From assembly GCA_017518185.1 (NCBI GenBank), contig JAFWWB010000038.1, positions 1 through 48,613 on the forward strand: a DNA stretch of 48,613 bases, written 5' to 3'. The position numbers and the translations under genes were made by a program. The DNA is from Lachnospiraceae bacterium (GTDB lineage Bacteria; Bacillota; Clostridia; Lachnospirales; Lachnospiraceae). The notes under the pieces are model-generated. The model was given only the letters and a program-made list of their open reading frames with translations, ran no database searches and was not told the DNA's origin. Of this stretch, positions 1-48,613 are shown piece by piece (the stretch's first letter is position 1; every line of letters begins with the position of its first letter).

Positions 1-3000
1 GATAAAGAAGTAACTATAAGCGGCTGGACTCTGGGTGGAACTTCGAAAGATAACTACAAGCTGGCTGAGACGGGAAACCAGACAACAGCTAAGGCTGATA
101 TAACAGCGCGGGCGATAACCATTAAGGCGAATGACCAGCGTGTGGAGATAGGCAAGAGCATCGCAACCGGTACGGATAAAGTAAGTGTAACTGAAGGTTC
201 ACTTGTAAGAGGCCACAGTATTACTTCCGTATCGCTTAACTCAACATCTACCGAAGCACTTGAAAATGAAGGACGTATTTCTGTGAGTGCAGCGGTGATA
301 AAGAAAGACGCTGAGGATGTTACTTCCAATTATAAGATCACTTATGAGAACGGTCTGATGGTCGTAACTAATCTTAAAGCGCTGATCACAGAGGATCCCG
401 TGATAGCTGAAGGTCTGGTATATACCGGTGTTTCACAGAACCTTATCACTTCGGCCGGTGAGGCAGAAACATCTGTTGAGTTCAGTCTGAATGGAACCGA
501 TTATGATGACGCGGTACCTGCAGGGACCGATGCAAAGACCTATACTGTTTACTACCGTGCAAAGGGCGATGATAGTCACGAGCCCGGTGATGCTGAAGAA
601 TTAAGTGTTACCATAGCAAAGGCTCCGCTGACAGTTAGCGCAAGTGCAAACAGCATTACTTACGGTGATGCTCCTGCGGATAACGGAGTGACTTATACAG
701 GCTTTGTCAATAACGAAACCGAGACCGTGCTTAAGGGAACGCTTGCGTATGAATATACTTATCAGCAGTACGGAAATGTAGGAGCATATGATATCACACC
801 TAAGGGACTCAGCGCCAATAACTATGAACTGACCTTTGCTAAGGGAACACTTACAGTTACTAAGAAGGCTGTGACCGTAAGCGCCAATGCCCAGACCATA
901 GCAAAGGACGGAAAGATAAGCACCAGCCTTAACCAGGCTACTGCTATAACACCTGTTGGTGAAGATAAGCTTAGTGCGGTAACTCTCACAGCAAGCATAA
1001 ATACAGCACAGACAGAAGGCGTGATCATCCCTTCGGGAGCTAAGTTCAGCCGTGGAACGGATGATGTTACCGCTAACTATGATATAAGCTACGTGAACGG
1101 GAAACTTAAAATCAAGCCTGCAGCTGTAGTAACAACAGCGCCTGCTGCTAGATCACTCAGCTATAACGGTACCGATCAGGAGCTTGTAACAGCAGGCACA
1201 GTGAGCGGCGGAAGCATAGCCTACAGCTTGAGTGAGAACGGAACCTACAGTGAGAGCATACCGACAGGTAAGGATGCAGGAACCTATACAGTATACTATA
1301 AGCCGGTACCCGACGCTGATCACAGCGAAGGTGAGGCAGGCAGTGTAGAAGTTGTTATCGCAAAGGCAGCTGCTAATGTAAAGGCCGATGATAAGATCAA
1401 GAATGTAGGAAAGGCAGATCCGGAGCTTACTGCAACAGTGAGCGGTACTTATGGTGAAGACAGCGTAGAATATATTCTCAGCCGTGAGAGCGGAGAAGCT
1501 GTCGGGACTTATGTGATAACTGTTTCAGGTAATGCTGTACAGGGTAACTATAACGTATCCTATGAGAACGGTACATTTACCATAAGTGCAAACAGCATAA
1601 CAACTTCCGTAAGCCTGTCACAGCTCACATATACCTATGACGGAACGGAGAAGAAACCTGCTGTTAACGTAAAAACAGGAGAAACAGTTCTTGCGGATAC
1701 GGATTACACTGTAACTTATGCAAACAACATCAACGCAGGTACAGCTGATGTGACCGTAAGCGAAGCAGAGGGCGGAAGCTACAGCTTTGATCCCGTAACC
1801 GTACACTTCACTATCGAAAAGGCGGCTATCACTCCTTCCGTATCCGTTAACAGCTGGGTATACGGTGAGGAAGCTTCCAAACCTGTCGTGAATGGAAATG
1901 CAGGAAACGGTGCGGTAACATTTACCTACAAGGTAAAAGACGCTGAAGACAGCACCTACGGCACAGAGATCCCTGCGAACATGGGCAGCTATACCATAAA
2001 GGCTGACATAGCAGAGACCGAAAACTATCTCTCCGGATCAGCAACGGCAGACTTTGAGATAACGATGGCAGAGCAGGGCTCAAGTGAGCTTAAGTTCATC
2101 TTCGAAGAAGGAGAACCCAAGCCTGAGTACACAGGCAGTGCCGTTACTCCTAAGGTGCTCGGATACTGCGGTAATGAACTCCTTACCGAAGGCGTGGATT
2201 ACAGCGTTAAGTACAGCAAGAACGTAAATGCCGGTACTGCTGAGGCAAAGATCAGCGGTAAAGGCGATTATAACGGTGAAGAGACTCTTAACTTTACGAT
2301 AGCGCCTAAGAAGCTCTCTGATGAGAGCGGTGCTCCTGCAGAGGGCATAGTAGTCACAGGCCTTGTGGTACAGGGAACAGGCACGGTTAAGCCCAGGCTC
2401 ATCTATAACGGAGTGGTGGCAGCTTCAAAGGAATACGAGTATAAAGGATCCAGGACGGCAAGCGGTAATGAAGCAGTTACCATTACAGCTAAGAACGTAA
2501 ACTTCACCGGAAGCATAGAGAACCTTGAAGTGACACGCATCACTGATAAGAACGAGTTCAAGAAGGCGGAGATAAAGGTTAAGCTTAATAAAGTGAGCCG
2601 TACCTATGACGGAACGCCACAGCTGCTTTCAGATGAGCTAATCGTTACCAATAAGGAGGGTACAGCGCTTGTTGAGGATACCGACTATATCGTAAGCTAT
2701 CCTTCAGATGTAATAAATGCAGGAACAGTAAAGGTCAACATCGTGGGTATAGGATCACATACCGGCAGCGTATCAAAGAGCTACAGGATAGCACCTGCAA
2801 AGGATGCCGCTATAAGCGTAAGCCTTGTTCAGGAAGAAGGCATGGCTGCAGATACATACAGCTTCGTAAAGACCGGTGTTACTCCTGAGGTGACTGCAAG
2901 TGCAACGGTCAACGGACACACTGATATCCTTGAAGAAGGTAAGGACTATACCGTAAGCTACAGCAGTAATAAGAAAGCCGGAGCAGCAGCTAAGGTAAAA

Positions 3001-3639
3001 CTTACCATGCTGGGCAACTATAAGGGAGCAAAGGCAGTTACAAAGAGCTTTGACATAGAAAAAGCATCCCTTGAAGATGCTGATGTATTCCTTAGTGACC
3101 TTATATATAAGAAGGCCGGTACCTATAAGTCAAAGTACGTGATTAGCGTAGACGGTGAAATCCTTGCTTCCACCGAGTATAAGGTAACGTATTCCGATAA
3201 CGGAAAGGTAACACTGGCAGATAATGAGAATGAGAAGACTGTTACCGTGACCATCACATCTAAAGATAAGAACTTCAAGGCAGGAAGCATAACAAAAACC
3301 TACAGGGTATACAGGAATGCCAATGCGACGGATGTGTCAAAGGCTGCTGTAAAGCTTGTGGTCAAGGGTGGTACAAAGAGTCATTCAAGCGTAGGCTATA
3401 CCGGTGCACCCATCATCTTCGATCCTGCAGATGATAATCGTCAGGCAGACATATCCGTGAAGATCGGTAAGACCACCCTGTACGGAGCACAGGTATTCGA
3501 ATACTTTGATGTAAGCTATGCCGAAAATATACTTAAGGGCAAGGGAACTATCATCCTTACTGCGAAGGATACAGAGAACAATCCCTACAGCGGCATGTGC
3601 TCAGGTAAGTTCACTATCACAGCACATAAGATAAAGTAA
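1..3639 (+). CDS. Ig-like (MBG/YDG) repeat surface protein, 5' partial
   Basis: The frame is open from base 1, so the true start lies outside the window; 1212 residues are visible. The protein is an array of bacterial Ig-like modules. YGX-type MBG domains (for example SITYGDAPADNGVTYTGF) alternate with YDG-type modules (TYDGTEKKP, TYDGTPQL) that carry the recurrent 'DYTVTYANNINAGTA' strand pattern. Such modules are known in exported adhesin-like proteins of Firmicutes and build a long stalk. The last ~190 residues resemble the C-terminus of the 1987-residue protein at 32713-38676 (both have a Y-T-G segment, then F-DV-YA-N--KGK-TIIL-A, then a G-FTI ending). No LPXTG signal or terminal membrane helix is visible, so the mode of attachment is unknown. 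Surface location is inferred from the domain type, because the signal peptide is not in the window. Confidence 0.85.
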   Translation, partial: DKEVTISGWTLGGTSKDNYKLAETGNQTTAKADITARAITIKANDQRVEIGKSIATGTDKVSVTEGSLVRGHSITSVSLNSTSTEALENEGRISVSAAVIKKDAEDVTSNYKITYENGLMVVTNLKALITEDPVIAEGLVYTGVSQNLITSAGEAETSVEFSLNGTDYDDAVPAGTDAKTYTVYYRAKGDDSHEPGDAEELSVTIAKAPLTVSASANSITYGDAPADNGVTYTGFVNNETETVLKGTLAYEYTYQQYGNVGAYDITPKGLSANNYELTFAKGTLTVTKKAVTVSANAQTIAKDGKISTSLNQATAITPVGEDKLSAVTLTASINTAQTEGVIIPSGAKFSRGTDDVTANYDISYVNGKLKIKPAAVVTTAPAARSLSYNGTDQELVTAGTVSGGSIAYSLSENGTYSESIPTGKDAGTYTVYYKPVPDADHSEGEAGSVEVVIAKAAANVKADDKIKNVGKADPELTATVSGTYGEDSVEYILSRESGEAVGTYVITVSGNAVQGNYNVSYENGTFTISANSITTSVSLSQLTYTYDGTEKKPAVNVKTGETVLADTDYTVTYANNINAGTADVTVSEAEGGSYSFDPVTVHFTIEKAAITPSVSVNSWVYGEEASKPVVNGNAGNGAVTFTYKVKDAEDSTYGTEIPANMGSYTIKADIAETENYLSGSATADFEITMAEQGSSELKFIFEEGEPKPEYTGSAVTPKVLGYCGNELLTEGVDYSVKYSKNVNAGTAEAKISGKGDYNGEETLNFTIAPKKLSDESGAPAEGIVVTGLVVQGTGTVKPRLIYNGVVAASKEYEYKGSRTASGNEAVTITAKNVNFTGSIENLEVTRITDKNEFKKAEIKVKLNKVSRTYDGTPQLLSDELIVTNKEGTALVEDTDYIVSYPSDVINAGTVKVNIVGIGSHTGSVSKSYRIAPAKDAAISVSLVQEEGMAADTYSFVKTGVTPEVTASATVNGHTDILEEGKDYTVSYSSNKKAGAAAKVKLTMLGNYKGAKAVTKSFDIEKASLEDADVFLSDLIYKKAGTYKSKYVISVDGEILASTEYKVTYSDNGKVTLADNENEKTVTVTITSKDKNFKAGSITKTYRVYRNANATDVSKAAVKLVVKGGTKSHSSVGYTGAPIIFDPADDNRQADISVKIGKTTLYGAQVFEYFDVSYAENILKGKGTIILTAKDTENNPYSGMCSGKFTITAHKIK

Positions 3640-3731
3640 GATCCTTAAGGCATACACCATCGGGGTGATATGAATAGACCCGGGTGAATCATAAGCAGCT
3701 GAAGGAACTGTAAATTTTTGAGGATATATCG

Positions 3732-4169
3732 ATGCTTAGCATATATTTTGGCGATCATGATGATGAGATCTATGATCCCGCTACCTATTTTCTGAACCAG
3801 TATGAGGATGAATGGATCACTGACGAGCTGTCCGAGAAAATGATACAGGATGTAGACAGATCGAAAGTGGTGGGCGCGCATATAATTGAAAGCCCTGTTC
3901 TGGGAGCTATAACCCCGCGGGAATTGTCAGGGGGCGTTAAAACACTGATACTTCTGGCTTTCGATGATGGAGATCATATATTCAATGCTTCTGCCTGCGG
4001 GGATAACTGTGCACCATGGATAGAAAAGATAGCTTCGGAAAAGGATATCAGGATAACCCTTCATCACATCATGCATTTCGGTGAAGATGTGGAGGCGATG
4101 ATATTGAATGAAGGAAAAGCCGTGAAGGGATTCCGGGAATACCTGATGACAGCGATAAAGTACGTGTAG
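3732..4169 (+). CDS. DUF4869 domain protein
   Basis: A 145-residue soluble protein that matches the DUF4869 pattern as I know it: an N-terminal LSIYFGD segment, a middle GGVKTLILLAFDD strand, the hallmark FNASACGDNCAPWI with two close cysteines, and a C-terminal H-IMHFGED plus REY segment. Function is unknown. ATG follows a GAGGA-like site at about 3718. The stop is 8 bases before the P-loop gene at 4178, so the two are almost certainly co-transcribed. I recall the same two families side by side in other Clostridia, which suggests a functional pair. No signal peptide or membrane segment is visible. Family assignment is from remembered family features, not a search. Confidence 0.75.
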   Translation: MLSIYFGDHDDEIYDPATYFLNQYEDEWITDELSEKMIQDVDRSKVVGAHIIESPVLGAITPRELSGGVKTLILLAFDDGDHIFNASACGDNCAPWIEKIASEKDIRITLHHIMHFGEDVEAMILNEGKAVKGFREYLMTAIKYV

Positions 4170-4177
4170 GTGAACGC

Positions 4178-5146
4178 ATGAGAGGCAGGTACAGAGTATC
4201 CGTACAGAATAAAAAGATCATATATGAATTTGAACTGGTAAGAAATATCACGGTGATCCGGGGGGATAGTGCCAGCGGAAAGACTACTCTCATCGATATG
4301 CTCAGCCAATATGAGCAGAACGGGGATAGCAGCGGGATAAGTCTGAAATGTGAGAAAAGATGTGTCGTTCTGACTGCGGTAAGATGGAAAGAAAACCTGG
4401 ACAGCATACACGAAAGTATTGTCTTTATCGATGAAAATTCCCGATTTATAACGAGCGACGATTTTGCACGTGCGGTTAAGACGAGCGACTGCTATTTTGT
4501 GATAGTTACACGCGATAATCTGTATAATCTTCCTTATAGTGTGGATGAGATATACGGCATCCGTGAATCGGGAAAGTATGCAGGACTTAAGAAGTGTTAT
4601 AACGAATTCTACCGGATCTATTCCGGGGCAACAATGGCGGACAGCCTTCCGGAGTGTGTGCTCACGGAGGATTCCAATTCGGGATATGAGTTTTTTGAGG
4701 CTCTTTCCCGGGATAAAGGTATTGAGTGTATCAGCGCAGGGGGCAAATCTCATGTAGCTGCCGTACTGAGTGCAATGTCCGGGAGGGCGTGTCTTGTGAT
4801 AGCGGACGGAGCTGCTTTCGGATGTGAGATGAACCGCATTACGGAACTGCTGAATGCGGGCAGTGCTATAGTATTGTATCTCCCCGAATCTTTTGAGTGG
4901 CTGATACTTAAGTCGGGACTTGTGGACGGAAGGCGTATAGAAGAACTGCTTGAACATCCTGAGGATCATGTGGAAAGCAGCGAATACTTCAGCTGGGAGA
5001 GATTTTTCAGCAGTGTTCTGATAAGCGAAACAGAAGGAACGTATTTAAAGTACTCGAAAGAAAAGCTGAATGATGCATATCTGCAGGAACGGGAGAAAAA
5101 TGCGATCATAGAAGCGATGGACAGGATCGGGGATCTGTTTAGATAA
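4178..5146 (+). CDS. P-loop ATPase-like protein paired with DUF4869
   Basis: A 322-residue soluble protein. Residues ~23-41 form a strand plus Walker A (IRGDSASGKTTLIDML). SIVFIDEN near residue 86 fits Walker B, and CYFVIVTRDN near residue 108 looks like a sensor strand, giving a compact RecA/ABC-like core. The C-terminal half has no family I can name with certainty. The segment ISAGGKSHV followed by a strand and VIADGAAFGCEMNRI has a Toprim-like feel (strand, acidic DGA, conserved E), which is only a suggestion. Similar database proteins are, from memory, sometimes mislabelled 'translation initiation factor 2'; nothing here supports that. The start ATG has AGGTGA just upstream, overlapping the stop of the DUF4869 gene. 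Role unknown. Confidence 0.7.
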   Translation: MRGRYRVSVQNKKIIYEFELVRNITVIRGDSASGKTTLIDMLSQYEQNGDSSGISLKCEKRCVVLTAVRWKENLDSIHESIVFIDENSRFITSDDFARAVKTSDCYFVIVTRDNLYNLPYSVDEIYGIRESGKYAGLKKCYNEFYRIYSGATMADSLPECVLTEDSNSGYEFFEALSRDKGIECISAGGKSHVAAVLSAMSGRACLVIADGAAFGCEMNRITELLNAGSAIVLYLPESFEWLILKSGLVDGRRIEELLEHPEDHVESSEYFSWERFFSSVLISETEGTYLKYSKEKLNDAYLQEREKNAIIEAMDRIGDLFR

Positions 5147-5196
5147 TAAGTGTTATATACGGCGGAAGCCGCTGAGATAAAGGAAAGGAGAAGGCA

Positions 5197-8100
5197 ATGA
5201 AGAAAAGAAGTGTGAGAGGAGCCCTGGCGCTTACGGCGGGGCTGCTGATGCTTGCAGGAGAGGTTATGCCTGTATGTGCAGAGGGAACGGATGCTTACGA
5301 AACTGAATACGAAGAAGAGTCAGAAGCTGCTTTGGAAGCTGAAGAGGCCGAAGAGGCTAAAGAGGAAGCTGAAGAAGATGTAGAAGAAGATGTAAAGGCA
5401 GTTGAAGAAGAAAGTACCGAAGAGGCTGAAGAAGCCGGGGCGGAGACAGCTTCTGATGCTGCTGAAAAAGAAGAGGTATATGATGCCGACACTGCAGGTG
5501 ATACGAGCTGGCAGGAAGATTTTGAATATGAACTCGGAGAATGGTATGGAAGGATGGATGATGACGGCAATGCTTTCGAAGTGATCTATCTCCGCGGAAA
5601 CTATACAGGAACAAAAACAGAACTGAAAATACCTGCAAAAGCTGTCATAGACGGGAAAGAATATATAACGCTTCTGGAAGATTTTTCGCTGAATAACACA
5701 GAGGTGAAAAGTATAAGTTTTGAAAAAGGAGTTATTCTTGAGAATTCTATCGGGTGTTTCAAAGACTGTACCGCACTTGAAAGTGTCGATCTGAGCGGAC
5801 TGGATACGTCTGGTGTATATAGTTTCTTTCGCATGTTCGAAGGCTGCAGCAGTCTTAAGGAGATTAATCTGAGTGGAATAGATACTTCAAAGGCTGTTGG
5901 TTTACAAAGTATGTTCAAAGGCTGTAGCAGCCTGACAAAGCTGGATGTGAGCGGTTTTGATACGTCCAACGTTGGAGAATTTAGCTATATGTTTGCCGGC
6001 TGCAGCAGCCTGACAGAGCTGAATGTGAGCGGATTTGATACTACTAAAGCTACACATATGTATGGCATGTTTGATGGTTGTAGTAGTCTGACAAATCTGG
6101 ATATAAGTGGATTTGATACATCCCATGTTACGGATCTGTCTCATATGTTCAAAGACTGCAGTAATCTGACAAAGCTGAATGTCAGTGGATTTAACACATC
6201 AAAGGCAGAAAGTATTCGTGGTATGTTTGACGGGTGCAGCAGCCTGACAGAACTGGATGTCAGTGGGTTTGACCTTTCAAAAAATAAAGAACTGAAATAT
6301 ATGTTCCGTGGATGCAGTAGCCTGAAAAGGCTGGATGTCAGTGGATTTAATACATCCAATGTCACGGAATTGTGGGATGTGTTTCGTGGCTGCAACAGTC
6401 TGACAGAGCTGGATGTGAGCGGGTTTGATACGTCAAAAGTAACCGATTTCAGTAACATGTTCTCCGGCTGCAGTAGTCTGACAAAGCTTGACGTGAGTGG
6501 TTTTGATACTTCTGCTGCAACAAATATGGGCTCCATGTTTTATGAGTGCAGCAGTCTAGAAAAGCTGGATGTAAGCGGGTTCAAAACGTCCAAAGTTACG
6601 AATATGGCCGGCATGTTTGACCGATGCAATAAACTGAAAACTGTGGATGTGAGCAGCTTTGATACAGCAAATGTTACAAATTTAAATGGCATGTTTTATC
6701 TGTGTGAAAGCCTTGAAAGTATCAATGTGAGCAACTTTGATACTTCAAAGGTTGAAGATATGGCATATCTGTTTGGCGATTGTAAGAGCCTTAAGGAACT
6801 GGATGTGAAGAATTTTAACACCTCTGCGGCAAAACGTCTTGATGGTATGTTTGTCGGGTGTGATTCAATAGAAAAACTTGATGTGAGCGGCTTTGACACT
6901 TCAAATACGGAATGCATGTATTTAATGTTCGGATGCAAAGTCACAGAGCTTGATGTGAGCGGGTTCAATACAGGAAAGCTGAAATATATAGGGTATCTGT
7001 TTAACAGCTGCAAGAATCTGAAAAGCCTTGATCTGAGTAAGTGGGATCTCGGAGCTGTAGCCGAATATAATGAGAAGGATCCATATTGGACGGAAAAGAA
7101 GCATTTCTTTGCCGGTTGTGAGTCTCTGGAGACGATTAAAACACCGCTGAACCTGAGCGCAAATTATGCTATCCCGCTTCCGGGTAAATATGTTGACGCT
7201 TCGGGAAATAAATATACTGAACTGCCGCATTCGGACAAGAGTATCACTCTTACACGTTCCGGCGGATATATTCCCATTGACGGAGGCAGTGTTACCCCCC
7301 AGCCTGAGGGAGGGGATATCCTGCTTGACGGAGTGAAGGCCGCTTCTCTTAAGGCCGCCTTCAAGTCTATGAAGACGGAAAAGGATTATGTGCTTGAGCT
7401 TGGTAGCGATGCTAAAGAGGAGGTCAATCTGACGATCCCCAAGACGGCAAAGAGCGTGACTATAAAGGGGAACGGCCATTCCATAGAGATAACGGGAACG
7501 AAGCTGACTTCAAACGCACCGCTCATTCTGGAGAACGTCAGGTTTATTGCTAAAACAAAGAAGAACCAGCCTGCGAAGTTTACCGTTTTCGCAAAGAAGG
7601 GGCTTACGGTGAAAGAAAACGTAAGTTTTGAGAGTGCAGCGGTCCTGGTCAAGTCCGGAGCGGAGATAGATCTGTACGGAGAGCTTGCTGCAGACACAGT
7701 GAACTGCAAGAAGCTCATACTGGAGGATGCCTCTGTACTGAAGGCCATTCCGAACAGTAAGATAACAGTTAAGGACAGCATTGAAGCCCGGGGTGGAGAT
7801 ATAGAACTTGAGGAAGGCTTCAATAAGCCCATTGTGCTGAACGGAACTGTCAGCCTGGGAGAGGGAATTGACAATATCCTGATCACCGGAACAAAGCAGG
7901 CGGACGGTACCCAGATACTCAAGACTTCCGCAAAGAAGCTCAGCGCAGACCAGCTGAAGAGCAGCTTTGACGTAAGTGATATCACCGAAAACGCCGGAGA
8001 TACACATCTTTATTACTTAAGCAGCGGCAAGGCCTGCATCTTCGGTGAGACTATCACCGTCGGTGAAGGAAAGTACGGCCTCTGGAAGGATGCAGTAGCG

Positions 8101-8379
8101 GCGGTGAACACGGCAGTGAAAAGCGGGAATAAGAATCCCGTTATCAGGATCGACGGAGATGTGAACATAAAGGGCAAATTCCTGTTGCCGAAGAAGGGCT
8201 ATGAGACCCTGACAATTGAAGGCAGCGGAACGATCACCTTTACAGGAGACATCAGGCTTACCGGCAATACAGTGATAGCTGAGGGGATCACGCTCAATAA
8301 GGTTGATAAGAAGGGGAATAAAGTGAGCGGGAAGGTGAACAAGGGAAAGTACACTTATACAGGAGCGGAAAAATTCTGA
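5197..8379 (+). CDS. BspA/DUF285-type repeat surface protein
   Basis: A 1060-residue exported protein. Residues 1-28 are a signal peptide (KKR, hydrophobic core, then MPVCAEG). Residues ~30-95 are an acidic Glu/Ala linker. Residues ~194-620 hold about 16 repeats of 26 residues of the DUF285/BspA type, consensus LT-LDVSGFDTS-VT-----MF-GCSS, a leucine-rich-repeat relative known from surface proteins. From ~706 a different C-terminal module begins (SLKAAFKSM, NLTIPK, TIKGNG), probably a right-handed beta-solenoid, and ends KGKYTYTG. That module recurs in the protein at 14151-16565 and, more divergently, at 25947-28169. There is no LPXTG motif. The start ATG has GGAAAGGAG upstream. Likely an adhesin or surface scaffold; the ligand is unknown. 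Confidence 0.88.
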   Translation: MKKRSVRGALALTAGLLMLAGEVMPVCAEGTDAYETEYEEESEAALEAEEAEEAKEEAEEDVEEDVKAVEEESTEEAEEAGAETASDAAEKEEVYDADTAGDTSWQEDFEYELGEWYGRMDDDGNAFEVIYLRGNYTGTKTELKIPAKAVIDGKEYITLLEDFSLNNTEVKSISFEKGVILENSIGCFKDCTALESVDLSGLDTSGVYSFFRMFEGCSSLKEINLSGIDTSKAVGLQSMFKGCSSLTKLDVSGFDTSNVGEFSYMFAGCSSLTELNVSGFDTTKATHMYGMFDGCSSLTNLDISGFDTSHVTDLSHMFKDCSNLTKLNVSGFNTSKAESIRGMFDGCSSLTELDVSGFDLSKNKELKYMFRGCSSLKRLDVSGFNTSNVTELWDVFRGCNSLTELDVSGFDTSKVTDFSNMFSGCSSLTKLDVSGFDTSAATNMGSMFYECSSLEKLDVSGFKTSKVTNMAGMFDRCNKLKTVDVSSFDTANVTNLNGMFYLCESLESINVSNFDTSKVEDMAYLFGDCKSLKELDVKNFNTSAAKRLDGMFVGCDSIEKLDVSGFDTSNTECMYLMFGCKVTELDVSGFNTGKLKYIGYLFNSCKNLKSLDLSKWDLGAVAEYNEKDPYWTEKKHFFAGCESLETIKTPLNLSANYAIPLPGKYVDASGNKYTELPHSDKSITLTRSGGYIPIDGGSVTPQPEGGDILLDGVKAASLKAAFKSMKTEKDYVLELGSDAKEEVNLTIPKTAKSVTIKGNGHSIEITGTKLTSNAPLILENVRFIAKTKKNQPAKFTVFAKKGLTVKENVSFESAAVLVKSGAEIDLYGELAADTVNCKKLILEDASVLKAIPNSKITVKDSIEARGGDIELEEGFNKPIVLNGTVSLGEGIDNILITGTKQADGTQILKTSAKKLSADQLKSSFDVSDITENAGDTHLYYLSSGKACIFGETITVGEGKYGLWKDAVAAVNTAVKSGNKNPVIRIDGDVNIKGKFLLPKKGYETLTIEGSGTITFTGDIRLTGNTVIAEGITLNKVDKKGNKVSGKVNKGKYTYTGAEKF
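5776..7050 (+). repeat. Tandem 78-bp coding repeats (DUF285)
   Basis: About 16 head-to-tail 78-base units plus a partial one, each coding 26 residues with an invariant LDVSGFDTS-like strand and an MF-GC-S turn holding one Cys per unit. Units are clearly diverged at DNA level, so this is an old array rather than a recent expansion. One unit (near 6900-6970) is shortened. Confidence 0.85.
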
Positions 8380-8381
8380 AA

Positions 8382-8501
8382 GATCCCTCGACTACAGTCG
8401 CTGCGCTCCTTACGCTCGGGATGACAAAAAAGAAGTCAGACCCTGCGGCTCTCCGCTCAGAATGACAAAACATATGTCATTCCGAGCAGAGTCGAGGAAT
8501 C
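8382..8501. repeat. REP-like inverted repeat cluster
   Basis: Between convergent genes lie three copies of one short element. Copy 1 (8382-8426) reads GATCCCTCGACT, then an insert, then GCTCGGGATGACA. Copy 2 (~8442-8467) is degenerate and ends GCTCAGAATGACA. Copy 3 (8475-8501) is inverted: TGTCATTCCGAGC then AGTCGAGGAATC. Outer copies pair almost perfectly (11 of 12 and 12 of 13 bases), so the region can form a long hairpin. A fourth, simple copy sits at 25720-25746. It may act as an mRNA 3' structure for both flanking genes, but it has no U-tract. Confidence 0.75.
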
Positions 8502-8507
8502 AAATAT

Positions 8508-10121
8508 TTAATCCGCGTTGATCACCGCGGATCTTACGGTAAGGATGAAGGAGGGTGATACCGAAAGCTCATCGACCCCGTAGTCAAGGAAAGTCTGTGT
8601 AAGGGAAGTGTCTGCGGCCAGCTCGCCGCAGATACCGACCCGCACACCGGCCTTGTGACCGTTTTCGATGGTCATCCTTATAAGTTCCAGCACAGCCGGA
8701 TGATGGCTGTCGTATATGCTCTCCAGCTTCGCGTTCTGCCTGTCAATTGCAAGTGTATACTGGGTCAGGTCGTTTGTCCCTATGCTGAAGAAATCCACTT
8801 CCTTTGCGAGGCTTTCGCTTATGACAGCGGCAGCGGGGGTCTCGATCATTATTCCTGTTTCCATGTCCTCCTTAAAAGGGAGGCCTTCTTTTTTCAGTTC
8901 AGCCTTAACATCCGCCATGATGCCTTTGCATTTTCTTACTTCATCAAGAGATACGATCATGGGGAACATCACCGCGAGATCACCGAAGGAGGAGGCCCTG
9001 TATATGGCCCTGAGCTGTGTGCGGAAGATATCAGGCCTGTCCAGGCAGATGCGTATCCCTCTCCAGCCCATGGCGGGATTGGCTTCATGACCGGGATCAA
9101 GATAGGCTGCCTGCTTATCCGAGCCCAGATCCAGAGTGCGTATCACGACCTGCTTTCCGGCCATATCCTTTGCTACAGTCTTATAGCAGTTGAACAGCAG
9201 CTCTTCCGTGGGCAGGCCGTTACTCTCCAGATACAGGAACTCACTGCGGAAAAGCCCGATGCCCTCGGCATCATTTTCGAGAGCAGCGCGGGTATCCGTT
9301 ACGCTGCCGATATTTGCACAAAGCCGTATCTTCCTGCCGCTCCGGCTGACCGTGGGGCGGCCTTTGAACTGCTGAAGAAGCTGCATGTGCTCCTCATCCC
9401 TGTGGCGGAGGAGCAGCATTTCATTCATAAGTCCCTCATCGGGATCTATTGTCACGGTTCCGTTGCATCCATCCACTACGGCCTGTTTTCCGTTCCAGGA
9501 ACTGTCGATATCTATGCCGGTAACGGCCGGCAGGTTCATGGTACGCGCAAGGATAGCGGTGTGGGAATTGGCGGAACAGTCTCTTGTCACAAAGGCAAGG
9601 AGTTTAGATCTGTCGAACTGTACGGTTTCGGAGGGGCTGAGATCTTCTGCGACCAGTATCACGGGCTCCGGCGGTTCTGTCATAGCTGAAGTACCGCTGA
9701 GTATCCGGATCATCAGTCCGGAGATCTCCTCCACATCGGCGCTCCTTGCCCTGAGATAGTCGTCATCCATAGCGGAAAGCTTTCCGGCAATTTCATCCCC
9801 CGTGGCGGCGACAGCATATTCGGCACAGACTTTTTCACCGGTGATCCTGTTCGTAACGGAAGCATTGTAATCTTCGTCGTCCAGCATCATCCGGTGTACT
9901 TCAAAGATGGCGGCGCTTTCTTTTCCGGCTTTCTTCAGGGCTTTGTCACAGAGTGTCTGAAGCTGCTTATGAGCTTCTGTCTTTGCAGCCTCGTAGCGCT
10001 TAAGCTCGGCTCCGGTATCCTCCACAGCCGCAGGTATTACCGGCTGTCTGCCCCTGTCATAATAGAGGATGGGGCCTGCTGCCACTCCATCTGCTATACC
10101 TTTTCCATTATATTGCTGCAT
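8508..10121 (-). CDS. ptsI: PTS enzyme I (PEP-protein phosphotransferase)
   Basis: A 537-residue EI. It takes phosphate from phosphoenolpyruvate and passes it to HPr, the first step of PTS sugar uptake, in the cytoplasm. Order: N-terminal HPr-binding helical region (~1-140), the swivelling domain with phospho-acceptor His ~187 in SANSHTAILART, then the PEP-binding barrel with GIGLFRSEFLY, an arginine-rich GWRGIR strand and the signature SIGTNDLTQYTLAIDR. The phospho-His motif lacks the usual GG before T/NSH (CSANSH here), a mild departure. I chose ATG at 10121 because GGGAGG lies five bases upstream; a GTG two codons earlier falls inside that site. HPr (ptsH) is not in the window. Orientation is opposite to most neighbours. 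Confidence 0.93.
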   Translation of the reverse strand: MQQYNGKGIADGVAAGPILYYDRGRQPVIPAAVEDTGAELKRYEAAKTEAHKQLQTLCDKALKKAGKESAAIFEVHRMMLDDEDYNASVTNRITGEKVCAEYAVAATGDEIAGKLSAMDDDYLRARSADVEEISGLMIRILSGTSAMTEPPEPVILVAEDLSPSETVQFDRSKLLAFVTRDCSANSHTAILARTMNLPAVTGIDIDSSWNGKQAVVDGCNGTVTIDPDEGLMNEMLLLRHRDEEHMQLLQQFKGRPTVSRSGRKIRLCANIGSVTDTRAALENDAEGIGLFRSEFLYLESNGLPTEELLFNCYKTVAKDMAGKQVVIRTLDLGSDKQAAYLDPGHEANPAMGWRGIRICLDRPDIFRTQLRAIYRASSFGDLAVMFPMIVSLDEVRKCKGIMADVKAELKKEGLPFKEDMETGIMIETPAAAVISESLAKEVDFFSIGTNDLTQYTLAIDRQNAKLESIYDSHHPAVLELIRMTIENGHKAGVRVGICGELAADTSLTQTFLDYGVDELSVSPSFILTVRSAVINAD

Positions 10122-10144
10122 AGACACCTCCCGGTACTCTCATT

Positions 10145-10173
10145 ATCATACCTTATAAGCCGAAAACAGTAAA
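10145..10173 (-). promoter_or_regulatory. Candidate ptsI promoter
   Basis: On the minus strand, TTTACT (10173-10168) and TATGAT (10150-10145) are separated by 17 bases, 24 bases upstream of the ptsI start. This is a sequence match only. Confidence 0.45.
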
Positions 10174-10199
10174 GTGAAACGGATCATACTCCTTTTTTC

Positions 10200-10229
10200 T
10201 TGACAGGCTGCTTCATTTTGTAGGATACT
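10200..10229 (+). promoter_or_regulatory. Candidate promoter of the EAL operon
   Basis: TTGACA (10200-10205) is a perfect -35 box; GATACT (10224-10229) lies 18 bases downstream. It is divergent from the ptsI promoter and leaves a leader of about 75 bases before the ATG at 10309. Confidence 0.5.
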
Positions 10230-10308
10230 GTATAAGTTGGAGGATATATCAGGGGATAATGGGCTGCATAAAACTTGCGGTCGATGCCTCAGAGGGAAAG
10301 GAAGTTCA

Positions 10309-13300
10309 ATGACAGAACGCAAAAGAGTCGCGCTGCTCACAGGGCAGTGTGACGAATTCTACCAGCAGAGATTTATCGACGGATTCTTAAAGCAGGCATT
10401 CGCTACAGGACTGGATGTCTGCATCTTTTCCATGTATCTGAAATACCAGGATACGGAGGCCAGGGAACGGGGGGAAAAGAGGATCTACAGGCTTATGACC
10501 CAGTCTCTTTTTGATGCGGTTGTAGTACTGCCTGATACCATACAGACCCCGGGAGTGGCCGCAGAGATAGAGGAACGTCTGCACAAAGAGTTCGAAGGGC
10601 CTGTACTGTATGTAGATCTGGAAAGCAGGTATTTCCCTTCCATAATGACGGACAGCTATACACCTGTAAAACAGCTTATAGAGCATCTGATCAATGTACA
10701 TGGATATAAGGATATAGCTTACCTTACCGGTAAGAAATGGCATACCCATTCAAAGGACAGGCTGAGAGCATACCGCGACGTGATGGAGGCGGCCGGCCTT
10801 ACAGTCCGGGAGGACAGGGTATTTTACGGGGATTACTGGTACACCAGCGGAAAGAGCTGCGCGGACCAGCTTCTGAATAACCGGGAGGATCTTCCCGAGG
10901 CTGTTGCCTGCGCCAATGATTTCATGGCTATCGGCCTTTGTGAGGAACTGGCAAAAGCGGGACTCAGTATCCCCGGGGATATCGCGGTCATAGGCTTTGA
11001 CAGCTCAGCCGAAGGACAGTGCAGTCCCAGCCCCCTTACCAGCGCCTATATCCCGGCGAGAGCTACGGGTGCCAGGGCGGCCAGAAGTATCATCTCCATG
11101 CTCGAAGGGGGTGTTAAGGATGAGTCCCCGGATGAAGCCGAGCTTTTCACGGGGACCAGCTGCGGATGTCCGGAAAGCCCCTGCCTCGCAGAGGGCATGA
11201 GAAGGGCCGGATGGACTACGGAGCTTTCTTCGGAGGGCTTTTTCTCACTGCATAATCATTTTACCGAAGACATGATAGCCCAGGATTCGCTTGATGCCTT
11301 CTGGGATACGGTATATACACATGTTTACCAGCTGAAGGGCTATGACAGCTTTCATATCTGTCTTCCTCCCGACTGGGCGGAACCGGATCTTCTGAGTGAC
11401 GGGCCGGCAGCCGGTGATCTCTATCCCGGAGAGATGATGTGTTCACTGGCAGCCCACAGCGGGGACTCGGGTAAAGACAGAGTCGGAATGCGGGAGATAT
11501 TTCCTACCTCACAGCTTCTCCCCGAGATACATGAAGAAAAGGACGGCCCCCGGGCCTGGTTCTTTACACCGCTTTATTTCGGTGCAAGGAATTACGGCTA
11601 TGCGGCTATAAGCTACGGGGATAAGACCATAAGCTATGACGAGGTCTACAGGCTCTGGATCCAGGCCTTCTGCTGCGGACTTGAGAGCATAAGGCGAAGC
11701 CTGCTGCTCCAGGCGGTGTTCGGGAAGGGAGTACATGCCATAACGGAGGCAAAGTTCCCTGCGGCTATAACAGGTGAGGCGGCCCGGCGCGGCGGCCTTA
11801 CGGAGGAAGAAAAGGAAAATATCGAATGCGTCAGCCACATTCTGGACAATAATCTCTTTACCTATCATTTCCAGCCCATCGTCAGTGCGGTGGACGGCAG
11901 TATCTATGCTTTCGAGGCGCTGATGCGCGCTTCCACGGAAAAGAAGATATCCCCTCTGGACATAATCAGATATGCGGACATGCTGTACCGGCTCGGAGAC
12001 GTGGAAAGGGCTACCTTCATGAATGTGCTTGACCGCATATCAACTGAGGAGAAAGCTTTCGGGGAAAGGCATGTGTTCATAAACAGCATTCCCGGTACAA
12101 GGCTGCCCGCGGAGGATGAGAGGCATATAGCTGAGCTTCTTAAGAACAGGAATGGTCAGGCGGTGGTAGAACTGACGGAACAGGCGGAGCTGGATGACGA
12201 TGAGCTTTCTGATCTGAAGGAAAGGTTTTCCGCACTTGGAGTGGGGACGGCGGTAGACGATTACGGAACAGGTTATTCCAATATCTCCAATCTGCTGCGG
12301 TATATGCCGGATTACGTTAAGGTGGACCGGTCGCTGCTCACGGGGATACAGGACAGTTCACAGAAGCAGCATTTTGTACGTGAGATAGTGGCCTTTTCCC
12401 ACGATAATGATATAAAGGTGCTGGCAGAGGGAGTGGAGACTCCCGACGAGCTCAGGACGGTCATTTATCTGGGCTGCGACCTGATCCAGGGCTTTTACAC
12501 AGGCAGGCCGTCAGCAGAGATAAGGGAACAGATAGATGCGGATGTCAGGGAGGAGATCTGCCGGTATTATAATGAGCTTCAGCAGGGATTTTTCCGAAGA
12601 AGCTACAAGACCGGCCGGAGCAGCCGTATATCCACCGGTATGCTGGTGAGGGAAGGCTACCAGAACATACAGATAACCGGGGAGGAGGTTACCTACCGTG
12701 ATTTTGTCTTAAGCGGCACGCCGGGCCAGAGGACGGCTCTTTCCATTGAGGTGCAGGAGGGCTATGACGGACAGATCACCCTGGAGAACGTAAGCCTCAC
12801 CGGTTCAAGACAGCGGCCCTGCATAGATATCGCTCCCGGAGCAAAACTGTCCCTGGTGCTTGTGGGCGAGAACCATCTTGGGGGCGGCGGGATACGCGTG
12901 CCCGAGGGGGCGCAGCTTACCGTTTACGGCGACGGCGACATTTCGGTTTATACCGGAGGAGCCCAGTGCGCTGCAATCGGAGCCGGGGAAGGGAAAGCCG
13001 GACGGATGGAGTTTTATCAGGACGGTTCGGTGATACTGGATACCGGAGGCGCTAGAGGTATAGGCATAGGCGGGGAAAAGAGCGCCGATATAGTGATACA
13101 CCGTGGCAGATATGTCATACAGCAGAAGTGTGACTGTGCAGTGGGTATAGGCTGCATTGAGGGTGACATTGATATAACGATACGGGAATGCGAGATGAAT
13201 ATGGGCTTTTCGGGGACCGCAGGCTGCGGCATAGGTTCCCTGGAGGGTTCGGCAGATATAAGTATCAAGAGATCCTATTTCCAGGATTTTGTCTACGCCG

Positions 13301-13659
13301 AAGAATATGTGGGCATCGGCAGCTGCAGGGGCAGCTCATCAAAGGTTGAACTTAAGAACATCGGTACCGATATAGGCATAAGCGGGCTGCGTGCGACGGG
13401 AGCTGGAGCTCTGGCCGGGGTTTCCGATATACTGATGGACAACATTTCCTACCGCTATACCGGAAGCGGCGCAAAGAATTATGCTTTTTCCGGAGCCGGC
13501 GGCGGCCATGTGAAGATAGAAGAGACAAATATGACACTGAGGCTCAGCAATGACGAGGGGAAGATAACTCAGCTTCAGGAAAGCGATGCGGAATGCGGTG
13601 TATGCCGTGTTGATCTTGTGATAAACGGAAAGGTACCGGAGCAGCAGGGGCTGTTCTGA
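10309..13659 (+). CDS. LacI-type sensor / EAL phosphodiesterase / beta-helix fusion
   Basis: A 1116-residue cytoplasmic protein without signal peptide or membrane helix. Residues ~6-285 form a periplasmic-binding-protein-like sensor of the LacI family (KRVALLTGQCDEFYQQRF; IGFDSSAEGQ) without a DNA-binding helix-turn-helix. Residues ~300-500 are a linker, possibly GAF-like. Residues ~512-750 are an EAL domain with its catalytic set visible: EALMR, the N in VFINS, ELTE, DDYGTGYS, VKVDRS, AEGVE and QGF, so c-di-GMP hydrolysis is likely. Residues ~765-1116 are a beta-solenoid with recurring AIGAG/GIGIGG/GIGSL turns, normally seen in exported proteins. I chose ATG 10309 because GGAAAGGAAG precedes it; the upstream in-frame codons match no domain. 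It is first in an operon with 13676 and 14151. Confidence 0.85.
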   Translation: MTERKRVALLTGQCDEFYQQRFIDGFLKQAFATGLDVCIFSMYLKYQDTEARERGEKRIYRLMTQSLFDAVVVLPDTIQTPGVAAEIEERLHKEFEGPVLYVDLESRYFPSIMTDSYTPVKQLIEHLINVHGYKDIAYLTGKKWHTHSKDRLRAYRDVMEAAGLTVREDRVFYGDYWYTSGKSCADQLLNNREDLPEAVACANDFMAIGLCEELAKAGLSIPGDIAVIGFDSSAEGQCSPSPLTSAYIPARATGARAARSIISMLEGGVKDESPDEAELFTGTSCGCPESPCLAEGMRRAGWTTELSSEGFFSLHNHFTEDMIAQDSLDAFWDTVYTHVYQLKGYDSFHICLPPDWAEPDLLSDGPAAGDLYPGEMMCSLAAHSGDSGKDRVGMREIFPTSQLLPEIHEEKDGPRAWFFTPLYFGARNYGYAAISYGDKTISYDEVYRLWIQAFCCGLESIRRSLLLQAVFGKGVHAITEAKFPAAITGEAARRGGLTEEEKENIECVSHILDNNLFTYHFQPIVSAVDGSIYAFEALMRASTEKKISPLDIIRYADMLYRLGDVERATFMNVLDRISTEEKAFGERHVFINSIPGTRLPAEDERHIAELLKNRNGQAVVELTEQAELDDDELSDLKERFSALGVGTAVDDYGTGYSNISNLLRYMPDYVKVDRSLLTGIQDSSQKQHFVREIVAFSHDNDIKVLAEGVETPDELRTVIYLGCDLIQGFYTGRPSAEIREQIDADVREEICRYYNELQQGFFRRSYKTGRSSRISTGMLVREGYQNIQITGEEVTYRDFVLSGTPGQRTALSIEVQEGYDGQITLENVSLTGSRQRPCIDIAPGAKLSLVLVGENHLGGGGIRVPEGAQLTVYGDGDISVYTGGAQCAAIGAGEGKAGRMEFYQDGSVILDTGGARGIGIGGEKSADIVIHRGRYVIQQKCDCAVGIGCIEGDIDITIRECEMNMGFSGTAGCGIGSLEGSADISIKRSYFQDFVYAEEYVGIGSCRGSSSKVELKNIGTDIGISGLRATGAGALAGVSDILMDNISYRYTGSGAKNYAFSGAGGGHVKIEETNMTLRLSNDEGKITQLQESDAECGVCRVDLVINGKVPEQQGLF

Positions 13660-13675
13660 AGAAAGGTGTAAAACG

Positions 13676-14119
13676 ATGCAGGAGGAACAGAATATGGAGG
13701 CTCAGGATAAGAGCCCGGAGAAGAAGGAAGAAAACGGGAAAGTAGGAGCTGAAGAGCTTAAGATACGGAAGCTCCAGCTGATCTTCACCATCCTTAACAC
13801 CGTCTTTTCGGGGCTGATATTTGTTGTGATCGCGGTGACGGCGCTGCTGATCTTCAACAGGGTGGACAAGGTATATAAAAGTGCCATGGTATCCCTGGAG
13901 AATCTTGAAAAGCTTACTACGGAGCTTGACGAGGCAGATGTGCCCGGGACTGTCAGGCATATAGACAAGCTGACGGTGCAGGCAACGGAGGATCTTTCCA
14001 GATCGATGGAGAAGCTGGATTCCGTGGATCTTGAGACCCTGAACGGGGCTATAAAGAATCTCTATGATACTATTGAACCCATGGCGGAGTTCTTCAGAAA
14101 GACAAGGAATATACTGTAG
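13676..14119 (+). CDS. Single-helix membrane protein with coiled coil
   Basis: 147 residues. The N-terminal ~30 are charged and hydrophilic, residues ~34-60 are one strong transmembrane helix (LIFTILNTVFSGLIFVVIAV), and the rest is a heptad-like acidic helix (SLENLEKLTTELDE, repeated ID/VD-L). The topology resembles DUF948-like or chemoreceptor-stalk proteins, but I do not recognise the family. Sixteen bases separate it from the EAL fusion and 31 from the next surface gene, with AAAGGTG upstream, so it belongs to the same operon. It could be a membrane partner or adaptor for the cytoplasmic EAL protein; that role is an inference from position only. Confidence 0.75.
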   Translation: MQEEQNMEAQDKSPEKKEENGKVGAEELKIRKLQLIFTILNTVFSGLIFVVIAVTALLIFNRVDKVYKSAMVSLENLEKLTTELDEADVPGTVRHIDKLTVQATEDLSRSMEKLDSVDLETLNGAIKNLYDTIEPMAEFFRKTRNIL

Positions 14120-14150
14120 CAGATAATTCAAAAGTGAAAGGAGAGAAGTG

Positions 14151-16565
14151 ATGAAAAGCAGAGTTGTGAGCAGGTTCCTGGCATTGGCGGCATCGGTCAT
14201 GCTGCTTGCGGGAGAGGCTGTACCCGTTTTTGCTGAGGGGGACGGCATCGAAACGGTGGCAGAGGCCGGGGAAGAGGCGGTCACCGAAGCAGAAGAGGAA
14301 GAAACAGAGTATGGCGAAGAGCCGGAAGATGGGACTGAGCCGGAAGCAGATGCTTCAGCTGAAACTGATGAGGTTCCTGCTGCTGATGGCGAAAAGCCTG
14401 CAGGCGAGGCTGTAGCGAGCGCAGAGCTGGGCGTTGATGTGACGGGCACCATCTACAACGAGGATGGTAAGGTGATACTTTATGTGGACGGAACAGGCAC
14501 TACCGTCTCGACCAGATTCAGCGAGACAGCCCTTAAGGACTATGCGGTCACCGATATCCGTTTCGGCGGAAAGGTGGCTGTGGTAGAGAGGGTATTCGAT
14601 GAAATGTCTTCACTGAAATATGTGGAGGTTTCGGAGGGGATCACCTCCCTGGATAAGTCTTTCTGGGGATGCGGGAACCTGGAGACGGTTTATTTCGCTC
14701 CGCGTACAAAAAGCATAAAGCTCTGCTGGGCTTTTACGTACTGCCGGAAGCTGAATACCGTAAATATCCCAAAAACACTTATAGTGGACGGAACAGAGAG
14801 TCCTTTCAATGAGGCGCAGCTGGGAAATGTCACTCTGGAAGACGGGATGAACTCGATACAGCCCTATCTGTTCAAGAATACAGGACTGAGCTCGATCAAT
14901 ATACCATCTACGGTCACGGATATCGGAGAATACGCATTTTCCGGCTGCGGTAATCTTTCGGAGATAACCATACCCGAAAATGTGAAGACAATAGGGGACA
15001 GAGCATTCTACGAATGTAAAGGGCTGCAGGAAGTGGTCATACCCGCTTCCGTGGTGGCGATCGATAAGTCGTTTTGGGGCTGTACAAATCTGGAGAAGCT
15101 GTATTTTGCTCCCAGGACAAAGACCATAAAGCTGACCTGGGCTTTCGCGTACTGCCGGAAGCTGAATACCGTGAACATTCCCAAAACCCTTGTGGTAGAC
15201 GGAACCGAAAGTCCTTTTAATGAAGCGCAGCTTGGGAATGTCAGCTTTGAGGAAGGCGTAACCACGATACAGCCTTATCTTTTCATGCATACGGGGCTTA
15301 CGGAGATAACCCTCCCCTCAGCTCTCACGAAAGTCGAGAAATATGCTTTCTACGACTGTAAAAACCTTGTGACCGTGACTTATCCCGGAAAGAAGAGCAA
15401 GCAGACTATAAAGAAGGCAAGCGGTGAGAAGAACGAAGCCCTCTTTGATCTGGAATGGATAATGACCGGCGGAAGTGATGTGGTTCCTACCGGTGAGATC
15501 AGGATGGATGGTGAGAAGGTGACTTCCCTCAAGGCTGCCTTCAAGAACATGAAGGAGAATAAGGATTACACCATAGAACTGGAAAGCGATGTCAAGGGAG
15601 AGGTGAACCTTACCATACCCAAGAGCGCTAAGAGCGTGACCATAAACGGAAACGGATACTGTATCGATATCACCGGCAGCAAGCTTACCGCAAACTGCCC
15701 GCTCATACTCATTGATGTCGACATAGCAGCCCGGAAAAAGGCAGACGGGGATTATACGAAGTTCACCCTGTACGCCAAAAAGGGGCTGGCACTCTTCGGA
15801 GAAGTGCATTTCCGTACGCTTAATACGCTTGTCAAGTCGAATGCGGACGTAGAACTTTTCACCAGCCTGTACGCGGATGGCCTGACCTGCAAGAATCTTG
15901 TGCTGAATGAAGGCGGGATCCTCGAGATATACAGGGATTACAAGTGTAACATTAAGGGAGATCTGGTCGGAAAAGGAGGAAAGATCAATTTCGCGGGTGT
16001 GGTCACTAAGCCTGTCTCTATAGGAGGCCGCCTGGACGGGACTGAGATAGGGCTGTCCGGTGACTACCAGCAGGAGGGCACTCAGATCTTTAAGTGTTCA
16101 GCGAAGAAGATTGATGAGGAAGCGCTGAACCACTTCTTTGATGCTGACGGGATCAGTTATCATAATACTGCGGAGGCGGTGTTCGTGTATACCGGCGCCG
16201 GCAGAGTCTGCGTATTCGGTAAGTCCATAGAGTATAATGGCAAAAGCTATGCACTGTGGAAAGATGTTATCGCGGATGTGAATGCTGACGTGAAGAACGG
16301 GGAAAAGGCTCCTGTGATAGGTATCATCGAAAACGTTGATCTTAACGGAAAGTTCCTGCTTCCGAAGAAGGGATATGAGAAGCTTACGATAGATCTCGGC
16401 GGTTACAGCATAACGACTACCGGCGACCTGAAGCTTACGGGTGATCTGGATATCCTGGACGGTGCCCTGTACAAGCTGGATAAGAAGGGCAACAGGGTTA
16501 AGGGTAAGATAACCAAAGGAAAATATGATTATAACGGACCGGAGTTTTCCGTGTTTGATATCTGA
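14151..16565 (+). CDS. BspA-like LRR_5 surface protein
   Basis: A 804-residue exported protein. Residues 1-30 are a signal peptide whose end (LLAGEAVPVFAEG) nearly matches that of the protein at 5197 (MLAGEVMPVCAEG). An acidic linker follows. Residues ~140-425 are BspA/LRR_5 leucine-rich repeats (IPSTVTDIGEYAFSGCGNL), including a 77-residue block present twice. From ~448 comes the SLKAAF/NLTIPK/GNG C-terminal module shared with the 5197 protein over its full length, ending KGKYDYNG plus eight residues. There is no sortase signal. ATG 14151 is chosen over the GTG one codon earlier because AAAGGAGAG is better spaced to it. It is the last gene of the EAL operon, followed by a terminator. Confidence 0.88.
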   Translation: MKSRVVSRFLALAASVMLLAGEAVPVFAEGDGIETVAEAGEEAVTEAEEEETEYGEEPEDGTEPEADASAETDEVPAADGEKPAGEAVASAELGVDVTGTIYNEDGKVILYVDGTGTTVSTRFSETALKDYAVTDIRFGGKVAVVERVFDEMSSLKYVEVSEGITSLDKSFWGCGNLETVYFAPRTKSIKLCWAFTYCRKLNTVNIPKTLIVDGTESPFNEAQLGNVTLEDGMNSIQPYLFKNTGLSSINIPSTVTDIGEYAFSGCGNLSEITIPENVKTIGDRAFYECKGLQEVVIPASVVAIDKSFWGCTNLEKLYFAPRTKTIKLTWAFAYCRKLNTVNIPKTLVVDGTESPFNEAQLGNVSFEEGVTTIQPYLFMHTGLTEITLPSALTKVEKYAFYDCKNLVTVTYPGKKSKQTIKKASGEKNEALFDLEWIMTGGSDVVPTGEIRMDGEKVTSLKAAFKNMKENKDYTIELESDVKGEVNLTIPKSAKSVTINGNGYCIDITGSKLTANCPLILIDVDIAARKKADGDYTKFTLYAKKGLALFGEVHFRTLNTLVKSNADVELFTSLYADGLTCKNLVLNEGGILEIYRDYKCNIKGDLVGKGGKINFAGVVTKPVSIGGRLDGTEIGLSGDYQQEGTQIFKCSAKKIDEEALNHFFDADGISYHNTAEAVFVYTGAGRVCVFGKSIEYNGKSYALWKDVIADVNADVKNGEKAPVIGIIENVDLNGKFLLPKKGYEKLTIDLGGYSITTTGDLKLTGDLDILDGALYKLDKKGNRVKGKITKGKYDYNGPEFSVFDI
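14658..15299 (+). repeat. 77-residue duplicated LRR block
   Basis: Bases 14658-14888 and 15069-15299 code near-identical 77-residue segments starting SFWGC and ending in TGL, offset by 411 bases (137 codons). The intervening ~60 codons are ordinary LRR_5 units. This indicates an internal segmental duplication. Confidence 0.8.
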
Positions 16566-16591
16566 TGCGGAAAAAGGATAAGGAATGACGA

Positions 16592-16622
16592 ACGGCGGCT
16601 CTTTCGGGCCGCCGTATTTTTT
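16592..16622 (+). terminator. Rho-independent terminator of the EAL operon
   Basis: ACGGCGGC, an 8-base loop (TCTTTCGG), GCCGCCGT, then ATTTTTT. A perfect 8-bp GC-rich stem with a U-tract, 26 bases after the surface-protein stop. Confidence 0.9.
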
Positions 16623-16638
16623 GAGGGTTACCGCTGAG

Positions 16639-16667
16639 TTGACATACAGGTCATACGGGAGTATCAT
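16639..16667 (+). promoter_or_regulatory. Promoter of the helicase gene
   Basis: TTGACA (16639-16644), a 17-base spacer and TATCAT (16662-16667) lie just downstream of the terminator and 80 bases before the start at 16748. Confidence 0.65.
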
Positions 16668-16747
16668 AGCATTATCTGAGAAGGCATACATTTTTTGGAG
16701 CTGCAGCGGCTTTGAACAGGGGCGTGACTGCGGCGGAAAGGTATGTC

Positions 16748-18601
16748 ATGAGTCTATCTGTTAATCCACAGCAGGAAAAAGCCATAAAGCATAAGGACGG
16801 TCCCATGATGGTGCTGGCGGGACCGGGTTCGGGAAAGACCTTTGTCATCACGAGGCGTCTTTACTATATGATCACCAGGCACCGTATACCACCGGAGCAG
16901 ATACTGGTCATCAGTTTTACCAGGGCGGCTGCGGCCCAGATGGAAGAGCGTTTCTTAAGCCTTTCCGGAGGAGCCGGCCGCGGTATAACCTTCGGCACCT
17001 TCCATGCGGTGTACTTCAGCATACTGAAGGAAGTGTACCACTACGGAAATGACAATATACTCACAGAAGGTGACAAAAGGAGGTATCTGAGGGAAGTCAT
17101 AGGCGGCAGAAGGGGAGTAAGGGACGATGAGCAGACGGTGGAGGAGCTGCTTAAGGAGTTTTCGTCCCTGAAGAACGACGGGAAAGCTCCGGATGAATAT
17201 GACGAGTCAAAGGGACTGGTCACAAAGGAGGATTTCAAGGCGCTGTTCGAGGAGTACCATTATCTTCTGAGGCAGGACAGGCGGCTGGACTTTGATGACA
17301 TGGTGCTGGAGTGCCGGAGGCTCTTTACTGAAAGACCGGAGGTGCTTAAGGCCTTCAGACAGCGCTACAGATATATACTCATCGACGAGTTCCAGGACAT
17401 AAATCCCCAGCAGTACGCGGTGATAAAGCTTCTGGCGGGGGAGGAGGACAATCTGTTTGTGGTCGGCGATGACGACCAGTCTATCTACGGCTTCAGGAGC
17501 GCGGAACCTGGCATAATGCTTAACTTCCCGAGAGAGCATCCGGGACTGGCAAGAGTGCTGCTCTCAAGGAATTACCGTTCGGCGGCCGGCATAGTGGAAG
17601 CATCACTCCGACTCATCGCCCATAACAGGAAAAGGTTTTCAAAGAGACTTTCAGCCGAACGGAAGGGAGATAAGCGTGTCTGGTCAGCGGAGGCAGGATA
17701 CAAGGAGGAGGAAGCGGTTCTTGCGGTCAGGCTTATACGGAAGGCGCACGTTTCGATCCCCTACGGCAGCATGGCCATGCTCTTCAGGACGCATATTGAC
17801 GCAGGTTACTATTCCAGGGCTCTGGCGGATGCGGGGATACCTTTTTATATCTCGGAGAGCAGGGGCAGCGTGTTCAGGAAGAGCGTGGGGCTGGATATGC
17901 TTGCCATCATGGCCTATGCCCACGGTGACCACAGCAGAAAGAACCTTCTGCGCTTCATAAACAAGCCTCCCAGATACATAAGGCGGGCCGCCTTTGAAGG
18001 AGAAAGAGCAGAGCTTTCGGAACTTTTAAGGGACAGGACGCTGAAGGCGGCGGTGGCTTATCAGATAAGACGGCTCATGGAACAGCTGGAGTTTATACGG
18101 AATCTTCCGCCTTACGGAGCCCTTATGTACATACGCAGGGAAATGGGGTATGAAGAATGGCTTAAGGAAGATGCCGCGGAGCGGGGAAAGGATGCATCGG
18201 AGGATATTGACTACCTTAAGGAGATCTGTGACAGCGCCACGGACTGCAGGGATTATGGGGCGTGGCTTAAGAAGCTTTCAGATTATGAGGATAAGCTGAG
18301 GGACAATGAGAGAAATAAAAACGCCGATGCCGTGCAGCTGCTTACAGTACACGCTTCAAAGGGACTGGAATACAGCATGGTGATCATAACGGATGTGAAT
18401 GAGGGAAACTTTCCCCAGAAGAAAGCAGTGGATAGAAAAGCACTCGAAGAAGAAAGGCGGATCTTTTATGTAGCCATGACAAGAGCAAAGGACAGGCTGT
18501 TCATGCTGTATCTCAGAAAAGATACAAAAAACAGGACCTGTCCCAGCAGGTATCTTAAGGAAGCAAAGCCGCTAAAGCTTATTCATCAGGGAGAGAGTTG
18601 A
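16748..18601 (+). CDS. UvrD/PcrA-like superfamily 1 DNA helicase
   Basis: A 617-residue ATP-dependent 3'-5' DNA helicase of the UvrD/Rep family, all core motifs present: Q-motif (NPQQEKAI), Walker A (AGPGSGKTFVITRR), motif Ia (SFTRAAAAQMEER), motif II (IDEFQDINPQQY), motif III (GDDDQSIYGFRSA), motif IV (SRNYRS), motif V (VHASKGLEYSMVII) and motif VI (FYVAMTRAKDRLF). It is shorter than PcrA/UvrD (~720 or more), mainly at the C-terminus, which ends soon after motif VI; so an accessory UvrD-like helicase rather than the main PcrA. I chose ATG 16748 (GGAAAGG upstream; the NPQQ motif follows directly); a TTG further upstream is possible. Its 3' end overlaps the convergent DUF1292 gene by 23 bases. 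Confidence 0.9.
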   Translation: MSLSVNPQQEKAIKHKDGPMMVLAGPGSGKTFVITRRLYYMITRHRIPPEQILVISFTRAAAAQMEERFLSLSGGAGRGITFGTFHAVYFSILKEVYHYGNDNILTEGDKRRYLREVIGGRRGVRDDEQTVEELLKEFSSLKNDGKAPDEYDESKGLVTKEDFKALFEEYHYLLRQDRRLDFDDMVLECRRLFTERPEVLKAFRQRYRYILIDEFQDINPQQYAVIKLLAGEEDNLFVVGDDDQSIYGFRSAEPGIMLNFPREHPGLARVLLSRNYRSAAGIVEASLRLIAHNRKRFSKRLSAERKGDKRVWSAEAGYKEEEAVLAVRLIRKAHVSIPYGSMAMLFRTHIDAGYYSRALADAGIPFYISESRGSVFRKSVGLDMLAIMAYAHGDHSRKNLLRFINKPPRYIRRAAFEGERAELSELLRDRTLKAAVAYQIRRLMEQLEFIRNLPPYGALMYIRREMGYEEWLKEDAAERGKDASEDIDYLKEICDSATDCRDYGAWLKKLSDYEDKLRDNERNKNADAVQLLTVHASKGLEYSMVIITDVNEGNFPQKKAVDRKALEEERRIFYVAMTRAKDRLFMLYLRKDTKNRTCPSRYLKEAKPLKLIHQGES

Positions 18602-18881
18602 ACTCCTGTTCATCCAGGTATTCGTCAAAGGCGTCGAGGACGGCTTCGTACTCGTCATCGTCGGTGATGTTGCGAAGGCTGGGATTGCCTTCCTCATCCT
18701 CTTCGTGACCGTAGAGCCATACTTCCCCATCCCTGGGCTCTCCCTTATCATCAAGGGGGAGCAGGGCTATGTAATCACTGCCGTCACATTCGAAGATGGT
18801 GATGATCCTGCAGTCTACCGTGCCTTCGTCGAGTTCGATCTCGACATACATTTCGTCGTCTTCAAAATCTTTGTTTTCCAT
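18579..18881 (-). CDS. DUF1292 family protein
   Basis: A 100-residue, very acidic protein of the DUF1292 (YrzB-like) family, with the typical core: a short strand, C-I-TIFE-DG-DYIALLP, and EVWLYGH followed by an acidic tail. Function is unknown; in other Firmicutes it is found beside yrrK and mreB-region genes. AGGAGG five bases before the ATG (minus strand) supports the start. The gene is isolated here and converges on the helicase gene with a 23-base overlap of the coding ends. Confidence 0.85.
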   Translation of the reverse strand: MENKDFEDDEMYVEIELDEGTVDCRIITIFECDGSDYIALLPLDDKGEPRDGEVWLYGHEEDEEGNPSLRNITDDDEYEAVLDAFDEYLDEQEFNSLPDE

Positions 18882-18922
18882 GGTGGCCTCCTATTGGGCA
18901 TGAGGTAGTTCCGAAGGGAGCA

Positions 18923-18947
18923 GCCGGTTCATGCAAGCATGACCGGC
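18923..18947. repeat. Palindrome between divergent genes
   Basis: GCCGGT-T-CATG, loop CAAG, CATGACCGGC: a 10-bp stem with one bulged T, between the DUF1292 gene (minus) and the DUF5662 gene (plus). There is no U-tract on either side, so it is not a standard terminator. It could be an operator or a 5'-UTR structure. Confidence 0.55.
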
Positions 18948-18993
18948 ATATGGAGCTTTCGACCCTGGCATCACATTATACGAAATTCTATAT

Positions 18994-19021
18994 TTGATTA
19001 CAAGAAAAAATGTGGTATAAT
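18994..19021 (+). promoter_or_regulatory. Promoter of the DUF5662-trpS operon
   Basis: TTGATT (18994-18999), a 16-base spacer and TATAAT (19016-19021) preceded by TGG, an extended -10. It lies 29 bases upstream of the start at 19050. Confidence 0.7.
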
Positions 19022-19049
19022 ATCCCGATGTGTCCGGGAGGATAAGAGA

Positions 19050-19598
19050 ATGAACGCATGGAAACATTTCAAGACCATAACCACCCACAGGATGATAGTG
19101 CGAAAGGAGTGTTTTGCGGTGGGGCTTTACTGGCAGGGGCTTACACACGACCTGTCCAAATATTCACCTACGGAATTCCTGATGGGTGTGAAGTATTACC
19201 AGGGTTACAGAAGCCCGAATAACGCGGAGAGAGAGGACAAGGGCTATTCGGAGGCCTGGCTCCATCACAAGGGCAGGAACAGGCATCACTTCGAATACTG
19301 GCTGGATTATCCCGCGGAGTCCGATTCAAAGGTAAAGGTGAAGATACTCGCCTGCAGGATGCCGGTGAAGTATGTCGTGGAGATGTTCATGGACAGGCTT
19401 GCGGCTTCCAAGGTATACAAGGGAGACGAGTATACGGATGCCTCGCCCCTGGAGTACTACCGCAAGGGGGATATATCCGCGCTCCTGCATCCCAGGACCA
19501 AAAAGATACTTGAACTGCTGCTTAAGATGAACGCAAAATACGGTGAAGAATACACCTTTGATTTTATAAGGAAAAAACTGCTGATACGAAGGAGATGA
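19050..19598 (+). CDS. DUF5662 family protein
   Basis: A 182-residue soluble protein resembling DUF5662. Conserved-looking features are [11 protein letters not shown] near the start, [13 protein letters not shown], and [13 protein letters not shown]: a set of His/Asp residues that suggests a metal site, perhaps HD-like. Function is unknown. I chose ATG 19050 because GGGAGGA lies just upstream and the promoter -10 box is only 29 bases away; the longer in-frame reading would start upstream of that promoter. The trpS start follows after 4 bases, so the two genes form one operon. Confidence 0.8.
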
Positions 19599-19602
19599 AC
19601 CG

Positions 19603-20709
19603 ATGGCTGAGAAAAAGATAATACTGACCGGTGACAGGCCTACCGGAAGACTGCATCTGGGACATTATGTGGGCTCCCTGAAAAGAAGGGTGGAGCTACA
19701 GAATTCCGGGGAATATGATGAGATCTACATACTGATAGCCGATGACCAGGCGCTTACCGACAATGCGGACAATCCCGGGAAGATCAGGGAAAACATCATA
19801 AACGTGGTGCTGGATTACCTTTCCGCGGGCCTGGATCCCGCAAAGACCACCATCTGCGTGCAGTCGGCCCTGCCGGCGCTCCATGCCCTGACCTTTTATT
19901 ATCTGAACATGGTGACCACTGCAAGGCTTTCCAGGAATCCTACCGTTAAGGCGGAGATACAGATGAGAGGCTTTGCGGATGAGGGCCTTCCGGCCGGCTT
20001 TTTCTGCTATCCTGTGTCCCAGGCTGCGGATATAACGGCCTTCGACGCCACGGTGGTACCCGTAGGCGAGGATCAGCTCCCCATGCTTGAGCAATGCAGG
20101 GAGATAGTGGAAAAGTTCAACCGCACCTATGGCGAGACACTGGTGCTGCCGAAGCCCATGATACCCGAGAACGCCATGCAGAGACGGCTTCCCGGAGTGG
20201 ACGGTAAGGCAAAGATGAGCAAATCCCTGGGGAACTGCATCTATCTTTCCGATGATGCAAAAACGGTGAAGAAGCAGGTCAACGGCAGGATGTTCACTGA
20301 TCCGCAGCATCTGAAGATAGAGGATCCCGGCCATATCGAGGGAAATGTGGTGTTCACCTATCTGGATGCCTTCAGCACGGAGGAGGATTTTAAGGAATTC
20401 CTTCCGGATTACAATGATCTGGACGAGATGAAGGCCCACTACATGCGCGGGGGTCTGGGTGACGGTACCTGCAAGAAGTTCCTCATCAATGTGCTCGAGA
20501 AGAATCTCGGGCCCATCAGGGCTGAGAGAGCCCGCTGGGAGAGCAATATCTCAGATGTCTACGATATAATCCGGGAGGGTACTAAGAAGGCGCAGGAGAA
20601 GACCTCGGCCACCCTTGCAAGAGTCAGGGATGCGATGAGGATAGATTACTTCAAAGACCGCAGCATCATAGCTGAATGGGAAGAGGCCCTTAAGGCGGCA
20701 AAACAATAA
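19603..20709 (+). CDS. trpS: Tryptophanyl-tRNA synthetase
   Basis: A 368-residue class I aminoacyl-tRNA synthetase that charges tRNA-Trp. The HIGH-type motif is [10 protein letters not shown] near residue 17 and the KMSKS motif is [11 protein letters not shown] near residue 205; IADDQALTD and the [10 protein letters not shown] segment are typical of TrpRS. Length is slightly above the usual ~330. AAGGAGATG precedes the ATG, and the gene is 4 bases after DUF5662. No T-box leader is visible: the promoter leaves only ~28 bases before the first gene, so regulation by tRNA-Trp antitermination is unlikely here. Confidence 0.95.
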
Positions 20710-20728
20710 ATCCAAGGAGCATAAAGAG

Positions 20729-22102
20729 ATGTATAAGAATTCCATGATGGAACTTTCGGAGAACAGGAACGAGCTCTTCAATGAGCTTGTGCGCTTCTGC
20801 ATGGCCAGCGGCGAGATAGACCAGAGCCTGTATCTCGAATACGATGTTAAGAGAGGACTTCGTGACTCAAACGGCAAGGGCGTGCTCACGGGCCTTACGG
20901 AGATCTCGGATGTAAACGGCAGCAAGGTCGTGGACGGGGTAAAGGTCCCAGCAGACGGCGAGCTCTTTTATCAGGGGATAAACGTAAAGGAGCTCATCTC
21001 AGGCAATAAGGACAAGCGCTTTGCCTTTGAGGAGATAACCTATCTGCTGCTTTTCGGCGATCTGCCGAGTGAACAGCAGTTTGAGAGCTTCAAGGCCATA
21101 CTTACGGATCTGCAGGAGCTGTCAGGTGATTTCGTCAGGGACGTGGTGCTCCACAATCCCTGCGCCAATATCATGAACTCCCTGCAGAAGGCCATTCTCA
21201 GCCTCTATTCCTTTGATGCTAATCCCGAGGAGACTTCGGTATCCAATGTTCTGAGGCAGTGCCTGCAGATGATAGGAAAGCTTCCGCTCATCGCTGTGTA
21301 TGCTTATTACGGCTACAGGCATTTTGACCTGAATGAGAACCTGCTGATAAAGACACCCAAAAAGGAGTACTCCACAGCGGAGAACATCCTTTACATGTTG
21401 AGACCTGACGGGAAGTTCACTCCCCTGGAGGCAAGCGTGCTGGATGCGGCGCTGGTGCTCCATGCAGAGCATGGCGGCGGTAACAACTCCACCTTCACGA
21501 CCCATGTGGTCACCTCTTCGGGAACGGACTCCTATTCGGCCATGGCGGCAGCCATAGCTTCGCTTAAGGGACCCAAGCACGGCGGTGCCAATCATAAGGT
21601 GCAGATGATGTTCAGGGATATGGAACAGCATATCGCCGATTATACCGATGAAGGAGCAGTGGAAGCCTATCTTTCCAGGATCCTTGCAAAGGAAGCCTTT
21701 GATAAGAGCGGTCTTATATACGGTATGGGCCACGCCATCTATACGCTCTCCGATCCAAGGAAGGTGATACTGAAGGACTGCGTCAGACAGCTGGCAGAGG
21801 AGAAGGGACGCATGGCGGAATTCGGGCTCTATGACAGTGTGGAGCGCATTTCCGCAGAGCTCATAACCAGGAGCAGGAGAGTGTTCAAGCCCGTCTGCGC
21901 CAATGTGGATTTCTACAGCGGTTTTCTTTATACGATGCTGGGTATCCCCGAGGAGCTCTTCACCCCCATGTTCGCTATCGCAAGGATCTCGGGCTGGAGC
22001 GCCCACAGACTGGAAGAGCTGGTAAACAAGGGCAAGATCATCCGTCCCGCATACAAGTATGTTGGCGTTCACAAAGAGTATGTTCCCATGGAGGACAGAT
22101 AA
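20729..22102 (+). CDS. gltA: Citrate synthase
   Basis: A 457-residue citrate synthase that condenses oxaloacetate and acetyl-CoA. The catalytic triad is visible: His in VLHAEHGGGNN, His in YGMGHAIYTLSDPRK and Asp in CANVDFYSGF. The N-terminal ~80 residues form a long extension before FYQGINVKEL, as in the clostridial branch. The gene starts after an AAGGAG site 19 bases downstream of trpS. Its TAA is directly followed by the ATG of the lactonase gene, so translation of the two is probably coupled. No aconitase or isocitrate dehydrogenase is in the window; a partial TCA route to glutamate is the usual role in such anaerobes (known for the group, not shown here). Confidence 0.95.
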   Translation: MYKNSMMELSENRNELFNELVRFCMASGEIDQSLYLEYDVKRGLRDSNGKGVLTGLTEISDVNGSKVVDGVKVPADGELFYQGINVKELISGNKDKRFAFEEITYLLLFGDLPSEQQFESFKAILTDLQELSGDFVRDVVLHNPCANIMNSLQKAILSLYSFDANPEETSVSNVLRQCLQMIGKLPLIAVYAYYGYRHFDLNENLLIKTPKKEYSTAENILYMLRPDGKFTPLEASVLDAALVLHAEHGGGNNSTFTTHVVTSSGTDSYSAMAAAIASLKGPKHGGANHKVQMMFRDMEQHIADYTDEGAVEAYLSRILAKEAFDKSGLIYGMGHAIYTLSDPRKVILKDCVRQLAEEKGRMAEFGLYDSVERISAELITRSRRVFKPVCANVDFYSGFLYTMLGIPEELFTPMFAIARISGWSAHRLEELVNKGKIIRPAYKYVGVHKEYVPMEDR

Positions 22103-23149
22103 ATGGAAAAGTATGTGGCATACGTATCCTGTTACACCCAGGGCAGCAAGGTAGGCATAAGGGTATATGATGTTGATATGGAGAAAGGGATCTTTCATGA
22201 GAAGGATCAGGTGACCATCTCGAACTCCTCTTATATGACCATATCCCATGACAGACGGGTACTCTATTCCATAACCGACAGCGGAGTGGAGGCCTACAGG
22301 ATCAAGGAGGACGGAACTCTCGAGACCATTTCCGAAGCTTCCATCAACGGGATGAGGGGCTGCTATCTGTCAACGGATTACCGTAACCGTTTCCTCTTTG
22401 TGGCAGGCTATCATGACGGGAAGATCACCGTACTGTCCCTAAAGCCGGACGGGACCATAGGGGAGATAACCGATGAGGTATATCATAAGGGCATCGGAAG
22501 CGTGGTGGACCGTAATTTCCGGCCCCACGTCAACTGCGTCAAGATGACCCGCGACAATAAATATCTCCTGGCGGCGGATCTGGGACTTGACCATACAAAG
22601 GTGTACCAGCTGGATCATGAACACGGAAAGCTGAAGATGGTAGATATCATACATTCCGAGCAGTATTCCGGCCCCAGGCATATAAAGATCTCGAAGAACG
22701 GAGAGTTCATATATATCATCCATGAATCCAGCAAGACTGTGGATGTGTATCACTATTATGAGGTGGGTGATAATCCTGAGTTTGAAAAGATCCAGAGCAT
22801 ATCCACCCTTAACGACTATCATGCCGGGGATTCTGCGGCCAGCGCCCTGAACCTTTCCTGGGATTTCAGATATCTGGTATGTTCCAATGCCGGGGACAAC
22901 AGCGTGATGATCTACAGCATAGATGAGAAGACGGGGCTGCTTACCAAGATCCTCTGCCTTCCCATCAGCGGCGACTATCCCAAGGATGCTGCCCTTTTCC
23001 CGGACAACAGGCATCTTGTGTCATTAAACCATGAGAACAACACCATGACCTTCTTCGCCGTGGATATAGAGAAGCGGACCCTGGTCATGAACACAAAGGA
23101 GATAAAGATACAGCAGCCCAATTGCATCGTGTTCCACAGGCTGGTATGA
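22103..23149 (+). CDS. Lactonase-family beta-propeller (6-phosphogluconolactonase-like)
   Basis: A 348-residue soluble protein of the seven-bladed lactonase family (Pgl/YbhE type). Blade motifs: MTISHDRRVLYSI, LSTDYRNRFLFVA, RPHVNCVKMTRDNKYLLAADLG, GPRHIKISKNGEFIYII, ALNLSWDFRYLVCSN and PKDAALFPDNRHLVSLN. Known members hydrolyse 6-phosphogluconolactone, but many family members in Clostridia have no proven substrate, so specificity is open. The ATG abuts the citrate synthase stop codon with GGAGGA inside the upstream gene, a sign of translational coupling. No signal peptide. Confidence 0.85.
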   Translation: MEKYVAYVSCYTQGSKVGIRVYDVDMEKGIFHEKDQVTISNSSYMTISHDRRVLYSITDSGVEAYRIKEDGTLETISEASINGMRGCYLSTDYRNRFLFVAGYHDGKITVLSLKPDGTIGEITDEVYHKGIGSVVDRNFRPHVNCVKMTRDNKYLLAADLGLDHTKVYQLDHEHGKLKMVDIIHSEQYSGPRHIKISKNGEFIYIIHESSKTVDVYHYYEVGDNPEFEKIQSISTLNDYHAGDSAASALNLSWDFRYLVCSNAGDNSVMIYSIDEKTGLLTKILCLPISGDYPKDAALFPDNRHLVSLNHENNTMTFFAVDIEKRTLVMNTKEIKIQQPNCIVFHRLV

Positions 23150-23190
23150 AATAAACCGGTACGATGGCCGAAGGAAAGGTGGGCTGTAAA

Positions 23191-23427
23191 ATGGAAAAAG
23201 CAGGAATGCGGGAACCGGATAAGAATACTATTGAAATGGTGCTGAACCGCCTTGATGCGGAGGTGGAGAACGGCGCCATGCGGGTGACCGTGGAATTTGA
23301 TGAAAAGCAGTTTGAGGCTGAAAAGGTCTCACATAAGGGCTGCAAGGCATACGGAAGGGATGCTGCCCGCTGTGTGGGTGAGCTGGACAGTTATTCGGAT
23401 ATAATGCTGACGGAAGAAAAAAGATAG
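23191..23427 (+). CDS. Small protein of unknown function
   Basis: A 78-residue hydrophilic protein that I do not recognise. It has an N-terminal helix (NTIEMVLNRLDAEVENG), a strand (MRVTVEFDE) and two cysteines (HKGCKAYGRDAARC). It lies 41 bases after the lactonase gene in the same direction. I chose ATG 23191 because AAAGGTGGG lies ~7 bases upstream; an ATG nine codons earlier has no ribosome binding site. No terminator separates it from the lactonase gene, so it may be the last gene of the trpS operon. Confidence 0.55.
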   Translation: MEKAGMREPDKNTIEMVLNRLDAEVENGAMRVTVEFDEKQFEAEKVSHKGCKAYGRDAARCVGELDSYSDIMLTEEKR

Positions 23428-23450
23428 TACTTTCGGAAGAAATAAGAGAG

Positions 23451-23480
23451 TTGACATAAGGCATATATCCGTGTTAAGAT
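23451..23480 (+). promoter_or_regulatory. Promoter of the YPKRAKGL gene
   Basis: TTGACA (23451-23456), an 18-base spacer and TAAGAT (23475-23480). Transcription would start near 23487, leaving a ~75-base leader that contains the duplicated start-site sequence. Confidence 0.7.
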
Positions 23481-23491
23481 AAATGACGGTC

Positions 23492-23575
23492 GGGGAAGCC
23501 ACCCATAACAAAAAACGCAGACCGGTAACAATTTAATATGACAGTTGCAAGGGGGAGACACCCATGACAAAAAAC
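23492..23575 (+). repeat. Duplicated ribosome binding/start region
   Basis: Bases 23492-23516 and 23551-23575 match at 22 of 25 positions, 59 bases apart. Both contain GGGG-AG, then ACCCAT-ACAAAAAAC. The second copy holds the real RBS and ATG (23564). In the first the ATG is ATA, so it looks like a decoy or a relic initiation site in the leader. Confidence 0.8.
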
Positions 23576-24511
23576 ATTCTTGTGACGGATATCAATGGCA
23601 GAATAACAGGCGCCACCTACCCGAAGAGGGCAAAGGGGCTTATAGGGAGCGGACGTGCTACCTGGGTTGACGAGCAGACGATAAGGCTTGTCGGCACAGT
23701 ATACACGGACGCTTTTTCTGATGACAAGGAGGAATTCAGAATGGCAGAAATAATAGAATTCAAGGCAAGGGCATTCAAGCTTGATGAGGAATGCGAGACC
23801 AACAAGGGCACAAGGCTTATTGTGACAGAGAACGATGAGAACGTGGAGTGCTTCGAGATCGGTGAGAACGGGGCAAAGACGGAGATCCTCTCTGAAGTGG
23901 AGCTTGAAGCGGATAAGGATTATGTGTTCCGATTCACCGTTAAGAGCCGCTTCGTAAAGTGCGGAAACGCAGAGAGCAGTGTTAACATCTACTTTGATGA
24001 GAAGGATGACGGCTACACCTATCCCCTGGACAGGGAGGACAAGAACCGTTTTAAGTCAGTAGTCTGCAAGAAGACAGAGGACGGGCTTCTCAGAGTATTC
24101 GAACTTCCCTTCAACAGCGGGGATGCAACAAGCTGCACCATTGAGATCAGTGTGAACAACATGACGGCCTGGATCTATCCCGCAAAGGAGAAGGAAGCTT
24201 ATGACAGTCTGGAGGATGTGGTCTACGAGCAGTGGAGACAGGATGAGCTGCACCGCATCCAGAAGGTGCTGACCGACATAGGCGGAACCCTTGGGGATAC
24301 CCTGAACGGTTTCGGAGAGCTGGTGGGAAAGGCCGGTGACAAGATCGCTAAGACCGTGAGCGATGTTATCAACAGGCCGGCAGCGGAGAATAAGGATGAG
24401 GCTGCTCCGGAGCCTGCGGAGGAAGCGGCAGAGGAGGCTGCAGAAGCGCCTTCGGCCGAAGAGGCTCCTGCTGCGGAGAAAGAGGAGGCTGAGAAAGAAG
24501 CCGAGTCCTGA
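23564..24511 (+). CDS. Unknown protein with YPKRAKGL N-terminal domain
   Basis: A 315-residue protein. Residues 1-45 form a small domain (ILVTDINGRITGATYPKRAK, then GLIGSGRATWVD and TIRLV) that I recall as a stand-alone N-terminus on varied clostridial proteins. Its pattern (strand, D-x-G, P-x-RAK-L--GRA, I-L) is like the PLMP/RRXRR region of IscB-type HNH nucleases. Residues ~65-215 are beta-rich with no family I can name. Residues ~220-270 are helical (GGTLGDTLNGFGELVGKAG), and the last ~45 are an Ala/Glu/Pro-rich tail. No nuclease motif is present. No signal peptide or membrane helix is visible. The RBS is GGGGGAG. Function unknown. Confidence 0.75.
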   Translation: MTKNILVTDINGRITGATYPKRAKGLIGSGRATWVDEQTIRLVGTVYTDAFSDDKEEFRMAEIIEFKARAFKLDEECETNKGTRLIVTENDENVECFEIGENGAKTEILSEVELEADKDYVFRFTVKSRFVKCGNAESSVNIYFDEKDDGYTYPLDREDKNRFKSVVCKKTEDGLLRVFELPFNSGDATSCTIEISVNNMTAWIYPAKEKEAYDSLEDVVYEQWRQDELHRIQKVLTDIGGTLGDTLNGFGELVGKAGDKIAKTVSDVINRPAAENKDEAAPEPAEEAAEEAAEAPSAEEAPAAEKEEAEKEAES

Positions 24512-24542
24512 TGCTCTGATGCCGGCGGCATACAGGCATGAT

Positions 24543-25661
24543 CTATACGTTTTGTGAATATACAGCCTTGAGGCTATCCAGCCTTGAGGCTGTATTTATC
24601 AGCAGGGCATCTGCCAGTGTCAGTGCACACATGGCTTCGATCACAACAAGCGCTCTGGGTACGATGACCGGGTCATGCCGTCCCTTTATCTCGATGGTGC
24701 GGTCATTGCCGTTTTTGTCTATGGTAGACTGGGGCTGTGCTATGGAGGGCGTGGGCTTAAAGTAAACATCCAGCTCTATGTCGTTTCCGTTTGAGATGCC
24801 ACCTAGTATGCCTCCGGCATGATTGCTCTCAAAGACGGGACGGCCGTTCTCCATGTGGCATTCGTCATTGTTTTCACTGCCCCTGAGGGCGGAGGCGCGG
24901 ATACCCTCGCCGATCTCCACCGCTTTGACGGCGCCTATCGAGAAAAGAGCTTTTCCGAGCAGGGCGTCCAGTTTGTCAAATACGGGCTGGCCAAGACCTG
25001 CGGGAACACCGGTGATATGGCAGTGGGCGGCTCCCCCCAGGGAATCCATGGCGGCTTTTGCTCCTTCGAGCAGGGCAAGAGCCTTTTTGGCACTCTCGCT
25101 GTCCGGCATTCCGACGGGATTAACCATGGCTGCCCTCAGCTCATCCGGAGAAAGGGCGGATACATCAGGGATAGCGATATTTCCCAGGGCTTTTGTGTAG
25201 GCACATATATCCATTCCGAATTCACGGAGGAGCTTATAAGCCACAGCACCCGCAGCAACACGGGCTGCGGTCTCACGGCCTGAGCTGCGGCCGCCTCCGC
25301 GGTAGTCACGGATGCCGAATTTCCTATCAAAGCAAAAGTCGGCATGGCCGGGACGGAAACATTCTGCTATATCTCCGTAGTCCTTTGAGTGCTGGTCGGT
25401 GTTCTCCAGCATAAGGGCGATGGGGGTGCCGGTGGTGATACCTTCGAAAACACCGGAGAGGATCTTTATGGTATCGGCCTCTTTTCGGGCTGTGGCAGCC
25501 GGTGAGCCGCCGGGTTTCCTGCGGTCCATCCAGGGCTGGATATCCTCTTCCGAAAGCTTAAGGCCTGCGGGACAGCCGTCTATCACACAGCCAAGCCCCG
25601 GGCCGTGACTCTCGCCCCAGGTGGTAACGGTAAAAAGTGTTCCCGTGGTTGATCCGGACAT
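24543..25661 (-). CDS. aroC: Chorismate synthase
   Basis: A 372-residue FMN-dependent chorismate synthase, the last step of the shikimate pathway (EPSP to chorismate). Signatures: GESHGPGLGCVIDGCPAG near residue 16, the FRPGHAD segment, YRGGGRSSGRETAARVAAGA and the C-terminal KPTPSIAQPQSTID and RHDPVIVPRAL. AGGAGG precedes the ATG on the minus strand. The gene is single, converging on the YPKRAKGL gene with a 31-base gap. Its last ~20 codons contain a strong hairpin that may be the shared 3' structure. Confidence 0.96.
   Translation of the reverse strand: MSGSTTGTLFTVTTWGESHGPGLGCVIDGCPAGLKLSEEDIQPWMDRRKPGGSPAATARKEADTIKILSGVFEGITTGTPIALMLENTDQHSKDYGDIAECFRPGHADFCFDRKFGIRDYRGGGRSSGRETAARVAAGAVAYKLLREFGMDICAYTKALGNIAIPDVSALSPDELRAAMVNPVGMPDSESAKKALALLEGAKAAMDSLGGAAHCHITGVPAGLGQPVFDKLDALLGKALFSIGAVKAVEIGEGIRASALRGSENNDECHMENGRPVFESNHAGGILGGISNGNDIELDVYFKPTPSIAQPQSTIDKNGNDRTIEIKGRHDPVIVPRALVVIEAMCALTLADALLINTASRLDSLKAVYSQNV
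24561..24593. terminator. Hairpin inside the aroC 3' end
   Basis: TACAGCCTTGAGGCT and CAGCCTTGAGGCTGTA lie one after the other: a direct repeat of CAGCCTTGAGGCT that also forms an inverted repeat closing with TACAGCC/GGCTGTA. On the + strand TATTTATC follows. It may terminate the upstream + transcript while coding the last residues of AroC. The U-tract is poor. Confidence 0.4.
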
Positions 25662-25719
25662 ATCGATCCTCCTGATAATACTTTACTTGTTCGGTGTTCA
25701 TATACAAAAGCAGTTTTAA

Positions 25720-25746
25720 GATCCCTCGACTTCGCTCGGGATGACA
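25720..25746. repeat. REP-like short repeat, single copy
   Basis: GATCCCTCGACTTCGCTCGGG followed by ATGACA: the compact form of the element that occurs three times at 8382-8501. It sits between divergent aroC and the surface-protein gene. Confidence 0.65.
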
Positions 25747-25831
25747 CGTGCTTTTATACCTGACGTGCAGATGCGTTCAATCTTGCTTGTCGGATATTTT
25801 AACATATAAATTATGAAGGGGCAATTGAGTA

Positions 25832-25860
25832 TTCACAGATCGGGATGCTTGTGATATAAT
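25832..25860 (+). promoter_or_regulatory. Candidate promoter of the pentapeptide-repeat surface gene
   Basis: TATAAT (25855-25860) preceded by TGA forms an extended -10; TTCACA (25832-25837) is a weak -35 at 17 bases. It lies 87 bases before the start at 25947. Confidence 0.5.
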
Positions 25861-25946
25861 ATAGTTTTGCAGGTGTATGCAGCGGATGGCGTACGATCGC
25901 GTAAAAACAGTGTAATAAATGAAACAGAAAGAAGGTAAAAAATGAA

Positions 25947-28169
25947 ATGAAAAAGAACAGAGGAGTGTGGTCTTTCATACTGACCATGGCAGTGCTCACG
26001 GCAGAGCTTCAGTCCCTTACGGCCCCGCTTTGCGTATTTGCAAAGGAGCCGGCGCAGGTGGTTTATGCCGAAGATAAAGAGGACGTGAGCATAGAAGAGG
26101 ATGAAGACGCCTTAAACGGCAGGGAGAATGATCCTGATGACCCCGAAGTCTCCGAAGATGAGGATACAGGGGAGTCTGAAGATATCTCGGAAGAGACCGA
26201 TGAAGAGGATCGTGACGGTGTGAGTGATGACAGCGCGAGCGATGATAGCGCGAGCAAGAACAGTGCGAGTGAGAACAGCACAAGCGAGGACAGCGCGAGC
26301 GAGGACAGCGCAAGCAAGAACAGTGCGAGCGAGGACAGCACAAGCGAGGACAGCGCAAGCAAGAACAGTGCGAGCGAGGACAGCACAAGCGATGACAGCG
26401 CAAGCAAGAACAGCGCGAGCGATGACAGCGCCAGCAAGGACAGTGCGAGCGAGGACAGTGCGAGCGGGAACAGCGCGAGTGAGAACAGCACAAGTGAGAA
26501 CAGCGCGAGTGAGAACAGCACTAGTGAGAACAGTGCGAGCGGGAACAGCGCGAGTGAGAACAGCACCAGTGAGAACAGCACAAGCGATAACACTGTAAGC
26601 GGAAATATAAAAGTGGGCCCCGGCGGGACTTATGCTACACTGAAGGATGCCTTTAGCGCTATCTCGAAGAAGCCGGGTGAGTATACCTTTGATATAGGAA
26701 AGGAACTGACCGAGCTCAAGGCTCTGAAGCTTCCAAAGGGCAATTTCAGTATCACCATCACGGGCGGCAACCTTGTATTGAAATCTACTTCCATAGCAGT
26801 CAATTGTGACACTGTCTTTGACTGTAACGTTGAGCCGCTTAAGGCAAATAAGAAGCTTAAGGTGAAGGTTGCTGCGGATAAGAGCGTGACCTTCAATAAG
26901 ACTCCCGGGACGATCAGCACCATAAGCGGAAAGAAGGATTCGTCTTCCTTTACCGCAAAGACGGCTGTAACTGCCGATAACGTGAAGAATTTTAAGAACG
27001 TGACGGCAAGGTCCTCTTCCACCAATATGCTTACCGTAAACAAGGTCATGAGCGGCATAGGCGAGCTTAACGGATATGTGATCGTCGGAACCAAGGCAAC
27101 TCTCGGAAATATCGGAAATGCAAGGCTTTACCTGACAGAAAAGAGCGCGAAGAAGACCAGCATTACAGGGGTGAGCACAAAACTCGGCATAGGCTATGCC
27201 GACGGCAAGGCTGTGGCAAGCGGTACTCCCCTGATATCCTACAAAGGCCCATCAAGTGTCAGCGTAGGAGAGATCGTTATCCTGAAAAATGAAAACGGAA
27301 AGGTGTTTAACGGTTACGTATACGGAAAGACCATAAAGGCGGAGCATCCGAAGGCTGTGGAAGTCAGCTTCATGAGGAGGGGGGAGCCGGAAGAACACGA
27401 GAAGGAGGATGCAAAGAAATATTACTGGCAGTCCATTGGATATTATCATTCGATAGAAGAAGCTTTTAAAGCGATAGATGAGCTTTCGGATAAGAGAAAT
27501 ACCAGAAGATCCTTCCGTGTAGAGCTGGCCTACGATATCCTTGCAGAGAATGTGAAGATGCCCGAAAAGACTAAATACCTTTATCTTTACGGTGCGGAGG
27601 GCGGATCCGTTCTCGACATGGGCAAGACAAAGGATCTGGCTGCCGATACAAAGCTTACGGTAAGGGATCTGCACCTTCAGGCCAAGGGTAAGGATGCAGG
27701 CATCAGCGCCAGCGATAATACGCTCACACTTGAGGATGTTACCGCAGGCAGGATCACGACCGTATCCGATCTCAGCATAAGCGGCACCGTTAATGTTACC
27801 GGCAATGTGAATGCGGGACAGCTTAGCTCAAAGAGCGACAGTTCCACACTGAGCTTTGTAAAGCTTTCCGTTACCGGAGGCGGAGTGACGGAGGATTCAA
27901 GCCGTCTTACCCTTAGGGTGGTGAATAAGAAGGGAGTGGCTGTGAAGTACAAGGAGGGAGCAAAGATCAAGGCTGTCACTAAATTTGTACAGGCAGAGAG
28001 CAAAAAGGATGTGAGCGGTAATTCCGCGAGCGAAAACGCAGGGGGAACAGGCGATCCTTTAAGCCTTCTCTCCCTCAGCCCGGAGAACTGTCCTCCCGAT
28101 GCATCAAAGGTACAGTATAAGCTTGAGCTCCGCAGCGGAAAGCTTTATCTGGTGCGGTCAGCGAACTGA
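25947..28169 (+). CDS. Surface protein with pentapeptide repeats and SLKAAF-like module
   Basis: A 740-residue exported protein. Residues 1-33 are a signal peptide (KKNR, hydrophobic core, then PLCVFAKEP). Residues ~40-93 are acidic. Residues ~94-218 are 25 tandem pentapeptides of type x-N/D-S-A/T-S. From ~225, TYATLKDAFSAI, LPKGNFSITITGGN and following strands match the start of the C-terminal solenoid module of the proteins at 5197 and 14151. A second, similar unit (SIEEAFKAIDELSDK) begins near residue 505. The repeat motif returns once near the C-terminus (VSGNSASEN). There is no LPXTG. The low-complexity segment is probably a flexible wall-spanning linker. tgt starts 8 bases after the stop. 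Confidence 0.8.
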   Translation: MKKNRGVWSFILTMAVLTAELQSLTAPLCVFAKEPAQVVYAEDKEDVSIEEDEDALNGRENDPDDPEVSEDEDTGESEDISEETDEEDRDGVSDDSASDDSASKNSASENSTSEDSASEDSASKNSASEDSTSEDSASKNSASEDSTSDDSASKNSASDDSASKDSASEDSASGNSASENSTSENSASENSTSENSASGNSASENSTSENSTSDNTVSGNIKVGPGGTYATLKDAFSAISKKPGEYTFDIGKELTELKALKLPKGNFSITITGGNLVLKSTSIAVNCDTVFDCNVEPLKANKKLKVKVAADKSVTFNKTPGTISTISGKKDSSSFTAKTAVTADNVKNFKNVTARSSSTNMLTVNKVMSGIGELNGYVIVGTKATLGNIGNARLYLTEKSAKKTSITGVSTKLGIGYADGKAVASGTPLISYKGPSSVSVGEIVILKNENGKVFNGYVYGKTIKAEHPKAVEVSFMRRGEPEEHEKEDAKKYYWQSIGYYHSIEEAFKAIDELSDKRNTRRSFRVELAYDILAENVKMPEKTKYLYLYGAEGGSVLDMGKTKDLAADTKLTVRDLHLQAKGKDAGISASDNTLTLEDVTAGRITTVSDLSISGTVNVTGNVNAGQLSSKSDSSTLSFVKLSVTGGGVTEDSSRLTLRVVNKKGVAVKYKEGAKIKAVTKFVQAESKKDVSGNSASENAGGTGDPLSLLSLSPENCPPDASKVQYKLELRSGKLYLVRSAN
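26226..26600 (+). repeat. 25 x 15-bp tandem coding repeat
   Basis: Exactly 375 bases hold 25 units coding (D/E/K/G)(N/D)S(A/T)S. Units drift between GACAGCGCGAGC and AACAGCACAAGC forms in a patchwork order, which suggests expansion by slippage or recombination. Such an array is expected to vary in length between strains. Confidence 0.9.
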
Positions 28170-28177
28170 AGAGACTT

Positions 28178-29323
28178 ATGAGATATACCGTACTTAAAAC
28201 CGAAGGCCTGGCAAAGCGGGCTGTCATGGAGACGGTCCACGGCACCATTCAGACCCCGGTATTTATGAACGTGGGAACGGTGGCCGCCATCAAGGGGGCC
28301 GTTTCCACCGAGGATCTGGAACGGATAGGCACCCAGGTGCAGCTTTCCAATACCTATCATCTCCATGTAAGACCGGGGGATGAGGTGGTGAGGGCCCTGG
28401 GAGGCCTTCACAGGTTCATGAGCTGGCAGCGGCCCATACTTACGGATTCCGGCGGCTTTCAGGTGTTCTCCCTGGCGGGGCTCCGTAAGATAAAAGAGGA
28501 AGGCGTGACCTTCCAGTCCCATATAGACGGACACAGGATCTTTATGGGGCCGGAGGAGAGCATTAAGATACAGTCGAACCTGGGTTCCACCATAGCCATG
28601 GCCTTTGACGAGTGCCCTCCGGCGCTGGCGGAACGGGAATATGTGCTGCCTTCCGTGGAACGAACGACAAGGTGGCTTGAACGCTGTATCGCCAGGCTGA
28701 AGGAGCTGAATTCCCTTCCCGATACCGTGAACAGGGAACAGCTGCTCTTCGGGATAAACCAGGGGGCTGTCTATACCGATATACGTATAGAGCATGCCAA
28801 ACGCATATCGGAATTTGACCTTCCCGGCTATGCCGTAGGAGGGCTGGCGGTGGGAGAGAGCCATGAGCAGATGTATCATGTGCTGGACGAGACCGTTCCC
28901 TTCCTTCCGAAGGATAAGCCGGTTTACCTCATGGGGGTGGGAACTCCCGCTAACATACTGGAGGCGGTGGACCGGGGCGTGGATTTCTTCGACTGTGTCT
29001 ATCCCACAAGAAACGGCAGACATGCCCATATGTATACGAAGCATGGAAAGCTCAATCTGATGAATGCCAGATATGAGAAGGACGACAGGCCCATAGAGGA
29101 GGGCTGCGGCTGTCCTGCCTGTCAGAGGTATTCCAGGGCTTATATCAGGCATCTGCTCAAGGCGAAGGAGATGCTCGGGATGAGACTCGGAGTGCTCCAT
29201 AACCTGTATTTCTATAATCATCTTATGGAGGAGATCAGGGATGCCCTGGATGAGGGGCGCTTTGCGTCCTTCAAAAAGGAGCGTCTTGCAAGCATGGCCG
29301 AAGAAAAAGAGACTTGCGGCTGA
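28178..29323 (+). CDS. tgt: Queuine/preQ1 tRNA-guanine transglycosylase
   Basis: A 381-residue TGT that swaps guanine-34 of tRNAs with GUN anticodons for preQ1 on the queuosine pathway. Visible: LTDSGGFQVFSL with the catalytic Asp, GGLAVGES, the second Asp in VDFFDCVYPTRNGRH, and the zinc site CGCPACQRYSRAYIRH followed by a distal HNLYFYN. ATG 28178 has only a weak site (GAAGAG). The gene starts 8 bases after the surface-protein gene with no visible terminator, so it may depend on that transcript. yajC follows after 54 bases, the common tgt-yajC order in bacteria. Confidence 0.95.
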   Translation: MRYTVLKTEGLAKRAVMETVHGTIQTPVFMNVGTVAAIKGAVSTEDLERIGTQVQLSNTYHLHVRPGDEVVRALGGLHRFMSWQRPILTDSGGFQVFSLAGLRKIKEEGVTFQSHIDGHRIFMGPEESIKIQSNLGSTIAMAFDECPPALAEREYVLPSVERTTRWLERCIARLKELNSLPDTVNREQLLFGINQGAVYTDIRIEHAKRISEFDLPGYAVGGLAVGESHEQMYHVLDETVPFLPKDKPVYLMGVGTPANILEAVDRGVDFFDCVYPTRNGRHAHMYTKHGKLNLMNARYEKDDRPIEEGCGCPACQRYSRAYIRHLLKAKEMLGMRLGVLHNLYFYNHLMEEIRDALDEGRFASFKKERLASMAEEKETCG

Positions 29324-29377
29324 AACGGAATTACTGTATCATGTATATTTCAGAATAATGTTTTGGAGGAAGATAAA

Positions 29378-29725
29378 ATGAACACTTTTTTTATGCTGCT
29401 TACGGAGGGCGCTGCCGCTACGGGAGCCGCAGACACGGGTAACGGTATGGGAGGCCTGGGCTTTTCATATATCATTTCCATCGTGGCAATGATCGCCATT
29501 TTCTATTTTCTGCTGCTGCGTCCACAGAGAAAGGAGCAGAAGAAGATACAGGAGATGCTGAAGGACATGGAAGTAGGGGATGTGGTGGTGACCACCAGCG
29601 GCTTCTACGGAGTGCTCATCGACATCACCGAGGATGACGTCATCGTGGAGTTCGGAAGCAACAAGAACTGCCGCATACCCATGAGGAAGAGTGCCATCTC
29701 ACAGGTTGAAAAGGCAGAGAAATAA
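29378..29725 (+). CDS. yajC: Sec translocon accessory subunit YajC
   Basis: 115 residues. One transmembrane helix (FSYIISIVAMIAIFYFLLL) is followed by the hallmark RPQRKEQKK and the small domain MEVGDVVVTTSGFYGVLIDI. YajC joins SecDF at the membrane during protein export. ATG 29378 is chosen because GGAGGA lies eight bases upstream; a TTG 15 bases earlier lies before that site. The N-terminal ~25 residues are Gly/Ala-rich, a little longer than usual. Following tgt is the classical arrangement; secD is absent and leuB comes next. Confidence 0.93.
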   Translation: MNTFFMLLTEGAAATGAADTGNGMGGLGFSYIISIVAMIAIFYFLLLRPQRKEQKKIQEMLKDMEVGDVVVTTSGFYGVLIDITEDDVIVEFGSNKNCRIPMRKSAISQVEKAEK

Positions 29726-29765
29726 GTAAAGATCAAGAAATAAGCAAATGAAATGAGGAAGGCGT

Positions 29766-30854
29766 ATGAAGCTTAATATCGTTTGTATCCCGGGAGACGG
29801 GATTGGGCCCGAGATAGTGGCCCAGGCAAAAAAGGTTCTGGATAAGGTTGGGGAGGTCTTCGGTCATGAGATGAACTATACGGACATACTCATGGGAGGG
29901 GCCTCTATTGACGCTTACGGCGTGCCGCTTACGGATGAGGCGATCGCCACGGCAAAGGCTGCTGATGCGGTGCTCATGGGCTCCATAGGCGGGGATACCA
30001 ACACTTCGCCCTGGTATAAGCTCCCTCCTGAGAAGCGTCCCGAGGCGGGACTTCTCGGTATCAGAAAGGCTCTTAACCTGTTTGCAAACTTAAGGCCCGC
30101 GGTACTTTATCCCGAGCTTAAGGGTGCCTGCCCTCTTAAGGAGGAGATCTCAGGGAAGGGCTTTGACCTGCTGATCATGAGAGAGCTCACAGGCGGCCTT
30201 TATTTCGGCGAGAGAAAGACAGTAACCGAAAACGGGATGAAAAAAGCCATTGATACCCTGACCTATACCGAGGAAGAGATACGCAGGATCGCGGTCAAGG
30301 GCTTCGATATAGCCATGAAGCGCCGTAAAAAGGTGACCAGCGTTGACAAGGCAAACGTGCTGGATTCCTCAAGGCTCTGGAGAGCTGTAGTTAACGAGGT
30401 GGCAAAGGATTATCCCGAGGTGACGCTGGAGCATATGCTGGTTGATAACTGCGCCATGCAGCTGGTACGCGATCCTTCACAGTTTGATGTGGTGCTGACG
30501 GAGAACATGTTCGGTGACATCCTTTCCGATGAGGCCAGCATGGTGACGGGTTCGATAGGAATGCTTTCCAGCGCTTCCCTTAACGATACGAAGTTCGGTC
30601 TCTATGAGCCAAGCCACGGTTCTGCGCCTGATATAGCCGGAAAGGACCTGGCCAATCCCATAGCCACCATTCTTTCCGCATCCATGATGCTGCGCTACAG
30701 CTTTGACCTGGATAAGGAGGCGGATGCTGTTGATGCAGCCGTGGACAGGGTACTGAAGGAAGGCTTCCGTACAGGGGATATCTATACGGAGGGCTGCGAG
30801 AAGCTCGGCTGCAATGCGATGGGTGACAGGATAGCGGAGCGGATAGTCGCATGA
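29766..30854 (+). CDS. leuB: 3-isopropylmalate dehydrogenase
   Basis: A 362-residue NAD-dependent decarboxylating dehydrogenase of leucine synthesis. Signatures: [11 protein letters not shown], the substrate loop [38 protein letters not shown] (catalytic Lys), [14 protein letters not shown] and [21 protein letters not shown] precedes the ATG. leuA, leuC and leuD are not adjacent. Its TGA overlaps the ATG of a 37-codon small gene (ATGA), which in turn overlaps ilvD, so leucine and isoleucine/valine genes form one translationally coupled operon. Confidence 0.96.
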
Positions 30855-30964
30855 AGGATTTTGTGATCGAGGAAAAATGGCTCTTACTTAAGCTTGCGCT
30901 TTTGTGCACAGTCTTTGCATTTGAGGTCGCGTTTGAAATAAGGAGAAGGAGAAAACAGAAATGA
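30851..30964 (+). CDS. 37-residue single-helix membrane smORF between leuB and ilvD
   Basis: A 37-codon frame that starts at ATGA overlapping the leuB stop and ends with TGA overlapping the ilvD start (AAATGAG). It codes a short N-terminus (KDFVIEEK), one hydrophobic segment ([19 protein letters not shown]) and a basic tail (RRRRKQK): a classic small membrane protein with the positive tail predicted inside. GCGGAG in the leuB end may serve as its binding site, and the ilvD site AAGGAGAAGGAG lies inside it. I recognise no family. The double 4-base overlap, hydrophobic composition and positive-inside tail support a real gene; it could instead be a coupling spacer. Confidence 0.6.
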
Positions 30965-32631
30965 GAAGTGACAGTGTAAAAACAGGAACACAGCAGGCAC
31001 CCCACAGGAGTCTGTTCAACGCGCTGGGATTCACCAGGGAAGAACGTGAAAGGCCCATGATAGGCATAGTCTCTTCCTATAACGAGATCGTTCCCGGACA
31101 TATGAACCTGGATAAGATCACCGAGGCGGTAAAGCTCGGAGTGGCAATGGCGGGCGGAACCCCTGTGGTATTCCCGGCTATCGCGGTCTGTGACGGTATC
31201 GCAATGGGACATGTGGGAATGAAATATTCCCTTGTGACCAGGGATCTTATCGCCGATTCCACGGAATGCATGGCAATGGCCCACGGCTTTGACGGCCTCG
31301 TCATGATACCCAACTGTGACAAGAACGTTCCCGGACTTCTCATGGCGGCAGCAAGGGTCAATATACCCACTATCTTTGTTTCCGGCGGCCCCATGCTGGC
31401 AGGACACGTAAAAGGGCGTAAGCGTTCCCTTTCTTCGATGTTCGAGGCGGTGGGAGAGCTGGCTGCGGGAAAGATAACCGAGGCCGATCTGGAAGAGTTT
31501 GAGGAAAAGGTCTGCCCTACCTGCGGCTCCTGTTCAGGTATGTATACCGCAAATTCCATGAACTGCCTTACCGAGGCTCTGGGCATGGGACTTAAGGGCA
31601 ACGGCACAATTCCTGCCGTTTATTCCGAGCGTATCAGGCTGGCAAAGCATGCGGGAATGAAGATAATGGAGCTGGTGGAGAAGAACATAAGGCCCAGGGA
31701 TATCATGACCGAGAAGGCCTTTCACAATGCCCTTACCGTAGATATGGCTCTCGGCTGCTCAACGAATTCCATGCTGCATCTGCCGGCCATAGCAAATGAG
31801 GCGGGAGTGGAGCTTAACCTTGACATAGCTAATGAGCTTTCTGCAAAGACACCCAATCTCTGCCACCTGGCACCGGCAGGCCCTACCTACATGGAGGATC
31901 TGAACGAAGCCGGAGGAGTTTATGCGGTGATGAATGAGCTCTGCAAGAAGGATCTGCTCTATACGGATCTTATGACCGTTACCGGCAAGACCGTTGCGGA
32001 GAATATAAAGGGCTGTGTGAATCTGGATCCCGAGGTCATAAGACCCATAGACGATCCTTACAGCCCTACCGGCGGCATCGCGGTGCTCAAGGGCAACCTT
32101 GCTCCTGATTCCGGCGTTGTAAAGAGGAGCGCGGTCGTGCCTGAGATGATGGTTCATGAAGGGCCGGCAAGGGTGTTTGACTGCGAGGAGGATGCCATCG
32201 AGGCAATAAAGGGCGGAAAGATCGTTGCCGGAGATGTGGTGGTCATACGTTATGAAGGCCCCAAGGGCGGTCCAGGCATGAGAGAGATGCTGAATCCCAC
32301 TTCGGCCATAGCCGGCATGGGACTTGGAAGCAGTGTGGCGCTCATCACGGACGGCAGGTTCTCGGGAGCTTCAAGAGGAGCGTCCATAGGACATGTTTCA
32401 CCCGAAGCGGCCGTGGGCGGACCTATAGCGCTGGTAAAGGAAGGGGATATCATTTCTATCGATATACCTAATAACAGGCTGGATATGAAGGTCTCCGATG
32501 AGGAGCTTGAGAAACGCCGCAGCGAGTGGAAGCCCAGGGAGCAGAAGCTCACGGGCTATCTGGCGCGTTACCGCGAGCTGGTGACCAGCGGAAACAGGGG
32601 AGCCATACTTAAGGTCCCCGGAGATAACTGA
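30961..32631 (+). CDS. ilvD: Dihydroxy-acid dehydratase
   Basis: A 556-residue Fe-S dehydratase that forms the 2-keto acids of valine and isoleucine synthesis. Visible: cluster cysteines in PNCDKNVPG and [18 protein letters not shown], then [14 protein letters not shown], the GGIAVLKGN strand, [14 protein letters not shown] and [10 protein letters not shown]. The ATG overlaps the stop of the smORF, with AAGGAGAAGGAG upstream inside that smORF. Typical length. ilvB, the preceding enzyme of the pathway, lies 11 kb downstream behind surface genes, and ilvC is not in the window. Confidence 0.96.
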
Positions 32632-32648
32632 GACCCGGATTCTTACAG

Positions 32649-32671
32649 CCCGGGAAAAGGATATTTCCGGG
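32649..32671 (+). terminator. Weak hairpin after ilvD
   Basis: CCCGGGAA and TTTCCGGG pair (one G-U) around AAGGATA, 17 bases after the ilvD stop. The following TGTTCT is a poor U-tract, so it may be only a partial terminator before the large surface gene. Confidence 0.4.
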
Positions 32672-32712
32672 TGTTCTGATATGGGGTTATTACATGGAGG
32701 GTATTTCATAAT

Positions 32713-35700
32713 ATGAAGAACAGATCATGGAACAGACGGATCGCGCTCATGATGACGGGGCTGCTCGCCTTCGGGGAATTCGGAGGCAGCGGCATAAAGG
32801 TCGCAGCGGCAGAGGAGACGGGATACTATGAAGAAGACGGATCTGAAGCGGATGAGCTGGCTGAAGAAGCTGATGCTCATGCGGAAGGGGAAAGTGAGGA
32901 GACGCCGTGTCCGGGGGATGTAGAAGATCCTGCGGAACAGCAGTCTGAGGACAGCTGCGCTCCGGACGAGGCTGAGGATGAAGCTGAGTACAGCGCCTCC
33001 CCGGATGAAGCGGAAGCAGAGGCTGAAGAGGCTTTTGAGGCTGCAGAGGAAGAGCCTGATGAAGCCGGCTGTGCGGAGGATAATGAGGGGCCTTCCGGCA
33101 ATGGTGAGGCTGCAGATGAACCGGCAGAAGAGGAAGAGGTGGATCCCGATGAGTCCAACTCTGCTCTTTTTGTGGGAAATATCGATGTTATCAATGCCGG
33201 GGGAGATCTGCCTGCCGGCCTTTCCTATGACAGCGAGACAAATACCCTGACAATGGAGAACTATACCGTCTCCAGCGTGTATAACTTCGATGACGGTACC
33301 AGTAAGTTTTACACCGGTATCTACTGCGCCGGTACCCTTAATCTTGTTCTCAAAGGAAATAATAAGATAAGCTGCGGCAGCGGGAACGGCGATCTTTCCG
33401 CCTACGGCATTTACTGTACCTATGATCTGAACATTATGAATGCCGCAGGCGCGGACGGTTCGCTTGATGTGGATCTCGGATATTCAAGCTGCGAGAATTC
33501 ACCTTCAGCCATATACAGCTTCCATGTTTTCTCGGTCGAAGAACAGAGCGGAGGAACCCTTACCCTTGATGTAAAGGCGCTTCCGGCCACCCTCTGGTCC
33601 CAGAAAGCGAATACCGGCGGTTATTCCTGCGGTATAGAATCATACGGCGTGGAGATCAAGAGCGGAACCGTGCATGTATATACCAACAGCGCCGAAAGGA
33701 CCTCCTATGGTTTTTATGTAAAGAATGGCCAGAATTACATCCAGGATAACGGTACTGTCACCGTTGAACCGGTGAAGGGCTCAGGCAGCTCGCAGAATGC
33801 CTATGGTATCAATACCGGGAGCGGAGCTATATGGGTAAAGGCCGGCAAGCTTTCCGCCACCGCCGGGGATATATACAGCAGCGAAAGCACAAAGGTCAGC
33901 AGCTATGGCCTTTATACCACCGGATCCCTCACCTTTGACCGCTACACGGAGATAGAGGCCCATGCCGGGAGCAAGGGAAGCAGCGCTAATGCTGAGAGCA
34001 CCGGTATGTACGGAGTTACCGGCGTTAATCTCAACGGCAGGACCACGGCATCCGGAGAGGATTATGCCATCAGCAACGGTTCGGGCCTTCAGAACAAATC
34101 CAAGATAAATCCCTATTATACAAAGATAATCAGACCTGCCGGGGGTTCTTCCGGAAAATACGGAAGCATCTTTACTTTCCTGGATGCATCGTCGGCTCCG
34201 GCTAAAGAGGTTTATCTTATCGATGAGACAGAGGAGTACAGTGAAGACCCTACCCCGACGCCGGATCCGGATCCCGTGGATTATTACGATGTCTGGATAG
34301 GGAGCGTGAGGCTGTCTTCGGAGAATAAAAACAGCATAAGCGGCGTTACATATGATCCTGATACGAATACTCTTACATTGGGCAGCGGACTGAACATTTC
34401 CGACAGCTCTTCATTATGGGGAAAAAGCGCCAGGATCGCGGCTTCGGGAGATCTTAAGCTGAGGGGCAGCGCCACATTGAGCTCTGCGGCCGGCCCGGTG
34501 GTATTTGCGGGCGGCAATGTGGATGTGCAGGGCAGTTTCAGTTTCAGCTCAACACATTCATCGGCAGCTGCTATGGAGGTCAGCGGAAATGCAGCCTTCG
34601 GCGGCAGCGGATCGGTCCTTTCCCTTAACGCTAAGGGAGCAGGGCTCAGCTGTAAGCAGTACAGCCAGAGCGCAGGAACTTCAACCTTCACGGGAACGGC
34701 AGGCATCGATGCTTCACAGAAGATCCAGATGTCGGGCGGTGAACTTAACGCCGTAAACTGCACTGTAACAGCATTGATGGCCGGCGGAAACGGCATCATC
34801 ATCGCTGACGGTTATGCCATCACATCACCCGAGGGCGGATGTATCTCGGAATTCGGAGGATCACCTTCCGCACAGCATGTGCTTGATGGTTTTGGGAATA
34901 TCTCAAAGTCCGTCACCATAGAGGAGTATCACGCACCGGATCCGGTGGAACCTACGGAGATCGAGGTCAGCCAGGCGGACGGCGTATACGGAAGCACGCT
35001 GGCAAAGCCTGTATGGACAAGGCCTGAGGAAGGCGGAACGGTAAGCTACTGTTACACAGGAAAGCTCTGGAAGGATAACAGCAGCTATGAAGCTTCTTCC
35101 AAAGCCCCGACTCTGCCGGGCAGCTATAATGTCAGCGTAAACTTTGTAAAAGACGGACATATCTACTATGGAGATGCTGATTTCTCCATCGTAAAGAAAA
35201 CGGTCAGTGTTAATGTTACCACCGTCGGAAGGGTATACGATAAGAATGATCTTACTGTTGCCATAGCCGGTGCTAGCGTTACCGGACTCGTAGGCAGCGA
35301 TGACTGCACAGTAGATATAAGCGCAGCCACTGCGCTTCTCGCCGATGATGACGCAGGTACGGCCAGACCCGTTACTGTAAGCGGGGTAGCCCTTACAGGC
35401 GCGGATTCGGTCAACTACCTGCTGGGCGGACAGCCTGCCGGTGTTACTGCGGATATCGCAAGGAAGAGCGTGAGCGTGAATGTCACCATTGCGGGACGCG
35501 TCTACAGGGCTGCTGATTACAGCGTTACCGTATCCTCGGCATCCATAACCGGTGTTTTCGAAGGTGATGACTGCCGGGCCGACATCAGCGCCGCCAAGGG
35601 TACCATGGCTGATGACAAGGCAGGTGAGGGTAAGCCCGTTACCGTTACGGGAGTGACCCTTGCCGGAGATGATAAGGCAAATTATACCCTGGCAGCCCAG

Positions 35701-38676
35701 CCTTCAGGGGCAACAGCGGATATTGAAAAAGCAGAGTGGACAGCCACCGAGTTCAGCACCAGCGGCACTCCGGGACAGGAAGGAAGGGTTGACCTTGGGG
35801 CGTATAAAAAGATAGCGCCCGGCGGCCTTCTCGGGACCATAAGCGTGGTCTCGGGTGAAGAGGATCTGGATCCCGCAAAGGTTGCGCCCTATTTTTCGGA
35901 GACCACACTGCTGTGGTGGTGCAGGGGCGGCATCGAGACCGTCTCCATCGTCCTGAACGTGCCGGTCACCAATGCACAGAATTATAAGGATTACAATATC
36001 ACCGTAAGGATAGTTGGAGAACACATCCATGAAGCGCTTCCTGTTGATGCCGTGTCAGCCAACTGTACGGAGGATGGTACAAAGGCATACTATAAGTGCA
36101 GCATCTGCGGCCGTATGTTCTCGGATGAAACAGCGCAGACCGAGATTCACGACGAGGATATAGTGGAGCAGGCCCTTGGACACAGCTGGGGAGAATGGCA
36201 TACGGTCCTGGAGCCCACCGAAACGGAAGAGGGAATGAAGCGGCGTGAATGCAGCCGCTGCGGCGTGAGCGAGAATGAGATACTGCCTGTCAAAGAGCAT
36301 GTTCATGTGATGTCCCGTGTCGAAGCGGTATCCGCAAGCTGTAATACGCCGGGTACGCTGGCTTATTACAAGTGTACGGGCTGCGGACGTCTCTTCTTTG
36401 ACGAGGCAGCTGCGAATGAGATAACGGAAGAAGATATCGCCGGACAGGAGGCTCTGGGACATAACTGGAGCGACTGGGAAACGAAGGATCCTACCGAAAA
36501 CGAAGACGGTTACGAACGCCGTGAGTGCCACCGCTGCGGTGAGGTTGAGGAAAACATCATCCCTGCGCTTGGTCATATACATGAGATGGCCTATATCACT
36601 GCGGTTTCTGCAAACTGCACAGAACCGGGGGTCTTGGCTTATTACAGGTGTACGAAGTGTGATCTGATGTTCTCTGATGAAGAGGGTAATAACGTTATCC
36701 ACGATGAAGATATCGTTGGTGAGCCTGCCCTTGGCCATGACTGGGGAGAATGGCAGACGGAAAAGGAACCCAGCGAGGCCGAAGAAGGACTTAGGTCCCG
36801 GGTATGCAGCCGCTGCGGTGAGCGTGAGGAATTCAGCATTCCCGTGCTGGTAAAGCACGAGCATACTCTGGAATATGTTGAAGCGGTCTCTGCCAGCTGC
36901 AACACTCCCGGCAAGATGGGATATTATATCTGTACGGAATGCAGGCATATGTTCTCGGACAGTGAAGGCCTTAACGAGATCTATGAGGACAGTCTGGTAC
37001 AGCAGCCTGCTCTCGGGCATAACTGGGGATGGTGGACAGTCGTAAAGTATCCCACCGCCAGGGAGGATGGCCTGAAGTGCCGAAAGTGCTACCGCTGCGG
37101 AGTCGAACAGGAGTTTATCATTCCCGGAGGCATAGAGGAAGGCCTTCAGGTGTATTTTGATACCGATGACAGTGATGTCGAGATAACCGAGACCGACGAG
37201 GGTATCTTTGAGACCGTATACAGCGGATCGGCCATAAAGCCCGGCATGATAGTGATGAACAACGGCATAAGGCTTCTGGAGGACAGGGATTACACGCTTA
37301 AGTACGGTAACAATACCAACGTTACGGCAGCCGGAGCCACGGTCACCGTTACCGGCAAGGGCAACTACAATAAGAGCGTAAAGCTTAAGTTTTATATACT
37401 CCCGAAGTCCATAGAGGACGGGGACGTGATCCCCGGCAATCTCATCGTGGAGAGCGGAAAAGCCGCAGCGCCGGTGCTGGTCTGTAACGGACTGATACTT
37501 AAGAACGGAAAGGATTTCTCCTTCACCCGTGACGGAGACAGCCTGATCCTTACCGGAATGAACAATTACACCGGCACCCGCACCCTTACTGTAAGGGAAT
37601 ATGAGAGCGAGGCATACAAGGCGGCGGCTATCAGGGTAAACCTGAAGAAGGGCATTTCCAGGATCTATAACGGGGAAGAGCATGAGCTGCTCCCCGGTGA
37701 ACTGGATGTGGTCTCGGCAGCTACCGGCGATACCCTTGAGGAGGATAGGGATTACATCGTAAGCTATTCCTCCAATATCAATGCCGGGACCGTTAAGCTT
37801 ACCGTGACGGGTATCGATTCCTACAGCGGAACCGTTACGAAGAGCTTTAAGATAAAGCCGGCAAAAGATGCTGTCATAAGCGTGGATCCCCTTGAGGAGA
37901 GCTATGACTATGTTAAGAGCGGAGTTAAGCCTGTACTGTCGGTTCACGCAAGGATCGGCGAGACGGAATTTGACCTGGCTGAAGGCGTGGATTACAGGGT
38001 AAGCTACTCGAATAACAAAAAGCCCGGCACGGCAAAGTTCAAGCTGACCTTCAAGGGCAATTACAAGGGTGCAAAATTCAATGGTGACAATACTTACCGC
38101 ATCGAGGCGGCCCAGGCAGATGAACTGACTGTGATCGCCGGCGATATGGTCTATTCAAAGAATACCAAATACCAGCCGAAGCTCTGGGTCATCGCCAACG
38201 GAAGCCTGGTGGCAAAGAGCGACATGACGGTTGCCTACGGCACGAACGAGAAGCTGGACGGTCCCAGGGAAGCGCTGGATATCACCGTAAGCAGCAGGAA
38301 CACGAAATATATCTTTGACCAGAAAGATCTTAATTATGATGTAAAGGAAGCTGAGGGGCTCATCGATGTGAACAAGGCCAGGGTCACGCTCGTGCAGAAC
38401 GGTAAGAGGGTGTCCAGGGTGGAGTATACCGGAAGAGAGATCAGCTTCGAGGATGATGATGAAGGCGCAATACAGATCTGTGTGAAGATCAACAAGGATA
38501 TCACATTAAGCGGTTCCGAGCTTGATGAGTGCTTTGATGTCTTCTACGCGGATAATGTGGAGAAGGGTAAGGCCACCATCATACTAAGAGCCCGGGATGA
38601 TTCAGGCTTCTGCGGTGCCTGCGCGGGTACCTTTACCATCGGAGCGCAGCCCATCAGACTGCCGGAAGCGCAGTAG
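32713..38676 (+). CDS. Giant multidomain surface protein (1987 residues)
   Basis: Domain order: signal peptide (1-34), acidic linker (~35-155), a first beta-solenoid (~158-510; INAGGDLPAGLSYDSETNTL), a PTPDPDPVDYYDVW joint, a second solenoid (~525-735) starting with the same WIGSVRLSSENK/SYDP-TNTLTL-type repeat, MBG/YDG Ig-like units (~750-1020), four ~90-residue Cys-rich repeats (~1103-1472), and Ig-like units to the end. The C-terminal ~200 residues resemble those of the protein at 1-3639. The solenoids look like carbohydrate-binding-type folds. Likely an adhesin or wall protein; there is no sortase signal. GGAGGG precedes the ATG. The TAG stop forms part of the next gene's ribosome binding site (TAGGAGG). 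Confidence 0.88.
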   Translation: MKNRSWNRRIALMMTGLLAFGEFGGSGIKVAAAEETGYYEEDGSEADELAEEADAHAEGESEETPCPGDVEDPAEQQSEDSCAPDEAEDEAEYSASPDEAEAEAEEAFEAAEEEPDEAGCAEDNEGPSGNGEAADEPAEEEEVDPDESNSALFVGNIDVINAGGDLPAGLSYDSETNTLTMENYTVSSVYNFDDGTSKFYTGIYCAGTLNLVLKGNNKISCGSGNGDLSAYGIYCTYDLNIMNAAGADGSLDVDLGYSSCENSPSAIYSFHVFSVEEQSGGTLTLDVKALPATLWSQKANTGGYSCGIESYGVEIKSGTVHVYTNSAERTSYGFYVKNGQNYIQDNGTVTVEPVKGSGSSQNAYGINTGSGAIWVKAGKLSATAGDIYSSESTKVSSYGLYTTGSLTFDRYTEIEAHAGSKGSSANAESTGMYGVTGVNLNGRTTASGEDYAISNGSGLQNKSKINPYYTKIIRPAGGSSGKYGSIFTFLDASSAPAKEVYLIDETEEYSEDPTPTPDPDPVDYYDVWIGSVRLSSENKNSISGVTYDPDTNTLTLGSGLNISDSSSLWGKSARIAASGDLKLRGSATLSSAAGPVVFAGGNVDVQGSFSFSSTHSSAAAMEVSGNAAFGGSGSVLSLNAKGAGLSCKQYSQSAGTSTFTGTAGIDASQKIQMSGGELNAVNCTVTALMAGGNGIIIADGYAITSPEGGCISEFGGSPSAQHVLDGFGNISKSVTIEEYHAPDPVEPTEIEVSQADGVYGSTLAKPVWTRPEEGGTVSYCYTGKLWKDNSSYEASSKAPTLPGSYNVSVNFVKDGHIYYGDADFSIVKKTVSVNVTTVGRVYDKNDLTVAIAGASVTGLVGSDDCTVDISAATALLADDDAGTARPVTVSGVALTGADSVNYLLGGQPAGVTADIARKSVSVNVTIAGRVYRAADYSVTVSSASITGVFEGDDCRADISAAKGTMADDKAGEGKPVTVTGVTLAGDDKANYTLAAQPSGATADIEKAEWTATEFSTSGTPGQEGRVDLGAYKKIAPGGLLGTISVVSGEEDLDPAKVAPYFSETTLLWWCRGGIETVSIVLNVPVTNAQNYKDYNITVRIVGEHIHEALPVDAVSANCTEDGTKAYYKCSICGRMFSDETAQTEIHDEDIVEQALGHSWGEWHTVLEPTETEEGMKRRECSRCGVSENEILPVKEHVHVMSRVEAVSASCNTPGTLAYYKCTGCGRLFFDEAAANEITEEDIAGQEALGHNWSDWETKDPTENEDGYERRECHRCGEVEENIIPALGHIHEMAYITAVSANCTEPGVLAYYRCTKCDLMFSDEEGNNVIHDEDIVGEPALGHDWGEWQTEKEPSEAEEGLRSRVCSRCGEREEFSIPVLVKHEHTLEYVEAVSASCNTPGKMGYYICTECRHMFSDSEGLNEIYEDSLVQQPALGHNWGWWTVVKYPTAREDGLKCRKCYRCGVEQEFIIPGGIEEGLQVYFDTDDSDVEITETDEGIFETVYSGSAIKPGMIVMNNGIRLLEDRDYTLKYGNNTNVTAAGATVTVTGKGNYNKSVKLKFYILPKSIEDGDVIPGNLIVESGKAAAPVLVCNGLILKNGKDFSFTRDGDSLILTGMNNYTGTRTLTVREYESEAYKAAAIRVNLKKGISRIYNGEEHELLPGELDVVSAATGDTLEEDRDYIVSYSSNINAGTVKLTVTGIDSYSGTVTKSFKIKPAKDAVISVDPLEESYDYVKSGVKPVLSVHARIGETEFDLAEGVDYRVSYSNNKKPGTAKFKLTFKGNYKGAKFNGDNTYRIEAAQADELTVIAGDMVYSKNTKYQPKLWVIANGSLVAKSDMTVAYGTNEKLDGPREALDITVSSRNTKYIFDQKDLNYDVKEAEGLIDVNKARVTLVQNGKRVSRVEYTGREISFEDDDEGAIQICVKINKDITLSGSELDECFDVFYADNVEKGKATIILRARDDSGFCGACAGTFTIGAQPIRLPEAQ
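36019..37128 (+). repeat. Four Cys-rich ~90-residue repeats
   Basis: Four units begin near 36019, 36298, 36574 and 36856. Each has an H-H-E/L---AVSA-C start, AYYKCSICGRMFSDE (CxxC), LGH-W--W and a second CxxC of type CSRCG. Unit 3 keeps C-KC then D, unit 4 has CTECR. The paired CxxC motifs suggest one zinc-ribbon-like site per unit on the cell exterior. Confidence 0.8.
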
Positions 38677-38686
38677 GAGGACTGTC

Positions 38687-40390
38687 ATGACGGGATCGGC
38701 CGGAAACCTGGTGCTTGCTGCGGTATGCCTGGCTTTTATAGGTCTGGGCGCGCTGGTGCTTACAGGCTGCGGGAATGATAAGCCGGAGCAGGCGGAAGAG
38801 CAGTCTGACAGAGGAAAGAAACCGACGGCAGCTTCCGGTGAAGATGACGGCATGCTGGGGGTATGGTATGAGCAGAGCGAGAACCGCAGGACCCTTACGG
38901 TGACGGCGGATGAACTGGTCATCAGTTCCGCTGACTGGAGCAGCAACTCTGCCTATGAACTGAAACCTGCCGATGAAGGTATGGAGCTGGTCATGAAGGA
39001 TGAATACTGGCCTTTCCCTGATGTCTTTTATTATCCCGACGAAGAACGCATCATCATGCATACCATGCCCCATCTTGACGGAGACGGTGGATATAAGCTC
39101 ATGGTCTTTCTGAAGCAGCGCTATGAAATCCCGCCGGCTCCCGTATACGGAGAACGGACGGATAACAGCGATCCCGATGCGCCAAAGTCCTTTACTGATC
39201 ATTCGGTGCAGGAACTCAGTCTGAAGGTGTATGAGCCCACAAGGCAGTACGGGGATATGGCTCCCGAGGAACCGAGGGAAGGCTGGTATGAGTACAGCCT
39301 GACCCGCAACCCGGACGGACGCGCGGTAATAGAATATGAGCCCTGTCCCGTGAAGATAACTGTTTCGGCGGAGCGTATGGAAGAGCTTGCGGCGTTTCTG
39401 GAAAACAGTTCGCTGGATCAGCTTAACGGCCTGGATGTCTGGACGGAAGGAATGCCGGATTACACCCAGCGCTATGAGCTTTACATGAAATTTACGGACG
39501 GTTCGGAGTATCGTTCAAGGGCAAACGGGCCCGATATCGATCATATCTGGGATGAGGAAGGCTTTGAGCTTCACCGTTTCATAATGGAAAGCCTTATGGC
39601 TGCCGGTTACAGCTATTATACGGGCGAGTATCATTCCACCGAGCCCATGTTAAGGCTGGGCCGTGGTGATGAGGCGGACAGCGGCTACAGGATCATCGCT
39701 GAGGATGTCAGCCTGGAGAAAGCCGGAAATGCCTATGAATATAAGGTTTCCACAAGCTATCCGTCATTTACCGCAGATGGCGCTGTGCCCGCCCCACTCA
39801 TGGATTCCCTTAATGAGTTTGCGGAGCATTACCGTGTCATTGCGGAGAAGAGCATTGAAGAAGATTATGAGCTGATGGAGGCTGTTCCGAAGAAGATCTG
39901 GAGTAAGGAGGATCACAGGTCTGCTTATTCGCTTTATGCTACGGAAAGAGAGCAGGCCGACGGCATGTTCTACAATTTCTATTTCACTGAGGGACATGTG
40001 AATTCCTTCGGTCTGGATCCCTGGGGTTACGGCACCTACATCCATTTCCGTGTTTATTTTGATGCTGAGAGCGGGAAGATGCTTTCCGTATCGGATCTGG
40101 TAAACGATCCGGAGCATTTCCGGGACCTGCTCCTGGAGCAGCTGAAGAACGGTTATACCGCGGAAGGGCTGGATGAGCTCTTTGCTTCTGAAGAGTACAG
40201 GGACACTCTTCTGGAGGAACTGTCGAAACCGGCATATGAAGGCGGGATAGATTTTTATCTTGATGACGAAGGTATTAATATTGTCTATACGAGGAAGATA
40301 CCGGGAAAGGACGATTTCTACCGGAATATACCATTCTATTACGAGGATCTTCAGGATGAGCTTAATCCGCGTTACGCGGTAAAAAGATAA
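38687..40390 (+). CDS. Lipoprotein with DUF3298-like C-terminal domain
   Basis: A 567-residue lipoprotein. The signal peptide ends in lipobox LVLTGC (Cys ~26), followed by a charged linker. Residues ~45-330 hold a beta-rich region with a DUF4595-like feel that I cannot name securely (a WYEQSENRRTLTVT segment, WYEYSLTRNPDG). Residues ~335-560 match DUF3298/DUF4163 of RsiV-like proteins (VSTSYPSFTADG, HFRVYFDAESGKMLSVSDLV, FYLDDEGINIVY). ATG 38687 is fixed by TAGGAGGACTGTC upstream, which overlaps the stop of the giant surface gene. Likely membrane-anchored and outward-facing. The ligand is unknown; RsiV binds lysozyme, but that should not be assumed here. Confidence 0.82.
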   Translation: MTGSAGNLVLAAVCLAFIGLGALVLTGCGNDKPEQAEEQSDRGKKPTAASGEDDGMLGVWYEQSENRRTLTVTADELVISSADWSSNSAYELKPADEGMELVMKDEYWPFPDVFYYPDEERIIMHTMPHLDGDGGYKLMVFLKQRYEIPPAPVYGERTDNSDPDAPKSFTDHSVQELSLKVYEPTRQYGDMAPEEPREGWYEYSLTRNPDGRAVIEYEPCPVKITVSAERMEELAAFLENSSLDQLNGLDVWTEGMPDYTQRYELYMKFTDGSEYRSRANGPDIDHIWDEEGFELHRFIMESLMAAGYSYYTGEYHSTEPMLRLGRGDEADSGYRIIAEDVSLEKAGNAYEYKVSTSYPSFTADGAVPAPLMDSLNEFAEHYRVIAEKSIEEDYELMEAVPKKIWSKEDHRSAYSLYATEREQADGMFYNFYFTEGHVNSFGLDPWGYGTYIHFRVYFDAESGKMLSVSDLVNDPEHFRDLLLEQLKNGYTAEGLDELFASEEYRDTLLEELSKPAYEGGIDFYLDDEGINIVYTRKIPGKDDFYRNIPFYYEDLQDELNPRYAVKR

Positions 40391-40403
40391 AAGGAGGTAT
40401 GAT

Positions 40404-41081
40404 ATGGGATTACTTGACAAGGCATTGAAGGCAGTGGCTGATGTGGCAGGAGATGCACTAAGCGGCGCGGCATCCGGGCTTAAGGGGGAGTGGACACAGA
40501 ACAGGCTCATAACCCTGGCTGCACAGCCGGATGATCTGGACCAGCTTAAGGCAGCGGTGGACGTTACCGATCCAGGCAGCGTGGCTGCATACTGGCTTTA
40601 CAGCGTTATGGCCCTTACTGCAGATTATGATATCGGCATGAGCATGATGAAATATCTCTTTGCTGATATAGAGCCTTTCGGAAGGGGTTATACAGAAGGC
40701 GGAAAATCAGGCAAAGCAGGGCTGGATCCTTTCTTCCTGGACCGTATCAAGGACGATGATTACCGCTGGCTGCCCAGGGCATATTTTGAAGGCTCCTCGG
40801 CTTCAAACGGTTTCCATCCCGCTACCCCTCTGGCAGTACAGCTCTATTACAACAAGCCCAATACCGAGACCATCAATTCCCAGACCCTGAGCCAGCTGGG
40901 CAGGCTCAACATCGTCTATTATGTTAAGAGCCATGCCGCAGGCGCACAGGTCAATATCGATGTATCGAAGTTTGACGGCAGCGACAGGTTCTATGTAACA
41001 AACGGTACCGCATCTTCCGGGCTTTTCTACGACCAGAGGAGCGCGCTTACTGCTGAGGCAAGACAGAAACTCTGGAGCTGA
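40404..41081 (+). CDS. Unknown protein, possibly DUF6935
   Basis: A 225-residue soluble protein that I place tentatively in DUF6935. It starts with an amphipathic Ala-rich helix (LLDKALKAVADVAGDALSGA). A middle helical part follows (AAYWLYSVMALTADYDIGMSMM). The C-terminal beta part contains HPATPLAVQLYYNKPNTETI, IVYYVKSHAAGAQVNIDV and FYVTNGTASSGLFYDQR. No signal peptide. AAAGGAGGTATGAT gives a strong ribosome binding site. It lies 13 bases after the lipoprotein gene and 8 bases before the HAD gene, so the three form an operon. Function unknown. Confidence 0.65.
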   Translation: MGLLDKALKAVADVAGDALSGAASGLKGEWTQNRLITLAAQPDDLDQLKAAVDVTDPGSVAAYWLYSVMALTADYDIGMSMMKYLFADIEPFGRGYTEGGKSGKAGLDPFFLDRIKDDDYRWLPRAYFEGSSASNGFHPATPLAVQLYYNKPNTETINSQTLSQLGRLNIVYYVKSHAAGAQVNIDVSKFDGSDRFYVTNGTASSGLFYDQRSALTAEARQKLWS

Positions 41082-41089
41082 GACGGGAT

Positions 41090-42790
41090 ATGGGTAAAGA
41101 TACAAAAAAAGAGCCTGAAAGAGCAAAGGGACTTCCTTCGATATTCGGTATAGGCGTATTATTGCAGCTACTGCTCCTGTCGGGAGGAATGGTGCTTTCA
41201 CTGGCGGGCATCATGAGATCGGCCGGGATCAGGCGCATTTTTGTTTATGCGGGACAGGGAGGATTAAGTCTTGCACTTATCTTTTACGGGTTCCTGGGCT
41301 TCAAGCGTCAGGACAGGAAAGGACTCAGCCTGCTCCTGCATATCTACGCCGGAATTGAGGGACTGCGTGCTGCGTTGCTTTCTTCAAACGGTGTGGGAGA
41401 GATGACCACGGTCATCGCAAGGTTTATCCTGGTCCTGCTGGCCGGCAGCTGTCTTATACTGGGAGAGTGTCTTGAAAAGAAGAGCAGTGAGAAGGCAGCG
41501 GTAAATCTTGTGATACTGGAGACCCTTCTGTATGTGGTATACCTTGTGGGTTATCCCGGGATGATGTACGGTCATCTTACCAGATTCCTTCCGCTGGCTG
41601 GAGTCTTTATAGCAGGATCCCTGGCTCTTTTTGTCAGGGCTAAGAACGCCCAGCTGGGAGCCGAGGAAAAGGATGAGGACAAAGCGGGGCGGAAGATGGT
41701 GATCTTCGTGGGCGCTGCAGTGGTGACTGCCCTCTGTGTGCTCCTTGCCGCCGGCATCAGGCACGACAGGCAGACAGGCGAGAAGCTGGATGTGGGCAAG
41801 GCGGCCGAAGTCCTGGTGGTCAGGGACGAGCTTTCGCTCTGGAATGACGGGGCCCCGGCAAAGCAAGCTCTCAAAGAGTATATGGATACCATCATTGACC
41901 CGGACAGTCCGGAGTATATAGCTCCGGCAGACCGTATCGCTGTGTTCGACCTTGACGGAACCCTGTTCTGCGAGACCGATCCCAATTATTTCGACTATAC
42001 CCTGCTGGTGCACCGGGTCCTGGAGGATAAGGATTACATCGATAAAGCCAGTGACTTTGAGAAGGAGACCGCGCAGAAGATAGTAGAGCTGAACGAGACC
42101 GGTAAAGCGGCACCGGGACTTGAGGTTGATCACGGTAAGGCCGTGGCTTCCGCTTTCTCGGGCATGACCATAGAGGAGTTCAACAGCTATATCCAGGAAT
42201 TCAAAAAGCTTCCCATGCCGGGCTATACGGGCATGAAGAGAGGCGAGGGCTTCTATAAGCCCATGCTGGAGATAGTTGACTACCTTCAGGAGAATGAGTT
42301 CACGGTCTATATCGTCAGCGGCACCGACCGCTTTATCGTAAGAGGTATCCTGGACCATTCGGAGCTTGAGCTTCCCGAGGCGCAGATCATCGGTTCTGAT
42401 GAACGGGTGATCGCCAGGGATCAGGGCGACGCGGACGGTCTGGAATACGTGTATGACGATGATGATGAGCTGGTCCTTGCGGGAGAGTTCCTGATCAAGA
42501 ACCTGAAGATGAACAAGGTCAGCGTCATAGCGCAGGAGATCGGCCAGCAGCCCGTGCTCTCCTTCGGCAACAGTACCGGGGATTCAAGCATGGCCGAGTA
42601 TGTCACAAGCAATAATCCCCATAAGAGCCTGGCTTTCATGCTCTGCTGCGACGATACGGAGAGGGAGAACGGTAACGTGGAGAAGGCCGACAAGATGAAG
42701 GGACTGTGTGAGGAATTCGACTGGATCCCCATCTCCATGAAGGATGACTGGAAGACCATATACGGCGACGGAGTGACACGGATAAAGTAA
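41090..42790 (+). CDS. Membrane-anchored HAD-family phosphatase
   Basis: A 566-residue fusion. Residues ~18-235 contain about seven transmembrane helices; residues ~265-566 are a complete HAD hydrolase with motif I FDLDGTL (Asp nucleophile), motif II IVSGT, the Lys of MNKVSVIAQ and motif III SFGNSTGDSSM. The HAD part resembles secreted signal-peptide HAD hydrolases that I recall from Clostridia and Bacteroidetes (ETDPNYFDYTLLVHRVL, LAFMLCCDDTERENGN). The N-terminus is basic (inside), so an odd helix count would place the enzyme outside the membrane, in agreement with those secreted relatives. The substrate is unknown. It is last in its operon and followed by a strong terminator. Confidence 0.83.
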   Translation: MGKDTKKEPERAKGLPSIFGIGVLLQLLLLSGGMVLSLAGIMRSAGIRRIFVYAGQGGLSLALIFYGFLGFKRQDRKGLSLLLHIYAGIEGLRAALLSSNGVGEMTTVIARFILVLLAGSCLILGECLEKKSSEKAAVNLVILETLLYVVYLVGYPGMMYGHLTRFLPLAGVFIAGSLALFVRAKNAQLGAEEKDEDKAGRKMVIFVGAAVVTALCVLLAAGIRHDRQTGEKLDVGKAAEVLVVRDELSLWNDGAPAKQALKEYMDTIIDPDSPEYIAPADRIAVFDLDGTLFCETDPNYFDYTLLVHRVLEDKDYIDKASDFEKETAQKIVELNETGKAAPGLEVDHGKAVASAFSGMTIEEFNSYIQEFKKLPMPGYTGMKRGEGFYKPMLEIVDYLQENEFTVYIVSGTDRFIVRGILDHSELELPEAQIIGSDERVIARDQGDADGLEYVYDDDDELVLAGEFLIKNLKMNKVSVIAQEIGQQPVLSFGNSTGDSSMAEYVTSNNPHKSLAFMLCCDDTERENGNVEKADKMKGLCEEFDWIPISMKDDWKTIYGDGVTRIK

Positions 42791-42799
42791 GTTTAATAG

Positions 42800-42839
42800 T
42801 TGCCTCTATCCATAAAAAAGGATGGAGGCAATTTTTTTT
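42800..42839 (+). terminator. Rho-independent terminator after the HAD gene
   Basis: TTGCCTCTATCC and GGATGGAGGCAA form a 12-bp stem (one G-U) around ATAAAAAA, followed directly by eight Ts. It lies 10 bases after the stop codon. Confidence 0.93.
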
Positions 42840-42866
42840 GACATGGGAGGAGAAAAGTAATATAAT
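42838..42866 (+). promoter_or_regulatory. Consensus promoter of the BIG2 lipoprotein gene
   Basis: TTGACA (42838-42843), a 17-base spacer and TATAAT (42861-42866) match the sigma-A consensus exactly. The first two Ts of the -35 are the last bases of the terminator U-tract. Confidence 0.88.
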
Positions 42867-42911
42867 ATTAGAGAGAGCGCTTTTTTGCTCTGCGAATAAA
42901 GGAGGATGTTT

Positions 42912-43937
42912 ATGAAAAAAAGAAATCTGTGGGCAAAACCGCTGGCATTCATGCTGGCAGCTGTGATGGCCTTTTCCGCAGGCTGCGCCGGAGCCGGCGA
43001 CGGCGGTAAGGATGACAAAGACGATGAAGACGGCATCGAGCTTTCAACATCAAAGGTCACCGTTGAAGTGGACGATGAGGCTGAGGTTGAGATCGAGAAT
43101 TATGACGATCTGAAGAAGGTCAGCGTCGAGGTTGAAGACGAGGATATCGCAGAAGTCGATATCGATGATGAGGTGATCACCATCACCGGCGTTGAAGAGG
43201 GCAAGACCACCGTTACCGTAAGCGCAAAGGGCTGTGACGATGTTGAGATAAGCGTCAAGGTCAAGGGCGGCAATGGCGGCAAGGATGACGGTGACGATGA
43301 CGATGATAAGCCCAGTGGGAAGAAGGATGATGATGATAAAAAGGATGATGATGATAAAAAGGATGACCCTACATCTACTCCCACACCCACTCCCGAGCCT
43401 GAAGTAAGCACCGGCGACATGAGCGGCACCTACAAGGCTGAGTACTATCTGAACGATGATTTCTGGACGGCAGCCATGGGTGAGGAAGGTGAGATATTCA
43501 GCGGTTCTTATCTTTCCATGTTCTTCGTGATGGATCTTAAGAGTGACGGCTCGGCTACACTGACCGCTGATTATGCACAGTTCGTGGATGATTTCTGCAC
43601 GTGGCTGGATGAAAACTATCTGTACTTCATGGAGAAGGTCATGGCGGCAGAGGGGCAGGAGATGACTCCCGATATGCAGGATCAGTTACTCGGTATGAAG
43701 GATACAATGCTTGAAACGATGCGCGAGTCCTTTGAGGAAGAGTTTGATGAGAGCGATTCCCAGATCCTTTCCGGTCTGTACTGGGATGTTGACGGAGACA
43801 ATCTGCTCCTTACCTATGACGGTGAGACCAGGGAGTGTCCTATCGACAGCTTTGGCGGCTTTACCATGAGCTTCAAGGAAAGCGAGCTTGGCAGCGACTG
43901 GGCATTCGGCGATCTGGATCTGTACTTCGAGAAGTAA
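42912..43937 (+). CDS. BIG2-domain lipoprotein
   Basis: A 341-residue lipoprotein: signal peptide with lipobox FSAGC (Cys ~23), a bacterial Ig-like BIG2 domain at ~40-115 (VTVEVDDEAEVEIENYDD, then ITGVEEGKTTVTVSAKG), a very acidic Lys/Asp linker (~117-150) and PTSTPTPTPEPEV. A C-terminal ~180-residue domain (YKAEYYLNDDFWTAAMG, GSATLTADYAQFVDDF) is unknown to me; it resembles the lipocalin-like stress domains of other clostridial lipoproteins only vaguely. I chose ATG 42912 because GGAGG lies six bases before it and directly abuts the earlier ATG at 42906. It is a single-gene unit with its own promoter and terminator. Function unknown; exposed on the outer face of the membrane. Confidence 0.82.
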   Translation: MKKRNLWAKPLAFMLAAVMAFSAGCAGAGDGGKDDKDDEDGIELSTSKVTVEVDDEAEVEIENYDDLKKVSVEVEDEDIAEVDIDDEVITITGVEEGKTTVTVSAKGCDDVEISVKVKGGNGGKDDGDDDDDKPSGKKDDDDKKDDDDKKDDPTSTPTPTPEPEVSTGDMSGTYKAEYYLNDDFWTAAMGEEGEIFSGSYLSMFFVMDLKSDGSATLTADYAQFVDDFCTWLDENYLYFMEKVMAAEGQEMTPDMQDQLLGMKDTMLETMRESFEEEFDESDSQILSGLYWDVDGDNLLLTYDGETRECPIDSFGGFTMSFKESELGSDWAFGDLDLYFEK

Positions 43938-43955
43938 GTTATTAAAATTGACGCC

Positions 43956-43987
43956 AAAGGGGGGATGCGCAAGCGTCCCCCTTTTTC
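43956..43987 (+). terminator. Terminator after the BIG2 lipoprotein gene
   Basis: AAGGGGGGATGC, loop GCAA, GCGTCCCCCTTTTT: an almost perfect GC-rich stem running into a T-tract, 19 bases after the stop. Confidence 0.85.
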
Positions 43988-44000
43988 TTTAACTGAGGGC

Positions 44001-44029
44001 TTGCGCGAGTTGCGAAAATATATTAGTAT
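44001..44029 (+). promoter_or_regulatory. Candidate ilvB promoter
   Basis: TTGCGC (44001-44006), a 17-base spacer and TAGTAT (44024-44029). The match is weak. The ~40-base leader leaves no room for a T-box or a leader-peptide attenuator. Confidence 0.4.
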
Positions 44030-44071
44030 AGAGAAGCTTTTTTGAATCCATTCAGAACAGGAGAGTTTATC

Positions 44072-45838
44072 ATGGCAGGAAAAACCGTAAAAACCACAAA
44101 AACGGCTAAGAGCGGCAGAGCTTCCTCGGGAAGAAAGGCTGCGGCAAAGACAGAAACAAGAGTGCTCTCGGGTTCCGAGATAGTCATCGAATGCCTTAAG
44201 GAACAGGGCGTCGATACCGTGTTCGGTTATCCCGGAGGCACCATCCTCAATATCTATGATGAGCTTTACAAGCATGCGGACGAGATAAACCATGTGCTCA
44301 CCAGCCATGAGCAGGGAGCGGCGCATGCCGCTGACGGCTACGCAAGATCTACCGGTAAGGTGGGTGTATGCATGGCAACCTCGGGACCGGGAGCTACTAA
44401 TCTTGTGACCGGCATAGCCACCGCATATATGGACAGCATTCCGGTGGTGGCCATCACAGCTAACGTGACGCTTCCCTGGCTCGGAAAAGACACCTTCCAG
44501 GAAGTGGATATAGCCGGCGTTACCATGCCCATAACAAAGCACAGTTTTATCGTAAAGGACGTTACGAAGCTGGCGGAGACCATACGCAGGGCTTTTTCAA
44601 TAGCTAGGAGCGGCCGCCCCGGTCCGGTGCTGGTGGATATAACAAAGGATGTGACAGCAGCAAAATGTGAATACAGCTATCAGGCGCCGGCAGCGGTGGT
44701 AAGAAAGGGCAATTATACCGAAGAGGATATAGAGACTGCCCTTAAGCTTCTTGAGGAGAGCGAACGTCCTTTCATTTATGTGGGCGGCGGAGCCATCATG
44801 TCAGGCGCCACCAAAGAAGTGGCGGAGTTTGCAAAGAAGCTGGATGCGCCGGTCTGCGATTCACTTATGGGTAAGGGAGCCTATGACGGTACCGCGGATA
44901 ATTACACCGGCATGATAGGCATGCACGGCACCAAGACTACCAACATAGGCGTCAGCAAGTGTGACCTGCTCATTGCCCTGGGAGCCAGGTTCTCCGACCG
45001 CGTGGTCTCCAATCCAAGGACCTTCGCGCCCAAGGCAAAGATACTCCACATCGACATAGATGCTGCAGAGATAAACAAGAACATAAAGACTACGGCTTCC
45101 GTGGTAGGTGACCTTAAAGAAGTCCTTACCATACTGAATAAGAAGCTTAAGAAGCAGGAGCATAAGGAATGGATGACGAAGATCCATGAGATGAAGGAGA
45201 AGATGCCTTTAACCTATCCTCATTCCAGGCTTACCTGCCCCTTTATCATGGAGACCCTCTATGAGGTAACAAAGGGAAAGGCCATTATCACTACGGATGT
45301 GGGTCAGCATCAGATATGGGCTGCCCAGTTCTATAAGTATACTGAGCCCAGGACTTTTCTTTCCAGCGGTGGTCTGGGCACCATGGGTTACGGTCTCGGA
45401 GCCTGCATTGGCGCAAAGTACGGCCGCCCCGATAAGATCTGCGTTAACATAGCCGGTGACGGGTGCTTCAGGATGAACATGCAGGAGCTGGCTACGGCTT
45501 CACGCTACAGCGTGCCCATCATAGAGATAATCGTGAACAACCATGTGCTCGGAATGGTGAGGCAGTGGCAGAACCTCTTCTACGGTCAGCGCTATTCGCA
45601 GACCGTTCTGGAGGATGCCGTGGATTACGTCAAGGTTGCCGAAGGCCTTGGCTGTACGGCATACAGGGTGACAAAGAAGGAAGAGCTGGCAGATGTGCTG
45701 AAGGCTGCCGTGAAGGCAAAGGGTCCCGTGGTCATCGATTGCGTCATAAAGGAAGATGATAAGGTGTTCCCCATGGTTCCCGGAGGCCAGCCTCTTGAAG
45801 CGGTGTTTGACGCCGATGATATGAGAAAGGACAGATGA
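44072..45838 (+). CDS. ilvB: Acetolactate synthase large subunit
   Basis: A 588-residue ThDP enzyme that makes acetolactate or acetohydroxybutyrate for valine, leucine and isoleucine. Visible: VFGYPGGTILNIYDEL, the catalytic Glu in SHEQGAAHAADGYAR, ATSGPGATNLVTGIA, the FAD-binding middle domain, GGLGTMGYGLGACIGAK and the ThDP/Mg site GDGCFRMN---ELATA, then NNHVLGMVRQWQ. Residues 2-35 are an unusual Lys/Thr/Ala/Ser-rich extension (TVKTTKTAKSGRASSGRKAA) before the core start. ATG 44072 has CAGGAGAG upstream. No ilvN follows; instead a lipoprotein gene overlaps the stop as ATGATG. Confidence 0.95.
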   Translation: MAGKTVKTTKTAKSGRASSGRKAAAKTETRVLSGSEIVIECLKEQGVDTVFGYPGGTILNIYDELYKHADEINHVLTSHEQGAAHAADGYARSTGKVGVCMATSGPGATNLVTGIATAYMDSIPVVAITANVTLPWLGKDTFQEVDIAGVTMPITKHSFIVKDVTKLAETIRRAFSIARSGRPGPVLVDITKDVTAAKCEYSYQAPAAVVRKGNYTEEDIETALKLLEESERPFIYVGGGAIMSGATKEVAEFAKKLDAPVCDSLMGKGAYDGTADNYTGMIGMHGTKTTNIGVSKCDLLIALGARFSDRVVSNPRTFAPKAKILHIDIDAAEINKNIKTTASVVGDLKEVLTILNKKLKKQEHKEWMTKIHEMKEKMPLTYPHSRLTCPFIMETLYEVTKGKAIITTDVGQHQIWAAQFYKYTEPRTFLSSGGLGTMGYGLGACIGAKYGRPDKICVNIAGDGCFRMNMQELATASRYSVPIIEIIVNNHVLGMVRQWQNLFYGQRYSQTVLEDAVDYVKVAEGLGCTAYRVTKKEELADVLKAAVKAKGPVVIDCVIKEDDKVFPMVPGGQPLEAVFDADDMRKDR

Positions 45839-47571
45839 TGAAGAAGAGGAGATTACTGCTGGTGACACTGCTGGCATTCTGCCTTGCGGGCTGCGGGGAA
45901 GATGCGGGCAGTGACAGCGATAAGGACAATACAAAAGAAGAAAAGCCCACCGAAAAGGAAGAGGATACCGGAAAAGATGACGAAGGCGGTAAAGAAGAAG
46001 GCGGCAGCGAAACTGAAGAGAATGTGACCGGACTGCCCTCCTTTACGGTATACAGCAACAGCATGTCTACGGAAGAGACCCTCGAGCTTGACAGCGGCAG
46101 CACCCCCTATGGAACGGTTGTATATCCACGTATATCCATGGCAGGAGGAAGCAAAGCCTATCCCGCACTGGATGCAGCACTGGATGTTTATTCGGAGACC
46201 GTTCATGACGAGGCACTGCGAAATCTTGCGGATATGGCAGGGATTTTTTCGGAATCTCCCGATCTGGTGGAGGATGCCTACAACGGAAGCAGCCAAAGCG
46301 CTTATATGACTGTCAGCCGCTCCGATGAGAACGTGCTGTCGCTTCAGGTGATCTGTGATGCCTTTTCTTCGGGAGCGGCCCATCCGGTCAGCTGGTTTGA
46401 GCATGTGAATTTTGACGCACAGACCGGGGCGGAGCTTGAGCTGGATGACGTGATCACGGATATGGATGCTCTTCCGGACCTGATCTTTGATAATCTGGAG
46501 TCTGTTGCCGATCCTGATTATGTGTTCAGTGAGGAGAACGAGGAATATGAGAGTGTGATGGACTCCATCGATTTTCTCATTGAACAGGATGCGCTCAGTT
46601 GGTGCCTGACAGATACGGGCATATGCTTTGACTTTGATCCCTACGCCCTGATGTATTATGCCTTCGGCCCCATAACCGCAGAGCTTTCCTATGAGGACTA
46701 TCCTGAGCTCTTCTCGGAAAAGTACGGTCCCACCGATGCGATGCTCAGTACATCAGGCCGTGTGAATTACCAGGATGGCGAGGAGTCCGAATTCGCCTGG
46801 GAGGATATCTCCGAGATCTATTATGAGAATATGTATGAGCCGGCCAATCTGGTCACTTCCTGGACTGTAACGGCTCCGGAATGGACCATGGAGGCCTGGA
46901 GCAGGGACGGGGCTCCTGCAGGTGAAAAGTCTCCCTGGGACTTTAAGGAGGTAGATAAGTCGGATCTCATGTATGCTGATGACTGGGCAGCTGATCATGG
47001 CTTTGAGCTTCCGGAATGCGCTTTCGCAGAAGGAGAATCGTCGGTAAGTGACGGGTTTTACGTATATGATTTCAGCAATCAGGCCGATGAGCATGACTAC
47101 TTTTCAGTCAACGTGACGGATATTGAGGCCGGGGAGGAATATTTCTTTGACCTTGGCAGCTTTATATTCACCCCTGAAAGAGGGACATATTTCACAGAGC
47201 CCAGTATCCGTAATGCGGTCATGAGCGACGGTGTGCTCTATGCGGAGATATGCCACTGTACCTATGCGGCGGATCAGCCCTATACAGGCTATATCGTGGC
47301 AGTGGATGCTTCCACGGGGGAGGTACTGTGGCGGAGCGCCATGCAGGTGGCAAACGGCAATAACTTCATAGTCGGAGAGGATACCATCATCTGCGGCTAC
47401 GGCTTCACCGAAGAGGACGATTACATTTATGTACTCAGCACAAAGAGCGGTGAGGTCCTCAAGAAGATAAAGGTGAAGAATGCGCCAGACTATTTCATCC
47501 CGGCGGATGATTCACTCTATGTGCTCTGCTATGATGTGGCATACGAGTACAACGTGGTGGAAGCTGAGTAA
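45838..47571 (+). CDS. Lipoprotein with DUF3298-like and PQQ-like parts
   Basis: A 577-residue lipoprotein. The signal peptide has lipobox CLAGC (Cys ~19), then an acidic linker. Residues ~75-300 are DUF3298/DUF4163-like (YPALDAALDVYSETV, LSLQVICDAFSSGAAHP, FDAQTGAELELDDVI). The C-terminal ~150 residues carry propeller-like strands (VDASTGEVLWRS, YVLSTKSGEVLKKI) of the PQQ-repeat type. ATG 45838 shares one base with the ilvB stop (TGATG); an ATG one codon earlier is closer than ideal to AAAGGA. Translation is therefore coupled to ilvB, a strange partner for a lipoprotein. It is a paralogue in layout of the lipoprotein at 38687. Confidence 0.8.
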   Translation: MKKRRLLLVTLLAFCLAGCGEDAGSDSDKDNTKEEKPTEKEEDTGKDDEGGKEEGGSETEENVTGLPSFTVYSNSMSTEETLELDSGSTPYGTVVYPRISMAGGSKAYPALDAALDVYSETVHDEALRNLADMAGIFSESPDLVEDAYNGSSQSAYMTVSRSDENVLSLQVICDAFSSGAAHPVSWFEHVNFDAQTGAELELDDVITDMDALPDLIFDNLESVADPDYVFSEENEEYESVMDSIDFLIEQDALSWCLTDTGICFDFDPYALMYYAFGPITAELSYEDYPELFSEKYGPTDAMLSTSGRVNYQDGEESEFAWEDISEIYYENMYEPANLVTSWTVTAPEWTMEAWSRDGAPAGEKSPWDFKEVDKSDLMYADDWAADHGFELPECAFAEGESSVSDGFYVYDFSNQADEHDYFSVNVTDIEAGEEYFFDLGSFIFTPERGTYFTEPSIRNAVMSDGVLYAEICHCTYAADQPYTGYIVAVDASTGEVLWRSAMQVANGNNFIVGEDTIICGYGFTEEDDYIYVLSTKSGEVLKKIKVKNAPDYFIPADDSLYVLCYDVAYEYNVVEAE

Positions 47572-47580
47572 AAAAATAAA

Positions 47581-47609
47581 TTGACGGTTTATGGATATGA
47601 GTATATTAT
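47581..47609 (+). promoter_or_regulatory. serC promoter
   Basis: TTGACG (47581-47586), a 17-base spacer and TATTAT (47604-47609), about 50 bases before the serC ATG. Confidence 0.65.
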
Positions 47610-47659
47610 TAAGTGCGGTCTTTCGGGGCCGGACAGAAAGATAAGGGAGGAAACCTAAA

Positions 47660-48415
47660 ATGAGCAGAGTTTACAATTTTTCGGCAGGACCGGCCGTGCT
47701 TCCTGAGGAAGTCCTTAAAGAGGCGGCTGATGAGATGTTGGATTACCGCGGCTGCGGTATGTCCGTTATGGAGATGAGCCACCGTTCCAAGGTCTATGAT
47801 GATATCATAAAGACGGCAGAAGCGGATCTCCGTTCCCTGCTTTCCATACCGGATGATTACGAAGTGATGTTCTTACAGGGCGGCGCCAGCCAGCAGTTCG
47901 CAATGATCCCCATGAACCTTATGAAGAATAAGGTGGCGGATTACATCGTTACAGGCCAGTGGGCAAAGAAGGCATACCAGGAGGCACAGATCTACGGCAA
48001 GGCCAACAAGATCGCTTCTTCCGAGGACAAGACCTTCTCATACATCCCCGACTGTTCGGATCTTCCCATTTCTCCCGATGCCGACTATGTCTACATCTGC
48101 GAGAACAACACGATCTACGGGACCAAGTTCAAGACCCTGCCCAACACAAAGGGCAAGACTCTTGTTTCCGATGTATCCAGCTGCTTCCTCAGCGAGCCCA
48201 TGGATGTCACAAAGTACGGCCTTGTCTACGGCGGCGTACAGAAGAATATCGGACCTGCAGGCGTGGTCATCGTCATCATGAAGAAGGAGCTGATCACCGA
48301 GGATGTGATCCCGGGCACTCCCACCATGCTTAAGTACAAGACACATACGGACGCACACTCCCTTTACAATACTCCTCCCGCATACGGTATCTATATCTGC
48401 GGCAAGGTCTTCTAG
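47660..48415 (+). CDS. serC: Phosphoserine aminotransferase, ends at in-frame TAG
   Basis: Codes 251 residues of a class V PLP aminotransferase that makes phosphoserine from 3-phosphohydroxypyruvate. Start VYNFSAGPAVLPEEVL is diagnostic; GCGMSVMEMSHRSK, FLQGGASQQFAMIPMN and the PLP lysine in YGGVQKNIGPAG are intact. Normal SerC is ~360 residues. Here codon 252 (48413-48415) is TAG in the segment YGIYICGKVF, where homologues usually have Glu or another polar residue before W-I. The same frame then continues as recognisable SerC. GGGAGG precedes the ATG. Either a recent nonsense allele, a sequence error, or readthrough. Confidence 0.88.
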   Translation: MSRVYNFSAGPAVLPEEVLKEAADEMLDYRGCGMSVMEMSHRSKVYDDIIKTAEADLRSLLSIPDDYEVMFLQGGASQQFAMIPMNLMKNKVADYIVTGQWAKKAYQEAQIYGKANKIASSEDKTFSYIPDCSDLPISPDADYVYICENNTIYGTKFKTLPNTKGKTLVSDVSSCFLSEPMDVTKYGLVYGGVQKNIGPAGVVIVIMKKELITEDVIPGTPTMLKYKTHTDAHSLYNTPPAYGIYICGKVF

Positions 48416-48613
48416 TGGATCCAGTAGATGGGCGGACTCGAGGCAATGAAGCAGCGCAATGAGGAGAAGGCTAAGATCCTTTATGATTTCCTGGATGAGA
48501 GCAGCCTTTTCAAGGGTACCGTTGTTAAGGAAGACCGTTCGCTCATGAACGTTCCTTTCGTTACAGGCAACGCTGATCTTGATGCAAAGTTTGTCAAGGA
48601 AGCAAAGGCTGCC
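48416..48613 (+). pseudogene. serC: In-frame serC continuation after two TAG codons
   Basis: After TAG at 48413-48415 the same frame reads WIQ, a second TAG (48425-48427), then MGGLEAMKQRNEEKAKILYD, DESSLFKGTVVK and DRSLMNVPFVTGN-DLDAKFVKEAKAA up to the window edge. These are conserved parts of the SerC C-terminal small domain with no frameshift or other stop in 66 codons. A short frame could restart at ATG 48428, but it has no ribosome binding site and would be only the C-terminal domain. Confidence 0.75.

Follow-up and report, generated by a model that had tools for sequence, protein, structure and literature searches.

Two in-frame TAG codons in serC near a doubtful contig end of a Lachnospiraceae genome

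The gene for phosphoserine aminotransferase, serC, at the end of a Lachnospiraceae contig is interrupted by two in-frame TAG codons, and these are most likely assembly errors or part of an ordinary broken copy, rather than a new reading of the genetic code. The stretch analysed, which we call the window, is 48,613 bases long and is the entire contig C16 of the genome G000 (3.33 Mb, 92 contigs, completeness 99.77%, contamination 1.32%); it breaks off inside serC, 186 bases past the TAGs. We favour, with a probability of roughly 0.6, the reading that both TAGs are base errors of assembly, made in the final few hundred bases of C16, where support would be poor, and that the break inside serC marks a place at which two versions of this gene had become mixed.

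The serC frame and its counterparts in the genus

From its start the frame comprises 251 open codons, a TAG, three sense codons, a second TAG and 62 more codons, with which the window ends (Table 1), and it translates as ...YICGKVF, stop, WIQ, stop, MGGLEAMKQRNEEK.... In a profile search with the NCBIfam models, residues 1-251 score 367.8 bits against a cut-off of 253 for NF003764; with TIGR01364 they reach 344.3 against a cut-off of 443.6 and so fall below it, because the piece is incomplete. The first piece also matches 21 distinct PDB sequences, the best being 6czx chain A. NCBIfam SerC models match the 62 residues downstream of the stops as well, and the original prediction of TAGs at 48413 and 48425, with unbroken SerC homology on either side, is thus borne out by the translation and by the matches to both pieces. 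The pieces are alike in sequence and frame to the SerC equivalog families NF003764 and TIGR01364, and the gene differs from known SerC by the two in-frame TAGs and the contig break: instead of a single unbroken frame of about 360 codons codons 252 and 256 are stops and the end is truncated. The frame is otherwise kept across the 954 bases present. A second, intact serC, which had been raised as one possible answer, was not found in a search of the genome; only the end of the gene recurs, on contig C14.

Table 1. Coordinates of serC, of the contig-end features of the window and of the other genes of the same genome with a private in-frame stop
Feature	Position	Strand	Basis or remark
serC (phosphoserine aminotransferase), intact first 251 codons	47660..48412	+	NF003764, E 4.8e-110, residues 1-251
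First in-frame TAG, serC codon 252	48413..48415	+	Lys 26, Gln 1 in 27 genus rows
Second in-frame TAG, serC codon 256	48425..48427	+	Lys 27/27 genus rows
serC, same-frame continuation up to contig end	48428..48613	+	NF003764 profile positions 255-314 = piece residues 2-61
57 bases identical to C14 end	48508..48564	+	comparison of contig ends
Final 49 bases, differing from C14 at 12 sites; contig end probably mis-joined or mixed	48565..48613	+	C14 vs C16 vs genus
hisZ	C39:41034 of 70648 (L208, L228, L264)		private in-frame TAG, far from contig ends
Zinc-ribbon + Sel1-repeat gene	C49:10175		private TAG
Gene with GGDEF-like domain	C31:36159		private TAG; piece just under Pfam cut-off
Glycosyl hydrolase family 25 gene	C14:14823		private TGA
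MFS-type transporter gene	C72:34336		private TAA

With the first 251 residues as query, serC was matched in each of the other 34 genus genomes (in G008 in two pieces); the matched part is free of stops in every one of them, and the open frame runs to at least 363 codons in 33 of the 34. The genus alignment was built from 29 loci, two of which (L019 and L027) were dropped on account of their length, and the remaining 27 rows of 358 residues line up free of gaps. The expectation that each TAG replaces a GAG, AAG or CAG holds in so far as the relatives carry a sense codon at both places, and it needs correction as to the residue, which in the genus is lysine, a single glutamine at the first site excepted. 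A wider set of 109 serC rows, 108 of which could be anchored and in which some contigs are counted twice, gives a similar account: AAG or AAA stands at the first position in 100 of the anchored rows and at the second in 87, and 80 rows have the lysine pair at both. Neither stop occurs in any of the 109 rows, all of which are 338 residues or longer. A 23-base stretch spanning both TAGs was present in 4 of 310 loci, and all four are, by their location, copies of the same contig end.

Compared with the 27 genus rows, the serC of the window has five private residues: 217, 230 and 233, to which the two stops are added. All five lie from position 48308 on, and the first 216 residues include none. 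The distribution of bases is much the same, with seven of the nine private ones lying from 48274 on. Private bases and residues therefore gather late in the contig, and the odd part of the sequence is its last ~300 bases, the TAGs among them. The original prediction had described a gene with no other decay; this is right as regards the reading frame, but all five private residues fall in the last third and the final 49 bases conflict with C14.

The end of C16 and its counterpart on C14

The end of contig C14 bears the missing last part of serC, a piece that matches positions 281-356 of the 357 in NF003764, followed by a frame that from its sequence we take to be serA-like. The two contigs have an identical stretch of 57 bases in common, and the TAGs sit 80 to 95 bases ahead of it, so that C14 is unable to contradict them; the conflicting version from the same assembly concerns 48565-48613, where 12 of 49 bases differ, and the TAGs are outside the stretch that C14 covers. 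Over these last bases C16 ends NADLDAKFVKEAKAA and C14 reads NEELDAKFVKESKAA. The C14 version is also that of 12 of the 14 genus rows printed, the remaining two differing from it by one residue, and across 28 genus rows the end stretch is nearer to C14 in 22 and nearer to C16 in four, with two tied. Among 106 rows of the wider set the end residues are nearer to C14 in 53, nearer to C16 in 29 and tied in 24; with 29 rows on its side, the C16 version of the last residues is not outlandish for the family.

Contig ends to the number of 53 (35 left, four of these masked, and 18 right) were set against one another. A few other pairs have 48 to 59 exact bases in common, and C14 and C16 are the sole pair that extends past the shared stretch in an orientation that would join them. 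A scan of the 49 unmasked ends, at 1,500 bases each, gave five candidates and no convincing gene split by a stop, and hence no sign that false stops abound at contig ends in general; the same scan missed the stops in serC as well, the upstream score lying just under the threshold, and so has little power. Four contigs of less than 2 kb (C3, C7, C21 and C32) read as N over their first 1,500 bases and were excluded from the counts.

We propose the following account of how the end of C16 may have come about. The break within serC would lie at a point where one version of the gene had been mixed with another, and near this end the depth would be low, or reads of two strains would be mixed together. 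In the organism itself serC is probably whole, with serA after it. The genome is presumably a metagenome bin, judging from contigs that stand in no size order, the smallest seen being ~1.5 kb, and from its four nearest named kin, all of which are labelled as metagenome-assembled and two of which as rumen. Two nonsense codons in 15 bases are more than independent changes would be expected to give, by reasoning rather than by computation, so that a local cause is wanted, and the contig end offers one. Base errors and split genes at contig ends are known in metagenome-assembled genomes, and the present case resembles them in the gene split at the end, in the alternative continuation on another contig and in the scattered private stops described below. 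Genes split at contig ends are also mentioned in a passage of the MIMAG paper (PMC6436528).

In-frame stops elsewhere in the genome

A private TAG in hisZ led to a wider scan for stops flanked on both sides by coding-like sequence in a single frame, which took in 848,613 bases of the genome and, as a control, 400,000 bases of its relative G028. The scan rests on codon-usage scores and on reading by eye, and its counts are lower bounds that concern in-frame stops only. From 86 candidates we retained, by eye, at least seven internal private stops in six genes, five of them TAG, one TAA and one TGA; besides the candidate on C49, seven were viewed in longer context, and the rest were judged on 15 residues before the stop and 25 after it. 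The control gave 29 candidates, all viewed in longer context and none judged internal. At the rate of the first genome 2.8 affected genes would be expected there, and the probability of finding none is 0.06, which is weak, coming from one control genome.

The relatives read through these places without a stop wherever they were covered. Among the hisZ matches listed across the other 34 genus genomes none has a stop, although G021 has a single, weaker match that may represent a different gene. Covering relatives in 24 of the 34 genomes have no stop at the equivalent of the zinc-ribbon position, and the same count of genomes holds for the GGDEF-like gene; for the family 25 hydrolase none was seen at the equivalent place in 33 of 34 genomes, among the matches listed. 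In the case of the transporter, 25 relatives have a match and 11 were fetched; the stop is absent from all 11, which have tyrosine where this genome has TAA. A TAA that seemed to be common to several relatives in the same gene was rejected, since it is their ordinary final stop. Weak side matches that do hold a stop were seen in three relatives, with TGA at G017:C11:14917-15195 and at G008:C54:3670-3855 and with TAA at G029:C65:9759-9950, and these may be decayed genes; judged by the part of the query that they cover, those in G017 and G008 are Sel1-like side matches.

The five affected genes other than serC all lie at least 10 kb from a contig end, and an end effect alone therefore fails to explain the genome-wide picture. 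Real gene decay would give the same picture. If all seven stops in the 849 kb were errors, and given that 3.7% of changes create a stop, simple arithmetic would put the error at very roughly 2 wrong bases per 10,000; for single-cell genomes, the MIMAG paper gives, in one passage, ~9 mismatches per 100 kb (PMC6436528).

Alternative readings of the TAG codons

Known instances of TAG recoding are pyrrolysine coding and the phage codes in which TAG stands for glutamine, and serC is like them in having in-frame TAGs in an otherwise intact gene. If TAG were read through or recoded as a lysine-like amino acid, a full SerC would be made, and it is true that the genus has lysine at both positions and that TAG is the commonest private stop, at five of seven. 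We nonetheless hold this reading to be barely credible, and the proposal of an amber suppressor, a pyl system or a loss of RF1 found no support. The RF1 gene is present as a single open frame that scores 519 bits against a curated cut-off of 423.25, and in it the GGQ and P-x-T motifs can be recognised. PylS has no match above its cut-off in the genome; of two weak matches below it, one is hisZ and the other is a frame that we take, from its sequence, to be lysyl-tRNA synthetase-like. The search found 38 tRNA genes, and among their anticodons, all of which were read, CUA is absent; tRNAs for Tyr, Asp and Ile were likewise not found, so the assembly is without some ordinary tRNAs and the absence of a suppressor is not firm. 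TAG also serves as a normal stop, ending four of the 27 window frames taken as genes, and in two of the TAG-ended proteins, chorismate synthase and a DUF4869 protein, the Pfam profiles are covered to the end or to within two positions. Another TAG-ended frame of the window, with 1,987 codons at 32713-38676 and YDG-domain matches, is at a guess a large surface protein. Nor is there an excess of TAG among the private stops, whose share is as chance predicts: random single changes at the codon usage of this genome would give TAG at 0.53, TAA at 0.28 and TGA at 0.18, and the probability of at least five TAG in seven is 0.28, on seven events only. That the stops are of all three kinds likewise argues against a recoding of TAG. 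Unlike the recoding systems, then, this genome has RF1, uses TAG as a normal stop and shows no CUA tRNA found, no PylS above the cut-off and no TAG excess, and on these grounds recoding and suppression were rejected. Low-level natural readthrough of amber codons by a near-cognate ordinary tRNA, with some full-length product from serC and hisZ, seems to us just as far-fetched. Of the options put forward originally, a double nonsense allele, an error and readthrough, it is accordingly an error or an ordinary nonsense allele that is favoured.

The nonsense allele is the main alternative, less probable but one that we take seriously. The strain, or a fraction of the population, would have a broken serC without the last ~110 residues and would live on outside serine, and the second TAG and the private residues nearby would have come after selection was gone, or both TAGs in one local mutation event. 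The private stops that lie far from contig ends, in hisZ and four further genes, are consistent with a lineage in which some genes undergo ordinary decay, so that the picture drawn from six genes keeps this reading alive, and the three private residues directly upstream of the stops speak for it too. It has to contend, however, with a frame kept across 954 bases and a run of 216 residues that has nothing private, and with a genus in which every other serC is free of stops over its matched part and, with one exception, extends to at least 363 codons. Through the two changes the 18 bases from 48411 to 48428 become more nearly palindromic, with 8 of the 9 pairs matching where relative L009 has 6, an effect that a template switch might have; the argument is post hoc, though, and one change per arm is unlike a simple one-way template switch, and the increase is probably due to chance. 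It is highly improbable, in our view, that the end of C16 came from another organism, its last few hundred bases being the decayed serC of a different species. The last residues do resemble those of some more distant kin, such as DADLDAKFVKEAKAA in L071, but the segment 48390-48613 is overall closest to the same genus, the nearest match being 90% identical, in G028, among the 35 genomes searched, all of the genus. In 90-base windows, moreover, the identity to most genus mates falls solely in the last one, of 48 bases.

The chief value of the case, with errors near the contig end as the preferred reading, is one of caution, for a pair of stops within 15 bases is striking, and yet the same assembly holds a conflicting contig end. 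If the TAGs are true, the gut strain would be one that requires serine, a matter of modest interest.
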